The notes under the pieces are model-generated. The model saw only the letters and a program-made list of their open reading frames with translations, was not told the DNA's origin and searched no databases. This document shows, one piece after another, positions 1 to 64,000 of a DNA stretch of 64,000 nucleotides (positions within the stretch are counted from its first letter, which is position 1; each line of letters begins with the position of its first letter). The stretch spans positions 1 through 64,000 of the forward strand of contig NZ_AUMQ01000022.1 in NCBI RefSeq assembly GCF_000430765.1, written 5' to 3'. The position numbers and the translations under genes were made by a program. The DNA comes from Peribacillus kribbensis DSM 17871 (GTDB lineage Bacteria; Bacillota; Bacilli; Bacillales; DSM-1321).

Positions 1-246
1 ATTCTCCTCCCGCAGCTGTTGAAGCTCCTTTTCATGTTGTTTCTTTAACTTTTCCAGCTCGCCGGGAGTCATATAGTTTTCTTTGTTGACCTGTCTATTT
101 GCTTTCTCTTTGTAGGCACTCGCCCACTTTCTAATGGTTGAGTAGGGGATCTCAAGCTCGAAAGCAAGCTCCTTGGCGACCCGCCCCTCTTCAACAATTA
201 GTTTCGCAACATACTCTTTATATTCATGATCAAAATGTTTCCCCAT
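1..246 (-). CDS. IS3-family transposase OrfA (N-terminal part, cut by window edge)
   Basis: The frame reads from an ATG at 246 to the window edge without a stop and gives 82 residues beginning MGKHFDHEYKEYVAKLIVEE. It has the small helix-turn-helix layout of IS3-family OrfA proteins: a segment with IPYSTIRKWASAYKE resembling the recognition helix, then a basic and acidic coiled stretch (LEKLKKQHEKELQQLREEN) typical of the leucine-zipper region before the frameshift into OrfB. OrfA binds the IS ends. The catalytic OrfB would lie beyond the window. An AAAGAGG-like ribosome site precedes the ATG. The family assignment rests on layout only; the exact IS name is unknown. Confidence 0.85.
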   Translation of the reverse strand, partial: MGKHFDHEYKEYVAKLIVEEGRVAKELAFELEIPYSTIRKWASAYKEKANRQVNKENYMTPGELEKLKKQHEKELQQLREEN

Positions 247-322
247 AAGAACACGTCCTCTTTAAAGTTAATTCAAGTATATGAATTACCGTTTTAACGT
301 GTCCACTTTTGAGACTAACTCA
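1..322 (-). mobile_element. IS3-family insertion sequence, one end
   Basis: The orfA start lies 53 bases inside a probable terminal repeat at 299-322, which reads TGAGTTAGTCTCAAAAGTGG on the minus strand and begins with TG as IS3-family ends do. The other end and the target duplication are outside the window. The element sits downstream of spoVM, next to a remnant of the dispersed hairpin element. The exact boundary at 322 is inferred from the terminal-repeat look and is not proven. Confidence 0.65.
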
Positions 323-354
323 ATGATATCCGGACTTTTTATTAATGGAAATTT

Positions 355-436
355 GTTGGAAGGCAGTGGCCCGACAAGGATAAGCCAGACATGCGGAGAA
401 GGGTATTCCAATACCAATCTTCGCATGCCCTAAAAG
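355..436. repeat. Diverged partial copy of the dispersed hairpin element
   Basis: The stretch GAAGGCAGTGGCCCGACAAG followed by GATAAGCC matches the GAAAGGCAGAGACCCGACAAG/CATAAGGCGG core of the 196-bp units at 44150-44541. It is followed by an imperfect palindrome from CATGCGGAGAAGG to CTTCGCATG (about 393-427), in the place of the central hairpin of those units. The outer arms are lost here. No gene is supported. Confidence 0.6.
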
Positions 437-440
437 TTTT

Positions 441-528
441 TGCGTCATTTCCCCAATGATTTGCGCCGTTTTTATAATTATTGCGTCTTTACTCATCATT
501 ATTGCGCCCATTTCTGATTAATTGCATA
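441..528. repeat. Short degenerate array with 20-21 bp period (GCG motif)
   Basis: The trinucleotide GCG preceded by TT recurs at 442, 463, 483 and 504, with a GCA at 524, so the spacing is 21, 20, 21 and 20. Each unit ends in an AT-rich stretch ending ATT or TTT. Only the TTGCG core is conserved. It lies between the hairpin-element remnant and the spoVM terminator. No coding function is supported. Confidence 0.55.
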
Positions 529-554
529 TTGATCAGCAGACGCTCACCGCCTCC

Positions 555-583
555 AAAAAAAAACACCCTGAAATAAGGGTGTC
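555..583 (-). terminator. Rho-independent terminator after spoVM
   Basis: On the minus strand the hairpin ACACCCTTATTTCAGGGTGT (563-582) is followed directly by a run of about nine T (555-563). It lies about 20 bases past the spoVM stop and should end the thiN-spoVM side of the transcript. Confidence 0.9.
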
Positions 584-602
584 ACGCCTGGATCTATAAA
601 TC

Positions 603-683
603 TTAATCCTTCTTTAAGACTCCTAAACAAGCTCTTACCAAACCGCCTAGAAAACGTGGTAGTTTAATGGTATAAAATTTCAT
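603..683 (-). CDS. spoVM: Stage V sporulation protein SpoVM (26 aa)
   Basis: This tiny gene encodes MKFYTIKLPRFLGGLVRACL followed by GVLKKD, 26 residues, the same length as B. subtilis SpoVM and nearly identical in its first 18 positions. The family forms an amphipathic helix that senses the convex forespore membrane, anchors the SpoIVA coat basement layer and is an FtsH substrate. Proline 9, a residue known to matter for localisation, is present. A strong ribosome site (GAGGAGGGG) sits about five bases before the ATG. It follows thiN, as in B. subtilis, and a terminator follows it. The expected regulator is sigma-E; I saw no clear sigma-E promoter. Confidence 0.96.
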   Translation of the reverse strand: MKFYTIKLPRFLGGLVRACLGVLKKD

Positions 684-759
684 ACAGCCCCTCCTCAGTG
701 AATCTGATACAGTATTCAACTTATCAGCGGATCTGGAGCAATCCTCCTATAAGAGAGTT

Positions 760-1413
760 TTAATCATTGCTTCTTACCACCAATATTATGCCTTCGATGA
801 ATGAAAAAGTACCAATATTAGAAAGAAGTTCATTACTAATACATAGTGTTGAGCCCATGGTAATATTCCTGTTATCCAGGGGATATTTAAAGCCTTTAAG
901 TGTGATTCCTTTTACTTCAAGGGTGAGAGGGATGAATGAAATATATTTTTTTTCGGGTATGCTTTCGATATTCCAGGATCCGGGCGTTTTCACATATATG
1001 ATATTGGTTTTGTCTTCTATGTATATAGGTATGTCGGTTTTTCTCTGCAGGTGACTTTTGGTGAGGAGCTGGATGTTGGCCAGGAAATGGTCAGCACGAC
1101 CGCCGGTAGCTCCGAATATCCTGATGCCATCCGGATTCTGGGCCCTTGCCCATTCCAAGGCGATCTCCAGGTCGGTGAGGTCCTTTTCCGCAGGATAGAT
1201 GTCCATGCTGAAAAGGGTGGTCTGCAGGAGCTCAAGTTCACTACCTGTGACAGAATCAAAGTCCCCGAATGCCTTGTCTGGGGTTATGCCAAGCTGCAGA
1301 AGAGAATAGACCCCGCGGTCCACTCCTGCCCATATAATTTCTTTATTGTTTTTGTAGTTCAAAAGATCCGGCACAAGCTCCAGAGGGCCTCCTGCGAGAA
1401 TGTAAATCATCAT
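760..1413 (-). CDS. thiN: Thiamine pyrophosphokinase
   Basis: ThiN transfers pyrophosphate from ATP to thiamine, giving thiamine pyrophosphate in the cytoplasm. At 217 residues it has the usual length. The GDFDS motif (residues 50-54) and the KDLTDLEIAL stretch (about 78-87) are the ATP- and metal-binding acidic motifs of the family, and GATGGRADH (101-109) is the conserved loop at the active site. The C-terminal beta-sandwich region binds thiamine in known structures. It lies between rpe and spoVM, as in B. subtilis (there yloS). A hairpin at 1472-1522 separates it from rpe, so it may be partly uncoupled from the upstream operon. Confidence 0.95.
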   Translation of the reverse strand: MMIYILAGGPLELVPDLLNYKNNKEIIWAGVDRGVYSLLQLGITPDKAFGDFDSVTGSELELLQTTLFSMDIYPAEKDLTDLEIALEWARAQNPDGIRIFGATGGRADHFLANIQLLTKSHLQRKTDIPIYIEDKTNIIYVKTPGSWNIESIPEKKYISFIPLTLEVKGITLKGFKYPLDNRNITMGSTLCISNELLSNIGTFSFIEGIILVVRSND

Positions 1414-1459
1414 AATATGTTCATTCCCATCTTCTGTATTGTATAAAATTTTTCTTTTT

Positions 1460-1522
1460 TATAAGAAAAGAAGCTGTCCCGAAAGGAAGCACTCTATCCG
1501 AATGCAGCCTTGCAGGACAGCT
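1460..1522 (-). terminator. Hairpin with T-rich tail between rpe and thiN
   Basis: On the minus strand AGCTGTCC (1515-1522) pairs with GGACAGCT (1472-1479), extended by CCTT/AAGG pairing, and is followed by TTCTTTTCTTAT. It lies just after the rpe stop at 1530. The loop is long and the T tract is interrupted, so termination is probably partial, consistent with thiN following. Confidence 0.6.
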
Positions 1523-1529
1523 CTTCAAA

Positions 1530-2180
1530 TCACTCTGGTCTTAAAGCCTTGATGGCTTTTGCACGATCCGGGTTATTATAAACGGCAGAACCAGCAACAA
1601 GCACATTTGCGCCAGCCTCAATGCACAATTTAGCGGTCTGCTCATTCACTCCTCCGTCTACCTCGATTTCAAGTGAGGTATGTCCGATTGAATCGCCCAT
1701 CTCTTTTACCTGGCGGATTTTTTTCAGAGAATTGTCAATGAACTTTTGTCCGCCGAAGCCCGGATTAACGGACATAATCAAGACAAGATCCACATCCTGA
1801 ATGACGTGCTGGATGCTCTCTACAGGTGTTGCCGGATTCAATACGACGCCAGCCTTCACCCCGTAAGATTTGATAAGCTGGATGGTCCTGTGAAGATGGC
1901 GGCAGCCCTCAACATGTACGGAAATATAATCGGCTCCCGCCTTAGCAAAAGCTTCTATATAGTTATCAGGATCTTCAATCATCAAATGAACATCAAGCGG
2001 CAGTTTGGTGATCGGACGTATGGCGTCAACGATCAGCGGCCCGATTGTAATATTGGGGACAAAACGGCCGTCCATGACATCTACATGGATGATATCCGCC
2101 CCGCCTTTTTCTACGTCTTTAATTTCTTCTCCCAGCTTTGAAAAATCAGCTGATAAGATGGATGGTGCTATTTTTACCAT
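1530..2180 (-). CDS. rpe: Ribulose-phosphate 3-epimerase
   Basis: Rpe interconverts ribulose 5-phosphate and xylulose 5-phosphate in the pentose phosphate pathway. The 216-residue protein is a full TIM barrel. The metal ligands and catalytic acids of the family are visible: His32 and Asp34 in HVDVMDG, His65 in DVHLM, and Asp175 in EVDGGV. The phosphate-binding loop [11 protein letters not shown] is at 137-147. It begins two bases after the rsgA stop, so the two are co-transcribed at the end of the prpC-prkC-rsgA-rpe run. Confidence 0.97.
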
Positions 2181-2182
2181 AA

Positions 2183-3064
2183 TTAATACCTCGGCTTTCG
2201 ATCTCTTATTTCTTGCAGGAATTCATGATAATGTTCATACCTGTATGCTGGAAGAGTGCCCTCTGCATAAGCTGCCTTTACTGCACATTTGGGTTCTTTA
2301 TCATGCAGGCAGCCGCGGAACTTGCATCCTTCGCTTATTTCCTGAATTTCCGGGAAACAAAAGGTCAGTTCTTCTGTTTCAATCTCGGTGAATTCAAGGG
2401 AACTGAATCCAGGGGTATCGGCCACAAGGCCATCACCTATATGAATCAGCTCCACATGCCTTGTCGTGTGCTTTCCCCGGCCAAGATGCTGTGAAATACC
2501 ACTGGTCTTTAATTCAAGCTCAGGGCGCAGCGCATTCAGCAATGTAGACTTGCCTACACCAGACTGGCCGGCAAACACGCTGGTTTTGTTCTTAAAGTAC
2601 GGAAGGAGCATATCAATTCCTTCCTGAGTCACGGAGGAAGTAGCGAGGACGCTGTATCCGATATTTTCATAATCCCCGATGAAGGTATGAATCTCTTTCT
2701 TTGCCTCTTCCTCCAACAGATCCATTTTTGTAATACAAATGATCGGCTGTATATCCTTCGACTCAATCAGCACTAGAAACCGGTCAAGCAGAACCGTGCT
2801 GAAGTTTGGCTCCAATGCTGAAAAAACAAGGATAGCCTGGTCAATATTCGAAATGGGCGGACGCACCAGCTCATTATGCCTCTCCTTAATTTCCAATACA
2901 TAGCCGTCGGTCGGATTCTCAGCCTGATAGACCACTTCATCCCCTACCAAAGGGGTAATTTTATCTTTTCTAAAAATCCCTCTGCCTCGGCATTGTATGA
3001 GTTGCTCTCCATCAAGCACATAATAAAATCCGCTCAGAGCCTTGACTATTCTGCCTTCTGGCAT
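2183..3064 (-). CDS. rsgA: Ribosome small subunit-dependent GTPase RsgA (CpgA)
   Basis: RsgA is a circularly permuted GTPase that acts late in 30S ribosome assembly. In B. subtilis the homologue CpgA is also linked to the cell envelope and is a PrkC substrate. The 293 residues show an N-terminal OB fold (about 1-65), then the permuted G motifs in the order G4 TKMD (112-115), G1 GQSGVGKS (166-173) and G3 DTPG (216-219). A C-terminal cysteine and histidine zinc knuckle lies in the [14 protein letters not shown] region. The position directly after prkC matches Bacillus and supports a functional link to that kinase. Confidence 0.96.
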
Positions 3065-3128
3065 AGTTTCCCTCCTTCATTCCCCTTTAAACCGCATTTC
3101 AAGGGCTGCATATGTCTTCTGTTCTTAG

Positions 3129-5105
3129 CTATTCTGGATAGGATACAGTTTCATCCTGAATGACTTCATTATCTCGTTCTACTTTGTATTCAGCTTTTTT
3201 ACCGGGTGCAATTATAAGGTTTATCGTCCTTTTTTCTGCCGCCGTTATTCTAAATTGTGAAAATGGTTCAGATAGGCTATTTTCCATATCCTCTACATAA
3301 ATCCTGATCATTTGCTCCTTGCCTCCCGCACTCTGATCATATGGGATGTTTACATCAACTGGTACGGTTTTTGGCGGCAGTTCCTTTTTGCCTTTAGAAA
3401 TGACGACATTGACTGTACTTCCCTTCTCCAGCTGTGTGGAAGGCGCCGGATCCTGAGAAATGACAAAGCCTTTTGGAACCGTGTCACTGTATTCCTCTGA
3501 CTTTGTATTAATCACCAGTCCGTTATTACTGCTATATTCATCCAAGTTCTGCTGATTAAATTCTTTTAAATCTTTAAGGGTGATTTTTTCAGGGCCCAAG
3601 CTGACCGTGAACTTCAATTGCGTGTCCGACGGGACCACTTCCGCATTCGGTGCAGGGTCCTGCTGCAATATGGTCCCAGCCACACTATCATCATTCTCTT
3701 TCGTTATCTCCGGTTCATTAAATCCCTGACTTTTAACGATGGTTTGGATGTCATCGATATTTGCGCCCATGAAATCGGAAAGAGTGATCTTTTTCTTTCC
3801 GCTGCTGATATAAATATCAACCGTCGTGCCTTCTTTCACAACGCTTCCGATTTCCGGGTCTGTTTTAATGACGGAATTCATTTGGACTTCATCATCTTCC
3901 AGCTCCATGGTTTTCCCAATTTTGAAGCCGTGGTCAAGCATGCTTGTCATGGCATTATCCAGCTTTTTGTTTTTAATATCCGGAATTTTGACTTCCTTTG
4001 GTGCCGTCATATCAGGCAGGACTGTAAAGGATAAGGCACTCAGCAGGAGCAAAAATAAAAAGGTAGATACCAAGATCATCGGCCATCTTTTTCTTTTCTT
4101 GGCCTTCACCGGTTTTTTCTTCTTTTTGTCTTTAGCAGGTTTGCCTTTCTGTACAACAGCAGGCTCGGCCCCTCTAATCAGAGTTTCATCGAATTCCGCA
4201 GCCTTGATATCCTTAGGAATGATTGGAATGGCCTTGGTGGCATCCTTATCCTCCGGAAGGACAAAGGGAGCTTCATTCCTCCGGCCGGGGTCCAGGCCGG
4301 TTTTTAGATCTTCAGCCATTTCCTCGCTGCTCGCATATCTGTAAAAAGGATCTTTGCTCGTAGCTTTGAGGACACAGTTGGCCACACTCTGCGGGATATC
4401 CGGATTCCATCTTTTCGGGGACGGCATTTCGGATTGCAGATGCTTTAAGGCAATTGATATGGCAGATTCTCCGGAAAAAGGAAGCCTGCCCGTCAGAAGC
4501 TCAAACATGACGATGCCCATGGAATAGATATCAGAAGTTTTATTGGCCATCCCGCCCCTTGCCTGTTCAGGAGATAAATAATGCACGGAGCCAAGCACGG
4601 CATTCGTCTGGGTAATATTCGTAGCACTGAGTGCCATGGCGATACCAAAGTCTGTGATTTTCACCTGGCCCTGTCCGTCTATTAATATATTCTGGGGCTT
4701 AATGTCCCTATGAATAATTCCATATTGATGAGCGTGAGAAATAGCTGAAGCAATCTGTTCCATAATATCCAAGGCCTTATCAACAGGGATTGGAAAGTTT
4801 CTCTGTATGTATTGTTTCAGTGTCAGCCCATCTACATATTCCATGACAATATAATAAATATCATCCTCTATACCTACATCATAAATGCTGACAATATTTT
4901 GATGCGCAAGGCTTGTCGCTGCCTGGGCTTCTCTGTTAAATCTCTTTATGAATTCATCATCATTGGAAAAATCCATTCTCAGAATTTTCAACGCTACCTC
5001 GCGTTCCAGGATCATGTCCCGTGCAAGATAGACATTCGCCATTCCTCCGCCGCCTATCATCTCTAAAACTTTATAACGGCCGCTGATTCTTTTTCCAATC
5101 AGCAT
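3129..5105 (-). CDS. prkC: PASTA-domain serine/threonine kinase PrkC
   Basis: PrkC is a membrane kinase that senses muropeptides or lipid II and controls germination, wall metabolism and translation factors. The 658 residues contain an N-terminal Hanks kinase (about 11-270) with glycine loop IGGGGMANV (17-25), Lys40, catalytic HRDIKPQN (Asp134) and DFG (152-154). A lysine-rich juxtamembrane stretch and one membrane helix near 340-362 follow, then three PASTA repeats and a C-terminal Ig-like region ending about 15 residues past KAEYKVERD. The phosphatase gene prpC lies five bases upstream, the usual kinase-phosphatase pair. All key catalytic residues are present. Confidence 0.97.
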   Translation of the reverse strand: MLIGKRISGRYKVLEMIGGGGMANVYLARDMILEREVALKILRMDFSNDDEFIKRFNREAQAATSLAHQNIVSIYDVGIEDDIYYIVMEYVDGLTLKQYIQRNFPIPVDKALDIMEQIASAISHAHQYGIIHRDIKPQNILIDGQGQVKITDFGIAMALSATNITQTNAVLGSVHYLSPEQARGGMANKTSDIYSMGIVMFELLTGRLPFSGESAISIALKHLQSEMPSPKRWNPDIPQSVANCVLKATSKDPFYRYASSEEMAEDLKTGLDPGRRNEAPFVLPEDKDATKAIPIIPKDIKAAEFDETLIRGAEPAVVQKGKPAKDKKKKKPVKAKKRKRWPMILVSTFLFLLLLSALSFTVLPDMTAPKEVKIPDIKNKKLDNAMTSMLDHGFKIGKTMELEDDEVQMNSVIKTDPEIGSVVKEGTTVDIYISSGKKKITLSDFMGANIDDIQTIVKSQGFNEPEITKENDDSVAGTILQQDPAPNAEVVPSDTQLKFTVSLGPEKITLKDLKEFNQQNLDEYSSNNGLVINTKSEEYSDTVPKGFVISQDPAPSTQLEKGSTVNVVISKGKKELPPKTVPVDVNIPYDQSAGGKEQMIRIYVEDMENSLSEPFSQFRITAAEKRTINLIIAPGKKAEYKVERDNEVIQDETVSYPE

Positions 5106-5110
5106 TTAAA

Positions 5111-5860
5111 TCACCCGCTTTCACTTTCATCTGTAAAATGCACAAGTACAAGGGTGATATTGTCTTCGCCGCCGTTTTCATTGGCAAGTCTTATGAGTTC
5201 TTCTGATTTTAATTCCATTACAGTTTCTGATTCTATTATTTCCTGAAGGGCGGAATCATTTACTTTATTGGTTAATCCATCAGAGCAAAGAATCAGCACA
5301 TCTCCCTGGCTGATTTTATGCTCTGACACATCAATTTCCACATTTTTTTCTGTTCCTAACGCCCGGAGAAGGACATTTTTTCTAGGATGGTGCTCAGCGT
5401 CTTCCTTGCTGATTTGTCCGCATCTTACAAGCTCATTGACTAAGGAATGGTCCTCTGTCAATTGACGGAGGCTGTTTTGGGACAATAAATAGCACCGGCT
5501 GTCCCCAACATGTGCAATCATTACATAAGCTTTGGTGCAGACTGCCGCTACCAGCGTCGTCCCCATCCCCTCACATTCTGGATTGGCCAGGGAATGCTGA
5601 TAAATCCGGTCATTGACCTTTACGATATGAATTCTGAGCCAGTCTTCTGCTTCTTCCGGATCAGTCATGCTTCCGGTTTCCTTCCAAAGCTCACTGAGCT
5701 GGGAAATAGCCATTTCACTAGCCACATCCCCAGCCCGGTGTCCTCCCATTCCATCTGCTACTACTGCAAGTATGCTGCCGTCCTTGTTTGTGAAAACTCC
5801 GCCATTGTCTTCATTGTGCAGGCGGATTTTTCCACGGTCTGTTTTAAAAACCGCTTCCAT
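5111..5860 (-). CDS. prpC: PP2C-type serine/threonine phosphatase PrpC
   Basis: PrpC dephosphorylates PrkC and its targets. The 249-residue protein is a single bacterial PP2C domain. Metal-binding motifs are visible: the N-terminal RLHNED, VADGMGGH (34-41, Asp36), HVGDSRCYL, CSDGLTNKV and the C-terminal NGGEDNITLVLV, supplying the acidic residues that hold manganese or magnesium. It starts four bases after the rlmN stop with ribosome site GAGGTG, and prkC follows five bases after its stop, so the three are co-transcribed. Confidence 0.96.
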   Translation of the reverse strand: MEAVFKTDRGKIRLHNEDNGGVFTNKDGSILAVVADGMGGHRAGDVASEMAISQLSELWKETGSMTDPEEAEDWLRIHIVKVNDRIYQHSLANPECEGMGTTLVAAVCTKAYVMIAHVGDSRCYLLSQNSLRQLTEDHSLVNELVRCGQISKEDAEHHPRKNVLLRALGTEKNVEIDVSEHKISQGDVLILCSDGLTNKVNDSALQEIIESETVMELKSEELIRLANENGGEDNITLVLVHFTDESESG

Positions 5861-5864
5861 CCTT

Positions 5865-6950
5865 TCACCTCGTCTCTTCTTTTCTCTCCTTCGCTCTCAG
5901 CTGGCCGCAGGCAGCATCGATATCATGGCCCTGTTCTCTTCGAATTGTCACATTAACGCCGGCGTCCTTTAACGTTTTTTCAAATTCAAAGATTTTTTCT
6001 CGAGGTGTCCGCACATAGTCGCGTTCAGGTACATAATTAACAGGAATTAAGTTCACATGGCACTTCAGCCCTTTAATGAGCTGAGCCAATTCTCTGGCAT
6101 GCTCCACTCCATCATTTACGCCGCCAAATAAACCATACTCAAAGCTGATCCTCCTGCCTGTCTTCTCGACGTAGTATTTAACAGCTTCCATAAGATCCGG
6201 CAGGTTGTAGGCGCGGTTGATCGGCATAAGCCTGCTTCTGATTTCATTATTAGGCGCATGCAGGGATATCGCAAAGTTGATCTGCATCTGTTCGTCTGCG
6301 AATTTGTAGATTTTCGGGATGATCCCGCTGGTGGATACTGTAATATGGCGCGCGCCAATATTCAGGGCTTTTTCATGATTGATGATTTTCAAGAAAGAAA
6401 GCATTTCGTCATAATTATCAAACGGTTCGCCGATTCCCATAATGACGACAGAGCTGACTCTCTCATCAGTTTCATCCAGTGCCTTCTGTACTTTTACGAC
6501 CTGGGCAACGATTTCTCCTGCTAGCAGATTACGTTTCAGCCCGCCAAGTGTAGATGCACAGAACGTACAGCCGATCCGGCAGCCTACCTGGGTGGTAACG
6601 CAGATCGAATTTCCATATTCATGCCTCATAAGGACCGTTTCAATGGAATATCCGTCATGAAGCTCGAACAGGAACTTGATCGTTCCATCGCTTGAGGTCT
6701 GCTGGATCAAGGTATTTAAGGTAGTTATGGAAAAACTCTCTTCCAGCTTGCTCCTCAGATCTTTTGAGAGGTTTGACATATCCTCGAATGTAACGGCCCT
6801 TTTTTTATAAAGCCAGTCATAAATCTGCTCTGCCCTGAATGGCTTTTCTCCATTGTTTTCCAGCCATTCTTTTATTTCATGAAGCTCTAGTGAATAGATG
6901 GAGGGCTTTTGGTTTTCCTGCTGTGTGTTTTTTCTCATTGAAGTTTCCAA
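5865..6950 (-). CDS. rlmN: 23S rRNA (A2503-C2)/tRNA (A37-C2) methyltransferase RlmN
   Basis: RlmN is a radical-SAM enzyme that methylates C2 of A2503 in 23S rRNA and of A37 in some tRNAs. In 361 residues the CxxxCxxC cluster site is CRIGCTFC (Cys124, Cys128, Cys131), and the C-terminal mechanistic cysteine lies in ACGQLRAK. The frame opens with TTG at 6950 directly after the rsmB stop, with AAGGTGA five bases before it. An ATG at 6938 (four codons in) is an alternative start. It is tightly packed between rsmB and prpC. Confidence 0.95.
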
Positions 6951-8300
6951 TTACTTCACCTTCCTTTTAAAGCATGCTATAAAGAAGCCATCACTGCCAA
7001 AATCCTGGGGAAATACCTGGATCATGAAGCGGTCTACCAATGCCCGAGCCGCTTCCGGCAGCCTGTCCTTAATGGTTTCATCACCCTCATATTCAGGATG
7101 ATTTTCCAAAAATTTGAGGGCCGTTCTTTCATTCTCTTCCTTGTCGACCGTACAGGTGCTGTATACAAGTACACCGCCTCTTTTCACAAGCGGGCTGCTT
7201 GCATCAAGCAGCTCCTGCTGGATTTCGGACAGAGAATGGATATCTTCTTCTTTTTTTGTATATTTTATATCCGGCTTCCTGCGCATGACCCCGAGTCCCG
7301 AGCATGGTGCATCGACCAGGATACGGTCAAACTGGCCCAGGCCGAAGATTTCCTGTACTTTTTTACTATTATAAGCCCTTGTCTTAATATTGTTTAATTC
7401 AAGACGTTCGGCCTGCTGGGTAATGAGGTTCACTTTGTGTTCGTGAAGATCGAGTGATACTACCCTTCCTCGATCTGACAGACGTTCAGCAATATGCGTC
7501 GATTTGCCTCCCGGTGCTGCACAGGTATCCAGGATCTGCTCCTCTCCCTCTGCACCGAGTGCGTATCCAACTAGCATAGAGCTTTCATCCTGGATGGTCA
7601 AGAACCCCATCTTATACGCTTCTGACCCTGCCAGGTTGCCTTTTAAACATTTGATGCCATCTGGTACGACCACGCTCGGTTCCACCATATATCCCTCTTG
7701 CTCCAGCAGGCTGATTACTTCATTCCGGCTGGTTTTCCTGATATTTACCCTGGCTGTCTGAACAGACGCAATCAGATTGGATCTGCACATTCCAAATGTT
7801 TTATCATACCCGAATTGTTCGATCCAGCGTTGAACGATCCACTTTGGATGGCTCGTCTCAACCGAGATTCTCTCGATTGGGTCAGAAATATCTTCCAGAG
7901 AAGGCAGCCCTTTGCGCTGAATGTTGCGAAGAACTCCATTTACCATCGAAGTATGGCCTTTATGTCCGCGTTTTTTAGCAATCTCCACTGCTTCAAAAAG
8001 AACAGCATGATCCGGTATTTTATCTAAAAACTCGAGCTGGTAAAGGGACATCCTCAATAGATTGACCACCCACCCTTGAGTTTTTTTGAAATTGACAAAA
8101 GGTTCAAGATAATAGTCCAGTGTCATTTTGCGCTGTATGGTTCCATATGTCAGTTCAGTAAGAAGGCCAGCATCAGACCCTGTAAGCTTATGTTTGGTGA
8201 TCATCGTATTTAAAAGCAAATTGCTGTATGATTGATTTTTTTCTACAGATTCCAGGACATCAAGCGCTATTTCCCTGACCGTTTTCTGGTTATTTTTCAT
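6951..8300 (-). CDS. rsmB: 16S rRNA (C967-C5)-methyltransferase RsmB
   Basis: RsmB methylates C967 of 16S rRNA with SAM. The 449 residues comprise an N-terminal NusB-like RNA-binding domain (about 1-140) and a Rossmann methyltransferase domain. Motif I is [13 protein letters not shown]; motif IV is VDAPCSGLG with the cysteine that releases the product; motif VI is YSTCTV with the catalytic cysteine. Its start overlaps the end of fmt by 11 bases, which points to translational coupling in the priA-def-fmt-rsmB-rlmN run. Confidence 0.96.
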
Positions 8301-9246
8301 CGCTGTCTCCTAACTTTATTCCCGGCTGGAGCGAGGAACCGGAGCCGCGCAGATAATCGCGTGCGCTCATTTTCTTTTTGCCGGCAGGCTGGAGCTCGGT
8401 AATTTTAATAAAACAGTCATTTCCGGTTCCAACGATCAGGCCATCCTCTGCAAGATCGGCAATTTCACCTGGGGCTGCAGCCTTTTTGCTGTTTATCTTT
8501 TGGGAATTCCAGACTTTCCATACCTCGCCCTTAAAAGTCGTGTAAGCAGCGGGCCAAGGATTCAAACCGCGGATATGGTTATAGATTTCTTCCCCAGTCC
8601 TATTCCAATCCAGCTTTTCCTGCTCCCTTTTAATGTTTGGAGCGAAAGTGGCCTTCTCTTCGTCCTGCGGGATCGGTGCAAGCCCGCCTGCGAGGAGCTT
8701 AGGGAGGGTTTCTGAAAGCAGATCTGCTCCGGCAGCACTAAGCTTATCAAATAGAGTTCCCACATTATCCTCTTCTTCAATAGGAACCTCAACCTGGGTC
8801 AGGATATCCCCTGCATCCAGCTTCTCAGCCATATACATGATAGTTATTCCTGTTTTTTCTTTGCCCTGGAGGATCGCATAATGGATAGGGGCGCCTCCCC
8901 TCAGTTCAGGAAGAAGGGATGCATGGACATTAATGCAACCATGTTTCGGTGCATCAAGAAGTTTTTTGGGAAGAATCTGCCCAAATGCAGCCGTTACAAT
9001 TAAGTCTGGATTAAGCTCCAGGATTCTGTTAAGCTCCTCTTCCTCGCGCACCTTCTCAGGCTGCAGCACCAGAATCCCATGCTTTAACGCTTCCACCTTA
9101 ACCGGCGGCGGAGTCAATACCCTCTTTCTGCCAACGGGACGGTCAGGCTGGGTGACCGCCGCTATTACTTCATAGCCCTCATCTATGAGCCTTCTGAGTA
9201 CAGGCACTGAAAAGTCAGGGGTTCCCATAAATACGATCTTTGTCAT
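8290..9246 (-). CDS. fmt: Methionyl-tRNA formyltransferase
   Basis: Fmt formylates initiator Met-tRNA using 10-formyl-tetrahydrofolate. The 318 residues show the N-terminal formyltransferase domain with the conserved [16 protein letters not shown] stretch, holding the catalytic asparagine and histidine, and a C-terminal OB-like tRNA-binding domain (about 205-315). It overlaps def by four bases (ATGA). Def removes the formyl group that Fmt adds, and the coupled pair is the standard bacterial arrangement. Confidence 0.97.
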
Positions 9247-9728
9247 TCTTCTTCATACCTTTCAAGTTCTTCTTCGTTCAGATACTGCTTCACTTTGGAA
9301 GTGAACAGCACACCATGCAGGTGATCGATCTCATGAAGAATCGCACGGGCCAGAAAATCCTCGGCCCTTAATTTATAGGATCTGCCTTTACGGTCCTGAG
9401 CCTTTATTTTCACCCAATACGGCCGGGAAACTTCTCCATAGAGCCCTGGAAAGCTCAGGCATCCTTCCGGCCCTGTCTGCTCGCCGCCGGTTTCTATAAT
9501 TTCCGGATTCACCATTTCAATCGTGCCGGACTCGTCCCCGATATCCACAACGGCAGCCTGCTGCCGGATTCCGACCTGGGGTGCTGCAAGGCCCACACCA
9601 TCGGCTTCAATCATAGTATCATACATATTATTTAAAAGTTTTGCCAACTTCTTATCAAAACTTGTTACTCTTTCACATTTTTCTTCCAGAATTTCATCTG
9701 GATACATTACGATCGGTAAAATAGCCAA
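9243..9728 (-). CDS. def: Peptide deformylase
   Basis: Def removes the N-formyl group from nascent proteins with an Fe2+ or Zn2+ centre. All three family motifs are present in 161 residues: GVGLAAPQ (44-51), EGCLS (88-92, metal-ligand Cys90) and HEIDH (132-136, two histidine ligands and the catalytic Glu). The start is a TTG at 9728, with a strong AGGAGG eight bases upstream; the first ATG would remove seven residues and lacks that spacing. It overlaps fmt and follows priA by 24 bases. Confidence 0.96.
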
Positions 9729-9752
9729 AAAAGATCCTCCTGCCAGATATCC

Positions 9753-12167
9753 TTACATAAGCATATAAGGATTTAAATCAATTGATATTTGCAAGCCGTC
9801 CTGGGCCGTTTCTTTTTGATAATGGTCCAACACTTTCTTCAGCATTTTTTTCAGCTGAGGCTCACGTTTGTATTTTATCAGACATTGATACCTATATCTA
9901 TCATTCATCCTGCTGATGGGCGAAGCCGCCGGCCCCAGTACGGCAGCACCGCTGCCCAGACCCGTGCCGAGAAATTTGGTGATCTTCTCTGTTACGGAAA
10001 CGGCCTTTAACAGATCTTCATGGGATACATTCACAAGGGCGAGGTAGTAATAAGGGGGATATTTATTCATTTTTCTCAGCAGCATCTCATGCTGATAGAA
10101 AGAATCGAAATCCTGTTCCCCGGACAGCTCTATACTATAATGCTCGGGAGTATATGTCTGGATGACTACCTCCCCTGGAAGCTCATGCCTGCCTGCCCTT
10201 CCGCTTACCTGGGTTAGGAGCTGAAAAGTCTTTTCAGAAGCACGGAAGTCAGGAAGATGCAGCATCGTATCTGCTGTCAGGACACCCACTAGGGTGATAT
10301 TGGGAAAATCAAGTCCTTTTGCGATCATCTGGGTCCCGAGCAGGATATCCGCCTTCCCCTCCTGAAAAGCATTCAGGAGCTTTTCATGCGATCCCTTTCT
10401 CCCGGTCGTATCCACGTCCATCCGTATGACTCTAGCCTCAGGGAGAATCTTCCCAAGTTCATCTTCCACCTTTTGGGTACCAGTCCCAAAAAAGCGGATA
10501 TAGTCACTTTGGCATTCAGGGCAATGGGTGGGCATGGCCGTCTCAAAGCCGCAGTAATGGCATTTCAGCTGATTGCTGTGCCGGTGATAGGTAAGAGATA
10601 TATCACAATGCGGGCAATTCATTACATTTCCACAGTCCCGGCACATGACAAAAGAAGAATGGCCTCTCCTATTTAAGAAGAGGACGATCTGTTCGTTTTT
10701 ATCCAGCCGGTCCTTAATCTTTTCAAAAAGCTTCTTTGAAAACATGGATCGATTCCCGGACCTTAATTCTTCCCTCATGTCTACAATATCCACACTTGGC
10801 AGGACGGAGTGATTCAGGCGGTTTCTGAGGGTCAGCAGCCTGTAGACGTTTTTCTGTGCCCTCGCAAAGCTCTCTAGCGAGGGAGTGGCACTTCCCAGTA
10901 CCACCGGGCAGCCATGAAATTCACTTCGTTTAATAGCAACATCCCTGGCATGATAGCGTGGATTTTCTTCCTGCTTATAACTCGATTCATGCTCTTCATC
11001 AATGATGATGATTCCAAGATTTTCAAAAGGAGCGAATACCGCTGAACGTGCCCCTACAACTACCTTGACTTCCCGGCGCTGGATCTTTCTCCATTCATCA
11101 TATTTTTCTCCGGCTGAAAGTCCGCTGTGAAGCACTGCCACTTCATTTCCGAAACGCCCTTTAAAACGCTGGACCATCTGGGGTGTCAGCGATATTTCAG
11201 GGACAAGCATGATGGCTTCCTTTCCTTCCTTCAAGACCGAGTCGATTGCCTGAAGGTAGATCTCCGTCTTGCCGCTTCCTGTGATTCCATATAGGAGGAA
11301 GGTATCATCCCTGTGTGAATGGATAGAATCCAAGAGCGGCATAAGGGCCTCATTCTGTTCTTCCGTCAGCGTAAAGGGAACGGTGGCTTCAAAGCTTCTG
11401 TCCTTAAATGGATCACGGTACACTTCTCTTTCCCGCTCCTCCAGAACTTTTTTTTGAACGAGCGACTTGACTGTCTGGGCGGAGACCCCTGTTTCCTCAA
11501 GAAGTGCCTTTAAACTGATTTCCGATTCATGCTCGATAAAGAATCCGCACACCCTCTTCTGTCCAGCTGCATTTTGTGGAAGGGAATCCCGGTAGCTTTC
11601 CAGGGCGGCTGTGTCCATGACCGGCTTGATGAATTTCAGTCGCTTTTTATTTAATTTATTCTTCACCTGATAAATGACTTCTACATTCCCTTTTACTGCT
11701 TCGCTCTGAATATGGGCTGGAGAGGAGCTTGCCAGCACATCGTTCCATTCCACTGTATCTTTATGTTTAAAAAGCTCTTGAATTGAGACTGGCAATTCGT
11801 TTTTGTCGATATCATCCGAAAGGCGGAGATGCTTTTCATACTTTGCCTTCAGCGCGGCAGGAAGCATGACTTGGTAGGCGGATATTTTATAGCACAGGGT
11901 TTCTTCTGTCAGCCAGTTCCCGAGCCTGAGGAGCTCCTCATTCAATACCGGTTCAAGATCCATGGGTTCAATAATCTCTTTCAGCTTATCAAACTCCGAA
12001 TGGTCCTTTACCCCGGATACAAAGCCCTGGACCTTGCGCGGACCGAATGGGACAATGACCCTCATTCCAGGTATAATCACATTCCGCCATTTTTCTGGTA
12101 TCTTATAATCAAACTCACGGTCCGTCTGCTTAGCCGGTACATCGACAATCACAGAAGCTATATTCAT
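9753..12167 (-). CDS. priA: Primosomal protein N' (replication restart helicase PriA)
   Basis: PriA recognises stalled forks and D-loops and loads the replicative helicase. The 804 residues have an N-terminal 3'-end-binding domain and a winged-helix region. The superfamily 2 helicase core shows Walker A GITGSGKTEIY and Walker B DEEH. The zinc-binding insertion is visible as paired cysteines in CRDCGNVMNCPHC, then CHYCGF and CPEC (eight cysteines). Helicase motifs V and VI (GTQMIAKGLDFPN, VSGRAGR) follow. It starts seven bases downstream of the coaBC stop. Confidence 0.97.
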   Translation of the reverse strand: MNIASVIVDVPAKQTDREFDYKIPEKWRNVIIPGMRVIVPFGPRKVQGFVSGVKDHSEFDKLKEIIEPMDLEPVLNEELLRLGNWLTEETLCYKISAYQVMLPAALKAKYEKHLRLSDDIDKNELPVSIQELFKHKDTVEWNDVLASSSPAHIQSEAVKGNVEVIYQVKNKLNKKRLKFIKPVMDTAALESYRDSLPQNAAGQKRVCGFFIEHESEISLKALLEETGVSAQTVKSLVQKKVLEEREREVYRDPFKDRSFEATVPFTLTEEQNEALMPLLDSIHSHRDDTFLLYGITGSGKTEIYLQAIDSVLKEGKEAIMLVPEISLTPQMVQRFKGRFGNEVAVLHSGLSAGEKYDEWRKIQRREVKVVVGARSAVFAPFENLGIIIIDEEHESSYKQEENPRYHARDVAIKRSEFHGCPVVLGSATPSLESFARAQKNVYRLLTLRNRLNHSVLPSVDIVDMREELRSGNRSMFSKKLFEKIKDRLDKNEQIVLFLNRRGHSSFVMCRDCGNVMNCPHCDISLTYHRHSNQLKCHYCGFETAMPTHCPECQSDYIRFFGTGTQKVEDELGKILPEARVIRMDVDTTGRKGSHEKLLNAFQEGKADILLGTQMIAKGLDFPNITLVGVLTADTMLHLPDFRASEKTFQLLTQVSGRAGRHELPGEVVIQTYTPEHYSIELSGEQDFDSFYQHEMLLRKMNKYPPYYYLALVNVSHEDLLKAVSVTEKITKFLGTGLGSGAAVLGPAASPISRMNDRYRYQCLIKYKREPQLKKMLKKVLDHYQKETAQDGLQISIDLNPYMLM

Positions 12168-12173
12168 AGACCA

Positions 12174-13376
12174 TCATTCCTTTTTATTTAAGAATTCGAT
12201 AACCTCGTTCAGTATATCTCTGGCCACCCCGGATTTTGATTGTAATGGCAGTGCCTTTGGTTCGCCTTCTTTTGTAAAAATGGTGACAATGTTTGTATCG
12301 GTCCCGAATCCTGCACCTTCTGCTGTAACATTATTGGCCACGATCATATCGGTATTTTTCCGTTTCAGCTTTGACCTCGCATAGTCCTCGATATGCTCTG
12401 TTTCTGCCGCGAAGCCCACAAGCATCTTCGTCCCTTTCCTGGCCCCAAGCTCCATCAGAATGTCTTTGGTCCGTTCGAGTTCGATGACCTCATCTCCAGG
12501 CATCTTCTTCATTTTCTGCGGGGAATAATGTTTAGGGCGGTAATCGGATACGGCAGCTGTTTTAATGACGGCATCAGCACCCTCATAATTCGCCATGACT
12601 GCCTGATACATTTCTTCAGCCGATTCTACAGAAATCAGATTGACATGTTTTGGGGGAATCAGTGATACAGGTCCTGAAACGAGGGTAACCTCTGCCCCAA
12701 GCTTTTGGGCTTCTTCCGCTATGGCATATCCCATTTTCCCAGTAGACCGGTTTGAAATGAATCGGACGGGATCAATGCGTTCCCTGGTAGGACCTGCTGT
12801 GATCAGAATCCTCTTTCCTGTTAACGGCCTGGATCCTGAAAAGAATTGAATCAGCTTTTCCACAATACTTTCCGGCTCCTCAAGTCTGCCTTTACCGACA
12901 TACCCGCAGGCAAGATATCCCTCGGAGGGCTCAATAAATTCATACCCGTATCCGCTTAAAATCTTCATGTTTTTTTGGACAGCAGGATGCTGATACATAT
13001 GCACATTCATAGCAGGCGCCACCCAGACAGGAGCCTCGGAGGCAAGCAATGTGGTGGTAATCATATCATCCGCTATGCCCCCGGCAATCTTACCGATAAT
13101 GTTCGCGGTAGCCGGTGCGATTAGAATGAGATCTGCCCAGTCTGCAAGCTCAATATGGGCGATTTTTTTGGGTATCTTTTCATCGAATGTATCTGTGTAT
13201 ACATCATTTCTGGACAGTGCCTGGAACGTGAGGGGTGTTACAAATTTTGCTGCTGATTCACTCATCATGACCCTGACTTCAGCACCCGCCTGCGTCAGTT
13301 TGCTTGTAAGTGCAGCAGCTTTATAAACGGCAATTCCGCCGGTCACACACAATACGATTTTTTTATTCATTAACAT
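12174..13376 (-). CDS. coaBC: Bifunctional phosphopantothenoylcysteine decarboxylase/synthase CoaBC
   Basis: CoaBC carries out two steps of coenzyme A synthesis: CTP-dependent joining of cysteine to 4'-phosphopantothenate, and decarboxylation of the product. The N-terminal half (about 1-185) is the FMN-binding CoaC part with VTGGIAVYKA and the APATANIIGKIAGGIADD stretch; PAMNVHMY holds the conserved asparagine. The C-terminal half is CoaB with ITAGPTRERIDPVRFISN and the NRSTGKMG dimer motif. At 400 residues it is full length. The start at 13376 has GGAGG seven bases before it; ATG two codons later is possible. Confidence 0.96.
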   Translation of the reverse strand: MLMNKKIVLCVTGGIAVYKAAALTSKLTQAGAEVRVMMSESAAKFVTPLTFQALSRNDVYTDTFDEKIPKKIAHIELADWADLILIAPATANIIGKIAGGIADDMITTTLLASEAPVWVAPAMNVHMYQHPAVQKNMKILSGYGYEFIEPSEGYLACGYVGKGRLEEPESIVEKLIQFFSGSRPLTGKRILITAGPTRERIDPVRFISNRSTGKMGYAIAEEAQKLGAEVTLVSGPVSLIPPKHVNLISVESAEEMYQAVMANYEGADAVIKTAAVSDYRPKHYSPQKMKKMPGDEVIELERTKDILMELGARKGTKMLVGFAAETEHIEDYARSKLKRKNTDMIVANNVTAEGAGFGTDTNIVTIFTKEGEPKALPLQSKSGVARDILNEVIEFLNKKE

Positions 13377-13454
13377 AAGGTTTCCTCCAGCATTTAACTG
13401 ATTTTATTATGAAGGATATACAGGCATTTTTCACCTTATTTACCTCTTGATCTT

Positions 13455-13513
13455 ACGCACGGGGCAGGGGGACTCCCCCCCTTGGAAAACAGAAAAAACC
13501 TGCGGCAGGCAGG
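13455..13513 (-). terminator. Probable terminator downstream of rpoZ
   Basis: On the minus strand ACCTGCCTGCCGCAGGTTTTTTC (stem about 13496-13512) is a short GC hairpin with a T tract, 60 bases past rpoZ. Immediately beyond it (13457-13481) is a G-rich and C-rich palindrome, GGGGGACTCCCCC. Together they separate rpoZ from coaBC, which has its own ribosome site. Confidence 0.6.
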
Positions 13514-13569
13514 TTATCGGGCAGGTTTATCTGCTGTTGTAGATGTGCAGGGTGTTTTACATAAACACC

Positions 13570-13782
13570 TCAGCTGTTTGATTCTTCCGGCTTGTTGGTA
13601 TAGCCAAGGATGCCGGCATTGATTTCCTCCAAGGCCTTTCCAACCTTCTTGTGGGATACTACATTTTGCAGCTTGGAATCGTCCTTTTCCTGCAGCTGTC
13701 TGGCCCTCTTAGCCGCAACAGAAACAAGGGAATATTTAGAATCAATTTTATTTAATAATGAATCGATAGAAGGATATAGCAT
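13570..13782 (-). CDS. rpoZ: RNA polymerase omega subunit
   Basis: Omega binds the beta-prime C-terminus and helps RNA polymerase assemble. From the ATG at 13782 the product is 70 residues ([20 protein letters not shown]...), the usual size in Bacilli, with the conserved [10 protein letters not shown] segment and the [10 protein letters not shown] helix. The frame is open further upstream inside gmk, but GGAGAG with good spacing marks 13782 as the start, one base past the gmk stop. The gmk-rpoZ order is standard. Confidence 0.95.
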
Positions 13783-13783
13783 A

Positions 13784-14398
<615 letters not shown>

Positions 14399-14408
14399 TT
14401 AACTTTAC

Positions 14409-14672
14409 CTACCCTTCATCCACATTTTCATCTCTGTCATGCAGCCTTGCCGCCACTGTTTCAGGCTGCACGGCGGACAAAATGACATGATCCGAGTCCG
14501 TTATAATAACGGCCCTTGTCCTCCTGCCATATGTTGCATCTATCAGGGAGCCTCTGTCTCGGGAATCCTGGATGATTCTTTTAATCGGAGCAGATTCCGG
14601 GCTTACAATCGAAACAATCTTATTTGCAGAAACGATATTCCCAAACCCTATATTTATTAGCTTGATAGGCAC
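14409..14672 (-). CDS. remA: Extracellular matrix regulator RemA
   Basis: RemA is a small DNA-binding protein that activates biofilm matrix and osmoprotection genes in B. subtilis (there ylzA). The core [20 protein letters not shown] and [18 protein letters not shown] is almost invariant in the family. The frame is open upstream, but homologues begin just before [13 protein letters not shown] at 14672 with GGGGGA six bases before it gives 87 residues, close to the family size of about 89. It lies directly upstream of gmk and 61 bases after yloC. Confidence 0.92.
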
Positions 14673-14733
14673 CAGCGATCCCCCATCCATCCCTATACTA
14701 TTTTGGCCTTGCATATATTTATATAAACGAACC

Positions 14734-15609
14734 CTATTCGATATTTTGAACTTGTTCTTTAATTTTTTCAAGCAGACTTTTTACTTCCACCACTTCAGCA
14801 GCAATGGAGGCATCATTTGCCTTTGAACCAATGGTGTTGATTTCCCGGTTCATTTCCTGGACAAGGAAGTCCAGCTTTCTCCCGACCGGCTCTGATGAAG
14901 CGATGTTCTGCTCAAATTGAATCATATGACTGAACAGCCTTGAAAGTTCCTCATTGATATCGGCCTTCTCGGCAAAAACCGCCGTTTCCGTGAGCACCCT
15001 GGTTTCGTCAATCAATCCTTCCGTAAAGGAGGCCATACGTTCAAGGAGCCTGTTCTTATAGCTTTCAGATACGAGAGGAGCACGTTCTTTTAGAAGCTCC
15101 ACCGCCGCGCGGATTTTCCGCAGATGATCCGCGATGTCTTTTTCAAGCAGCATACCCTCCTGCTTCCTCATCTCATACAGATTAGCGGCCGCTTCCTTGA
15201 CCGCAGACATCACAGCCGGCTCGAGCATCGGATTGAGGTCTTCCCCCTCCACGATGGAAACCAGTTCTTCCAGTTTCAAAATATCCTGCAAAGCCGGGCT
15301 TGAGTCGAGGTTATATTTTTCCCTGACCTGTGAAACCACAGCAAAGTAATCGTCCATCAGATCCCAGTCCACTTCGATTTTCCGCTGGTGCAGGACGCTT
15401 CCTTCAAGGTTGATAAAAACTTCCACTCTTCCTCTTTTTATGTATTGGCCTATCTGTTTTTTTATGGCGTCCTCTAAATAAAGCAGCTCACGAGGCATTC
15501 GCACCTGATATTCGGTGAAACGGTGGTTTACCGTTTTTATTTCGACGCGGACCTGCATCTCATCCGGATCTGCAGTTCCCCTTCCGTACCCAGTCATGCT
15601 TAGTACCAC
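14734..15609 (-). CDS. yloC: YicC/YloC family endoribonuclease
   Basis: This is a YicC-family protein; family members are described as endoribonucleases active on small RNAs in E. coli and B. subtilis. The N-terminal SMTGYGRG and the VNHRF motif are the family signature, and the C-terminal region ([20 protein letters not shown]) is its most conserved block. The GTG at 15609 is preceded by AGGGGTG with six bases between and gives [11 protein letters not shown] and about 291 residues. A GTG three codons upstream (15618) is the alternative. It leads the yloC-remA-gmk-rpoZ group. Confidence 0.92.
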
Positions 15610-15833
15610 ATTCTTCACCCCTGGCGTCTAATTGAACAAAACATTTGCAGCTGCTATATAAAAAAGGCTGTTATTGCACCTTTTTCAAAGAAACAGACAC
15701 AGCTGCTATTTAGAATAATAGAGGTGTCTTATTTCCCAGTCAAAAAAAAGGCTGCCTTTAGCCCGAAAAAGTTCCAAAAAAATAAAAAGGTAATAGAGAT
15801 CCACCCCTACTACCTTAAAGATTATATCATAAC

Positions 15834-18512
15834 TTATTTTGTTTTTCTTGCTAAAAATGTTCCGGCCAGTAAAAAAGTTGGGATTGAAGCCATTCCGACG
15901 ATCAAGAGCCATTCACGCGAACGTATAGGCACGGTATGGAAGATCGGCTGAAGAGGCTTATAGTAGATGACAGCCAGCATCAGCAGAACAGAGGAAATGA
16001 CAGAACCCACAAGATAGAGATTCCCAAACGGGTTCCTCGCAAAAATGGACTTTTCACTCCGGCAGTCAAACACATGGATCAGCTGGGCAAGCACAAGTGT
16101 AGCAAAAGCAACCGTCTGGGCATAAACCAGGTTCTCTGGATTGGACTTATACACGATCATAAAGGCGGCAAGGGTCACTGCCCCGATTAAAAAGCCGCGG
16201 GAAATGATTTTCCAGCCCAGTCCCCTGGCAAATACTCCTTCGTTCGGCAGCCGCGGGCTCCGCTTCATGACGTTTTCCTCCGGCTGGTCGAGGCCGAGGG
16301 CCATTGCCGGAAGTCCGTCCGTCACAAGGTTGACCCATAAAATCTGAACCGGGATGAGCGGAAGGGGCAGGCCGAGAAGCATGGCAAAAAACATGACCAG
16401 TATTTCCCCTACATTGGAGGCTAATAGATATCGGATAAACTTCCGGATATTCTCATAAATGTTCCGGCCTTCCTTAATGGCTGCCTTAATGGTGGCAAAA
16501 TTATCATCCAGCAGCACAAGCGCCGACGCTTCCTTCGCAACATCCGTCCCTGTTATGCCCATGGCGATCCCAATGTCTGCAGATTTAATGGCAGGTGCAT
16601 CATTCACTCCATCGCCCGTCATAGCTACAACATGTCCCTTTTTCTGCAGTGCCTTGACAATCTTCAGCTTGTGTTCAGGCGATACTCTGGCATATACCGA
16701 AACTCGGTCTGCGACCTTCTCCAGTTCATCCGTTTCCATGGCGGAAAGTGCCGCTCCATCAAGGACCAAGTCATCTTTCTTTAAAATCCCGAGCTGGGAG
16801 GCTATGGCCTTTGCTGTCGTTACATGGTCTCCTGTGATCATGACTGTTTTAATTCCCGCATCCCGGCACTCTTTAACAGCATCCTTCACCTCAGGACGCG
16901 GCGGGTCAATCATGCCCTGAAGCCCGATCAAAGTAAGTTCTGATTCGGCTTCCTTTTCATCCAGAATAATGGTGCTGCTCCTTAAGGGCTTAAAACCGAT
17001 CGCTATGGTCCTTAATGCCAGGGCCGCAAGCCCGTTCACAGCATCCCCCACTTTTTGATGAAGATCAGGAGACAGATGCTGCTGCTTCTCATCCCAGAGA
17101 ATGGTGGAGCATCTTCCTGCCAAAACATCAGGGGCTCCTTTGGCTACCACGAATGACCGGCCATTTTCATCTTTGACAATCATGCTCATCATTTTCCTTG
17201 CAGAGTCAAAGGGGAACTCCTTTATGATACTGAACTGCCTGGCCAGGCTTTCTCTCGTAAAACCTGCCTTCATCGCAGCTGCCAGCAAAGCCCCCTCTGT
17301 CGGGTCGCCATCCAGGATGTAACCTGAATCACCCTTTATCAAATTAGCGTGATTACAGAGCATGCCGAAGGATAACAGCTGTTTCAAAGATTTATCCCTG
17401 TCGGCTGAAACAGAATGGCCGTCCGAGATAAACTCCCCCTGCGGATCATACCCGGTTCCCGTAACATTCCATGTTTTCCCCCCGCTCCATAAAGCGGTGA
17501 CCGTCATTTTATTCTGGGTCAGGGTTCCGGTTTTATCGGAACAGATGACCGAAGCGCATCCAAGCGTTTCAACGGCAGGAAGCTTCCTCACAATGGCTTT
17601 CTGCTTGATCATCCTCTGAACGCCAAGGGAGAGGGCAACGGTCACGATAGCCGGCAGGCCTTCTGGAATGGCGGCGACGGCTAAGGATACTCCTGCAAGG
17701 AACATCGTATAAAAGCTCTGGCCCTGAATGACCCCGATGGCCACTACAATCACTGTCAAGATAAGAGCCGCGGAGATGAGAATTTTCCCAAGCTGTTCAA
17801 GCCTTCTCTGTAAAGGCGTTTCCATGGTTTCAGCAGACTGCAGCAGATCTGCGATTTTGCCCATAGCCGTATCCATACCGGTCGCAATGACGGTCCCAAT
17901 CCCGCTTCCCCTGGTCACCATGGTGCCCATAAAAGCCAGGTTCTCCTGGTCTCCGATCTGATCGGAAGCCTGCTTGATCGCTTCAGTTTTTTTGGCCACC
18001 GGGACAGATTCACCAGTCAGGGCAGATTCCTCAATTTCAAGGCCGCTTACTTCCACGATCCTTACATCAGCACCGATCCGGTCCCCGCTTGAGAACTTGA
18101 TGATATCCCCGACGACAGCTTCTCTGGAAGGAATTTTTACCCACACCTTGTCCCTTTTCACCTGAATCTGGGGAGCCGAAAGACTTTTAAGGGCCTGAAG
18201 CGACCTTTCAGCCCTCCTCTCTTGATAAAACCCCAGGATTCCGTTTACAATGACAATGGCAATAATCGCAATCGCATCTATATATTCGCCAAGCAGGCCG
18301 GATATCAAGGTGGCTCCAAGCAGAACCAATACCATAAAATCTTTAAACTGAGCAAAAAACAGCAGGATGGCAGACTGCTTCTCCCCTTCCCTAAGCTCAT
18401 TAAACCCCCGCTTCTGCTGGCGCCTGACCGCCTCCTCCTCCGAAAGCCCGTCCATTATACTAGTCTGAAGAGCCGCTTCGACCTCTTCCCTATCCATCTC
18501 CCGGAACTTCAT
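15834..18512 (-). CDS. yloB: Calcium-translocating P-type ATPase (YloB-like)
   Basis: This is a P-type IIA cation ATPase that pumps Ca2+ across the cytoplasmic membrane. The 892 residues show the N-terminal cytoplasmic cation-ATPase region, the actuator loop with LTGESVPVAK, and PEGLPAIVTVALSLG in transmembrane segment 4 with the ion-site glutamate. The phosphorylation motif DKTGTLT lies near residue 330 and the hinge motif is TGDGVNDAPAIK. Four more membrane helices follow, including NLVTDGLPAMALG. The length matches B. subtilis YloB, linked there to calcium in spores. Its start faces the divergent rqcH across 503 bases. Confidence 0.94.
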   Translation of the reverse strand: MKFREMDREEVEAALQTSIMDGLSEEEAVRRQQKRGFNELREGEKQSAILLFFAQFKDFMVLVLLGATLISGLLGEYIDAIAIIAIVIVNGILGFYQERRAERSLQALKSLSAPQIQVKRDKVWVKIPSREAVVGDIIKFSSGDRIGADVRIVEVSGLEIEESALTGESVPVAKKTEAIKQASDQIGDQENLAFMGTMVTRGSGIGTVIATGMDTAMGKIADLLQSAETMETPLQRRLEQLGKILISAALILTVIVVAIGVIQGQSFYTMFLAGVSLAVAAIPEGLPAIVTVALSLGVQRMIKQKAIVRKLPAVETLGCASVICSDKTGTLTQNKMTVTALWSGGKTWNVTGTGYDPQGEFISDGHSVSADRDKSLKQLLSFGMLCNHANLIKGDSGYILDGDPTEGALLAAAMKAGFTRESLARQFSIIKEFPFDSARKMMSMIVKDENGRSFVVAKGAPDVLAGRCSTILWDEKQQHLSPDLHQKVGDAVNGLAALALRTIAIGFKPLRSSTIILDEKEAESELTLIGLQGMIDPPRPEVKDAVKECRDAGIKTVMITGDHVTTAKAIASQLGILKKDDLVLDGAALSAMETDELEKVADRVSVYARVSPEHKLKIVKALQKKGHVVAMTGDGVNDAPAIKSADIGIAMGITGTDVAKEASALVLLDDNFATIKAAIKEGRNIYENIRKFIRYLLASNVGEILVMFFAMLLGLPLPLIPVQILWVNLVTDGLPAMALGLDQPEENVMKRSPRLPNEGVFARGLGWKIISRGFLIGAVTLAAFMIVYKSNPENLVYAQTVAFATLVLAQLIHVFDCRSEKSIFARNPFGNLYLVGSVISSVLLMLAVIYYKPLQPIFHTVPIRSREWLLIVGMASIPTFLLAGTFLARKTK

Positions 18513-19015
18513 TCAGCATCTCACTTCCCCCTCATAATTACAAAGACTTGTCCCTCTCCTCCCATGAATATGTAGAGAGAGAAGAAAAAATGATATAATT
18601 ATATGAAAAGCGGAGAACGGTGCTTTTCAACTAAAAAATAATGGAAAGATCCATGTTGATCTAAACCTATTTGGGTGATAGGACTTATTGAAAAGCAGAC
18701 ACCTGAAAGGCATAAGACAAGCAGGCATGGGAAGTGCTTTTCCTTCCCATGGACTGATTGGCTAGACCCGCGGTGTCAGTTCGGAGCTGGATCCCAAGAA
18801 AAGCGGAAAGCTGTGCCTTCCAGCAGTGTTTTCTTGAAAGATGCATGATTATCCTATTCCCTTATTTCCGGGTACTATTTAGGAAGGCAGAGGCCCTAGA
18901 TTGAAAATCAATCTGCTACTTTATAGAACTTTAGGGTAATAAATGATTATAAGAATTTAAAAAATCAAGCAATGATCCAATCTATAAATAAGCAATATGT
19001 AAAGGATGTTTTTTT
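18513..19015. other. Divergent intergenic region yloB/rqcH
   Basis: This stretch of 503 bases carries no supported gene. It holds a diverged copy of the dispersed hairpin element (18605-18805). Past that it is AT-rich and contains GATTGAAAATCAATC (about 18900), a small palindrome. AAAGGATG before the rqcH ATG is its ribosome site. Promoters for both genes must lie here, but I could not place them with confidence. Confidence 0.6.
18605..18805. repeat. Diverged copy of the dispersed hairpin element
   Basis: It starts with GAAAAGCGGAGAACGGTGCT and ends near GGAGCTGGATCCCAAGAAAA followed by GCGGAAAGC. This corresponds to GCGGAAAGCGGTGCC and GGAGCTGGACATCAAGAAAA of the 44150-44541 units, with the same spacing of about 190 bases. 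The core has GACACC paired with GGTGTC and a central CATGGGAAG/CTTCCCATG hairpin. Sequence identity is moderate, but the pairing pattern is preserved. Confidence 0.75.
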
Positions 19016-20743
19016 ATGTCATTTGACGGTTTATTCACGAAAGCGATGAGCGAAGAAATTTCTTCCCTCCTAAAAGGAGGACGAATTAATAAAATACACC
19101 AGCCATCAAAAAATGAAATTCTGATGGTGGTCCGGGCGGGCGGCAAAAATCAAAAGCTGCTGATTTCAGCCCATCCCAGCTATGCACGGGTTCAGCTGAC
19201 CGGCGAGAGCTATGATAATCCTTCTGAGCCGCCGATGTTCTGCATGCTCCTGCGGAAGCATCTGGAGGGTTATATTCTGGAGGATATCTATCAGACAGGA
19301 ATAGACCGTGTCCTGGTTATCGAAGTCAAAGGAAGAAACGAATTAGGGGATATTTCCCACAAGAAATTAATTGTTGAAATCATGGGAAGGCACAGCAATA
19401 TTGTGCTTGTAGATAAAAGCCGGAATATGATCCTGGACAGCATCAAGCATATCTCCCATGCCGTAAATACGTACCGGGCGATCTTGCCCGGCCAGCCGTA
19501 TGTGGAGCCGCCTGCCCAGGAAAAACTGAATCCACTGGAGTCATCAGAGGATGATCTGCTTAAAGGCCTTGATTTCAATGAAGGACGTCTGGACAAGCAG
19601 CTAATGAACAGATTCGCAGGAATCTCACCGCTGTTTTCCAAAGAAGTTCTATTTAAAGCAGGCCTGGCAAACCGGTCCACCCTTCCTAATGCATTTTTCG
19701 AATTGATTGACAGAGTGCGCGCTGGAAATTATGAACCAACGCTAATCGTTTCAGAGGGAAGGGAATACTTCTACTTCCTGCCGCTAGAGCATATCAAAGG
19801 AGAAAAGACCCGCTACCCTTCGCTCTCGATGCTTCTCGACCGGTTTTACTTTGGAAAAGCCGAGCGGGACCGCGTTAAGCAGCAGGCCCACGACCTTGAG
19901 CGGTTCATGCTGAACGAGAAGAAGAAAAACGAAAAGAAAGTCGGCAAGCTGGAGGAAACCCTCGCAGACAGTGAAAAAGCGAAGGATTTCCAGCTTAGCG
20001 GCGAGCTGCTTACAGCGAATCTGTACTCCATGGAAAAAGGCATGAAAGAAATTGAGGTCTTGAATTATTATGATGAAAATGGGGGAACCCTGGTCATTGA
20101 ACTTGACCCCCAAAAGACTCCTTCTGAAAATGCACAAAAGTATTTTGTCAAATATCAGAAAGCCAAGAACTCGGTTGAAATCGTAAAAGAGCAAATCCGT
20201 CTTGCCTTGGATGAAATAGCTTACTTCGACAATCTCCTTCAGCAGCTGGAGTTTGCTTCTCCCAAGGATATAGCTGAGATCAGGGAAGAGCTTCAAGAGG
20301 GCGGTTATATACGATCCAAACAGAAAAAAGGCTCTAAAAACAAACAGAACCAAAAGCCTGTTCTGGAGAAATATCTGTCTTCTGATGGTGATGAGATATT
20401 TGTAGGAAAAAATAATACTCAAAATGATTATTTGACGAACAAATTCTCCCGCCGTGACGATGTCTGGCTCCATACGAAGGATATCCCCGGCTCACATGTA
20501 GTGATCCGGAATGGCAGTCCCTCCGAGAAGACCCTGAAGGAAGCGGCCGTCCTAGCAGCGTATTTCAGCAAAGCGAAGGAATCCGGTTCTGTACCGGTAG
20601 ATTTCACTTTGGTGCGGCATGTAAAAAAACCCAATGGCGCGAAACCTGGATTCGTCATTTATGACAACCAGCAGACACTTTTTGTCACTCCTGCGACCGA
20701 AAAAGTCATGGAGCTTAAAAGAAACACACTGGTTAAGAGTTAA
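19016..20743 (+). CDS. rqcH: Ribosome quality control protein RqcH (NFACT/Rqc2 family)
   Basis: RqcH binds stalled 50S subunits carrying peptidyl-tRNA and recruits Ala-tRNA to add C-terminal alanine tails that mark the chain for degradation. The 575 residues show NFACT-N (about 1-200), a helix-hairpin-helix region, a long charged coiled coil (about 280-440) and the C-terminal NFACT-R domain with [18 protein letters not shown]. It matches B. subtilis YloA in length and layout; earlier annotations call it fibronectin-binding protein. It is the only clear plus-strand gene here and ends in the palindromic element at 20763-20912. Confidence 0.95.
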
Positions 20744-20762
20744 ATCACTGCAAAAAGAGCGG

Positions 20763-20912
20763 CTGTCCCATAAGTCCCTAAAATAATGCAGGTGGAGAAA
20801 AACAAAACGTTTTCTCCACCTGCTTTTATTTTTGTTCAGCTGACTGCTCTATCTAGGATTTTACCGATTGGAGGATCAGCAGATGCAGCCCCATTTTAAA
20901 AGGGACTGTCCA
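20763..20912. repeat. MITE-like element with terminal inverted repeats; may act as terminator
   Basis: The left end CTGTCCCATAAGTCCCTAAA (from 20763) mirrors the right end, whose reverse complement is CTGGACAGTCCCTTTTAAAA. Inside is a perfect palindrome of 14-base arms, GCAGGTGGAGAAAA to TTTTCTCCACCTGC (20788-20823), followed by TTTTATTTTTG. The length is about 150 bases with no frame. It lies in the convergent gap between rqcH and pyrE and could end transcription from both sides. A partial, inverted copy is at 60350-60433. Confidence 0.6.
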
Positions 20913-20957
20913 GAAAATCGGTTTACCTGACATTTCAGGCAGCCCCTTGCTTTTTTC

Positions 20958-21586
20958 TTATGCCTCCAGCCAAGTAAGATCTGAAGGATCTTTTCTCCAT
21001 TGAGAGAGCTTGTTTAAATCACGTTCCTCGATATAGCCTTTTTCCTTTGCGGCCTGGATTAGAGAGGTATAGTCGCTAAGCGATACAGCCTTCACCTGTT
21101 CTGATTCAAGCATTTCTCTGCCCTCTGTCAGCTCATAGGTAAAGATCGCCGCAACCCCAAGCACCTCGCAGCCAGCCTCACGGAGGGCTTTTACAGCTGT
21201 GATCGCGCTGCCTCCAGTTGAAATGAGGTCTTCCACAACCACGACCTTCTGCCCCGGTTCTGCTTTCCCTTCTATCTGCTTTCCTTTTCCATGCCCTTTC
21301 GCTTTTGAGCGGACATAGCACATTGGCAGGTTCAGGACATCACTCACCCAGGCTGCATGCGGAATACCCGCTGTAGCCGTTCCTGCAATGACCTCTGCCT
21401 CGGGAAAATGCTCTTGGATGAGGCTTGACAGACCTTCCGCAATCTCTTTTCTTAAAGAAGGATATGAAAGGGTTAAGCGGTTATCACAATAGATGGGGGA
21501 CTTAATCCCGGAAGACCAGGTGAATGGATCATTCGGCTGCAGAAAAACAGCTTTAATTTCTAATAACTTCTCGGCTAGTTCGTGTT

Positions 21587-21590
<4 letters not shown>
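20958..21590 (-). CDS. pyrE: Orotate phosphoribosyltransferase
   Basis: PyrE joins orotate to PRPP to give orotidine 5'-phosphate, the fifth step of UMP synthesis. The 210 residues carry the type I phosphoribosyltransferase signature [15 protein letters not shown] (about 115-129) with the two adjacent acidic residues that hold PRPP, and the flexible catalytic loop around [13 protein letters not shown]. It is the last gene of the pyr operon and overlaps pyrF by four bases. Confidence 0.97.
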
Positions 21591-23988
<2,398 letters not shown>

Positions 23989-23992
<4 letters not shown>

Positions 23993-26900
23993 ACTGTGAT
24001 CACCTCATTCACTCTTTCGGCAGGCTTCATGGCTTCCGTTGAAAAGGACATGGACTCAATGACGCGCAGGATGGCCGCAGCAGTATCCAGGGATGTCAGG
24101 CAGGCCACCCCGTTTTCAACAGATTCGCGTCTGATCCTAAAGCCATCTCTCTCTGGCTGCTTGCCTTTTGTAAGGGTATTGATGACGAACTGTGCCTCTC
24201 CATTCCGGATGACATCTAACAGTGTACGTCCTTCTGAGCCGATTTTCCCCACCGTGCTTACAGGAATGCCTGCTTCCGCCAGGTACTGGGCTGTGCCGCT
24301 GGTTGCCAGGAGCTTAAAGCCGAGATTATAAAATCTTCCCGCAATGGACCGTGCTTCTTCCTTATCCTTATCAGCAACGGTAAGAAGGACTGAGCCATGT
24401 CCCTGGATTTTGATGCCGGACGCCACCAGACCTTTATATAACGCTTTTTCAAGGGTAATGTCTTTCCCCATTACCTCACCTGTGGATTTCATCTCCGGAC
24501 CAAGCGTGATATCCACCCTCCTTAATTTTGCAAAAGAGAAGACAGGCACCTTTACATACACTCCAGTCTTTTCGGGGACCAGCCCTGAGGTATAGCCCTG
24601 TTCAGAAAGCGTTTGTCCCAGGATGACTTTGGTTGCTGCGTTTGCCATCGGCACATTCGTGATCTTGCTTAAAAATGGTACAGTCCTGCTTGAGCGGGGA
24701 TTCACTTCGATCACATAGACTTCATTTTTGGATATCACATATTGAATGTTGAGCAGGCCGATGATATTGAGCCCCTTTGCAAGCTTGGTTGTGTATTCGA
24801 TGATCTGTTTTTTTAGATCCTGCGTCAGGCTCTGAGGAGGATAAACGGCAATCGAATCACCTGAGTGGACTCCCGCCCTTTCGATATGCTCCATAATTCC
24901 TGGAATCACAACATCTTTTCCATCCGAGATGGCATCCACTTCTATTTCCCTGCCGGTCAGGTAGCGGTCGATCAGGACCGGATGCTCTGGATTTACTTTA
25001 ACCGCATTTTTCATGTAATGAAGGAGTTCTTCTTCCTTATATACGATTTCCATTGCTCTTCCGCCGAGCACATAGGACGGGCGGACAAGCACCGGATATC
25101 CGATTTCCCCTGCAATGGCAGCCGCCCCCTCATCAGAAAACGCTGTTTTGCCTTTTGGCTGAGGGATTCCAAGCTCAGTCAGGGCATGCTCAAATTTATC
25201 CCGGTTTTCTGCCCTGTCCAGATCCTCTAAAGTGGTACCTAAAATTTTCACGCCGCGTTCAACCAATTTGTCTGCCAGGTTGATCGCAGTCTGTCCGCCA
25301 AACTGGACGATGACTCCTTCGGGCTTTTCCAGATCAATAATGCCCATTACATCTTCAATGGTCAGCGGTTCAAAGTACAGCTTGTCGGATATGCTGAAGT
25401 CGGTTGATACGGTTTCCGGATTGTTGTTGATGATGATTGCTTCATAGCCTGCCTGCTTGATCGCCCAGACAGAATGTACCGTTGCATAATCGAATTCTAC
25501 TCCCTGCCCGATGCGGATCGGCCCTGAACCCAGAACGACCACACTTTTCCTGTCTGTCACGATGGATTCATTTTCTTCATCATAGGAGCCGTAGAAATAC
25601 GGAGTTTCTGACTCGAATTCAGCCGCACAGGTGTCGACCATTTTATAGACCGGTATCAGGCCATTTACCTTTCGCCACTCGTACACATCTCTTTCCGGCA
25701 CCTCCCAGAGGGATGCCATGGCATGATCTGAAAAGCCCATCCGCTTGGCTTTCACAGCAGTATCCAGCTCAAACGGATGATCTCTAAGTATGGATTCATA
25801 ACGAATGATATTTTCAAATTTCTTTAAGAAGAATAAATCGATTTTACTCCACTCATGGATGGTTTCAATTGTGATGCCTCTTCTCAAAGCTTCTGCTAGA
25901 TAAAGCAGTCTTTCATCTCCGGCTTTACGGATCCTTTTTTCAACCAAGGCATCCTCAAAGTCTCTCAGCTCTTCTAATTCAATATGATGCAGACCTGACT
26001 CCAGCGATCTTACTGCCTTCAGCATGGATTCTTCAAAGGTGCGGCCAATCGCCATGACTTCCCCCGTTGCCTTCATCTGTGTTCCGAGCTTGCGGTTGGC
26101 CGATTCAAATTTATCAAATGGCCAGCGGGGAATCTTTGATACGATATAATCAAGGGCAGGTTCAAAGCTTGCGTAAGTTTTTCCGGTAACAGGATTCATC
26201 ATTTCATCAAGAGTTAATCCAACCGCGATCTTGGCAGCAAGCTTTGCAATCGGATAGCCTGTAGCCTTGGAGGCAAGCGCGGATGAACGGCTGACCCGCG
26301 GATTCACTTCAATGACAAAGTAGTTGAAGCTGTCAGGATCAAGTGCCAGCTGCACGTTGCAGCCACCCTCGATTTCCAGTGCCCTGATGATTCTGAGGGA
26401 CGTGTTCCGGAGCATCTGATACTCCCTGTCACTTAGCGTCTGGCTTGGCGCCACAACAATGGAGTCACCTGTATGGACTCCTACCGGATCAATGTTTTCC
26501 ATATTGCAGACCACAATGGCGTTGTCATTCGAATCACGCATCACTTCGTATTCGACTTCTTTAAAACCGGCGATGCTTCTTTCAAGGAGACACTGTGTGA
26601 CAGGGCTGTATTTAAGCCCGCTTGTTACAGTCTCGATCAGTTCTTCTTCATTGGTGCAGATTCCTCCCCCTGTCCCTCCAAGTGTGAAGGCCGGGCGTAC
26701 GATAATGGGATAACCGATCTGTTCAACAAAGGCATATGCTTCTTCAAGTGTATGGATAATTTCGCTGTCTGGCACAGGCTCTCCCAATTCATTCATCAAG
26801 CTTCTGAACAGATCGCGGTCCTCAGCCTTTTCAATCGCTGACAGCTTTGTACCGAGGATTTCCACGCCGCATTCCTGAAGGACTCCTGAGTTATGGAGTT

Positions 26901-27201
26901 CAACGGCAAGGTTTAATCCTGTCTGGCCGCCAAGGGTCGGCAGCAGGGCATCCGGACGTTCTTTTCGGATGATCCCGCTGACGAATTCCAGCGTAAGCGG
27001 CTCAATATAAACGGCATCCGCAATCTCTGTATCCGTCATGATCGTTGCAGGGTTAGAATTAATCAGGATGACTCTGTATCCCTCTTCCCTCAATGCGATG
27101 CAGGCCTGTGTGCCTGCATAGTCAAACTCTGCAGCCTGGCCGATCACAATCGGACCTGAACCTATTACTAAGATGCTTTTTATATCAGTACGCTTTGGCA
27201 T
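23989..27201 (-). CDS. carB: Carbamoyl-phosphate synthase large subunit (pyrimidine-specific)
   Basis: This subunit makes carbamoyl phosphate from bicarbonate, ATP and ammonia delivered by CarA. The 1070 residues contain two homologous ATP-grasp halves (about 1-400 and 550-935), each opening with a GSGPIxIGQ motif ([18 protein letters not shown] and [17 protein letters not shown]). A C-terminal MGS-type allosteric domain includes [13 protein letters not shown]. In B. subtilis this is pyrAB. It is embedded in the pyr operon, so it should serve pyrimidine synthesis. Its start overlaps the carA end by 22 bases. Confidence 0.97.
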
Positions 27202-28286
27202 GGTGATACCCCTTTCTGTTTTGCAGCTTCAATCATTTCCATAAACTGGTCGAACAGGACATTCGCATCCTCCGGACCAGGAGATGCCTCCGGGTGGTAT
27301 TGAACGGTGAAGGCGTCAAGTTTTTTATGTCTCAGACCTTCTACGGTCCCATCATTAATGGCGATATGTGTAATGTCTAAATCTGTATGTTTAATAGACT
27401 CTTCTTCTACGGTATATCCATGGTTTTGCGAGGTGATGGCAATTTTTCCGGTTGTTAAATCCTTAACCGGATGGTTGGATCCCCTGTGGCCGAATTTCAT
27501 TTTTTCGGTGTTGGCTCCATTGGCCAGTGCAAATAATTGGTGTCCGAGACAAATTCCGAATAACGGTACTTTTCCCTGAACCTCCTGAATCATCTTTATG
27601 GCTTGAGGCACATCCTTTGGATCCCCAGGTCCGTTGGAGAGCATGATTCCATCCGGGCTTAAGTTTAGAATTTCTTCAGCTGTCACATTATAAGGGACCA
27701 CAATAACATCGCAATCCCGCTTATTTAATTCCCTGAGAATCCCGTGCTTCATGCCAAAGTCCACTAATACAACGCGGCTTCCCCTGCCAGGGCTTGGATA
27801 TGAGGATTTAGTAGAAACCCTTTTTACCTGGTCTATCGGAAGAACGGCCGCCTTCAGATGTGAAAGAATTTCTTCATCCGCTTTCTCATATGAGCAAAGG
27901 GCACCCTTTAATGTCCCATATTTGCGTATGATTCTGGTCAGCTTCCTAGTATCGACTCCTGCAATTCCCGGAATTTTCTTCAGCTTAAAGAATTCATCCA
28001 GTGAAAGCTGGCTGCGCCAATTCGAAGGAAATTCAGCCGCCTCCCGGACAATGAATCCATGGATAGCGGGATTGATTGATTCAAAATCATCCCGGTTAAT
28101 TCCATAATTCCCCACCAGCGGATACGTAAGAGTCACAATTTGTCCGCAGTAGGATGGGTCAGACAGGATCTCCTGGTATCCGGTCATCCCCGTGTTAAAT
28201 ACGATTTCCCCTATTTTTTCAACATCTGCTCCGAATGCTTCCCCTATAAATACCGTTCCGTCTTCAAGTACAAGCTTTCTCTTCAT
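27180..28286 (-). CDS. carA: Carbamoyl-phosphate synthase small (glutaminase) subunit
   Basis: CarA hydrolyses glutamine and channels ammonia to CarB. It has the N-terminal CPSase-small domain ([32 protein letters not shown]) and a C-terminal class I amidotransferase domain with the nucleophile in GICLGHQL and the partner His/Glu in HPEASPGP. The frame is open upstream, but [11 protein letters not shown] from the ATG at 28286, after GGTGAAGGAG, gives the normal 368 residues. It lies 13 bases after pyrC. In B. subtilis this is pyrAA. Confidence 0.95.
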
Positions 28287-28299
28287 CCCTGACACTCCT

Positions 28300-29577
28300 T
28301 CACCCTTGTTTATCCCAGACTTTTTTTCCTTCAGCAAATGTCATCACCGGCCAGCCAAAGCACTTCCAGCCCTTAAACGGTGTATTTTTACCTTTTGATA
28401 AAAATTCTTCTGGATCTATTTCAAATTCATTCTCTAAATCTATTAAAACCAGATCGGCCGCACTGCCCTCTTCAAGTCTTCCATAAGGAAGGCCGAAGCT
28501 CTCCGCAGGCTTGATGGTAAGAAAATCTACCAGCTGCTTCAATGTCAATTCTCCGTATTTCACAAGATGTGTGTATAGCAGCGGAAAGGCGGTTTCCAGC
28601 CCGACGATTCCAAATGGAGCGAGCTGCATGCCCTCTGCCTTTTCTTCATCAGTATGTGGTGCATGATCAGTGGCGATAAAATCAATGGTACCGTCCAGCA
28701 GGCCCTCAAGCAGCGCTTTCTGGTCATCCTTTCCTCTAAGCGGCGGATTCATTTTAAAATTCGGATCAAGACCCGGGATGTCTTCTTCACATAATAGGAG
28801 ATGATGAGGCGTTACTTCTGCCGTTACCTTAATTCCAGCCCTTTTTGCATCCCTAACTGTTCTTACGGATTCCTTTGTACTGATATGGCAGATATGATAA
28901 TGGCAGCCGGCCGCCTCGGCCAGCAGTACATCCCTTGCAATGTGGACCGATTCGCATACCGAAGGGATACCATTGATGTTATGCTCTTTTGAGAATGCCC
29001 CTTCATGGACAGAACCTTTATTGATTAAGGTATTTTCTTCACAGTGAGCCACGATTGCGATATCGTGGAGAGCAGCCTGTTTCATTGCATTCAGCATCAT
29101 GCCTGCTGACTGCACGCCCACGCCATCATCTGTCAGGGCAAATGCGCCAGCTACCTTTAAGGCGGCAAAGTCTGTGAGCTCCTGTCCCAGTTCCCTGATC
29201 GTTATGGAACCATAAGGGAGGACTCTTACGGATGATGTTTCCTTAATTCTTCCCATCAGCCATTCCATCTGTTCTTTTGTATCCGGGACTGGTCGGGTAT
29301 TCGGCATGGGTGCTATGGTTGTAAACCCGCCTTTTGCCGCTGCCCTTGAACCTGTTTCAATCGTTTCTTTTTTCTCCCCTCCCGGTTCACGAAGGTGGAC
29401 ATGCAGATCCACAAATCCCGGAGCAGCCAGCAGCCCTTTGGCATCAATGACCTCATGTCCTGTTTCTGCAATCCCTTGTTCTATCCGTTTGATTTTCCCA
29501 TCCTCGATCAGAATATCGGATGGCTCCAAGCTTCCATCTTCCATTAAGAGATTCGTATTCTTTATTACAGTTGACAT
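28300..29577 (-). CDS. pyrC: Dihydroorotase
   Basis: PyrC cyclises carbamoyl aspartate to dihydroorotate. It is a class I zinc amidohydrolase of 425 residues, with metal ligands in [11 protein letters not shown], a carbamylated-lysine region, histidines in VAHCEE and CHICHIST, and the catalytic Asp in ATDHAPH. The ATG at 29577 has a strong GGAGGT seven bases upstream. The frame stays open to 29724, but that extension is the attenuator RNA. In B. subtilis pyrB sits between the attenuator and pyrC; here it is missing. Confidence 0.96.
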
Positions 29578-29619
29578 ATTCATTACCTCCCGGATTTTTC
29601 TAGATACTCTGCTCGTTGT

Positions 29620-29768
29620 TTGTATAAAAAAACACCCTGACTTTAAGCCAGGGTGTGAAATGCAGGGTTCATCAGCATGCGAAAGCCCGCGGAATACAAT
29701 GAATGTTTTCCGCCAAGCCTGCATGGACCTGCCATTTTACACCCTTGGAAGCCTCTCTGGACTTCGCT
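29620..29768 (-). promoter_or_regulatory. PyrR-dependent attenuator in front of pyrC
   Basis: Minus-strand RNA carries AGTCCAGAGAGGCTT (about 29750-29764), the PyrR-binding anti-antiterminator loop. About 95 bases later comes a strong terminator, ACACCCTGGCTTAAAGTCAG with GGTGT (29632-29656), and a T run (29625-29631). In B. subtilis the matching attenuator lies between pyrP and pyrB. With UMP, PyrR should bind the loop and favour the terminator, cutting expression of pyrC and everything after it. Confidence 0.9.
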
Positions 29769-29780
29769 TAAAAGGTGTGC

Positions 29781-31097
29781 TTATTTAGCTTGTGTTAATT
29801 GGTCTAATCCTTCTCCGCCTGCTTTCTGCCTGCCAGGCAGGATAAGGTTCAGCACCACTCCGACTAAGGCAGATAAAGCCATTCCTGAAAGAGAAACCTG
29901 ATCAGTCAGCCTGATAAATGCTCCTCCGATTCCAAGTACCAAAATCACCGAAGAAATGATCAAGTTGCGCTTGTTTTCAAAATCAACCTTGCTATCAATC
30001 AGCATTCTTAAGCCGCTTGACGCAATGATCCCAAACAGCAGGATGGAGATTCCGCCCATGACAGCCTGGGGAATCGAGTGAAGCACCGCAGATATTTTAC
30101 CGATGAATCCGAACACCACAGCGAGCACAGCTGCTCCGCCTATGACGAATACGCTGAAGGCCCGGGTAATTGCAAGAACTCCTATATTCTCTCCGTAAGA
30201 AGTAATGGGAGGACCGCCGATAAGAGATCCAATAATAATCCCGGCACCATCTCCTGTTATCGAGCGGTGAAGGCCCGGCTTTTCAAGGAAGTTCCTGCCC
30301 ACAACATTGCTCAGCACCATTTGGTGGCCGATATGCTCCGATAGAGTGACCAGGGCAACCGGGGCCATGACCAGGATGACCGCAGGGGAAAAATGCGGTG
30401 TATAGGTAGCAAATGGAACCATGAAATCAGGGGCTTGAATCCATTTCGCTGCGATAATTCCGCTGAAATCCACAATTCCTGCGATGCAGGCGGCGATATA
30501 TCCGACGATGATTCCGAGCAGAATGGGAATGACACCGATGAAGCCTTTGCCAAACATATTAAAGAGGATGGTGGCTGCAAGAGTGATCAAAGCCACGATC
30601 AGGTGCTTTGTGCTGTAGATCTGATGCTCTGCACCCGGATTTTTGTACATCGCCATTCCAACAGCCGTACTGGCAAGGCTTAGACCGATTACCATAATGA
30701 CCGGGCCCACTACGATAGGAGGCAGCAGATTCATCAGCCATCTCATTCCAGCCTTTTTAATAATAAGCGCTACAATTCCATAAATTAGTCCGGCAGCAAA
30801 ACAGCCGAGCATCGCCGATTCAGGACCGCCGAGTGATTTAGCAGCCGCAATCGGAGCTATGAACGCAAAGGAAGAACCAAGATATGCAGGAATCTTCCCT
30901 TTTGTGATCAAGAGATAGGCCAGTGTGGCCAGTCCGCTTGAAACCAAGGCGACAGCAGGACTTAATCCTACTAAAAACGGTACGAGCACCGTAGATCCAA
31001 ACATGGCGAACAGATGCTGAAGGCTTAAGGTAATCCATTGACCAGCCTTTGGGACTTCATTGACATCCAGTACAAAGTTTCTCTTTTCTGTTTCCAT
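29781..31097 (-). CDS. pyrP: Uracil permease (NCS2 family)
   Basis: PyrP imports uracil across the cytoplasmic membrane. The 438 residues form the NCS2 fold with about 14 hydrophobic segments. QHLFAMFGSTVLVPFLVG near the N-terminus is the family opening, ALVTLSEHIGHQMVLSN contains the substrate-site glutamate, and GGPPITSYGENIGVLAITR is the conserved signature in the second inverted repeat. It follows pyrR across a PyrR-type leader, as in other Bacilli. In the absence of a pyrB here, uptake could matter more, but that is inference. Confidence 0.95.
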   Translation of the reverse strand: METEKRNFVLDVNEVPKAGQWITLSLQHLFAMFGSTVLVPFLVGLSPAVALVSSGLATLAYLLITKGKIPAYLGSSFAFIAPIAAAKSLGGPESAMLGCFAAGLIYGIVALIIKKAGMRWLMNLLPPIVVGPVIMVIGLSLASTAVGMAMYKNPGAEHQIYSTKHLIVALITLAATILFNMFGKGFIGVIPILLGIIVGYIAACIAGIVDFSGIIAAKWIQAPDFMVPFATYTPHFSPAVILVMAPVALVTLSEHIGHQMVLSNVVGRNFLEKPGLHRSITGDGAGIIIGSLIGGPPITSYGENIGVLAITRAFSVFVIGGAAVLAVVFGFIGKISAVLHSIPQAVMGGISILLFGIIASSGLRMLIDSKVDFENKRNLIISSVILVLGIGGAFIRLTDQVSLSGMALSALVGVVLNLILPGRQKAGGEGLDQLTQAK

Positions 31098-31129
31098 TAT
31101 ATTTTCCCCCTACTTTAGCCCTTTTGTAA

Positions 31130-31200
31130 GGTTATAGGCGGGATCCATAAAATTTTCATGCTGAATGGATCCTTCCTTTTCAGTCTCACAGGACTGTCTT
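31130..31200 (-). promoter_or_regulatory. PyrR-binding leader between pyrR and pyrP (possibly degenerate attenuator)
   Basis: The minus strand has CAGTCCTGTGAGACTG (31181-31196), one step from the PyrR consensus AGTCCAGAGAGGCTG at the A/G positions. A stem GGATCCAT/ATGGATCC follows (31140-31172), but CCCGCCTATAACC comes after it rather than a T tract. The binding loop therefore looks preserved while the terminator is weak or lost. Confidence 0.6.
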
Positions 31201-31218
31201 TAAAGGCTGGTTATTTTT

Positions 31219-31761
<543 letters not shown>

Positions 31762-31792
31762 TCATCCTTCTTTCACAGGAATTCATTTACGC

Positions 31793-31900
31793 AAAAAACC
31801 CTCCTGCCGGAAAGAGCAGGAGGGTTCCGCGGCTGAATAAGGGGCATACTGCACCTCAGCCTAAACGATTCCTTCTCAGCCTCTCTGGACTGTGTTAAAG
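31793..31900 (-). promoter_or_regulatory. PyrR-dependent attenuator in the pyrR leader
   Basis: The minus-strand RNA contains CAGTCCAGAGAGGCTGAGAA (about 31873-31892), an exact match to the PyrR-binding loop, then the terminator AACCCTCCTGCTCTTTCCGG with CAGGAGGGTT (31797-31826) and a T run. The pyrR ATG is 35 bases beyond. This is the first of the three usual pyr attenuators. Confidence 0.93.
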
Positions 31901-31920
31901 GTTCATATTATGTTACATTT

Positions 31921-31949
31921 ATCCTAAAGCTATTCTGGAATATTGTCAA
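31921..31949 (-). promoter_or_regulatory. Sigma-A promoter of the pyr operon
   Basis: On the minus strand TTGACA (31944-31949) is followed after exactly 17 bases by TAGGAT (31921-31926). The -35 box overlaps the last codon of rluD, and transcription would enter the pyrR leader. It is the only good sigma-A match before the first attenuator. Confidence 0.75.
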
Positions 31950-32860
31950 GAGTTTTGTCGTAGCATTGAAAGAAGTTCTACAAAATCCTCTGGCAGAGGT
32001 GCCGAGAATTCAAGATACTCTTTGGTTCTTGGATGGGTAAATCCAAGGACGGCAGCATGCAGGGCCTGGCCGCCCAGGTCAAGCGTCTTCCGCGGACCAT
32101 ACTTGGGGTCACCCGCCAATGGATAGCCGATATATTTCATATGTACCCTGATCTGGTGTGTCCTCCCTGTCTCCAGCTTGCATTCGACAAAGGTGAAGTC
32201 TTTAAAGCGTTCGAGCACATTAAAGTGAGTGACCGCATGCTTGGAATTTTCTTCTGTAACGGTCATGCTCTGCCGGTCCTTCTTATCCCTTCCAATTGGG
32301 GCATCAATGGTGCCGTGGTCATGAGGGATCACTCCATGGACAATCGCATTATATCTTCTGGTTACCGTTTTATCGACGAGCTGCTGAACAAGGCTTTCAT
32401 GGGCCATATCATTCTTTGCGACCATCAGTAGACCGGATGTATCCTTATCGATTCGGTGGACAATCCCGGGACGGAGAACTCCGTTAATGCCTGATAAATC
32501 CTTGCAGTGCGCCATCAGGCCGTTTACAAGTGTTCCGCTCATGTGGCCGGGAGCAGGATGGACGACCATCCCCTTTGGTTTGTTGACCACCAGCACGTCA
32601 GCGTCTTCATAATAAATATCGAGATCCATTTCTTCCGCTTCAGCATCCAGCTCCTGCGGTTCAGGAATTTCTACTGTGATTGCGTCTCCCCCGCTGCATT
32701 TATAATTGGTCTTTACGGCCTTACCGTTCACAAGCACATGACCTTCTTTAATCCACTGCTGGACCTGCGATCTGGACCATTCCTCATTGGAGGCAGACAA
32801 CACCTTGTCGATGCGCTCTCCTTTATGTTCTTCCTTAACCGTGATATCCCAATTAGGCAT
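31946..32860 (-). CDS. rluD: RluD-type 23S rRNA pseudouridine synthase (YlyB)
   Basis: The enzyme converts uridines of 23S rRNA helix 69 to pseudouridine in its E. coli relative. The product has an N-terminal S4 RNA-binding domain (about 14-75, with RIDKVLS and [13 protein letters not shown]) and a catalytic domain whose aspartate is in [15 protein letters not shown]. The frame is open for 28 more codons, but MPNWDITV from the ATG at 32860, with GGAG eight bases before it, is the family start and gives 304 residues. It overlaps lspA by eight bases. Position before pyrR matches ylyB. Confidence 0.93.
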
Positions 32861-33323
32861 TCTTTTTCTCCTTCGCAATTTTCTCTTCAAACAGCATATA
32901 AATAACGAGTAATACAACACCGATGCATAAAGCTGAATCAGCAATATTAAAAACCGGGAAGTTATAATTCACAATGTATACGTGGATAAAGTCTACTACT
33001 TCTTTTCTCCAAATACGGTCAATAAAATTCCCGACTGCTCCACCAAGCATAAGGCCCAGGGAAACACCGAGAAGGATATTGTTTCTTGCATGCTTCAGCA
33101 GATAATAAACAAGTCCTGCTATCACCGCGATCGTAATAATATAGAAAAACCACATCTGGCCGGCAAGCACACCCCAAGCTGCGCCTGTATTACGGTGTGA
33201 TGTGATATAAAATACATTTTGGATGATTTCAACACTTTCTCCTAAATAGAGATTCTTCACAATCAGCCATTTTGTTAGTTGATCCAGCGCAATGACAAAT
33301 AGTGCTATCAAAAAGTAAACCAC
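32853..33323 (-). CDS. lspA: Lipoprotein signal peptidase
   Basis: LspA cleaves the signal peptide of diacylated prolipoproteins in the membrane. The 156 residues have four hydrophobic helices, starting with [19 protein letters not shown]. The two catalytic aspartates lie in the conserved GNFIDR and FNIADSAL motifs. It shares its last bases with rluD, so the two are coupled. Upstream, across 586 bases, is ileS; that gap carries the 20-bp periodic array. Confidence 0.97.
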
Positions 33324-33440
33324 AATCTCTCCCCCGCTCCTGTAAATGAAAATAGGCCTTCGGTCTCCCGTTTATGCCTATAGTCTACTTATGCATTTTA
33401 GCATATCCTTTAAATTTTGGACAATCGCCGGTAAATCAAA

Positions 33441-33770
33441 TGCGGCAATTCATTTATGGCTGCTTGGATCCATACCGCAGAATAACGGTCATAAGATGGC
33501 AATGACGATCATTCAGGCATTTTTACGATCATTTAAGTGCAGAGCGGATCATTGTTACTATTCATCTATCATGTTTCAACGGCCGGACCATTCGGGCCTT
33601 TTTGTGAGCATTATCGTTTAAACCGGATCGTTTCCTATCCCCCTGACCCTCCGCAACTGCCGTTTGGAACATTAATTTTCAGTTTCGGATCATTCTTTGA
33701 ATGATACAGATCATAAAAGTGGAAGATTGGATCATATATTTAGAATTCCGGATCATAATCATCTCGGGCA
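33441..33770. repeat. Degenerate 20-bp periodic array (GATCAT motif, about 16 units)
   Basis: A GATCAT-like hexamer, usually preceded by CG, recurs once per 20 bases. ATCAT or a near match starts at 33488, 33508, 33528, 33548, 33568, 33587, 33607 and 33627, then less clearly, and clearly again at 33689, 33710, 33731 and 33752, where spacing becomes 21. The other 12-14 bases of each unit vary freely. Reading frames do not persist through a 20-base period. It is not CRISPR-like, because the conserved part is only 6-9 bases. Confidence 0.75.
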
Positions 33771-33831
33771 TGTACGCGGCATGGAACCCCACTGTTTAAA
33801 GTCCCCCGTACAGCTCCTAAAATATATCTGA

Positions 33832-33886
33832 GAATAAAAAAACTGCAGGAAAACCAGATTTCATCTGAGTTTGCCCTGCAGTTTTG
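33832..33886 (-). terminator. Rho-independent terminator after ileS
   Basis: On the minus strand ACTGCAGGGCAAACTC... pairs back to ...TTTTCCTGCAGT (arms about 33842-33849 and 33875-33882), followed by a T run at 33835-33841. It lies 25 bases past the ileS stop, so ileS is probably a separate transcript from lspA. Confidence 0.85.
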
Positions 33887-33909
33887 AGACTGATCGGAAT
33901 CAGCCAGTT

Positions 33910-36669
33910 TTATTCAATCTCACTAATCACGGATGCGCAGCGTGAGCAAAGAGTTGGATGCTCTTCTATTGTACCCACTTCTTCTTTCACGTTCCAGCAG
34001 CGCTCGCATGTTTCACCTTCGGCTTTAGAAACCACTACAGCAGACTGCTCCAGCTTTAAGGCATTCTCTGGGGCTTCGCTGAGATTTCCTGCGATTTCAA
34101 ACTTGGAGACAATGAACAGCTGATCAAAATCTTCTTCAATGCTTTGAAGCAGTTCTTTGCCGTCAGCATCCACATAGATGGATACTTTCGCATTAAGAGA
34201 TTTTCCAATGACCTTATCGTTTCTTGCCACTTCCAATGCTTTTAGGACATCATTGCGCAGCTTGAGGAAGCCATTCCACTTCTGTTCAATTTGCTGTGCA
34301 TTAGGAAGTTCCTTTTCTTCCGGCATATCTGTAAGCTGGACGCTGATTTCAGCAGCTTCCGGTACATGTGCCCAGACTTCATCGGCTGTGTGTGAAAGAA
34401 TAGGAGACACCAGTTTCGCCAGGCTGACAAGAGATTCATATAAAACGGTCTGAATAGCTCTGCGTTCAGGGTTTTCCATAGCTTCACAATACAGGATATC
34501 CTTGGCATAATCCAGATAGAACGCACTTAAATCAAGGGTGCAGAAATTATTAATCGCATGATAAATTCCTGCAAACTCATAGTTGTCATAAGCCTGCTTC
34601 ACCTGCTTGACCAGCTTATTCAGCTTGACAAGCATGAATTGGTCCACTTCGCGAAGTGAATCATACTCTACAGAGTCCCTGGAAGGAATAAAGTCAGCCA
34701 GGTTCCCAAGAAGGAAGCGGAATGTGTTGCGGATTTTTCTATAAACTTCAGCAACCTGCTTCAGGATCGCATCGGATACACGCACATCCGCCTGATAGTC
34801 CACAGAAGCAACCCATAGCCGAAGAATATCTGCACCAAGCTGATTCATGACTTTGGCTGGTACGACAATATTGCCTATTGATTTACTCATCTTTCTTCCT
34901 TCGCCGTCCAATACAAATCCATGGCTCAATACGCCTTTATATGGCGGTTTTCCTGTCACCGCAACGGCTGTGGAGAGAGATGAGTTGAACCAGCCGCGGT
35001 ATTGGTCAGAGCCTTCCAAATATAAGTCTGCAGGACGCTGCAGGTCATCCCGCTCTTCCAGAACGGACTGATGGGATGAACCTGAGTCGAACCATACATC
35101 CATGATGTCCACTTCTTTCGTGAACGTTCCATTCGGGCTGCCTTCATGTGTGAATCCTTCTGGCAGGAGGTCCTTTGCATCTTTTTCAAACCAGATATTT
35201 GAACCGTTCTTGCGGAACAAATCAGAAACATGATGGATCGTTTCGTCTGTGATAATCGGCTCACCATTTTCGGCGTAAAATACCGGGATTGGAACACCCC
35301 ATGCACGCTGGCGGGAAATACACCAGTCACCACGGTCGCGGACCATGTTAAACAACCTGGTCTCGCCCCATGCAGGAACCCATTTTGTATCTTCGATGCC
35401 TTTCAGCAGGTCAGATCTGAAGTCTTTAATGGAAGCGAACCATTGTGCGGTCGCACGGAAAATGGTCGGCTTTTTGGTTCTCCAATCATGCGGATAGGAG
35501 TGGGTAATGAAGTTAAGCTTCAGTAATGCCCCCGCTTCTTCAAGCTTTTGGGTAATTGGCTTGTTGGCTTCATCATAGAATAAACCTTCAAAGCCAGGAG
35601 CTTCTTTTGTCATGACCCCTTTTTCATCAACCGGACAAAGAACATCCAGATTGTATTTCTGTCCGACAATGAAGTCATCTTCCCCGTGGCCCGGAGCCGT
35701 ATGGACACACCCTGTTCCAGCTTCTGTCGTTACATGCTCACCAAGCATGACAAGGGAATCACGGCCATATAATGGGTGCTTGGCAATGATGTATTCGAGA
35801 TCAGAACCCTTCACTTTCTTTTCAACTGAAGGGCTTTCCCAGCCAAGGGTTTCTGTTACCTCCTCACGAAGGGCTTCTGCGATGACATATTTCTTTCCGT
35901 CGACAGCCACTACACTGTACTCCAGGTCAGGATGTACAGAGATCCCAAGGTTTGCTGGAATGGTCCAAGGAGTGGTTGTCCAGATGACAATCTCCGTTCC
36001 TTCTTCAAGAACATTTTTGCCATCCTTAACAGGGAAGCCTACATAGATGGATGCTGAACGCTTATCATAATATTCGATTTCAGCTTCGGCAAGAGCAGAC
36101 TCACTGGATGGAGACCAATAGACCGGCTTAAGTCCCTTATAGATATAGCCCTTTTTCGCCATTTCACCGAATACCTTGATTTGCTGTGCTTCGTATTCAG
36201 GCTTCAGGGTAATATATGGATTTTCCCAGTCTCCTCTTACTCCAAGGCGTTTGAACTGTTCGCGCTGGCTGTTGATCTGCTCATAGGCATATTCCTCACA
36301 AAGCCTGCGGAAATCAGCCACACTCATTTCTTTCCTTTTAACTCCCTTTTTAGTTAAAGCCTGCTCAATCGGAAGGCCGTGTGTATCCCAGCCAGGAACA
36401 TATGGAGCCTGATAGCCCGACATGGATTTAAAGCGGACGATAAAATCCTTAAGGATTTTATTTAAAGCGTGGCCCATATGGATATCTCCATTTGCATATG
36501 GAGGCCCATCATGCAGGACATACATCGGCCTGTCCTTCGTACGTTCCTGAACTTGCTTATAAATATCGATTTCCTGCCATTTTTTCTGGATTTCCGGCTC
36601 CCTGTTTGGCAGATTGCCGCGCATAGGGAATTCTGTCTTTGGCATTAAGAGAGTATCTTTATACTCCAT
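33910..36669 (-). CDS. ileS: Isoleucyl-tRNA synthetase
   Basis: IleS charges tRNA-Ile. The 919 residues show the HIGH-type motif HMGHAL (about 65-70) after GPPYANGDI, the editing CP1 insertion with [23 protein letters not shown], the KMSKS loop, the anticodon-binding helices and a C-terminal zinc motif with paired cysteines (CERCW and CSRC). This is the long bacterial type with the zinc tail, which is the mupirocin-sensitive class in general. A T-box leader controls it. Confidence 0.97.
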
Positions 36670-36734
36670 ATTTTATTCCTCCATTCAATACATACTTTAA
36701 AAGCAGATCACGTGCAGTCCTTATTTACAGGCAA

Positions 36735-36990
36735 ATAAAAAAGCCCTCTCATCCCAAAAAGGGACGAGAAGGCTTGATTTCCCGCGGTACCACCCTAATA
36801 GACAATGACACATTGTCCTCTTTAGCATCCTTATCGTGGATGAAGCGCCTCATTTACTTCCGGTTAAGGTTCAATTCGGTACTCAAGGGTGATGTTCCAT
36901 TTCTTCGTTCATGCCAGGCTTCCACCAGCCCTGGCTCGCTTTGAATGACCATAAGAAATATACTGTCCCTCTCATCGTAGCAGTCTGCAT
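36735..36990 (-). promoter_or_regulatory. T-box riboswitch of ileS
   Basis: The minus-strand RNA contains the T-box AGGGTGGTACCGCGGG (36781-36796), which includes the UGG-N-ACC bulge pairing with the tRNA acceptor end. The competing terminator AAGCCTTCTCGTCCC/GGGATGAGAGGGCTT (36741-36775) and a T run follow. Upstream is a Stem I region with GAACATCACC, in which AUC is a plausible isoleucine specifier codon. Uncharged tRNA-Ile should stabilise the antiterminator and switch ileS on. Confidence 0.92.
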
Positions 36991-37073
36991 ATAGAATTAC
37001 ATCGTAATAAAAACTAATATAATAGCTTATTGAGAAATTATAAGATAAATATCATCCTGAAGTCAAGGCGTCC

Positions 37074-37574
37074 TTACTCTTTGCTGAGCTCAAGGTCCGA
37101 TGCATCGATTTCGTACTGCATCAGCTGATCCCAGTCATCTGTATTCAGCATATCCAGCTGCGCTTCGATCAGCATTCTGAACCTCGTCCGGATGACCTTG
37201 GACTGCTTTTTAAGATCTTCGATGTCAAGAGCTACTTTTCTTGCCTTGGAAAGGGCTTCATTCACAATCCGGTCAGCATTTTTTTCAGCCTCTTTCAAGA
37301 TGAGCTTCGCTTCCTTCTGGGCGTTCCTCTTGACTTCCTCACCAGCTTCCTGGGCAATCACAATGGACTTGTTCAGGGTATTTTCAATATTGGTGAAATG
37401 GTTCAGACGTTCTTCCAGCCCCGCCACCCGTTCTTCCATTTCCTTTTTTTCACGGATGATTATTTCATAATCCTTAATGATCTGGTCCAGAAATTCATTC
37501 ACTTCATCTTCATCATAACCACGGAATCCTTTACTAAACTCCTTATTATGTATATCTAACGGGGTTAAAGGCAT
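37074..37574 (-). CDS. divIVA: Cell division/polarity protein DivIVA
   Basis: DivIVA binds negatively curved membrane at poles and septa, and in Bacillus recruits MinJ and, in sporulation, the chromosome-anchoring machinery. The 166 residues begin with the membrane-binding N-domain MPLTPLDIHNKEFSKGFRGY, followed by DEDEVNEFLDQIIKDYE and a long coiled coil to about residue 140. It stands at the end of the yggS-sepF-ylmG-ylmH group, as in B. subtilis, and precedes the ileS T-box. Confidence 0.97.
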   Translation of the reverse strand: MPLTPLDIHNKEFSKGFRGYDEDEVNEFLDQIIKDYEIIIREKKEMEERVAGLEERLNHFTNIENTLNKSIVIAQEAGEEVKRNAQKEAKLILKEAEKNADRIVNEALSKARKVALDIEDLKKQSKVIRTRFRMLIEAQLDMLNTDDWDQLMQYEIDASDLELSKE

Positions 37575-37667
37575 TCTCGCACCTCCAGAACTTTTTTGTC
37601 TATCATAATCATATAATACTATACTAATTTTCGACAGCTTTTTTTATAAACCCTTCTTCATTTCAAA

Positions 37668-38441
37668 TTATTTTTGCCTGCCGCCAATGATCCTCCATTT
37701 ATCCTTTTTTGTTTTCCCTTCTAAGGAAATAATCTTGAGACGGCCAAAGCCCCTGACGGAAAGGATATCCCCCTCCCGAATTTCAAAGGAAGCCTGATCA
37801 GTCTGTCTCCAATTCACCTTTACCCTGCCCTGTTCGATCAGGAGCTGGGCTTTCTGCCTTGAGAGCTTGGTTAGAGCGGAAATGACAGCATCCAGTCTCA
37901 TTGAGCTGACCGTAAGTGAGGTTTCCTCCCAGACTTCTTCAGTTTCCACAGCCTCAGAGAAAGGGAGTTCATCCAGCTTGATGGAAGCTTTACCGATCTT
38001 TTCTAGATTAGCCCTAAGGTAGGAGTCCACTTCCTTTGCAGCAATAAATTGGATCCTGTCACTGTTCATCAGAACATCTCCAAACTTCTCCCTTTTTAAA
38101 CCAAGGGACATTAAGCTTCCCAAAACCTGCCGATGTTCGATGGAAACAAATTTTTTGGGATAAGAGATTTCATACAGGCTGATCTGAAAATCCTCCTGGG
38201 AAGGGGAAAAATAGGACGGACAGAGCAGTGCCCGGTTTCTTTCCGCGTGTTCACTTCCTCCAAATACATGGAGCTGGACCTCCTCATCAGCACCTATGAT
38301 GGAACGGAGGATAAATAATTCCCTTGGATCCAGGAAATCGGTCAGCTTAGGGGCATACAGGTCTTTAACCTGCTCCCTCCAGCCTGTAAACAGGTCGATC
38401 AGTTCCCTTTCCTCTGGACGGAAATGCTGGTATATATCCAT
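37668..38441 (-). CDS. ylmH: S4-domain RNA-binding protein YlmH
   Basis: This 257-residue protein has an N-terminal YlmH-specific region and a C-terminal S4 RNA-binding domain (about 183-240, with LDAVISALTKLSRQKAQLLIEQGRVKVNW). Homologues bind the 50S-peptidyl-tRNA complex and have been tied to ribosome rescue next to RqcH and RqcP. The gene also lies in the division cluster in most Firmicutes. RqcH is encoded about 17 kb away in this window, but no operon link exists. Confidence 0.92.
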   Translation of the reverse strand: MDIYQHFRPEERELIDLFTGWREQVKDLYAPKLTDFLDPRELFILRSIIGADEEVQLHVFGGSEHAERNRALLCPSYFSPSQEDFQISLYEISYPKKFVSIEHRQVLGSLMSLGLKREKFGDVLMNSDRIQFIAAKEVDSYLRANLEKIGKASIKLDELPFSEAVETEEVWEETSLTVSSMRLDAVISALTKLSRQKAQLLIEQGRVKVNWRQTDQASFEIREGDILSVRGFGRLKIISLEGKTKKDKWRIIGGRQK

Positions 38442-38502
38442 GATTTCACCTTGATTCTACTAATTTTTTTATAACACACTTTTGGAAGTCTATCCAATTC
38501 AA

Positions 38503-38532
38503 CAAAAAACCTTGCTATTCCGGCAAGGTTTT
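38503..38532 (-). terminator. Hairpin between ylmG and ylmH
   Basis: AAAACCTTGCCGGAATAGCAAGGTTTTTTG on the minus strand is a 10-base stem with T runs on both sides (about 38503-38532). It is placed 24 bases after the ylmG stop and could end the sigG-to-ylmG transcript; read-through into ylmH is possible. Confidence 0.85.
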
Positions 38533-38555
38533 TGAAATATTTATATATCCCTGTT

Positions 38556-38819
38556 TCAGGCAATCCAGTAAAAGAGCTGGCGCAGACCTGAAGAGGCAAA
38601 TCTCAGCACCATAAATGCCAGGATAGGAGAAATATCGATCATCCCGATAGGCGGAATGATCTTCCTGAACGGTTCTAAGTATGGCTCGCATATCCTTGCC
38701 AGAAATTGGCCCACAGGAGTCTGCCTCGCCCCTCCAAAGAAGGACATGAGTAAATAAATGATCAGCGCATACGAATAAATGCTGATTAATTTACTGATGA
38801 TGCTCAAAATGAATTCCAT
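38556..38819 (-). CDS. ylmG: YggT-family membrane protein YlmG
   Basis: This is an 87-residue protein with two hydrophobic helices (about 4-26 and 62-84) separated by a conserved loop [25 protein letters not shown]. The family is found next to sepF in Gram-positive bacteria and in plastids, where it affects nucleoid and division-site organisation. Its molecular role in Bacillus is not established. It begins seven bases after sepF. Confidence 0.93.
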
Positions 38820-38825
38820 TAAGGT

Positions 38826-39266
38826 CTACCACCTCGCTTCATCATAATCTTGTTCTGCGGCATACTCGGTAATAGTCCCTGAAACATCAACATTATCCGG
38901 GGTGCACAGAAATATATTGGTTCCGATCCTTTGGATGTCACCGCCGAGGGCATAGACCGTCCCGCTAAGGAAATCTACAATTCTTCTTGCCTGGTCATGG
39001 TCAATTTTTTGAAGGTTGACCACAACAGAACGTCGGTTTTTCAGTTCATCCGCCACAGTCTGGGCTTCCGAATAGGCTCTTGGCTCTGCAAGGTATACCT
39101 TTGCATTCGGCTTCTGCACACTTTGAAGGCTCACGACATTCTGTCCAGTCTGCTTAAACCCTCTCTGCGGCCTCTTATCCTCAAATTCCTCTTCCATGAT
39201 TTCTTCTTTATATTCCACTTCATCATCAAGAGCAAAAAATGATTTGAACTTTGATACAAGGGTCAT
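38826..39266 (-). CDS. sepF: Cell division protein SepF
   Basis: SepF binds the FtsZ C-terminus and forms rings that shape the septum. The 146 residues start with the amphipathic membrane helix [13 protein letters not shown], continue through an acidic linker and end with the conserved core (about 55-140: [40 protein letters not shown] and [16 protein letters not shown]). It lies between ylmE and ylmG, the usual order. Confidence 0.96.
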
Positions 39267-39287
39267 TATGATACCTCCTTAAAAATT

Positions 39288-39956
39288 TTAGCCAACTAAT
39301 GCAGTGCCTATCCGAATGAAAGTGGCTCCTTCTTCCACTGCAATCTGGTAGTCATTGGACATTCCCATTGATAATTCATGACAAGGAGCATTTTTAATGC
39401 CAAGCTGCTGTATCTTTTCTTGAAGTTCTTTAAGCTCTCTGAAGCATTTACGGATTAATTCTTGATCTTCTGTCAAAGGCGCCATGGTCATGAGGCCTTC
39501 CAGGATGATTTTATCATGTTCGCTGCACTCTCTGATAAAATCCAGCACTTCCTCAGGCTTTAAGCCATGCTTGGACTCTTCACCGGATACATTCACCTGG
39601 ACGAAGCATTTTTGGGGCAAGGCAGCCCTTTTTTGAATTTCCTCAGCAAGGGAAAGCCTGTCCAGCGAGTGAATGTAGTCAGCCTTGCCAATGACCGATT
39701 TTACCTTCCTGGTCTGCAGACTTCCTATAAAGTGCCAGACAGGCTTATCGCCCAGCACTGCCCGCTTTCTGTCAAGCCCGTCATCCCTGTTTTCCCCAAA
39801 ATGAAGGACTCCGGCCTCAAACGCCTCCACTGCTCGTTCTTCTGAAACATATTTTGTAACTCCCACAATCTTGACGTCTCTCGGGTCCCTTCCGCTTTTG
39901 CGGCAGGATTCCTCGATTTTTTCAATTATGGACTTTAAATTTTCACTAACCTTCAA
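39288..39956 (-). CDS. ylmE: PLP homeostasis protein (YggS/YlmE family)
   Basis: This 222-residue protein is the alanine-racemase-like PLP-binding family that keeps pyridoxal phosphate balanced and has no known catalytic activity. The PLP lysine lies in IVGVTKYVS (about residue 35), and HFIGSLQTRK and the C-terminal MGMSNDYQIAVEEGATFIRIG are family hallmarks. Its start overlaps the pgeF end by 11 bases. Confidence 0.94.
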   Translation of the reverse strand: MKVSENLKSIIEKIEESCRKSGRDPRDVKIVGVTKYVSEERAVEAFEAGVLHFGENRDDGLDRKRAVLGDKPVWHFIGSLQTRKVKSVIGKADYIHSLDRLSLAEEIQKRAALPQKCFVQVNVSGEESKHGLKPEEVLDFIRECSEHDKIILEGLMTMAPLTEDQELIRKCFRELKELQEKIQQLGIKNAPCHELSMGMSNDYQIAVEEGATFIRIGTALVG

Positions 39957-40782
39957 CTGATGCGTCCTCCTTCAAGCCGATAAAAGCCAGCATACGGCCT
40001 GTTTTCCCTTGATCTTTCCGATGGGAGAAGAAAAAGTCGCCATGACAGCTTGTACAATAATCCGTGAGGAGAATATTCGACCTTGGAACGCCTGCCTTTT
40101 CAAGAATCATGGCATTCAGCTCTTTAAGGTCCAGTCTGTATTGTCCCTCACTAATTTGATTATAGGGCTTTTTGTCAGTTTCTTCTAGTCTGTTTTTAGC
40201 GAATTCAATCACTCTGTCGTCTACTATGTAGCAGTCTTCGCAAATGGACGGGCCGATTGCTGCGATGATGTCAGATGGCTGGATGCCTTCCTTTTCCCAG
40301 GCAAGGACCATCTTCTCTCCTATCCCCCCGACGGTTCCTTTCCACCCTGCATGGGCAACCCCCACAATAGAGCGGCCCCTCGCTGTAAAATAAAGCGGAA
40401 CACAATCTGCATAGCAGAGTGTTAAGAGAATCCCTGCTTCCTCTGTATAGAATGCATCGGTTGCCCTTATGGCGGACTCATAATCAGCCGATCCTTTTCC
40501 TTTATCTTCAGCAGTTACCTTCAGCACCTTTGTCTCGTGCGTCTGCTCTGCTCCGACCCATTGCCCCAGTCCGAACCCGAGAGAGTCCGCGACAAGCTTC
40601 CTGTTTTCGGCGGCATGCCCGGGAAAATCCCCAACATGAAACCCAGTATTCAGCGTCTGATATTCCCCGGTGCTGACACCGCCGTTCTTTGTCGTAAATC
40701 CTGCTTTTATTCCAGGACATATTTCCTCGAAATCCGCTAATGTGAAATAGCGTTCATTCCTAAGGATAAATGGTTCTGTCAT
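39946..40782 (-). CDS. pgeF: Peptidoglycan editing factor PgeF (YfiH/YlmD family)
   Basis: Members of this multicopper-oxidase-like family remove wrongly incorporated L-serine from peptidoglycan precursors in E. coli; some act as purine nucleoside phosphorylases. The 278 residues show the metal-site motifs CYADCVPLYF, VGVAHAGWKGTVGG with the conserved histidine, GPSICEDCYIV and the C-terminal TSCHGDFFFSHRKDQGKTGR. It corresponds to ylmD in B. subtilis, between ylmC and ylmE. Confidence 0.93.
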   Translation of the reverse strand: MTEPFILRNERYFTLADFEEICPGIKAGFTTKNGGVSTGEYQTLNTGFHVGDFPGHAAENRKLVADSLGFGLGQWVGAEQTHETKVLKVTAEDKGKGSADYESAIRATDAFYTEEAGILLTLCYADCVPLYFTARGRSIVGVAHAGWKGTVGGIGEKMVLAWEKEGIQPSDIIAAIGPSICEDCYIVDDRVIEFAKNRLEETDKKPYNQISEGQYRLDLKELNAMILEKAGVPRSNILLTDYCTSCHGDFFFSHRKDQGKTGRMLAFIGLKEDASVEG

Positions 40783-40907
40783 GAAACACCCTCATTTTAC
40801 ATTTTTTTTTAGTGTAACACAGAACCTGGCCGGATTAATAACTTCCAGAACATTTTCGTTAAAAAGCTTTTATTAGGAGCTGTAAATAAATGGGCATACA
40901 GGAACCT

Positions 40908-41165
40908 CTATTCTTGAAAGGGATTAAGGGATGTATGATTTTTAATAATAATTACATCTTCACCGATTTTAATGATCCTGTTCCATGGAATCTGTTCATC
41001 TTCCTCTTTTTTAAAAATTCCCTTAAGCTTTTGAGATCCTGAGACAATCAGCCCTTCGATTATCCCCTTTTCAATATCCACTTCAAGATCTAAAATGGAA
41101 CCAAGCTTTTTCCCGTCACTTATTGAAATAATGTCTTTCATCTGCATTTCCGAAATTCTAAACAT
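40908..41165 (-). CDS. ylmC: YlmC/YmxH family PRC-barrel sporulation protein
   Basis: This is a small PRC-barrel protein, 85 residues from the ATG at 41165, which has GGAGG eight bases upstream. An open upstream extension of nine codons has no such site. The fold is visible in MKDIISISDGKKLGSILDLEVD and IPWNRIIKIGEDVIIIK. The family is limited to spore formers and follows sigG. Its precise function is not known. Confidence 0.88.
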   Translation of the reverse strand: MFRISEMQMKDIISISDGKKLGSILDLEVDIEKGIIEGLIVSGSQKLKGIFKKEEDEQIPWNRIIKIGEDVIIIKNHTSLNPFQE

Positions 41166-41250
41166 GGCGGCACCCTCCAGGCTTTTTATCATGTATATGC
41201 TCCAATAAATGCAGGCATGAAAACAATCGGGGGTCTGTTTTGTACATTAA

Positions 41251-41324
41251 AAGGCCCGCCTCATGAATGTCCAATCACCGCTTCCCTAAAAGGAAAGCCA
41301 TGATCGGACATCAAGGCGGGCTTG
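41251..41324 (-). terminator. Large bidirectional hairpin between sigG and ylmC
   Basis: AAGCCCGCCTTGATGTCC pairs with GGACATTCATGAGGCGGGCCTT across a nested GGAAAGC/GCTTTCC region (41251-41324). It is T-rich on both sides (CTTTTAAT on the minus strand after it). The long near-symmetric arm suggests a strong terminator of the sigE-sigG transcripts. Confidence 0.75.
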
Positions 41325-41413
41325 TTTATAATTGGATGATTCTTCCTGACTTCTTAAAACTGTCCTGCCTATCCCCATAAGGCAGCAAAACATTTCTCAG
41401 AAGGATATTTATA

Positions 41414-42193
41414 TTAGTGCTGGATATTTTTATTCATTTGTTTGATGGCTGCTTTTTCAAGACGGGAAACCTGAGCCTGGGAAATCCCAATTTCCTCAGC
41501 AACCTCCATCTGTGTTTTCCCCTGGAAGAACCTTTTTCGAAGGATCATTTTTTCCCTTTCGTTCAGCCTTCTCATGCCTTCTTTTAGGGCAATCTCATCA
41601 ATCCAGAGGTTGTCCTTATTTTTTTCATCACTGAGCTGGTCCATTACATATATGGGATCGCCGCCGTCATTGTAGATCGGCTCGAATAAGGAAACAGGGT
41701 CCTGGATGGCGTCCAGGGCAAATACAATTTCCTCGTGTGGCACCTCTAGCACTTTTGCAATTTCTTCAGCAGTCGGTTCCCGCGATGCCTCGCTCATAAG
41801 CCTTTCCTTTACCTGAAGAGCCTTATATGCGATATCTCTCAATGAACGGGAAACTCTGATTGGGTTGTTATCCCTTAGATACCTTCTGATTTCTCCGATA
41901 ATCATCGGCACAGCATACGTAGAAAATTTCACATTCTGACTCAGGTCAAAATTATCAATGGATTTCATCAATCCGATGCAGCCAACCTGAAACAGGTCAT
42001 CCACATATTCTCCACGGTTATTAAATCTTTGGATCACACTTAGAACAAGCCGGAGATTTCCATTTACCAGTTTTTCACGGGCATAGTCATCCCCTTCTTG
42101 CATTTCTTTAAAGAGCTTTCTCATTTCTTCATTTTTAAGAACCGGTAATTTGGATGTATCCACACCACAAATTTCAACTTTATTTCTAGTCAA
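41414..42193 (-). CDS. sigG: RNA polymerase sporulation sigma factor SigG
   Basis: Sigma-G drives late forespore genes. The 259 residues show region 2 (LVNGNLRLVLSVIQRFNNRG, VDDLFQVGCIGLMKSIDNFD), region 3 and region 4 (LNEREKMILRKRFFQGKTQMEVAEEIGISQAQVSRLEK). The N-terminal RNKVEICGVDTSKLPVL is characteristic of SigG rather than SigF. It lies directly after sigE, as in B. subtilis, separated by 146 bases that hold a hairpin and a possible forespore promoter. Confidence 0.97.
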   Translation of the reverse strand: MTRNKVEICGVDTSKLPVLKNEEMRKLFKEMQEGDDYAREKLVNGNLRLVLSVIQRFNNRGEYVDDLFQVGCIGLMKSIDNFDLSQNVKFSTYAVPMIIGEIRRYLRDNNPIRVSRSLRDIAYKALQVKERLMSEASREPTAEEIAKVLEVPHEEIVFALDAIQDPVSLFEPIYNDGGDPIYVMDQLSDEKNKDNLWIDEIALKEGMRRLNEREKMILRKRFFQGKTQMEVAEEIGISQAQVSRLEKAAIKQMNKNIQH

Positions 42194-42230
42194 TCCATTC
42201 CCTCCTAACAGGAGCTGCTGTACAAAAAAC

Positions 42231-42290
42231 AGTATCTCCCCGGGAGGGAAAAATATGCACCCCAGCCAATGCCTGCATGGGGTGCACTTC
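42231..42290 (-). promoter_or_regulatory. Hairpin after sigE and possible sigma-F/sigma-G promoter of sigG
   Basis: On the minus strand TGCACCCCATGC... pairs with ...TGGGGTGCA (42256-42286), followed by TATTTTT: a probable sigE terminator. Overlapping its foot is GCATA (42254-42258), and downstream is GGAGATACTG (about 42232-42241), close to the forespore consensus GYATA and GGNRANANTR. The spacing is about 12-15 bases and should be checked, so the promoter is tentative. Confidence 0.45.
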
Positions 42291-42339
42291 CATATAAAGC
42301 CAGTATTATTAAGGGATTTTCACTAGGAAAAATATTTTT

Positions 42340-43059
42340 TTAGACCATTTTATTAAATTCTTTCCTCAATCTTTTGATGATTCTCTTTTCCAGCCGTGAA
42401 ATGTATGATTGGGAAATCCCAAGCATATCCGCAACATCCTTCTGCGTTTTTTCCTCTCCGCCTAAAAGACCGAACCTGAGCTCCATGATCTGCTTCTCTC
42501 TATCAGACAGCTGCAGCAGCGCTTTGGTCAAAAGCTTCCGGTCCACATTGGCTTCCAGGTCCTTTGTAATGATGTCCTCTTCGGTGCCCAATACATCGGA
42601 AAGGAGCAGTTCATTGCCATCCCAGTCAATGTTCAAAGGCTCATCAAAGCTTACCTCAGACCGTATTTTATTGTTTCTCCTTAAGTACATAAGAATTTCA
42701 TTCTCAATACAGCGGGATGCATATGTAGCAAGCTTAATCTTTTTTTCGGGATTAAATGTATTCACTGCCTTAATTAAACCGATTGTCCCAATGCTGATCA
42801 AATCCTCAATATTGATGCCCGTGTTTTCAAATTTCCTGGCAATATAAACGACAAGCCTTAGATTTCTTTCAATCAGCATGGACCTTGCAGCCTCGTCGCC
42901 TCCAGGAAGCTTATTGATCAAAATTTCTTCTTCTTCCTTGCTGAGAGGAGGCGGCAGTGCTTCACTTCCCCCGATATAAAAAATTTCGTCGGTCTTTAAA
43001 CCCAGTTTCATTAATAATTTATACCAGTAGTAATGCAGTCGAAGCAGCCACTTTTTCAA
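42340..43059 (-). CDS. sigE: RNA polymerase sporulation sigma factor SigE (pro-form)
   Basis: Sigma-E is the early mother-cell sigma factor, made as pro-sigma-E and cleaved by SpoIIGA. Region 2 ([36 protein letters not shown]) and region 4 ([42 protein letters not shown]) are almost invariant. An ATG frame opens at 43095 inside spoIIGA, but a TTG at 43059 with GAAGGAGG eight bases before it gives [20 protein letters not shown] and 239 residues, exactly the B. subtilis length. The pro-sequence of about 27 residues ends near IFYIGGSEA. Confidence 0.94.
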
Positions 43060-43084
43060 TCTCTTTTCCTCCTTCAATATGGGA

Positions 43085-44011
43085 CTATGAAGCACTTTTT
43101 CCAGCAGCGGCAGCGATCATTTTAGGATGCAGGATGGCCTGATATTCAGAATCCGGGGAAAGCTGCTGAAGAGTAAACGAAACCAGGCACTTTGAAATTG
43201 GGGCTGGTTTTCCATCCATGAAAATACGGACAGAGTCCGGCTTAAATGCCGGAAGAAGCTGCTGATCCACCCCAATTACTTTGCTTGGTATGAGACGCAG
43301 CCTGTCTCTCCATGGAAAATCTGGATCCTCTGCAATTTCCATGATGTCTTCCGGATGCGCCAGCAGTTCAAAGATGATGGGCGGAAGATGCTCCTCCATC
43401 CCTTTAATTGATAAGAACATGATAGGTGCACCCGTCAGGGGATCGTACAGCTGATTACCGCTGTCGACCAGTCCCAAAGCTTCTGCTTCAAAGCTGCCCA
43501 GCTTTACTTTCAGCTTGACTAATTGATCATATTTAATCTTAGTCATCTCAAGGCTTTCCAGGTTCTTCTTTGAAAACAGCCAGGCAATAGGGAACCCAAT
43601 GATGACGAACAGCCAGCTTACCGGATCTCCATAGCCCTTCATCAGATAAGCGGCCTTGGTCTCAACAGATGTCCAATTGGATTGAAAGAAAAAGTGAACT
43701 CCGATCATCATACCCCCTACTAGAAACGTAATTAGATATAATGCCAGCAGTCCCTTGATAAAGTACTTCCACCTCTTAAAACCAAAAACCGCAAGAATCA
43801 TAAGCACAGAAAATAAAAGCTTAATCAGTGGATATTCTGCCCATGCATACAATGGGGAGAAGTTCAATACAATTATGATAGAGCCGATGAACCCACCGGC
43901 AGCCGCCCTGATCAGGGAATAATTCCTCTTTAACAGGATGGCTGTGCCCGCAAGGAGCATGGTGTCAAATAACCAATTCAACAGCCAGATGACATCCGCA
44001 TACATAACCAA
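43085..44011 (-). CDS. spoIIGA: Pro-sigma-E processing aspartic protease SpoIIGA
   Basis: SpoIIGA sits in the septal membrane of the mother cell and cleaves pro-sigma-E after a signal from SpoIIR. The N-terminal half (about 1-160) has five hydrophobic segments. The C-terminal half is the cytosolic protease with the retroviral-like [16 protein letters not shown] motif (Asp near 181). At 308 residues it is normal in length. sigE begins 25 bases after its stop, forming the spoIIG operon. Confidence 0.96.
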
Positions 44012-44056
44012 AAACCTACCACCCCGCTAAACGTAAATCCGGTATGTTTTTAAGAA

Positions 44057-44089
44057 AGTATATCGTACATCCCTTCTGAAATCTGTCAC
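44057..44089 (-). promoter_or_regulatory. Candidate spoIIG promoter (Spo0A/sigma-A type, wide spacer)
   Basis: On the minus strand GTGACA (44084-44089) and TATACT (44057-44062) are 21 bases apart. The B. subtilis spoIIG promoter is known for near-consensus boxes separated by 22 bases that need Spo0A. TGACA-type sequences further upstream (TTGACAAG near 44137) could be Spo0A sites, though no exact TGTCGAA is seen. It lies about 45 bases before spoIIGA. Confidence 0.55.
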
Positions 44090-44149
44090 TTTTTGAGATG
44101 GATTTAACAGTTTTTTTTAGACTTTTTTCCGGTTCTTGTCAACTGAAAT

Positions 44150-44588
44150 GCGGAAAGCGGTGCCTTTCAAACTAGAAATAATTAAAGCCCCTATGATTTA
44201 CAAATCTTATTCAAAAACTTATACCATTTGAAAGGCAGAGACCCGACAAGCATAAGGCGGACAGGCTGTGGGGAGTGCCCTTCTCCCCATAGACTGTCTG
44301 ACTTATGACTCGAGGGTCTCAGCTTGGAGCTGGACATCAAGAAAAGCGGAAAGCGGTGCCTTTCAAACTAGAAATAATTAAAGCCCCTATGATTTACAAA
44401 TCTTATTCAAAAACTTATACCATTTGAAAGGCAGAGACCCGACAAGCATAAGGCGGACAGGCTGTGGGGAGTGCCCTTCTCCCCATAGACTGTCTGACTT
44501 ATGACTCGAGGGTCTCAGCTTGGAGCTGGACATCAAGAAAAGCGGAAAGCGGTGCCTTTCAAACTAGAAATAATTAAAGCCCCTCTGA
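44150..44588. repeat. 196-bp tandem repeat of a hairpin element (2.2 copies)
   Basis: Two identical units, 44150-44345 and 44346-44541, each start with GCGGAAAGCGGTGCC. A third partial unit (44542-44583) diverges after AAAGCCCCT. Each unit has TGCCTTTCAAA mirrored by TTTGAAAGGCA, and a long imperfect hairpin from GACCCGACAAGCATAAG to CTTATGACTCGAGGGTC around CTGTGGGGAG/CTCCCCATAG (44240-44318 in unit 1). No frame is conserved. It fills the gap between ftsZ and spoIIGA. Diverged single copies lie at 18605-18805 and 355-436. Confidence 0.92.
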
Positions 44589-44610
44589 TTTACCACAGAA
44601 TAAAATAAAG

Positions 44611-44682
44611 GGATTCAGAATGTAAGAATTCTGAATCCCATTGTCGAAAAAAATAAACCGGCTCCTCGATGGGAGCCGGATT
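44611..44682 (-). terminator. Two consecutive terminators after ftsZ
   Basis: The first hairpin, CCGGCTCCCATCGAGGAGCCGG (44660-44682), is followed by TTTATTTTTTT. The second, GGGATTCAGAAT/ATTCTGAATCCC (about 44611-44640), is followed by TTTATTTTATT. Both read on the minus strand and end the ftsAZ transcript. Confidence 0.9.
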
Positions 44683-44693
44683 TAGTTTGGTTA

Positions 44694-45872
44694 TTATCTT
44701 CTGCGGTTTCTGTTTCGCAGGAATGTTGGGATGTCCAATGCATCTTCACCTTGCTGCCTGTTGTTTTCCATCTGCTCTTCTCTTTTCACTTCGCGCTTTA
44801 TCGGCTGCTGCTGGCGCTGTGAGCCGAAAGAAGGCTGCTGGCTGTAAGAAGATGAAGGCTGCTGCTGTTGCTGCTGGTTCATTGAAGGTCTTTGCTGCCT
44901 GGACTGCTGCTGGATCTCAGCTTCGCTGAATCCGGTCGCGATGACAGTCACGACGATTTCATCTTTAAGATTTTCATTGATTACAGATCCGAAAATCATG
45001 TTTACTTCCTGGTCTGAGGCTGAAGCAACGATATCGGCTGCTTCCTGAACTTCAAACAGGCTTAGGTTGGTGCCGCCGGTAATGTTCATCAATACGCCTT
45101 GAGCGCCGTCAATGGACGTTTCAAGAAGCGGACTGGAAATGGCTTTTTTGGCTGCCTCAGCGGCGCGGTTTTCACCAGTTGCCACACCGATACCCATGAG
45201 CGCTGAACCTTTGTTTGACATTATGGTTTTAACATCTGCAAAGTCGAGGTTGATCAAACCAGGAACGGCGATAAGGTCAGATATACCCTGAACACCTTGT
45301 CTAAGTACATTATCTGCTTCACGGAAGGCTTCAAGCATTGGAGTGCTCTTGTCTACGATCTCAAGCAGACGATCGTTCGGTATAACGATCAGCGTATCGA
45401 CTGCTTCTTTCATGCCTGAGATACCGCCCTGGGCCTGCGTGGCACGCTTTCTGCCTTCGAAGGTAAACGGACGTGTGACAACACCGACCGTTAGGGCACC
45501 TAAGTCCCTTGCGATCTGAGCAATAACGGGGGCTGCACCGGTTCCAGTACCGCCGCCCATTCCGGCCGTTACGAATACCATATCCGCGCCGCGGAGAGCC
45601 TCTTCAATCTGCTCTTTGCTTTCTTCTGCCGCCTTTTTGCCGACTTCCGGGTTTGCACCTGCACCCAGTCCGCGGGTTAATTTACCGCCTATCTGCATCT
45701 TAATCTCTGCTTTTGATAAGTTTAAGGCTTGGGCATCTGTATTAACTGCAATGAACTCCACGCCCTGGACCCCATGCTCTATCATTCGGTTAACGGCATT
45801 GTTACCGCCGCCGCCTACGCCAATGACTTTTATCGTTGCTAACGAATCTAAATTACTATCAAACTCTAACAT
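44694..45872 (-). CDS. ftsZ: Cell division protein FtsZ
   Basis: FtsZ is the tubulin-like GTPase that forms the Z-ring. The 392 residues show the nucleotide-binding start [13 protein letters not shown], tubulin signature [10 protein letters not shown] (about 104-113) and the T7 loop [16 protein letters not shown] glutamine-rich variable linker (about 320-375) leads to the C-terminal conserved peptide [12 protein letters not shown] that binds FtsA, SepF and other partners. ftsA lies 58 bases upstream. Confidence 0.98.
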
Positions 45873-45930
45873 AACAATCCTCCTATTTTAACGATCTACA
45901 AAGATGTATCATTACTTATTGGCTATAAGC

Positions 45931-47223
45931 CTATTCAAAAAAGTAGCCGAGGAACTTTTTAAATTTGGAATCCCCTTTTTCAGCCGGCTGTTTTTCAACG
46001 CGCTCTTTCGGCTGGGCAGGCTTTTGGGATCTTCTTTCTGATTTTTCCGCCGGGATTGCTGCTTCCACAGGAGTACCTAATGAGGTTCCCTGCATTCTGC
46101 TTTTTCTGCAGGCATGCTTTATAAGGCCGACAGCCGTTGTGTACTGAGGTTCCCGAACACCTATATAGTTAGGCTCTGCCATTCGGACGCGGTTCTGGAA
46201 CACAAGCTGTGCAAGCTCCAGGACTCCTGGCATTTTAACAGCTCCTCCAGTCAATACAAAACCGCCGGGAAGATCCTGATACCCCATCCTGCGGATTTCA
46301 TCCGTGATCAGATCAAATATCTCAGAAAGCCTTGCTTCAATGATTTCAGAAATCATCAGCTGATTGCATGGCTGAAGCTGATCGCTGCCGATGATTGGAA
46401 CATTGAATATATCATCTTCAGAAGCATCATCATAAAATGCATGCCCATGAGTGATTTTAATCTTTTCCGCATCATCTGTTGTTGTCCTTAATACAATAGA
46501 AAGATCTTTTGTCAGCGTTTCACCGCCGATAGGGATGGCAAAGGTTGATTTTAAATGCCCCTGCTCAAATAGGGCAAGAGTTGTTGATCCGCCCCCGATA
46601 TCAACCAATGCAACTCCAAGCTCTTTTTCATCTTTCGATAAAACCAGAGAACCGGCTGCCAGCGGCTGCAGGGCTATATCTGTGATTTCAAGGCCCGCTT
46701 TTTCTACACAGCGCAGTGTGTTATGTAGTAATGTTCTTAATCCTGTAATAAGTATGCCTTTCATCTCAAGACGAACACCGATCATGCCGCGCGGGTCGCT
46801 GATTTCGTCCAGTTCATCGACCTTATAGTGGATGGGAATCACATCGATGATTTCCCTGTCAGAAGGAATAGTCAGAAGCTCTGCAGCCTCTCTTACCCGT
46901 GCCACGTCTTCCTCTGTTATTTCCTTGTTGCTGCTGGAGACAGCTACTACACCGTGACATGGCTGAAGGCCGATGTGATTGCCGCTGATTCCAACGACTA
47001 CCCGTTTAATTTCAATACCTACCATTCGTTCAGCCTGCTCAACAGCTCTTTGAATAGAATGAACTGTTTCGTCTATATCTACGATGGAACCCTTTTTTAT
47101 CCCTTCGGATTTAACGTTCCCAACGCCAATTATGTTTAATGTGTCATTGACCATTTCACCAATGATAACTTTTGCACTGGATGTACCGATGTCAAGACTT
47201 ACGTATATTTCATTGCTGTTCAT
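45931..47223 (-). CDS. ftsA: Cell division protein FtsA
   Basis: FtsA is an actin-like ATPase that tethers FtsZ to the membrane. The 430 residues show SLDIGTSSAKVIIGE (phosphate 1), VDIGGGSTTLALFEQG (phosphate 2), FVLTGGAVKMPGV (adenosine motif), the 1C domain in between, and a C-terminal amphipathic helix SKFKKFLGYFFE after a charged linker. AGGAGGTG lies before the ATG. The AT-rich 136 bases upstream probably hold ftsAZ promoters. Confidence 0.97.
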   Translation of the reverse strand: MNSNEIYVSLDIGTSSAKVIIGEMVNDTLNIIGVGNVKSEGIKKGSIVDIDETVHSIQRAVEQAERMVGIEIKRVVVGISGNHIGLQPCHGVVAVSSSNKEITEEDVARVREAAELLTIPSDREIIDVIPIHYKVDELDEISDPRGMIGVRLEMKGILITGLRTLLHNTLRCVEKAGLEITDIALQPLAAGSLVLSKDEKELGVALVDIGGGSTTLALFEQGHLKSTFAIPIGGETLTKDLSIVLRTTTDDAEKIKITHGHAFYDDASEDDIFNVPIIGSDQLQPCNQLMISEIIEARLSEIFDLITDEIRRMGYQDLPGGFVLTGGAVKMPGVLELAQLVFQNRVRMAEPNYIGVREPQYTTAVGLIKHACRKSRMQGTSLGTPVEAAIPAEKSERRSQKPAQPKERVEKQPAEKGDSKFKKFLGYFFE

Positions 47224-47307
47224 TCTATGGCACCTCCTTTGATAGAAAAAGTATTTTTTCGAACAACAAACTTGATTTATATAATATATAGAATAGTATA
47301 TACGCTA

Positions 47308-47336
47308 ATAAATTACTATTAAAAACAATTCGTCAA
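47308..47336 (-). promoter_or_regulatory. Possible promoter region upstream of ftsA
   Basis: In the AT-rich gap before ftsA, TTGACG (47331-47336) is followed after 17 bases by ATTTAT (47308-47313) on the minus strand. The -10 match is poor. B. subtilis ftsAZ has several promoters at this place; none can be assigned firmly here. Confidence 0.3.
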
Positions 47337-47359
47337 AAGCAGTATAAACCCTTTTATTT

Positions 47360-47719
47360 CTATAAACTTTTTTCTGGTGATTTAGACCATTTTGCCAGCA
47401 GAATCCTTCTTATGACTGCTATATTTTGAAAGAGTCTGACTCCGAAGGCAAACACGGCAGCTAAGTACAAGTCTACACCAAGATGAACACCTAGAAAAGC
47501 TAAACTTGCGGCCAATATAATATTAAAAAAGAAACCGGAGACAAATACCCTTTCATCATACAAGTTTTGGAGATAGGCCCTCATTCCACCAATCAAAGTA
47601 TCTAACGCTGCCAAAACAGCAATTGAAAGATAATTGGAATACTCAGCTGGAATCCGGATATCTGTCATCAGCCCTAAAAACACTCCTACTATTAATCCAA
47701 AAATGGGAAGCCACATCAA
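47360..47719 (-). CDS. sbp: Small basic protein Sbp (DUF1290)
   Basis: This 119-residue membrane protein has three or four hydrophobic segments (WLPIFGLIVGVFLGLM, YLSIAVLAALDTLIGGMRAY, FFFNIILAASLAFLGVHL, LYLAAVFAFGVRLFQNIAVI). The DUF1290 family sits between the ylxX/ylxW pair and ftsA in Bacilli. Its function is not established. It overlaps ylxX by four bases, so it belongs to that transcript. Confidence 0.9.
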   Translation of the reverse strand: MMWLPIFGLIVGVFLGLMTDIRIPAEYSNYLSIAVLAALDTLIGGMRAYLQNLYDERVFVSGFFFNIILAASLAFLGVHLGVDLYLAAVFAFGVRLFQNIAVIRRILLAKWSKSPEKSL

Positions 47720-48450
47720 GAATCCCCCTTTTCATCCTGTTCTGATGGCTCCATGCCATCAATTTCCAGCTTATTTTTATAGGCAGGGATAACCAGGTTT
47801 TTGATTGGAGAGGAAATCTCTACATTTAAGTTATCAACGAAGAACTGTTCAATAATCTCCGATACTTTCATTCGGTCATAAAGCGACTGTGCATCCTCGG
47901 CATCTGCCTTGATTTCAATCGGATAATTCTTAAGTGAATAGCCGTCGATTTTTGGCTCGCCGTTTATATCCCTGATCACCGTATTATTAATGACCCGCTG
48001 GCCGTTTATGGATATTGAATCAGCACCATACATATTCAGCTCATTGATTAACCGCCTCAAGAGATCAGGAGAGATGGAATGGAAATCTTCACCCAAGAGC
48101 TCTGCTTCCTTAAGAGGGCTGATACGGATCAGGATTCCGCCGCCCGCAGTTTCGGTTAAACCAGCCTCTCTTTTCAGTTCTGCCAGCGTCTGTTTTAAAG
48201 CCTGTTCTTTGCCTGTATTCTGCTTCACATCATAGTTTTCAAGCTGATGTTCGAGCCTGGTTGTTTCCGCAAGTATTTTTGACTGCTTCTGCTGTTCATC
48301 CAGGATACTTGAACGAAGCTCCCACGCATCTCTGTTATCCTTTAATTTCGGTGACCTCATTGTTTGAAACTGAACAGCAAGCATGAATCCAGCAATGACA
48401 GAGATGACGGTGACTCCCCATTTTGTTTGTTTATTCATCCTATTCACCAA
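47716..48450 (-). CDS. ylxX: DUF881 protein YlxX
   Basis: A 244-residue protein with one N-terminal membrane helix (about 10-28), an extracellular coiled coil (about 45-95) and a DUF881 domain (about 95-225, with GGGILIRISPLKE, LRRLINELNMYGADSISINGQRV and NYPIEIKADAEDAQSLYDRM). It is a paralogue of the upstream YlxW. Both lie between divIB and ftsA. No biochemical role is established; the location suggests a link to division or wall synthesis. Confidence 0.9.
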   Translation of the reverse strand: MVNRMNKQTKWGVTVISVIAGFMLAVQFQTMRSPKLKDNRDAWELRSSILDEQQKQSKILAETTRLEHQLENYDVKQNTGKEQALKQTLAELKREAGLTETAGGGILIRISPLKEAELLGEDFHSISPDLLRRLINELNMYGADSISINGQRVINNTVIRDINGEPKIDGYSLKNYPIEIKADAEDAQSLYDRMKVSEIIEQFFVDNLNVEISSPIKNLVIPAYKNKLEIDGMEPSEQDEKGDS

Positions 48451-48465
48451 CTTTCCTGCGGCCCG

Positions 48466-49182
48466 CTAGCTGCCGCCAAGGGCAGGATTCATTTCCAGCT
48501 CATCTTCCTTTTCTATGGAAAAGGTAATATTTTCATTGACCAGCTGGTCCTTAACTCCTCCGTTGATGTTCAAGCCTGCCTCCAAGACATCCGGATCACC
48601 GATCGCCGTTATCTCAAAGGGAGCCGGATGCTGGCTGCCATCAACTGTGATGACCGGACCGTTACAAACAATATAAGAACGGCGGGTAAACCTCTGTCCA
48701 TTTATGGCGACAGCCTCTGCACCTGATATGAAGAGTTCATTCACAACCTTAAAAATATGCTGTTCATGGACGATATAACTGTTCACATCACTATCGGACC
48801 TATACTCGCCATCTTCCAGGGTAACCCTTACCCCTTCCCCCTTGACCTTCACCTTACCTAAGAACATCCGATATTTTTCGGCTTCTTTTGTAATGGCTGC
48901 AAAATTCTGTTCAGAAGAGGAAAATCGGTTCTCCACCCTGGTGATCTCCGCCTGTCTGTAAGACAGCTCCTTTTGCAGCTTCCGGGTCTTTTCTTCCTCT
49001 TCCACCAGCTTCTTCCTCAAACTATATTCCCGGTCCCAGCTCTGATCAGAAAGCTTGTGCCTATCCGTGTTTTTTTTTGTCAGGCTGTAAGAAAAAGCAA
49101 CCATAAAGCCTAATACAAGAGCGACAAGGGAAAGGACAAAGTGCTTGCTCCTAATTTTCAACTTCCGCCGTTCCCCTTTCAA
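48466..49182 (-). CDS. ylxW: DUF881 protein YlxW
   Basis: A 238-residue paralogue of YlxX with the same plan: short basic cytoplasmic start, membrane helix (about 12-33), a charged coiled coil (about 45-100) and a DUF881 domain containing GVRVTLEDGE, VNELFISGAEAVAINGQRF and PFEITAIGDPDVLEAGLN. It follows divIB by six bases and precedes ylxX by 15. The tandem arrangement implies an old duplication. The function is unknown. Confidence 0.9.
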   Translation of the reverse strand: MKGERRKLKIRSKHFVLSLVALVLGFMVAFSYSLTKKNTDRHKLSDQSWDREYSLRKKLVEEEEKTRKLQKELSYRQAEITRVENRFSSSEQNFAAITKEAEKYRMFLGKVKVKGEGVRVTLEDGEYRSDSDVNSYIVHEQHIFKVVNELFISGAEAVAINGQRFTRRSYIVCNGPVITVDGSQHPAPFEITAIGDPDVLEAGLNINGGVKDQLVNENITFSIEKEDELEMNPALGGS

Positions 49183-49188
49183 TCTTTG

Positions 49189-49962
49189 CTATTCTTTTTT
49201 CCCCGTTCCTGCATTCTTTTCATATGCCTTGAAAAAAGAACCCACTTCAAGGTCGATGACTCCCTTCACTCCAGGGTCCAGCTGGCTGACTATCGAAGGA
49301 TAATGAACCAGCTTGTCCGCAAGTCCCTTGCTTGTGGCATTTACCTCAAATCCATCATTCATATAGATAATCAAATGATAAGGATCTGTTTTTGTCGGAT
49401 CATTATGAATCTCGGAGACGGAATTCAATATTTCCTGGGGAAGTTTGGCCAACTCCCCTACAAGCTGGGTCAGTGTGCCCCCTTCCTTAAAATCGATCAG
49501 GATCGGGGCATAGCCTGGAAGTTCTCCTTTTTTCAAAGGAGCAAGCTGCTTTCCATTCTGCAGTATAGGAGAGTACCGTGATTCATCTGCCTGATAGCCG
49601 ATACGTCTATACTCTTTCACCGAAATGGAGATATAGTTTGGGAAGGTCACGGAGACCTTCGCAGATTTAATCTGCGGATTGGCTTTCAGCCGTTTGAGAA
49701 CTCCGTTTTTATCCACCTTCCAGATATTTTCCCCTTTGGACACTCCGCTCTCCTTAATAAGCCGTTCAGACGCTATGTACTTATTTCCATCGATCCGAAT
49801 TTCTTTTACATGGCTCAGGGGAGATTGAAGATAAATGACGGTTGCAATCATAAGGAAGAAAAACGAAAGCAGCAAGGTAAGGCGCCTGTTCGCCTTCCTT
49901 TTTCGGACTTGCTTGAGCTTGGGAATGCGGTCCTCTATTGACACAATGTTGCCTTTCTCCAA
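49189..49962 (-). CDS. divIB: Cell division protein DivIB (FtsQ)
   Basis: DivIB is a bitopic division protein that forms a complex with FtsL and DivIC and helps activate septal wall synthesis. The 257 residues have a basic cytoplasmic part, a membrane helix (about 28-48, LTLLLSFFFLMIATVIYL), a POTRA domain (about 50-120, SHVKEIRIDGNKYIASERLIKESG) and the FtsQ/beta domain, with a charged tail. It follows murB by 144 bases. Confidence 0.95.
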   Translation of the reverse strand: MEKGNIVSIEDRIPKLKQVRKRKANRRLTLLLSFFFLMIATVIYLQSPLSHVKEIRIDGNKYIASERLIKESGVSKGENIWKVDKNGVLKRLKANPQIKSAKVSVTFPNYISISVKEYRRIGYQADESRYSPILQNGKQLAPLKKGELPGYAPILIDFKEGGTLTQLVGELAKLPQEILNSVSEIHNDPTKTDPYHLIIYMNDGFEVNATSKGLADKLVHYPSIVSQLDPGVKGVIDLEVGSFFKAYEKNAGTGKKE

Positions 49963-50106
49963 TTATTCCACCTCTCCCAAAACGAAGGCTGAATCATAAA
50001 ATCTATATTTTCGACTAGCACTCATATTCATTTATCAGGTTTATTTTCAGAAAAAAGTGATTCAATGAATTATAGCACAATTCCCTGTTGTTTTGGCCCT
50101 TCTCCG

Positions 50107-51015
50107 CTATTTTCTTCCAATGATTTCAACTTCAGTTTCCATTCGCACACCATATTTTTCAAAGATGGTATCCTTCACATGCTGAATCAGGGCAAGCACA
50201 TCTTCTGAAGAAGCTCCTCCTGCATTGACAATGAAATTGCCATGCATTTCAGAGATTTTTGCTCCTCCAATAGAATGTCCCTTTAGTCCAGCTTCCTGTA
50301 TTAATTGACCTGCATACTTGGGAAGGGGATTTCTAAAGATGCTCCCTGCGCAAGGAAGATTATATGGCTGTGTATCTTTGCGGTAATTTTTATTCCCCTT
50401 TATTTCCTGGACAATTTTTTCTTTGTCACCTTCTTCAAGGCGGAATACCGCTTCAATCACAATGCCGGGTCTTTTAGTCTGAAGAACCGAGGTTCGATAT
50501 GAGAACTCCATTTCTTCATTTGTCAGCCATTTGATTTCTCCATCATCAAATAACACCCTGGCTTTCACAAGAATCCTGGAAATGTCAGAGCCGTGAGCCC
50601 CTGCATTCATATAGACAGCTCCTCCGACTGAACCAGGAATACCGCCGGCAAACTCCATTCCGGACAGTCCCTTTTTGCTTATTTGTGTCGCCAGGCTCAC
50701 TAAAGAGAATCCACCTGATACCTTGATTTCACATCCGGATATCTCCAATTCGGAAATCCCGGTTCCAAGCTTGATGACAGCCCCTTCAATTCCTCTATCA
50801 CTGACAAGAAGATTGGAGCCGCGGCCTATGGCCCTCCAGGGTATATGATGTTTTCTGATGACATGCATGGTTTTTTCAAGGTTTTCTACTGACGATGGTT
50901 CAATAAAAAGATCCGCAGGTCCGCCAATTTTCATCGTTGTATGATTTGCAAGAGGTTCGTTTTCGGACACCTTGCCAACATTTAAGTCCGAAAGCTCTTG
51001 AATGATTTCATTCAT
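50107..51015 (-). CDS. murB: UDP-N-acetylenolpyruvoylglucosamine reductase
   Basis: MurB reduces UDP-GlcNAc-enolpyruvate to UDP-MurNAc with NADPH and FAD. The protein is the short Gram-positive type IIb form. FAD contacts are in [26 protein letters not shown] and [25 protein letters not shown]. The catalytic serine-type residue lies in AGSIFRNP, and the C-terminal glutamate in METEVEIIG. The frame is open to 51081, but the ATG at 51015 with AAAGGA upstream gives 302 residues, equal to the family size. Confidence 0.94.
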
Positions 51016-51217
51016 TTTATCTTCGTTCCTTTCTAAAGCTGTTTTCCTTTGCGATGCCATAGGAAAAGCAGAGCTTCTCATTTCCCATGGCTCAGAGAAA
51101 CATCTGCTTCATCCAAAGTATGGCACTTTCATTTATTTACCAGCTGTCAGCCAGGCAGGGCATGAAGTACTCTAGTTTATGATGGCGGTCAGCCCGGGTG
51201 TTCCGGTTATTCTGCCA

Positions 51218-52312
51218 TTATTTTTTTATCAGCTGATTCATCAATGTATAGAGCCTGTCTGCCGAATCAGGCACACCCATCTTTTTGGCTGCCTGCTTCA
51301 TTTCCATCAGTCTGGAAGGATCCAGGATGATCGAATCAATGGCATTGACCAGGCTGCCGCCAGTCAGGTCTTTTTCCAGGATAAGCTCGGCGGCCCCTTC
51401 ATTGCTTAGCGCCCTTGCGTTTTTTTCCTGATGATTTTCTGTTACATATGGGCTGGGAATAAGAATGCTCGGAATTCCAAGCGCTGTAAGTTCTGCCAGC
51501 GTGGTTGCCCCGGATCTCGTAACAGCAAGGTCAATTCCCGGCAGGAGCTCCGGCATATTGTGTACAAACGGCTTGATCACCACATTTTCGGGATTTGAAT
51601 GGAGCTCTGTTTCTTTAAGGATGGATTCATAGTGTACATCTCCAGTGATGTATAGGATTTGGTACGGTTTTCCTCTAAGCTCGCCAAGCGTTTTTATGAC
51701 TGCATTATTGATTGGACGCGCACCCCTGCTTCCCCCAAAGATCAAAACGGTTTTTTTTGCAGGATCGAGTCCCAGAGCGGTAATTCCGCTTTTCCCCTTA
51801 TAGTTAACAACCTCAGAAGCCCTGGGGTTTCCAGTGAGCTGGGTCTTGCCTTCAGGAAAGAAGGGCCGAGCTTCTTCAAAACAGACAGCGATTTTATCGA
51901 CATATCTGCTCAGGAATTTATTGGTCAGGCCAGGGATGCTGTTCTGCTCATGGATGATGGTCGGCACTCCCAGTTTGGCTGCAGCATACACGACAGGTCC
52001 GCAGACATACCCTCCCGTACCGATTACCACATCAGGCTTGAATTCACGCAGCATTCTTTTTGAGTCCCTTGTTCCTTTTAAAAACCTTAATACTGTTTTG
52101 ATATTTTCAAAGGATACTTTCCTTTTGAAGCCTGTAATATGAATGGATTTGAAAGGAATGTCCTCTCTCGGGACGATATTGCTTTCAAGTCCATTTTCTG
52201 TTCCAATATAAAGAAACGAGGCATTCTTGTCCCTTTTTTTTATTTCCCTGATTAAAGCGAGTGCAGGATAAATATGTCCTCCTGTTCCACCGCCGCTCAC
52301 AGCTATTTTCAT
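51218..52312 (-). CDS. murG: Undecaprenyl-diphospho-MurNAc-pentapeptide GlcNAc transferase
   Basis: MurG adds GlcNAc to lipid I, making lipid II at the inner membrane face. The 364 residues are a GT-B fold: first glycine-rich loop [17 protein letters not shown], then [12 protein letters not shown], the second glycine loop [12 protein letters not shown], and [22 protein letters not shown] for UDP-GlcNAc binding. It is separated from spoVE by 454 bases with a terminator, so it probably has its own promoter, unlike most dcw genes here. Confidence 0.97.
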
Positions 52313-52766
52313 TGATCAATGTCACCTCTAGAGTTTTAAGAAGGCCTGAGTATAGTTTCCTACCCCATGCTGCTTCCAGCAGCGCCAAGTGGCTTGAACC
52401 CTCATATAAATTTACACCTTCATTATCATACAATATTACCTATCATTTTTAAAATGTTGTTTGGATAAGGATATGAAATATATGTATTAAGAACCCAATA
52501 TTTTATGCTTTTTCTTATGCCCGGCAAAATCTGTCCCGCATATTGGGGAGTCTGGCCAATCTTGCAGCTTTGTCGGTTTACCCTATTCTACTATATTCTA
52601 AACAGAGCTTCATTTCCAACTCAAATATGACTATTTATCTGTCTAACTTATGGCAGGCTTTCCTTATATTTGCTGACAGGCAATTTTAGTCCTAGTAAAG
52701 AAGCCCTGCAGTAAGCTGCAGGGCTCTTTGTTTGAAAAAAAACAGTATGAAAGCCCCTGATAAGGG
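52313..52766. other. Gap between spoVE and murG
   Basis: These 454 bases hold the spoVE terminator (52703-52729) and no supported gene. On the minus strand TTGGAA and TATAGT about 18 bases apart (near 52590-52625) are a weak promoter candidate for murG. The rest is AT-rich without repeats I can recognise. Confidence 0.5.
52703..52729 (-). terminator. Rho-independent terminator after spoVE
   Basis: AGCCCTGCAGCTTACTGCAG followed by GGCTTCTTTAC on the minus strand forms a 10-base perfect stem with a short T-rich tail, about 38 bases past the spoVE stop. Confidence 0.85.
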
Positions 52767-53867
52767 TCAATATCTCGAATACCGGCTGATATTCAGCAGC
52801 ACTCCTATGGCCATCAGCATAAGCGTCAGTGAAGAACCTCCATAACTTAAAAACGGAAGGGTAATTCCTGTAACTGGCATGAGACCTGTGACCACCCCGA
52901 TATTGATCATGACCTGGATGGCCACCATAGCGATAATTCCCACCGCCAAAAAGCTTCCATAGAGATCCGGTGCACCCAAGGCAATCCTGATCCCCCTCCA
53001 GAGCAGCAGGGCAAAAAGAAGGATGACGAAAGAACCTCCGATAAAGCCAAGCTCCTCTGAAAGAATAGCAAAAATGAAATCTGTCTGCGGTTCCGGCAAA
53101 TAAAAGAATTTCTGCCGGCTCTGTCCCAGGCCTAGCCCAAACAAGCCGCCCGGCCCTATAGCATACAGAGACTGGATGATCTGAAAACCGCTTCCAAGAG
53201 GATCCTGCCACGGATCTAGGAAGGAGGTGATCCTTTTAATTCTATAGGGTGCTGACGCAATCAGCGCAACAAACCCTCCGGCTCCCAACAAGCCAAGCCA
53301 GGCAAAATGCTTCAGCCGGGCTCCTGATACAAAGATCATTACGATACAGGTCCCTGTCATAACCGTGCCTGTCCCCAGATCAGGCTGAAGCATGATGAAT
53401 CCAAAGGCAGTAAATACAAGAGCCAAAGCTGGCAGCAGTCCCATTTTAAATGAAGTGATGTATTTCTGCCTTTCTGAAAGAAATTTTGCAAGAAAGGCGA
53501 TCATGGCCAGCTTCATGAATTCTGACGGCTGAATGGAAAAAGCCCCTACGCCGATCCAGCTTCTCGATCCATTGCGGACCATGCCGATTCCCGGGACCAG
53601 AACCAGGATCAGAAGGACAAAGCAGATGATCAAAAGAATTTTGGCCCATGAACGCCATGTCCAATAATCAATATTCATGATAAAAAACATGGCCAGAATC
53701 CCTACACCTGCAAAGAGAAGCTGTCTCTTTGCGAAAAAAAACGAGTCATTGAATTTGTAGTCTGCCCAAATTGCGCTTGCACTGTATACCATGATCAGGC
53801 CGACAGCCAGCAGCCCCAGGGCTGCGATGATTAAAATGAAATCCGGGTTTGACTTTTTATAAGGCAT
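52767..53867 (-). CDS. spoVE: Stage V sporulation protein E (SEDS glycosyltransferase)
   Basis: SpoVE is the sporulation-specific SEDS peptidoglycan polymerase, paired with SpoVD for spore cortex. The protein has ten hydrophobic segments and the family motifs RSWIGVGAFSIQPSEFMKLA, LQPDLGTG and PVTGITLPFLSYGGSS near the end. The frame is open upstream, but the ATG at 53867 (MPYKKSNPDFILI) gives 366 residues, the B. subtilis length, with GAGGGTG before it. The place between murD and murG identifies it as SpoVE rather than FtsW. Confidence 0.94.
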   Translation of the reverse strand: MPYKKSNPDFILIIAALGLLAVGLIMVYSASAIWADYKFNDSFFFAKRQLLFAGVGILAMFFIMNIDYWTWRSWAKILLIICFVLLILVLVPGIGMVRNGSRSWIGVGAFSIQPSEFMKLAMIAFLAKFLSERQKYITSFKMGLLPALALVFTAFGFIMLQPDLGTGTVMTGTCIVMIFVSGARLKHFAWLGLLGAGGFVALIASAPYRIKRITSFLDPWQDPLGSGFQIIQSLYAIGPGGLFGLGLGQSRQKFFYLPEPQTDFIFAILSEELGFIGGSFVILLFALLLWRGIRIALGAPDLYGSFLAVGIIAMVAIQVMINIGVVTGLMPVTGITLPFLSYGGSSLTLMLMAIGVLLNISRYSRY

Positions 53868-53935
53868 GGAATACACCCTCTGGCTGATAAATTTGAGCCG
53901 GCAAGCTGTAAGCATTGACTGGTTTGGACAAAGCA

Positions 53936-53968
53936 AAAGACGATAAAGCAGAACTCTATCGTCTTAGT
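53936..53968 (-). terminator. Weak hairpin between murD and spoVE
   Basis: On the minus strand AAGACGATA pairs perfectly with TATCGTCTT, followed by TTGCTTTG. The tail is only modestly T-rich, so it is a possible partial terminator or processing site in the 178-base gap. Confidence 0.45.
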
Positions 53969-54045
53969 TAATCCGATGCTATTCAAAGGAGGAGTAGAAG
54001 CAGCTCTAAGGAACCGGAATCTGCTTCTTTTCTGTAACCAAGCTC

Positions 54046-55398
54046 TTACTTAAGTTTATGCACAGCCTCCATAAACATGTCTCCTCTGACCTCAAAAGTT
54101 TTATATTGGTCCCAGCTTGCACAAGCTGGGGAAAGAAGGATTGTATCTCCTTCCTCTGAGAAGGAATATGCTGCAGGAACCGCATCCACTACATTATGGA
54201 CACGTTTTATGATACTTATTCCTGCTTCTCTTGCTGCGCGCTCGATTTTCGGAGCTGTTTCCCCAAAAGTAACCAAAGCTTTAACATTCTGCAGTGCAGG
54301 TATCAATTCATCAAACTCATTCCCTCTGTCAAGCCCCCCTGCAAGAAGGATTGTAGGACCATTGAAAGAACGCAGAGCAGCGGCTGCAGAAAGGATATTG
54401 GTAGCCTTCGAATCGTTATAAAATCTTCTTCTGTTGATTTCCTTAACGAACTGCAGGCGGTGCTTCACTCCTGTGAACGCAGTGAGGATGCTTTCAATTG
54501 CCTCATTTGATACACCGCTAAGCTTGGAAGCAGCGATGGCGGCAAGAATGTTTTCCTGATTGTGTTTGCCCGGAAGTGCCACCTTAGACAATTCTATTAT
54601 TTTTTCTCCCCTGAAACACATATATCCATCTTCTATATATGCACCATCGAGCATGACTCTCTGAGTGGAAAATGGAACCTGAATGGCTTTTGACTGACGG
54701 GCAAGCCCGATCACTTCTTCCTGATCGGCATTGAAGATAAAATAGTCATCCTCAGTCTGAGCCTTCCCAATAGCTGCCTTTGCCTGCATATATTCCTTTT
54801 TGGTACCATGATAATCCAGATGGGCATCATAAATATTTGTCAGGATAGCAATACGCGGCCTGAATTCATTAATCCCCATCAGCTGGAAGGATGACAGCTC
54901 GATCACAATGGTATCGTCCTTGGATGCCTTTTCGGCTACGCCGGAGGCAACTGTTCCGATGTTCCCGGCAATCAAAGGATTTTTATTCCCTTCCCTCAGT
55001 ATTTCATAAATAATCGTGGTCGTAGTCGTTTTCCCGTTTGTCCCAGTTATTCCGATAAACGGTGCTTCGGAAATCTGGTACGCAAGTTCGACCTCCGTGA
55101 TCACAGGGATTCCTCTCTCCATAGCTCCTTTTACAAGAGGGATGGAATAAGGGATTCCCGGATTTTTAACAATTAATTCAAACCCCTCGTCCAGAAGTTC
55201 GATAGGGTGATCGCCGCAGATCACCTTGATTCCCTGTTCAACCAGCTCCTGGGCTTCCGGATTTTCGGAAACGGGCCGCTTATCGTTTACGGTCACAAAC
55301 GCTCCCAGCTTATGCAGCAGTGAAGCAGCACTGACACCGCTTTTTGCCAGCCCCAGCACTAGGATTTTTTTTCTTAAATATGCCGTTACTTCTTTCAC
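54046..55398 (-). CDS. murD: UDP-N-acetylmuramoylalanine--D-glutamate ligase
   Basis: MurD adds D-glutamate to UDP-MurNAc-L-Ala. The 450 residues contain an N-terminal UDP-binding domain (VLGLAKSGVSAASLL), the ATP loop [13 protein letters not shown] (about 117-129), the carbamylated-lysine and metal region, and a C-terminal domain with FYNDSKATN and LLSPACASWDQY. The stop and start of murD and mraY are adjacent (55398/55399). Confidence 0.97.
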   Translation of the reverse strand: MKEVTAYLRKKILVLGLAKSGVSAASLLHKLGAFVTVNDKRPVSENPEAQELVEQGIKVICGDHPIELLDEGFELIVKNPGIPYSIPLVKGAMERGIPVITEVELAYQISEAPFIGITGTNGKTTTTTIIYEILREGNKNPLIAGNIGTVASGVAEKASKDDTIVIELSSFQLMGINEFRPRIAILTNIYDAHLDYHGTKKEYMQAKAAIGKAQTEDDYFIFNADQEEVIGLARQSKAIQVPFSTQRVMLDGAYIEDGYMCFRGEKIIELSKVALPGKHNQENILAAIAASKLSGVSNEAIESILTAFTGVKHRLQFVKEINRRRFYNDSKATNILSAAAALRSFNGPTILLAGGLDRGNEFDELIPALQNVKALVTFGETAPKIERAAREAGISIIKRVHNVVDAVPAAYSFSEEGDTILLSPACASWDQYKTFEVRGDMFMEAVHKLK

Positions 55399-56376
55399 TT
55401 ATAACCACACCTCTAAATAGATTCCTAAAACTGCAAATAAAAAGCCGACAGACCAAAAGGTAACTACCACTCGCCACTCAGACCATCCAACGAGCTCATA
55501 ATGGTGATGGAGGGGGCTCATTTTGAAAATTCTCTTCCCTGTCGTTTTAAATGAAATAACCTGAAGTATTACTGAAAGGGTTTCTATTACAAATACCCCT
55601 GCGATGATGACTAAAAGCAGTTCCAGCTTTGTCAGCATCGCGACTGTCGCCAAAGCTCCTCCCAGAGCCAGCGAGCCCGTATCCCCCATAAACACTTTTG
55701 CGGGATGGGCATTGAATACCAGAAAGCCAAGAACAGCCCCTGCCATGGCAATACTGAAAATGGCGACATCAAATTGGGATTGGTTCCACGCCAGGACCGC
55801 GAAAGCACCAAAAGCAATAGCTGCCGTTCCTGACAGAAGGCCGTCAAGGCCATCTGTTAAATTGGTTGCATTGGAGAACCCGACTAGCCAGAAGATGACG
55901 ACCGCTATGTACAGCCAGCCCAAATTAAAAGAAACCTCTGTACCTGGGATGGAAATTTCGGGCGTAAACCGGTCGGTCCCTTTAAAGATAAGATAAAAAA
56001 TGATAGCTATAATGATCTGTCCCAGCAATTTCTGTTTGGAAGTAAGACCAAGGTTCCTCTTCATGACCACTTTAATGAAGTCATCCAAAAACCCTAAAAG
56101 TCCGAACCCAAGAGTCACAAGCAGGAGCAGATAGATCTCCACTGTAATCTCAGAGAACTTGGATGCCATGATAAGAGCTGCGGCAGATCCGGCAGCCAAA
56201 ATCATGATCCCGCCCATCGTTGGGGTTCCCGACTTTTTCTGATGGGATTTTGGCCCTTCATCCCTAATGCTCTGTCCGAATTTTAACCTTCTTAAAAAAG
56301 GGATAAATACCGGAGAGAGAAGGACCGTTATAATGAATCCCAATAATATTGTAAATAGTAACACTTGCACTAACAT
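55399..56376 (-). CDS. mraY: Phospho-MurNAc-pentapeptide transferase
   Basis: MraY transfers phospho-MurNAc-pentapeptide to undecaprenyl phosphate, giving lipid I. The 325 residues have ten membrane segments. The active-site motifs are visible: [18 protein letters not shown] with the adjacent aspartates, [35 protein letters not shown] and the C-terminal [10 protein letters not shown] histidine cluster. It follows murE by 158 bases. Confidence 0.97.
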
Positions 56377-56534
56377 GAAATGGTACCCTCTTTCCTTCTC
56401 AATAAATCAAAGTTACCAAGAATAAGATATGTTTCGCTCTCTTTGTTCAGAATAATATAAAGAAATTGGATTGTAAATCCATCCTGAATGACCGATCGCA
56501 GCTTCTTCTGCTTCATAGTCAAGCTCTTCAAAAG

Positions 56535-57995
56535 TTACTGACTGTTCAAAAGAAATTCTCTTGCGACAAGGCGGTCATCGAAGTCATAGACCTGACTACC
56601 AATGATTTGGTAAGTTTCATGCCCTTTACCCGCAATGATGACTACATCTCCCGCAGCCGCATTAGATATCGCATACCCGATTGCCTCTTTACGGTCAGGG
56701 ATGACCTTATAATCGTCACCGGCAGCGCCCGCTTCCATATCCTTCAGAATTTCATGCGGATCCTCGCTCCGTGGATTGTCAGAGGTAAAGATAGCGTCTG
56801 TGGCCTCGCTGCAAGCAATCCTTGCCATGAGGGGCCTCTTGGTTTTATCACGATCTCCCCCGCAGCCGACAACGACAAAGATTCTCTTTTTGGCAAATTC
56901 CTTAACCGTTGAGATGACATTTTCCAGAGAATCCGGGGTATGTGAATAGTCAACAATCACCGCAAATTCCTGTCCTTCATCCACAAGCTCAAAACGCCCT
57001 GATACACCTGGAACGGCTTCCAGGGAGGCTTTCATCTCCTCAAGGCCGAGACCCGCACAGAGTCCGGCAGCAAGGGCAGCAAGCGTATTGTATACATTAA
57101 ATTTACCTGCCAGCTTGATTTTCATCTCCATCTGTCTGCCCCCCGCATGCAGGGTAAATACAGTTCCTGAAGCAGAGATGGCAATATCTGAGGCCCTTAC
57201 ATCCGCTTCCTGATCAATGCCATATGTTATGACATGTGCAGCCGTATACTTCATCATATCCCCGGAAGCAGGGTCATCAGCATTCAGCACCGCAAACTTA
57301 GGCTTCTCGTCATAGCTGTTCCCAAGACGGGAAAAAAGCAGGCCCTTGGCAAATTTGTAGTTTTCCATCGTTCCATGAAAGTCCAGGTGGTCCTGAGTCA
57401 AATTCGTAAAGACTGCAATATCATAATCGCACCCGTTAACCCTTCCCAGCTCTAATGAGTGAGAAGAAACCTCCATGACCGCATCGGTAACACCGCGGCC
57501 GGCCATTTGCCCAAAGATTTTTTGCAGGGTGAGACTATCTGGAGTCGTATTTTTAGTTTCCAGGGTTTCATCTTCAATTCTTGTGTACATGGTTCCAATT
57601 AAGCCTGTCTTGCCCCCGGCATCACGAAGGATCTTTTCTATCAAATGGCTGGTGGTTGTCTTTCCGTTAGTTCCTGTTATGCCGACTAAACGCAGCTTTT
57701 GGGTTGGATGGCCATAAAAAGCATCACCGATCACAGCCATCGCCTTGGCTGTATCCTTTACAACCACTACGGGTACGGGCAGTTCCAGTTCTTTTTCAGC
57801 AATAACAGCTTTTGCCCCTTTACGTACTGCATCGGAAGCGAAATCATGTCCATCCACCGTGTATCCCTTGATACAAATGAACAGGCTTCCCTCTTTGATC
57901 TGCCTGTTATCATTTTCTACAGAAGTTATTTCCGGATTTTCTTCTGGAAGGGGAGACAGTAAATGCAGGCAGCTTACCAAACTATGTAACTTCAT
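56535..57995 (-). CDS. murE: UDP-MurNAc-L-Ala-D-Glu:meso-diaminopimelate ligase
   Basis: MurE adds the third amino acid of the stem peptide. The ATP loop is [24 protein letters not shown] and [13 protein letters not shown] bind substrate; and the signature [10 protein letters not shown] (DNPR) indicates meso-diaminopimelate rather than lysine. The frame is open to 58058, but the ATG at 57995 ([13 protein letters not shown]) matches homologues and has GAGGAA upstream, giving 486 residues. It is followed by mraY. Confidence 0.95.
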
Positions 57996-58239
57996 GACTT
58001 TTTCATTCCTCACAATCTTTTTTACACCTGACTTTCCAAAATACAAAGCCGGCTTCAAGGCTCTTTTAGCAGTTCTTCCTTCTGATGAAGAAAGAACAAT
58101 GGCCGTTTATTTAAAAATACAGCCAAAGAGCCATTTTAACACTAACCTCTATTTTATACGAAAACGAAGGCTTCTGCTAATCAAATAAGCATAAAATTAT
58201 AGGAAGTTTAGAATTCAGAACACTTGCGCAAAACAGAAT

Positions 58240-58273
58240 TTAAAGCGGCTGGTTTAAACTCAGCCGCTTTTTA
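58240..58273 (-). terminator. Terminator after spoVD
   Basis: AAAGCGGCTG and CAGCCGCTTT (58242-58270) form a perfect 10-base stem with TTTAAA loop bases; on the minus strand an A/T-rich stretch follows. It lies 20 bases past the spoVD stop and isolates spoVD from murE to some degree. Confidence 0.7.
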
Positions 58274-58291
58274 AACAGTTATATTTTATCG

Positions 58292-60214
58292 TTACTCAGC
58301 CTTCTCGCCAAGATAAATTCTGATGGTAGACCCTTCTTTAACCTTGGTTCCCGGAGGGGGGGACTGCTTAATGACTTTGGGTCCGGATCCGGATACATCG
58401 AGATTGATATTAAAAGGCTGGCTTTGCAAATCCTTTACTTTCATTCCTTTCAGGTTGGGAAGCTCCACCATCACAGGATCAAGCCAGTTTACTTTTTTAT
58501 CGATTTGGTCCTTCCGTGGTTTTACACCCATGGATCTCAGGGAATCATTCATGATCTTCCCTACAATAGGGGCAGCTACCGTGCCGCCGAATTGGACTGT
58601 TCCTTTAGGATTATCAACTGCGGTGTATACAACGATCTGCGGGTCGTCAGCAGGTGCAAAACCGATGAAGGACACAATGTAGTTGCCTTCCATATACCTT
58701 CCATTCTTAACCTTTTGCGCGGTTCCGGTTTTCCCTCCCACACGATATCCTTCAACAAAGGCTTTCCCCCCTGTCCCCTGGGCCACGACAGATTCAAGGG
58801 CCTGTCTGACTTTAGCCGAGGTGTCTTCAGAAATCACTTTCCTTTTTTTTACAGGCGTTTTCTTCATGACCGTTTTGCCCGTCTTAGGGTCTATGAGCTC
58901 TTTGGCGATGTATGGGGTATAAAGCGTCCCTCCGTTGACAGCCGCTGATACAGCGGCAACCTGCTGGATCGGCGTTACAGATACCCCTTGTCCAAAAGCT
59001 GTTGTAGCCTGCTCAACAGGTCCCACCCGATCCAGGTTAAACAGGATTCCCCTTCCTTCACCTTGAAGGTCTATGCCGGTTTTAGACCCGAAGCCAAAAT
59101 TTTTAATATAGGAAAACAGCTTTTCTTTCCCCAGTCTTTCCCCTAATTCTATAAATCCGGGATTGCACGAATTCTGCACGACTTCCAGGAAGGTTTCTGA
59201 CCCGTGCCCTCCCCGCTTCCAGCAATGAAGCCGCGCGCCTCCTACCTCTACAGAACCCGAATCATAAAAATGGTCATTTAACAAATCCACTTTTTTCTCC
59301 TCGAGTGCTGCTGCCAGAGTAATAATCTTAAAAGTCGATCCGGGCTCATACGTGCTCCAGACAGGCAGATTGCGGTTATAAATCTCCTGAGGGACATCCT
59401 TAAACTTTGCTGGATCAAAGGTCGGGCGGCTGGACATGGCCAAAATTTCTCCCGTCTTCGGATTCATGGCAATCGCAATGATCCCGTCAGGATTATAGGC
59501 TGCTTCAGCATTATCCAGCTCCCGTTCCACAATGGTCTGTATTTTGCTGTCAATGGTCAGCTTCAGGTCAAGCCCGTCTTTTGGTGCCTTATAATCGTCC
59601 GCCATATTTTCCATACGTTTGCCTTTCGCATCCGCATAAAATTTAACATACCCTTTTTCTCCTTTGAGCTCCTTATCATAGGAAAGCTCAATCCCCATCA
59701 GTCCCTGATTGTCGATGCCCGCAAAACCAAGAACATGGGAGAGATATTTTCCAAAGGGGTAATGGCGTTTTGAATCTTCTGCGATATAAATCCCTTTCAT
59801 ACCCAAAGCCCTCAGGCTTTTGGCTTTCTCATGGGAGATCTTTCTGCCCTCGGGGAACTTCACCATCGACTCAGGGGACGTTAACAGCTTGTACGCCTTT
59901 TGACGATCCATCCCCAGTACTGTGGCAAGCTTTTCAGAAGTCCCAGCCGGATCCTTGATCTGCCTTGGAACCGCATATACAGTCGGTGCGCTGATATTGG
60001 TAGCAAGGGCTACTCCATTCCTGTCCAGTATTTCCCCCCGCTTAGGCTCAAAAGGCAGGTTACGGCTCCATAAGTCCTTAGCACGCTCAGTCAGTGAATT
60101 ACCAAGGAGGAACTGTACATATCCCAGCCTTACATCAATCACAAAAAAAACCAGCAGACCGCCTATCAAAGCGGCAATAAGCCGCTTACGCACCGTAACA
60201 TTAGAGACCCTCAC
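58292..60214 (-). CDS. spoVD: Stage V sporulation protein D (class B penicillin-binding protein)
   Basis: SpoVD is the transpeptidase for spore cortex made with SpoVE. The 640 residues have an N-terminal membrane helix (about 11-31), a dimerisation domain and a transpeptidase domain with the SxxK serine in EPGSTFKI (near 291), SxN in VQNSCNPG and KTG in GGKTGTAQK. A single C-terminal PASTA domain (about 577-637) includes VKDLQSQPF and QSPPPGTKVKEGSTIRIYL. One PASTA domain and its place next to murE distinguish it from PbpB. It should be under sigma-E. Confidence 0.95.
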   Translation of the reverse strand: MRVSNVTVRKRLIAALIGGLLVFFVIDVRLGYVQFLLGNSLTERAKDLWSRNLPFEPKRGEILDRNGVALATNISAPTVYAVPRQIKDPAGTSEKLATVLGMDRQKAYKLLTSPESMVKFPEGRKISHEKAKSLRALGMKGIYIAEDSKRHYPFGKYLSHVLGFAGIDNQGLMGIELSYDKELKGEKGYVKFYADAKGKRMENMADDYKAPKDGLDLKLTIDSKIQTIVERELDNAEAAYNPDGIIAIAMNPKTGEILAMSSRPTFDPAKFKDVPQEIYNRNLPVWSTYEPGSTFKIITLAAALEEKKVDLLNDHFYDSGSVEVGGARLHCWKRGGHGSETFLEVVQNSCNPGFIELGERLGKEKLFSYIKNFGFGSKTGIDLQGEGRGILFNLDRVGPVEQATTAFGQGVSVTPIQQVAAVSAAVNGGTLYTPYIAKELIDPKTGKTVMKKTPVKKRKVISEDTSAKVRQALESVVAQGTGGKAFVEGYRVGGKTGTAQKVKNGRYMEGNYIVSFIGFAPADDPQIVVYTAVDNPKGTVQFGGTVAAPIVGKIMNDSLRSMGVKPRKDQIDKKVNWLDPVMVELPNLKGMKVKDLQSQPFNINLDVSGSGPKVIKQSPPPGTKVKEGSTIRIYLGEKAE

Positions 60215-60247
60215 AGTCCATGCACCCCCATCTTAATGCTCTTACTC

Positions 60248-60269
60248 TGAATGTATGCTTGTACATTCA
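60248..60269. repeat. Perfect 8-base inverted repeat upstream of spoVD
   Basis: TGAATGTATGCTTGTACATTCA has perfect arms TGAATGTA and TACATTCA around six bases, 34 bases before spoVD. On the minus strand the arm contains CATACATT, which resembles a sigma-E -10 box. It could be an operator-like palindrome or part of the spoVD promoter. Confidence 0.55.
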
Positions 60270-60349
60270 CAATCAGAACAAGTCCAGGGACACGTGTCGA
60301 TAATCGTAAAGAGAAAAAGCTGCCTCTTTAGAGCTTTTGCTTAATTTTA

Positions 60350-60433
60350 AAAATGAGCTTGGACAAAAACAAAAAGCAGATGGAGAAAACGTTTCGTTCT
60401 CCACCTGCTTTATTTTAGGGAGTTATTGGTCAT
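60350..60433. repeat. Partial second copy of the MITE-like element; terminator of pbpB
   Basis: GCAGATGGAGAAAACG... mirrors ...CGTTCTCCACCTGC (60376-60408) and AGGGAGTTATTGGTCA (60417 on) matches the reverse complement of the left end at 20763 at most positions. GGACAAAAACAAAAAGCAG matches the inner flank of that copy. The other end is missing. Lying 60 bases past pbpB with T-rich flanks, it can serve as a terminator. Confidence 0.55.
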
Positions 60434-60490
60434 CCACACTTCTTTCGACGCAGTCTCTCCTCTTATCTATGAGTCAGCCTCTTTAGCTTA

Positions 60491-62695
60491 TCAGTCATGC
60501 ACTTCGCCCGTTTTTTCCGGTTCGACTTTGTGCATGTCTTCCGGAGTTTTCATTTGGATAATTAAATATTGTTTTGATGAAACGGTTGTGCCTGGCTGAA
60601 TGCTTTGTTTCACCACATATCCGCTGCCTACAGGCTGCAGTTTAATGCCAATCACCTTAGCCACTTTCATGGCATCTCTCAGCGACCAGCCTTTCATGTC
60701 AGGTACAGTCGGTTTGCCATTTGTCAGCAGAACCACCCTTTCCCCTGCGAGGAGCTTGGTTCCCGCCTTGGGATCCTGGGCGGCAACCTGTGTTCCTTTA
60801 CCAAGAATGGAAACCTGGTAACCCTGGGCCTTTAGCTCCTCAGCTGCATCAGACACTGACTGCCCTTCATAGTCATTAATGACATAGGATTTTTTCACAG
60901 CTTTATTGGATGGCTGGATATTCAGGTATTGAAGGCTGTTTCCCATGACCGTATCGAAAATCATAGAAACCGGTATCGAACCATCCGCATAATTTTCCAC
61001 TTTCGGCTGCTGGACAGCCACGTACATAAGCAATTCCGGGTCATTTTTCGGGGCCATGCCCAGGAAAGAAAAAATATAATTGGAGCTGCCTGTTAAATAG
61101 CCGCCAGCCGGAGCCGGCATTTGTGCAGTACCTGTTTTTCCTGCTACATCATACCCCTGTATTTTATACCTGTGCCCGGTGCCATTCTCAGCTGTTATAA
61201 CTGTACCCAGGTAGTCCCTGACTTTTTTTGCCGTTTCTGCTGATATTGGCTCCGAAACAACAGTCGGCTCCGTTTTCTTTACAACCTTTTTCGTCGCTGG
61301 ATCGATCACATCCTTGATTACATATGGACGCATCATTTTTCCATTATTGGCAACAGCCGTTGCGGCCTGTATCTGCTGGATAGGGGTAATCGCAGTACCC
61401 TGTCCGAATGCAGTAGTCGCTTTTTCAATTGGCCATTTAAAGAGAATTTTTCCTGAAACTTCATTCGGAAGATCAATTCCGGTAGGCTTATCAAAGCCGA
61501 ATTTAGTCAGATACGTCCGGTATCTCTCCGGCCCGAGCTGCTCCATCGCAATTTTTGCAAACGCCACATTGGATGAGCGCTGGAGGCCCTCCAGATACGA
61601 AATCGTTCCCCAGCCCTGTCCGGCGTTGTGATCAGGGACTTTACTCGCTTTATTATTATTCACATAATAGGTTCCCGATTTGTAAGTGGCGTTCGGATCA
61701 AACACATTTTCCTGCACTGCCGCCGCAAGAGTAAAAGTTTTCATGGTCGAACCAGGCTCATATGAATCCGACACAGCAAGGTTCTGCCAGCCATCCTCAA
61801 TTCCTTCCCTTGTTGTCGGATGGAAGGAAGGTCTTTGGCTCATGGCCAGAATTTCCCCTGTCTTTGGATCAGCCACGACTGCCACCATTTTTTCTGGATG
61901 ATATTGCTGCTGGACTGTATTTAATGAATCTTCAAGAAATGTCTGAATCTTACTGTCAAGCGTGACCTCGACCGTATCTCCATCTTTAGGAGCCTTAATT
62001 TGTTCCTTTGAGTTAGGAAGCAGGAATCCCCAGCGGTCACTATCATATTTCATGATGCCGTCTGTTTCCCTGAGGTATTTATCCATCGTCTTTTCTAAGC
62101 CCATTTTGCCGGTGTAGTCCGTCTTCTTGGTCTCTTCATTGTATTTGCCTTCAACAAAGCCAATAACATGAGAGGCGAATACCCCATTTGGATAAAATCT
62201 CTTAGAATCGCGCTGGAACATGATCCCCGGGAGCTTCAATGCATCGATTTTGCTTTTTGTCTGATGAGAAATGTCCTTTCCCGCTGTTCCAAACTCAACT
62301 TGGAATACTCCCTTTTTGGTCAGCCTCTTATAAATGTCTTCCTCATCCATGTTTATGTACTGCGCCAGCTCTTCTGCTGTTTTCTTTGGGTCTGTCACAT
62401 GTTTTGGATGCTTCAGGGATGATGTCACCGAGGGGTCAAGAATGGCGGTCAGCTTATAGGAGACCGTATCCTCGGCGATCGCCTCTCCATTCCGGTCTAC
62501 AATGCTCCCCCTGTGGGCTTCAAGAATATCCTCCCGAAGGTATTTCGTTTCAAGCTTCCTCCCCAGAGCCGTTCCGCCTGCTTCCTCTGTCACCTGGATA
62601 TACAAAAACCTGCCTGCCAAAATAAAAAAGAGCAGCCCAAATATGAAGAATAGGAATACTGCCCCTGTAGAAATATTTTTTTGCTTGTTCTGCAT
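60491..62695 (-). CDS. pbpB: Penicillin-binding protein 2B (division transpeptidase)
   Basis: PbpB is the essential class B penicillin-binding protein of the division septum, working with FtsW. The 734 residues have a short cytoplasmic tail, one membrane helix (about 11-31), the dimerisation region, and a transpeptidase domain with SxxK in EPGSTMKTF (Ser near 315), SxN in SSNVAF and KTG in AGKTGTAQM. Two C-terminal PASTA domains follow (from about 600). It overlaps ftsL by one base. Confidence 0.96.
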   Translation of the reverse strand: MQNKQKNISTGAVFLFFIFGLLFFILAGRFLYIQVTEEAGGTALGRKLETKYLREDILEAHRGSIVDRNGEAIAEDTVSYKLTAILDPSVTSSLKHPKHVTDPKKTAEELAQYINMDEEDIYKRLTKKGVFQVEFGTAGKDISHQTKSKIDALKLPGIMFQRDSKRFYPNGVFASHVIGFVEGKYNEETKKTDYTGKMGLEKTMDKYLRETDGIMKYDSDRWGFLLPNSKEQIKAPKDGDTVEVTLDSKIQTFLEDSLNTVQQQYHPEKMVAVVADPKTGEILAMSQRPSFHPTTREGIEDGWQNLAVSDSYEPGSTMKTFTLAAAVQENVFDPNATYKSGTYYVNNNKASKVPDHNAGQGWGTISYLEGLQRSSNVAFAKIAMEQLGPERYRTYLTKFGFDKPTGIDLPNEVSGKILFKWPIEKATTAFGQGTAITPIQQIQAATAVANNGKMMRPYVIKDVIDPATKKVVKKTEPTVVSEPISAETAKKVRDYLGTVITAENGTGHRYKIQGYDVAGKTGTAQMPAPAGGYLTGSSNYIFSFLGMAPKNDPELLMYVAVQQPKVENYADGSIPVSMIFDTVMGNSLQYLNIQPSNKAVKKSYVINDYEGQSVSDAAEELKAQGYQVSILGKGTQVAAQDPKAGTKLLAGERVVLLTNGKPTVPDMKGWSLRDAMKVAKVIGIKLQPVGSGYVVKQSIQPGTTVSSKQYLIIQMKTPEDMHKVEPEKTGEVHD

Positions 62696-63048
62696 TAGTC
62701 CTGCACAACCTTAACATTGTTCTGGTTTAATTTAAGGCCCAATTCTTTCGCCTTTTTCCAGATTCTTTCATAGGTGCTTAATTCACTTACCTGGACCTTC
62801 AGGTCGTTATTCACTTTCTGCTGATTGTCTATCTTTCCCTCAACCTGCTGTATTTCCTTGTTTTCGTTATAGATTGAAGATTGATTGGCTATTATTTTAA
62901 CTCCAGCTCCAACAACCAGTAAAGCAAAAACCACAAGCAGGATTTTTTCCCCAAAGGTAATCCCAGTTTTCTTCTGGATGACCCTCTGCACCTTTTTCGC
63001 TGGTGCTTCCTGCTGCTGTTCCTGAACTTTTTTTGCAACGGTGCTCAT
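62695..63048 (-). CDS. ftsL: Cell division protein FtsL
   Basis: FtsL is a bitopic protein that joins DivIB and DivIC. The 117 residues have a basic, lysine- and glutamine-rich cytoplasmic part (about 1-34), a membrane helix (about 35-55, ILLVVFALLVVGAGVKIIA) and an extracellular coiled coil (about 58-105). Family sequence is poorly conserved; the call rests on size, topology and position between rsmH and pbpB. Confidence 0.93.
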   Translation of the reverse strand: MSTVAKKVQEQQQEAPAKKVQRVIQKKTGITFGEKILLVVFALLVVGAGVKIIANQSSIYNENKEIQQVEGKIDNQQKVNNDLKVQVSELSTYERIWKKAKELGLKLNQNNVKVVQD

Positions 63049-63138
63049 CTTTGTCCCCCCTCAAAATCTTTTTCTATCGGTTGTATCCTTCTTTAGAAGG
63101 TTTATCTGCAAGATATATCGGCTTCTGCACCAGAAACT

Positions 63139-64000
63139 TTACATTTTTTTAGGGAAAATTTCCTGCATCTTTTCAGCTATCCGAAGCTTCGCTGAACGGG
63201 CACGGTTATTTTGTCCGAGCTCTTCCTCACTTGGGATGACAGGCTTTCTTGTAATGATTTTTATGATCGGCTTGTATTCATCCGGTATAACTGGCAGTCC
63301 AGGAGGCAGCGGAGGGATTTCACCTAACTTCTTGTACACTGTTTTGCAAATCCTGTCCTCCAGGGAATGAAAGGTGATTACGGATATTCTTCCGCCCGGG
63401 GCCAGAAGGCCGATGGACTGGTGAAGGGAGTCCTCAAAAACACCCAATTCATCATTCACCGCAATCCGGATTGCCTGAAAGATCCTCTTAGCTGGATGTC
63501 CCCCTTTTCTTCTTGCGGGAGCCGGTATTCCTTCCTTAATCAGTTCTACCAATTCAAAAGTAGTTTCAATAGGTTTGATATCCCTGGCAGCCTCGATTTT
63601 CCTGGCAATCTGCTTAGAGAATTTCTCCTCTCCATATTGGAAGAAAATCCGGGTCAAATCTTGAAAGGTCCAGGTATTGACTACATCATACGCTGAAAAC
63701 TTTGCACTTAAGTCCATCCTCATATCAAGCGGTGCGTCATGATGATAGCTGAATCCCCTCTCAGGGGTATCGAGCTGGGGGGAGGAAACTCCCAGATCAT
63801 AGATGATCCCGTCAACCTTATGTACGCCGCGGGCTTCCAATTCTTCAGCAATGTGCTTGAAGTTTCTTTGGATAATGGTTACCTGTTCCCCATATCTCTC
63901 AAGTTTTTTTCGGGCATTTTCCACTGCTGTTTCATCCTGGTCAAATGCATACAGCTTTCCCTGCGGCGAGAGCATGGACAATAGGTATTCACTATGGCCC
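63139..64000 (-). CDS. rsmH: 16S rRNA (C1402-N4)-methyltransferase RsmH (C-terminal part)
   Basis: RsmH methylates N4 of C1402 in 16S rRNA. The frame is open through the window edge and continues upstream of the first internal start, reading [20 protein letters not shown], so about the first 30 residues are outside. Visible motifs are [51 protein letters not shown] and ISFHSLED-like [10 protein letters not shown] near the end. It opens the dcw cluster, 90 bases before ftsL. Confidence 0.95.

Follow-up and report, generated by a model that had tools for sequence, protein, structure and literature searches.

Between ileS and lspA, Peribacillus kribbensis DSM 17871 carries an array of short, degenerate direct repeats in which five units at steps of 21 bp are followed by units at steps of 20 bp. 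The array belongs to a dispersed class of intergenic elements, and among the matches listed from the open-access papers searched we found none that describes arrays of this kind. Its geometry is common to P. kribbensis and to Peribacillus deserti; the repeated word differs. We analyzed a window of 64,000 nucleotides (contig NZ_AUMQ01000022.1, positions 1 to 64,000) of P. kribbensis, whose genome is here called G000, together with genomes and selected stretches from its relatives.

Architecture of the window array

The array is a periodic stretch of about 320 bases in the 585-bp gap at 33324–33909, and both flanking genes lie on the minus strand (Table 1). Read on the minus strand, its unit is ATGATCC(G) followed by 12–14 free bases, and about 16 such units stand between ileS and the lspA promoter. 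Core starts of the 21-bp block, in plus coordinates, are 33756, 33735, 33714, 33693, and 33672; those of the 20-bp block are 33631, 33611, 33591, 33572, 33552, 33532, and 33512, with degenerate terminal units near 33492, 33473, and 33453 that were placed partly by eye. The cores of the 20-bp block read ACGATCC, ATGCTCA, ATGGTCC, ATGATAG, ATGATCC, ATGATCG, and ATGATCG, then, in degenerate form, ATGACCG, ATGGATC, and ATGAATT. Successive steps are 21, 21, 21, 21, 41, 20, 20, 19, 20, 20, and 20 before the degenerate units, the step of 41 being made up of one 21-bp unit and a core-less 20-bp unit. A preliminary description, made from the letters of this DNA, had proposed about 16 units at 20-base steps that drift to 21 near ileS. 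The units are present where it had placed them; the supposed drift is instead an abrupt block of five 21-bp units, which recurs in other copies, i.e., in L077, L303, and L309 of G000 and, with the core ATGCTTA, in P. deserti. A coding origin of the array was rejected, as units contain in-frame stops (e.g., ATG ATC CGA AAC TGA in window unit 4, by eye) and a period of 20 is not divisible by three.

Table 1. Features of the ileS–lspA region in the window (window coordinates)
Feature	Position	Strand	Remarks
ileS, upstream neighbor	33910..36669	-	TIGR00392, 1052.5 bits (cut-off 621.4)
Terminator-like hairpin past ileS	33836..33887	-	AAACTGCAGG...CCTGCAGTTTTTTT; by eye
21-bp block, units u1–u5	33652..33756	-	Cores ATGATCC, ATGATCC, ATGATCT, ATGATCC, ATGTTCC; steps exactly 21
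Core-less unit u6	33632..33651	-	Between the 21-bp and 20-bp blocks
20-bp block, about 10 units	33434..33631	-	Steps of 20 and one of 19; last units by eye, low end approximate
Promoter-like site, presumably of lspA	33395..33424	-	TTGTCC-18-TAAAAT, TG before the second hexamer
lspA, downstream neighbor	32853..33323	-	TIGR00077, 163.6 bits (cut-off 73.95)

The promoter-like site scores 9 of 12, which is weak, with three such sites in the region versus 2.2 expected in shuffles. The hairpin past ileS is absent from our hairpin scan, which takes loops of 3–8 only. Elsewhere in the window, above Rfam gathering scores, are a T-box leader upstream of ileS (36757–36984) and two PyrR binding sites (31789–31905 and 29625–29778). 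The window also contains a 196-bp tandem repeat (44145–44593, 2.3 copies at 99%), relatives of which occur in several P. deserti V1-29 loci at about 69–76% identity.

Statistical support for the period

Plain autocorrelation, the check proposed in the preliminary description, does rise at lag 20 (0.332 versus 0.256 ± 0.025 in shuffles), if weakly, since about 13 of the 20 bases per unit are free; 9.65% of 2000 shuffles reach this value at some lag of 10–60. It was judged too weak, and we used a core-chaining statistic instead, which chains any 7-mer at steps of 20 or 21 and allows up to two mismatches. The best chain in the gap scored 16, with the core ATGATCC, versus a mean of 5.2 (sd 0.77, maximum 8) in 400 dinucleotide-preserving shuffles. 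Base periods of 12–18 and 22–31 gave chain scores of 4–6 on the real gap; base period 19, the steps of which include 20, scored 19. Tandem Repeats Finder at a minimum score of 30 did not list the window array.

Counting arrays with an exact-6-mer finder gave 9 in 464 kb of G000 versus 0–2 at other base periods, 31 versus 0–10 in stretches chosen for arrays, and 4, all inside ORFs, versus 1–4 in six other family genomes. These controls at other base periods weaken simple array counting. The finder is also strict and missed the degenerate array of the P. deserti record L133.

Further copies in P. kribbensis

The 5.05-Mb G000 genome has 33 occurrences, spread over 16 loci, of ATGATCC followed by ATGATC at 19–22 bp, and none of the reversed control pattern. 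Ten of these loci resolve into arrays of at least five units; the other six were left out of the array count, five because they gave fewer than five units and one that was not included. The search for other arrays suggested earlier has hence revealed a dispersed class that recurs genome-wide in G000 and in P. deserti.

Four of the ten G000 arrays (window, L077, L303, L309) run through four 21-bp steps and then jump by 40–42 bp into the 20-bp part, and in three (L084, L310, L311) the jump is present with fewer intact 21-bp steps. Jump sizes are 41 bp in the window, L303, L311, and L084, 42 bp in L077, and 40 bp in L309 and L310. L083 has four 21-bp steps followed by 24 and 37, and L085 and L086 are without the 21-then-20 order. 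Spacers specific to a unit recur among the copies, e.g., the CACTTTT at the end of unit 2 is common to the window, L077, L085, and L309, and we therefore conclude that several copies have a single element as their ancestor. In an alignment of eight G000 copies, identity upstream of unit 1 is near chance (0.20–0.31 per 10-bp bin).

P. deserti arrays use another core on the same ruler

The two other genomes of the genus that we compared, P. deserti V1-29 (G001) and P. deserti DSM 105482 (G002), have the core ATGCTTA, with 321 triples in G001 and 32 in G002. No ATGCTTA triples were found in G000 or the other 38 relatives, nor in the other 41 of 43 family genomes. Conversely, G001 and G002 have no ATGATC triples, which occur in three of 41 genomes, i.e., G000 (19), G005 (12), and G012 (20).

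We called 50 ATGCTTA arrays, 34 in G001 and 16 in G002, in stretches mostly picked around ATGCTTA matches; one shuffle of these loci gave no array. Steps were called with equal penalty for single steps of 15–26 and a higher penalty for 34–49. Out of 483 steps, 410 were 21 (238) or 20 (172), and transitions from 21 to 20 outnumbered the reverse by 46 to 7. Nine of the 50 arrays could not be anchored; among the remaining 41, 28 begin exactly with five steps of 21 and three of 20. In a recount, five 21-bp steps giving way at once to 20 were found in 30 of 34 G001 arrays and 3 of 16 G002 arrays, with departures in 4 and 13, respectively, and the G002 arrays are more degenerate than those of G001. 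Typical P. deserti sites lie at 0, 21, 42, 63, 84, 105, 125, 145, and 165, positions that the window array matches except that its site 105 is core-less. Since stretches were mostly chosen for pattern matches, we estimated no array density from them; less selected samples were certain G000 stretches, 80 lspA loci, and two further stretch sets.

The ileS–lspA gap in relatives

The preliminary description had expected relatives to carry a periodic motif in the same region, and here the outcome is mixed. Arrays occupy this gap in both P. deserti genomes and in Peribacillus cavernae, those of G000 and G001 having the same orientation and different cores, and the array finder lists at least 3 of 80 named lspA loci, a lower bound because it missed the degenerate array of L133. 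The suggestion that the array takes the place of a small gene, ylyA of B. subtilis, was not supported. Judged by gap length and position, the gap is mostly without such a gene across the family, array or not; it measures 166–436 bp in 18 of 21 measurable same-family genomes outside the genus (one of 22 was unmeasurable). An ORF of 123 aa lies in the gap of B. nakamurai, and one of 215 aa in that of an order-level relative. Two records titled Chryseobacterium sp. ISL-80 (L156) and Pseudomonas sp. ISL-84 (L197) encode LspA 70–71% identical to that of the window, and their titles therefore look wrong.

Conservation of core, spacing, spacers, and flanks

In four orthologous pairs of G001 and G002 arrays, the 21-bp blocks are identical at 142 of 154 core positions (92%), a value inflated because the arrays were found through their core, and at 192 of 286 spacer positions (67%), counted in a register chosen to favor the spacers. 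That the core is better kept than the spacers between species agrees with what had been anticipated from the window. The spacing result is less exposed to this ascertainment: none of the four 21-bp blocks has an internal gap, whereas the 150-bp flanks of the orthologous pairs have 17 gaps upstream and 12 downstream. Core and spacing are hence better conserved than spacers and flanks. Between orthologues the 20-bp part does contain gaps, some of which are not a whole unit.

Across 41 arrays, in the part made up mostly of 21-bp units, core columns are 0.84–0.96 pairwise identical, versus 0.27–0.37 for mid-spacer columns; core columns of the 20-bp part are lower at 0.57–0.86. The registered 165-bp block used here begins with the second of the 21-bp units and is off by one base. 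Its "21" columns therefore combine four 21-bp units and the leading unit of the 20-bp part; step counts are unaffected. Array ends are sharp, with identity of 0.25–0.27 beyond about 195 bp upstream and about 180 bp downstream of the registered block; nearer upstream it is slightly raised (0.28–0.33), to which sub-families contribute. Spacer G+C is 0.37 in 21-bp units versus 0.46 in 20-bp units (p = 6e-4).

Copy turnover

In two gaps compared between G000 and G001, only one of the two genomes has an array. Some G001 arrays lie inside larger dispersed homologous segments of about 300–460 bp. From these segments and from the unit-specific spacers of G000 we conclude that part of the architecture reflects common descent. 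The 20-bp part undergoes whole-unit tandem duplication, and one copy among four related ones is longer by two units; further duplications are 40-bp dimers (L086, L002), a 123-bp higher-order repeat (L080), and one of about 100 bp (L236). Copy variation by whole units, as in a VNTR, is thus observed in the 20-bp part, and 30 of 34 G001 arrays keep the 21-bp block constant. Units are not alike at all positions, as those of a simple tandem satellite or VNTR would be; only the core is common to them. The L080 array (4187–4627), with the core TTTTGCTC, is mostly at 21 bp within its higher-order repeat (steps 21, 21, 21, 18, 21, 21) and overlaps an open frame of 183 aa, the coding value of which is doubtful.

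Breadth across the family

A core-free finder applied to 1.37 Mb of less selected DNA returned eight intergenic loci at base period 19–21. They include the window, L077, and the P. deserti record L132, and add the cores TTTCGCTTAA (P. cavernae, L131), TCGCCAATAAA (L156), TATATCTGCG (L212), GACGGGA (L227), and ATTGCGTC (L087). The only other intergenic periods in this DNA were of about 25 or 51 bp, degenerate, at L197 2780 and L205 1798. Short arrays in G001 and G002 use further cores, among them TTTGCAGGAT, TACAGCTCAT, TTTATGTGGC, TGCGAGCAA, and CACTCTTA, at steps of 20 and 21 with a few of 19. In 400 kb from six other family genomes we found no intergenic array, and the element is therefore dispensable in the family.

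The ATGATC arrays of G005 and G012 are near-perfect 20-bp tandems and have no 21-bp block in the loci shown. They are long and nearly homogeneous (L103–L110), with about 20–34 units in three examined, e.g., ATGATCCGGATTTGTGCTCG. In the one-contig genome G014, a 674-bp intergenic array (L212, 15376–16049) comprises 34 units (TTTATCTGCGG / TATATCTCCGA) and mixes 20- and 21-bp units.

Strand, neighbors, RNA, and mobile elements

Among 53 arrays, 25 lie on the majority gene strand and 28 on the opposite strand (p = 0.78), and 22 follow GC skew versus 31 that oppose it (p = 0.27; 9 versus 23 in G001 alone). There is no overall strand preference in these arrays, nor an overall relation of strand to the flanking genes, and a replication-direction marker was rejected. 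No gene family was common to most of the neighbors; in 182 ORFs within 1.5 kb of 60 arrays the largest cluster touched six arrays.

The predicted RNA fold of the window array is not unusual (z = 0.05), and Rfam gave no family in it, with one chance-level match far below the gathering score, and none in 16 related loci except for PyrR sites elsewhere. We therefore rejected a structured RNA leader, having neither a covariance-model match nor an unusually stable fold.

The window array had no match in plasmid and phage collections. In viral contigs, 18 and 8 stretches matched. Several of these consist of short tandem units that hardly differ, and in some the steps are divisible by three, which would be expected of coding repeats; the 21-to-20 switch was absent from the chains examined. 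The Mu-transpos_C domain (PF09299) was found in none of G000, G001, and G002, with 5 of 25 genomes positive; the StbA/ParM domain (PF06406) was likewise at zero in these three genomes and in 14 control genomes, so the sensitivity of this search is unproven. Comparison of array-bearing with array-free gaps in two cases showed by eye neither terminal inverted repeats nor target duplications, in flanks that are strongly diverged, too much so to decide.

Discussion

The reading that fits best, and to which we would give about an even chance, is that these are cooperative, helically phased DNA-binding arrays of an oligomerizing protein, whose existence we infer. The two helical turns per unit and the phased binding sites proposed in the preliminary description remain the best fit to the data. 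The array itself would be the working part of a dispersed intergenic element. It would offer about 9–16 candidate binding sites, each about one helical turn long and followed by about one free turn, an alternation that would set all sites on one helix face. The candidate site core would be ATGATCC(G) in the window genome and TTTATGCTTAT in P. deserti. The putative protein may occupy the 21-bp sites in register and then extend along the 20-bp sites. There each site would be slightly rotated against the one before, and a bent or superhelical nucleoprotein patch could form. A role at the level of DNA is suggested by the negative strand, neighbor, RNA-fold/Rfam, and phage/plasmid tests; it would be chromosomal, i.e., condensation, anchoring, or insulation between transcription units, and not the regulation of one gene. 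The 20-bp part would gain and lose whole units by tandem duplication, and copies would arise at new intergenic places. Several observations speak against this reading. Several cores per genome would need several specificities or a reader that is blind to sequence, and ATGATC is also found in G005 and G012, in another arrangement. Further points against it are the ascertainment of arrays through their core, the partly common descent of the architecture, the departures from the 21-then-20 order in G000, G001, and G002, the gaps and the lower core identity of the 20-bp part, and the absence of intergenic arrays from 400 kb of six other family genomes.

Alternatively, a 20/21-bp tandem might have expanded by slippage and now be decaying neutrally, the periodic core being its remnant. 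The whole-unit duplications of L086, L002, L080, and L236 are in line with this, as are the near-homogeneous 20-bp arrays of G005 and G012 and the 20-bp part that varies in length and is gapped between orthologues. Neutral decay should, however, erode all unit positions alike and add indels that are not whole units, whereas orthologous 21-bp blocks keep their cores far better than their spacers and have no internal gap; moreover, five steps of 21 precede 20 at many loci, and this order recurs with another core in G000. Purely neutral satellite decay thus fits poorly and we regard it as unlikely. The simple decay of a very short satellite, considered in the preliminary description, has to give way too, as spacing and core outlast the spacers, even though the 20-bp part duplicates whole units. 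Slightly less probable still is a MITE-like origin, in which the array would be that part of a non-autonomous mobile element to which a transposase or an initiator binds. The large number of dispersed copies, with 10 resolved in G000, 34 in G001, and 16 in G002, would suit such an element, as would sharp ends, the unit-specific spacers common to G000 copies, sub-families with homologous flanks, and presence or absence at two G000–G001 gaps. On the other side, terminal inverted repeats and target duplications were not evident by eye at two gaps, in flanks too diverged to decide, and PF09299 had no match in G000–G002; the window array has no plasmid or phage match, and the viral-contig chains examined lack the switch from 21 to 20. 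Finally, a transcript of the array could through its repeated sites act as a sponge for a small RNA or for some RNA-binding protein, given that a core of 7–8 bases resembles a seed and the array is strand-asymmetric. RNA would not need exact steps of 20 and 21, the window array lies between a terminator-like hairpin (seen by eye) and a weak promoter-like site, array strand is unrelated overall to the flanking genes, and no unusual fold was found; we consider this reading very improbable.

If the preferred reading of phased protein-binding arrays holds, a clade of ordinary soil bacteria has in each genome tens of protein-docking rows that keep their spacing, while sister species differ in the word to be recognized. 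The arrays would then be a natural experiment in how a DNA-binding protein and its sites evolve together, and each of them a ready-made bait for a chromosome-organizing protein. As a more tentative proposal, which we hold to be possible rather than probable, Bacillaceae of the P. deserti group and some relatives would carry diversified "two-turn arrays" with at least a dozen cores on one 20/21-bp geometry, as a new kind of chromosome-organizing element. About one turn of each unit is fixed and one is free, and the two main families have five 21-bp steps and then 20s. With a geometry that is kept while the word changes, these arrays would be read either by a fast-evolving family of oligomerizing binders or by a sequence-blind reader; the latter would sense self-similarity at a two-turn register, for example in the pairing of dispersed arrays.

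Comparison with known systems

In the ParMRC plasmid centromere, parC, ParR binds to direct repeats, as with the 20-bp repeats of pSK41, that are about two helical turns apart on one DNA face, and assembles cooperatively into a superhelix. The array resembles this centromere in its direct repeats at about two turns on one DNA face and differs in its many chromosomal copies and several cores per genome; also, the window array adjoins ileS and lspA and not parMR. Iterons of theta-replicating plasmids (P1, RK2, R6K) are few direct repeats about two turns apart, from which the array is set off by dispersed copies, degenerate units, and a fixed 21-to-20 switch, and no replication gene lies beside the window array. 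Centromeres and iterons are an analogy for how the array may work; no neighboring par or rep gene was found at the window array. CRISPR arrays also have regular units of a repeated and a variable part. In the array the core is only 7–8 bp and degenerate and the free part is 12–14 bp; assignment to CRISPR, with its long uniform repeat, was rejected.

We place the arrays among dispersed intergenic repeats and binding-site arrays. In this group, the TAACTGA heptamer repeats of Beggiatoaceae and others are a short intergenic core at many loci of restricted genomes, found as sets of two to six direct repeats, with up to 43 in some genomes, and, in the Guaymas genome, lying for the most part immediately before start codons; a 20/21-bp spacing, the trait of our array, is not described in the parts of that report available to us (PMC4679880). 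As far as those parts go, the array is like them in that its short intergenic core recurs at many places within a limited group of genomes. REP/BIME, BOX, and the bcr repeats of B. cereus are intergenic and clade-restricted repeats in tens of copies, the function of which is debated. The array shares with them its intergenic position, tens of copies, and clade restriction, and differs from them in its helically phased, degenerate direct units and in a ruler that is common between species while the core is not.
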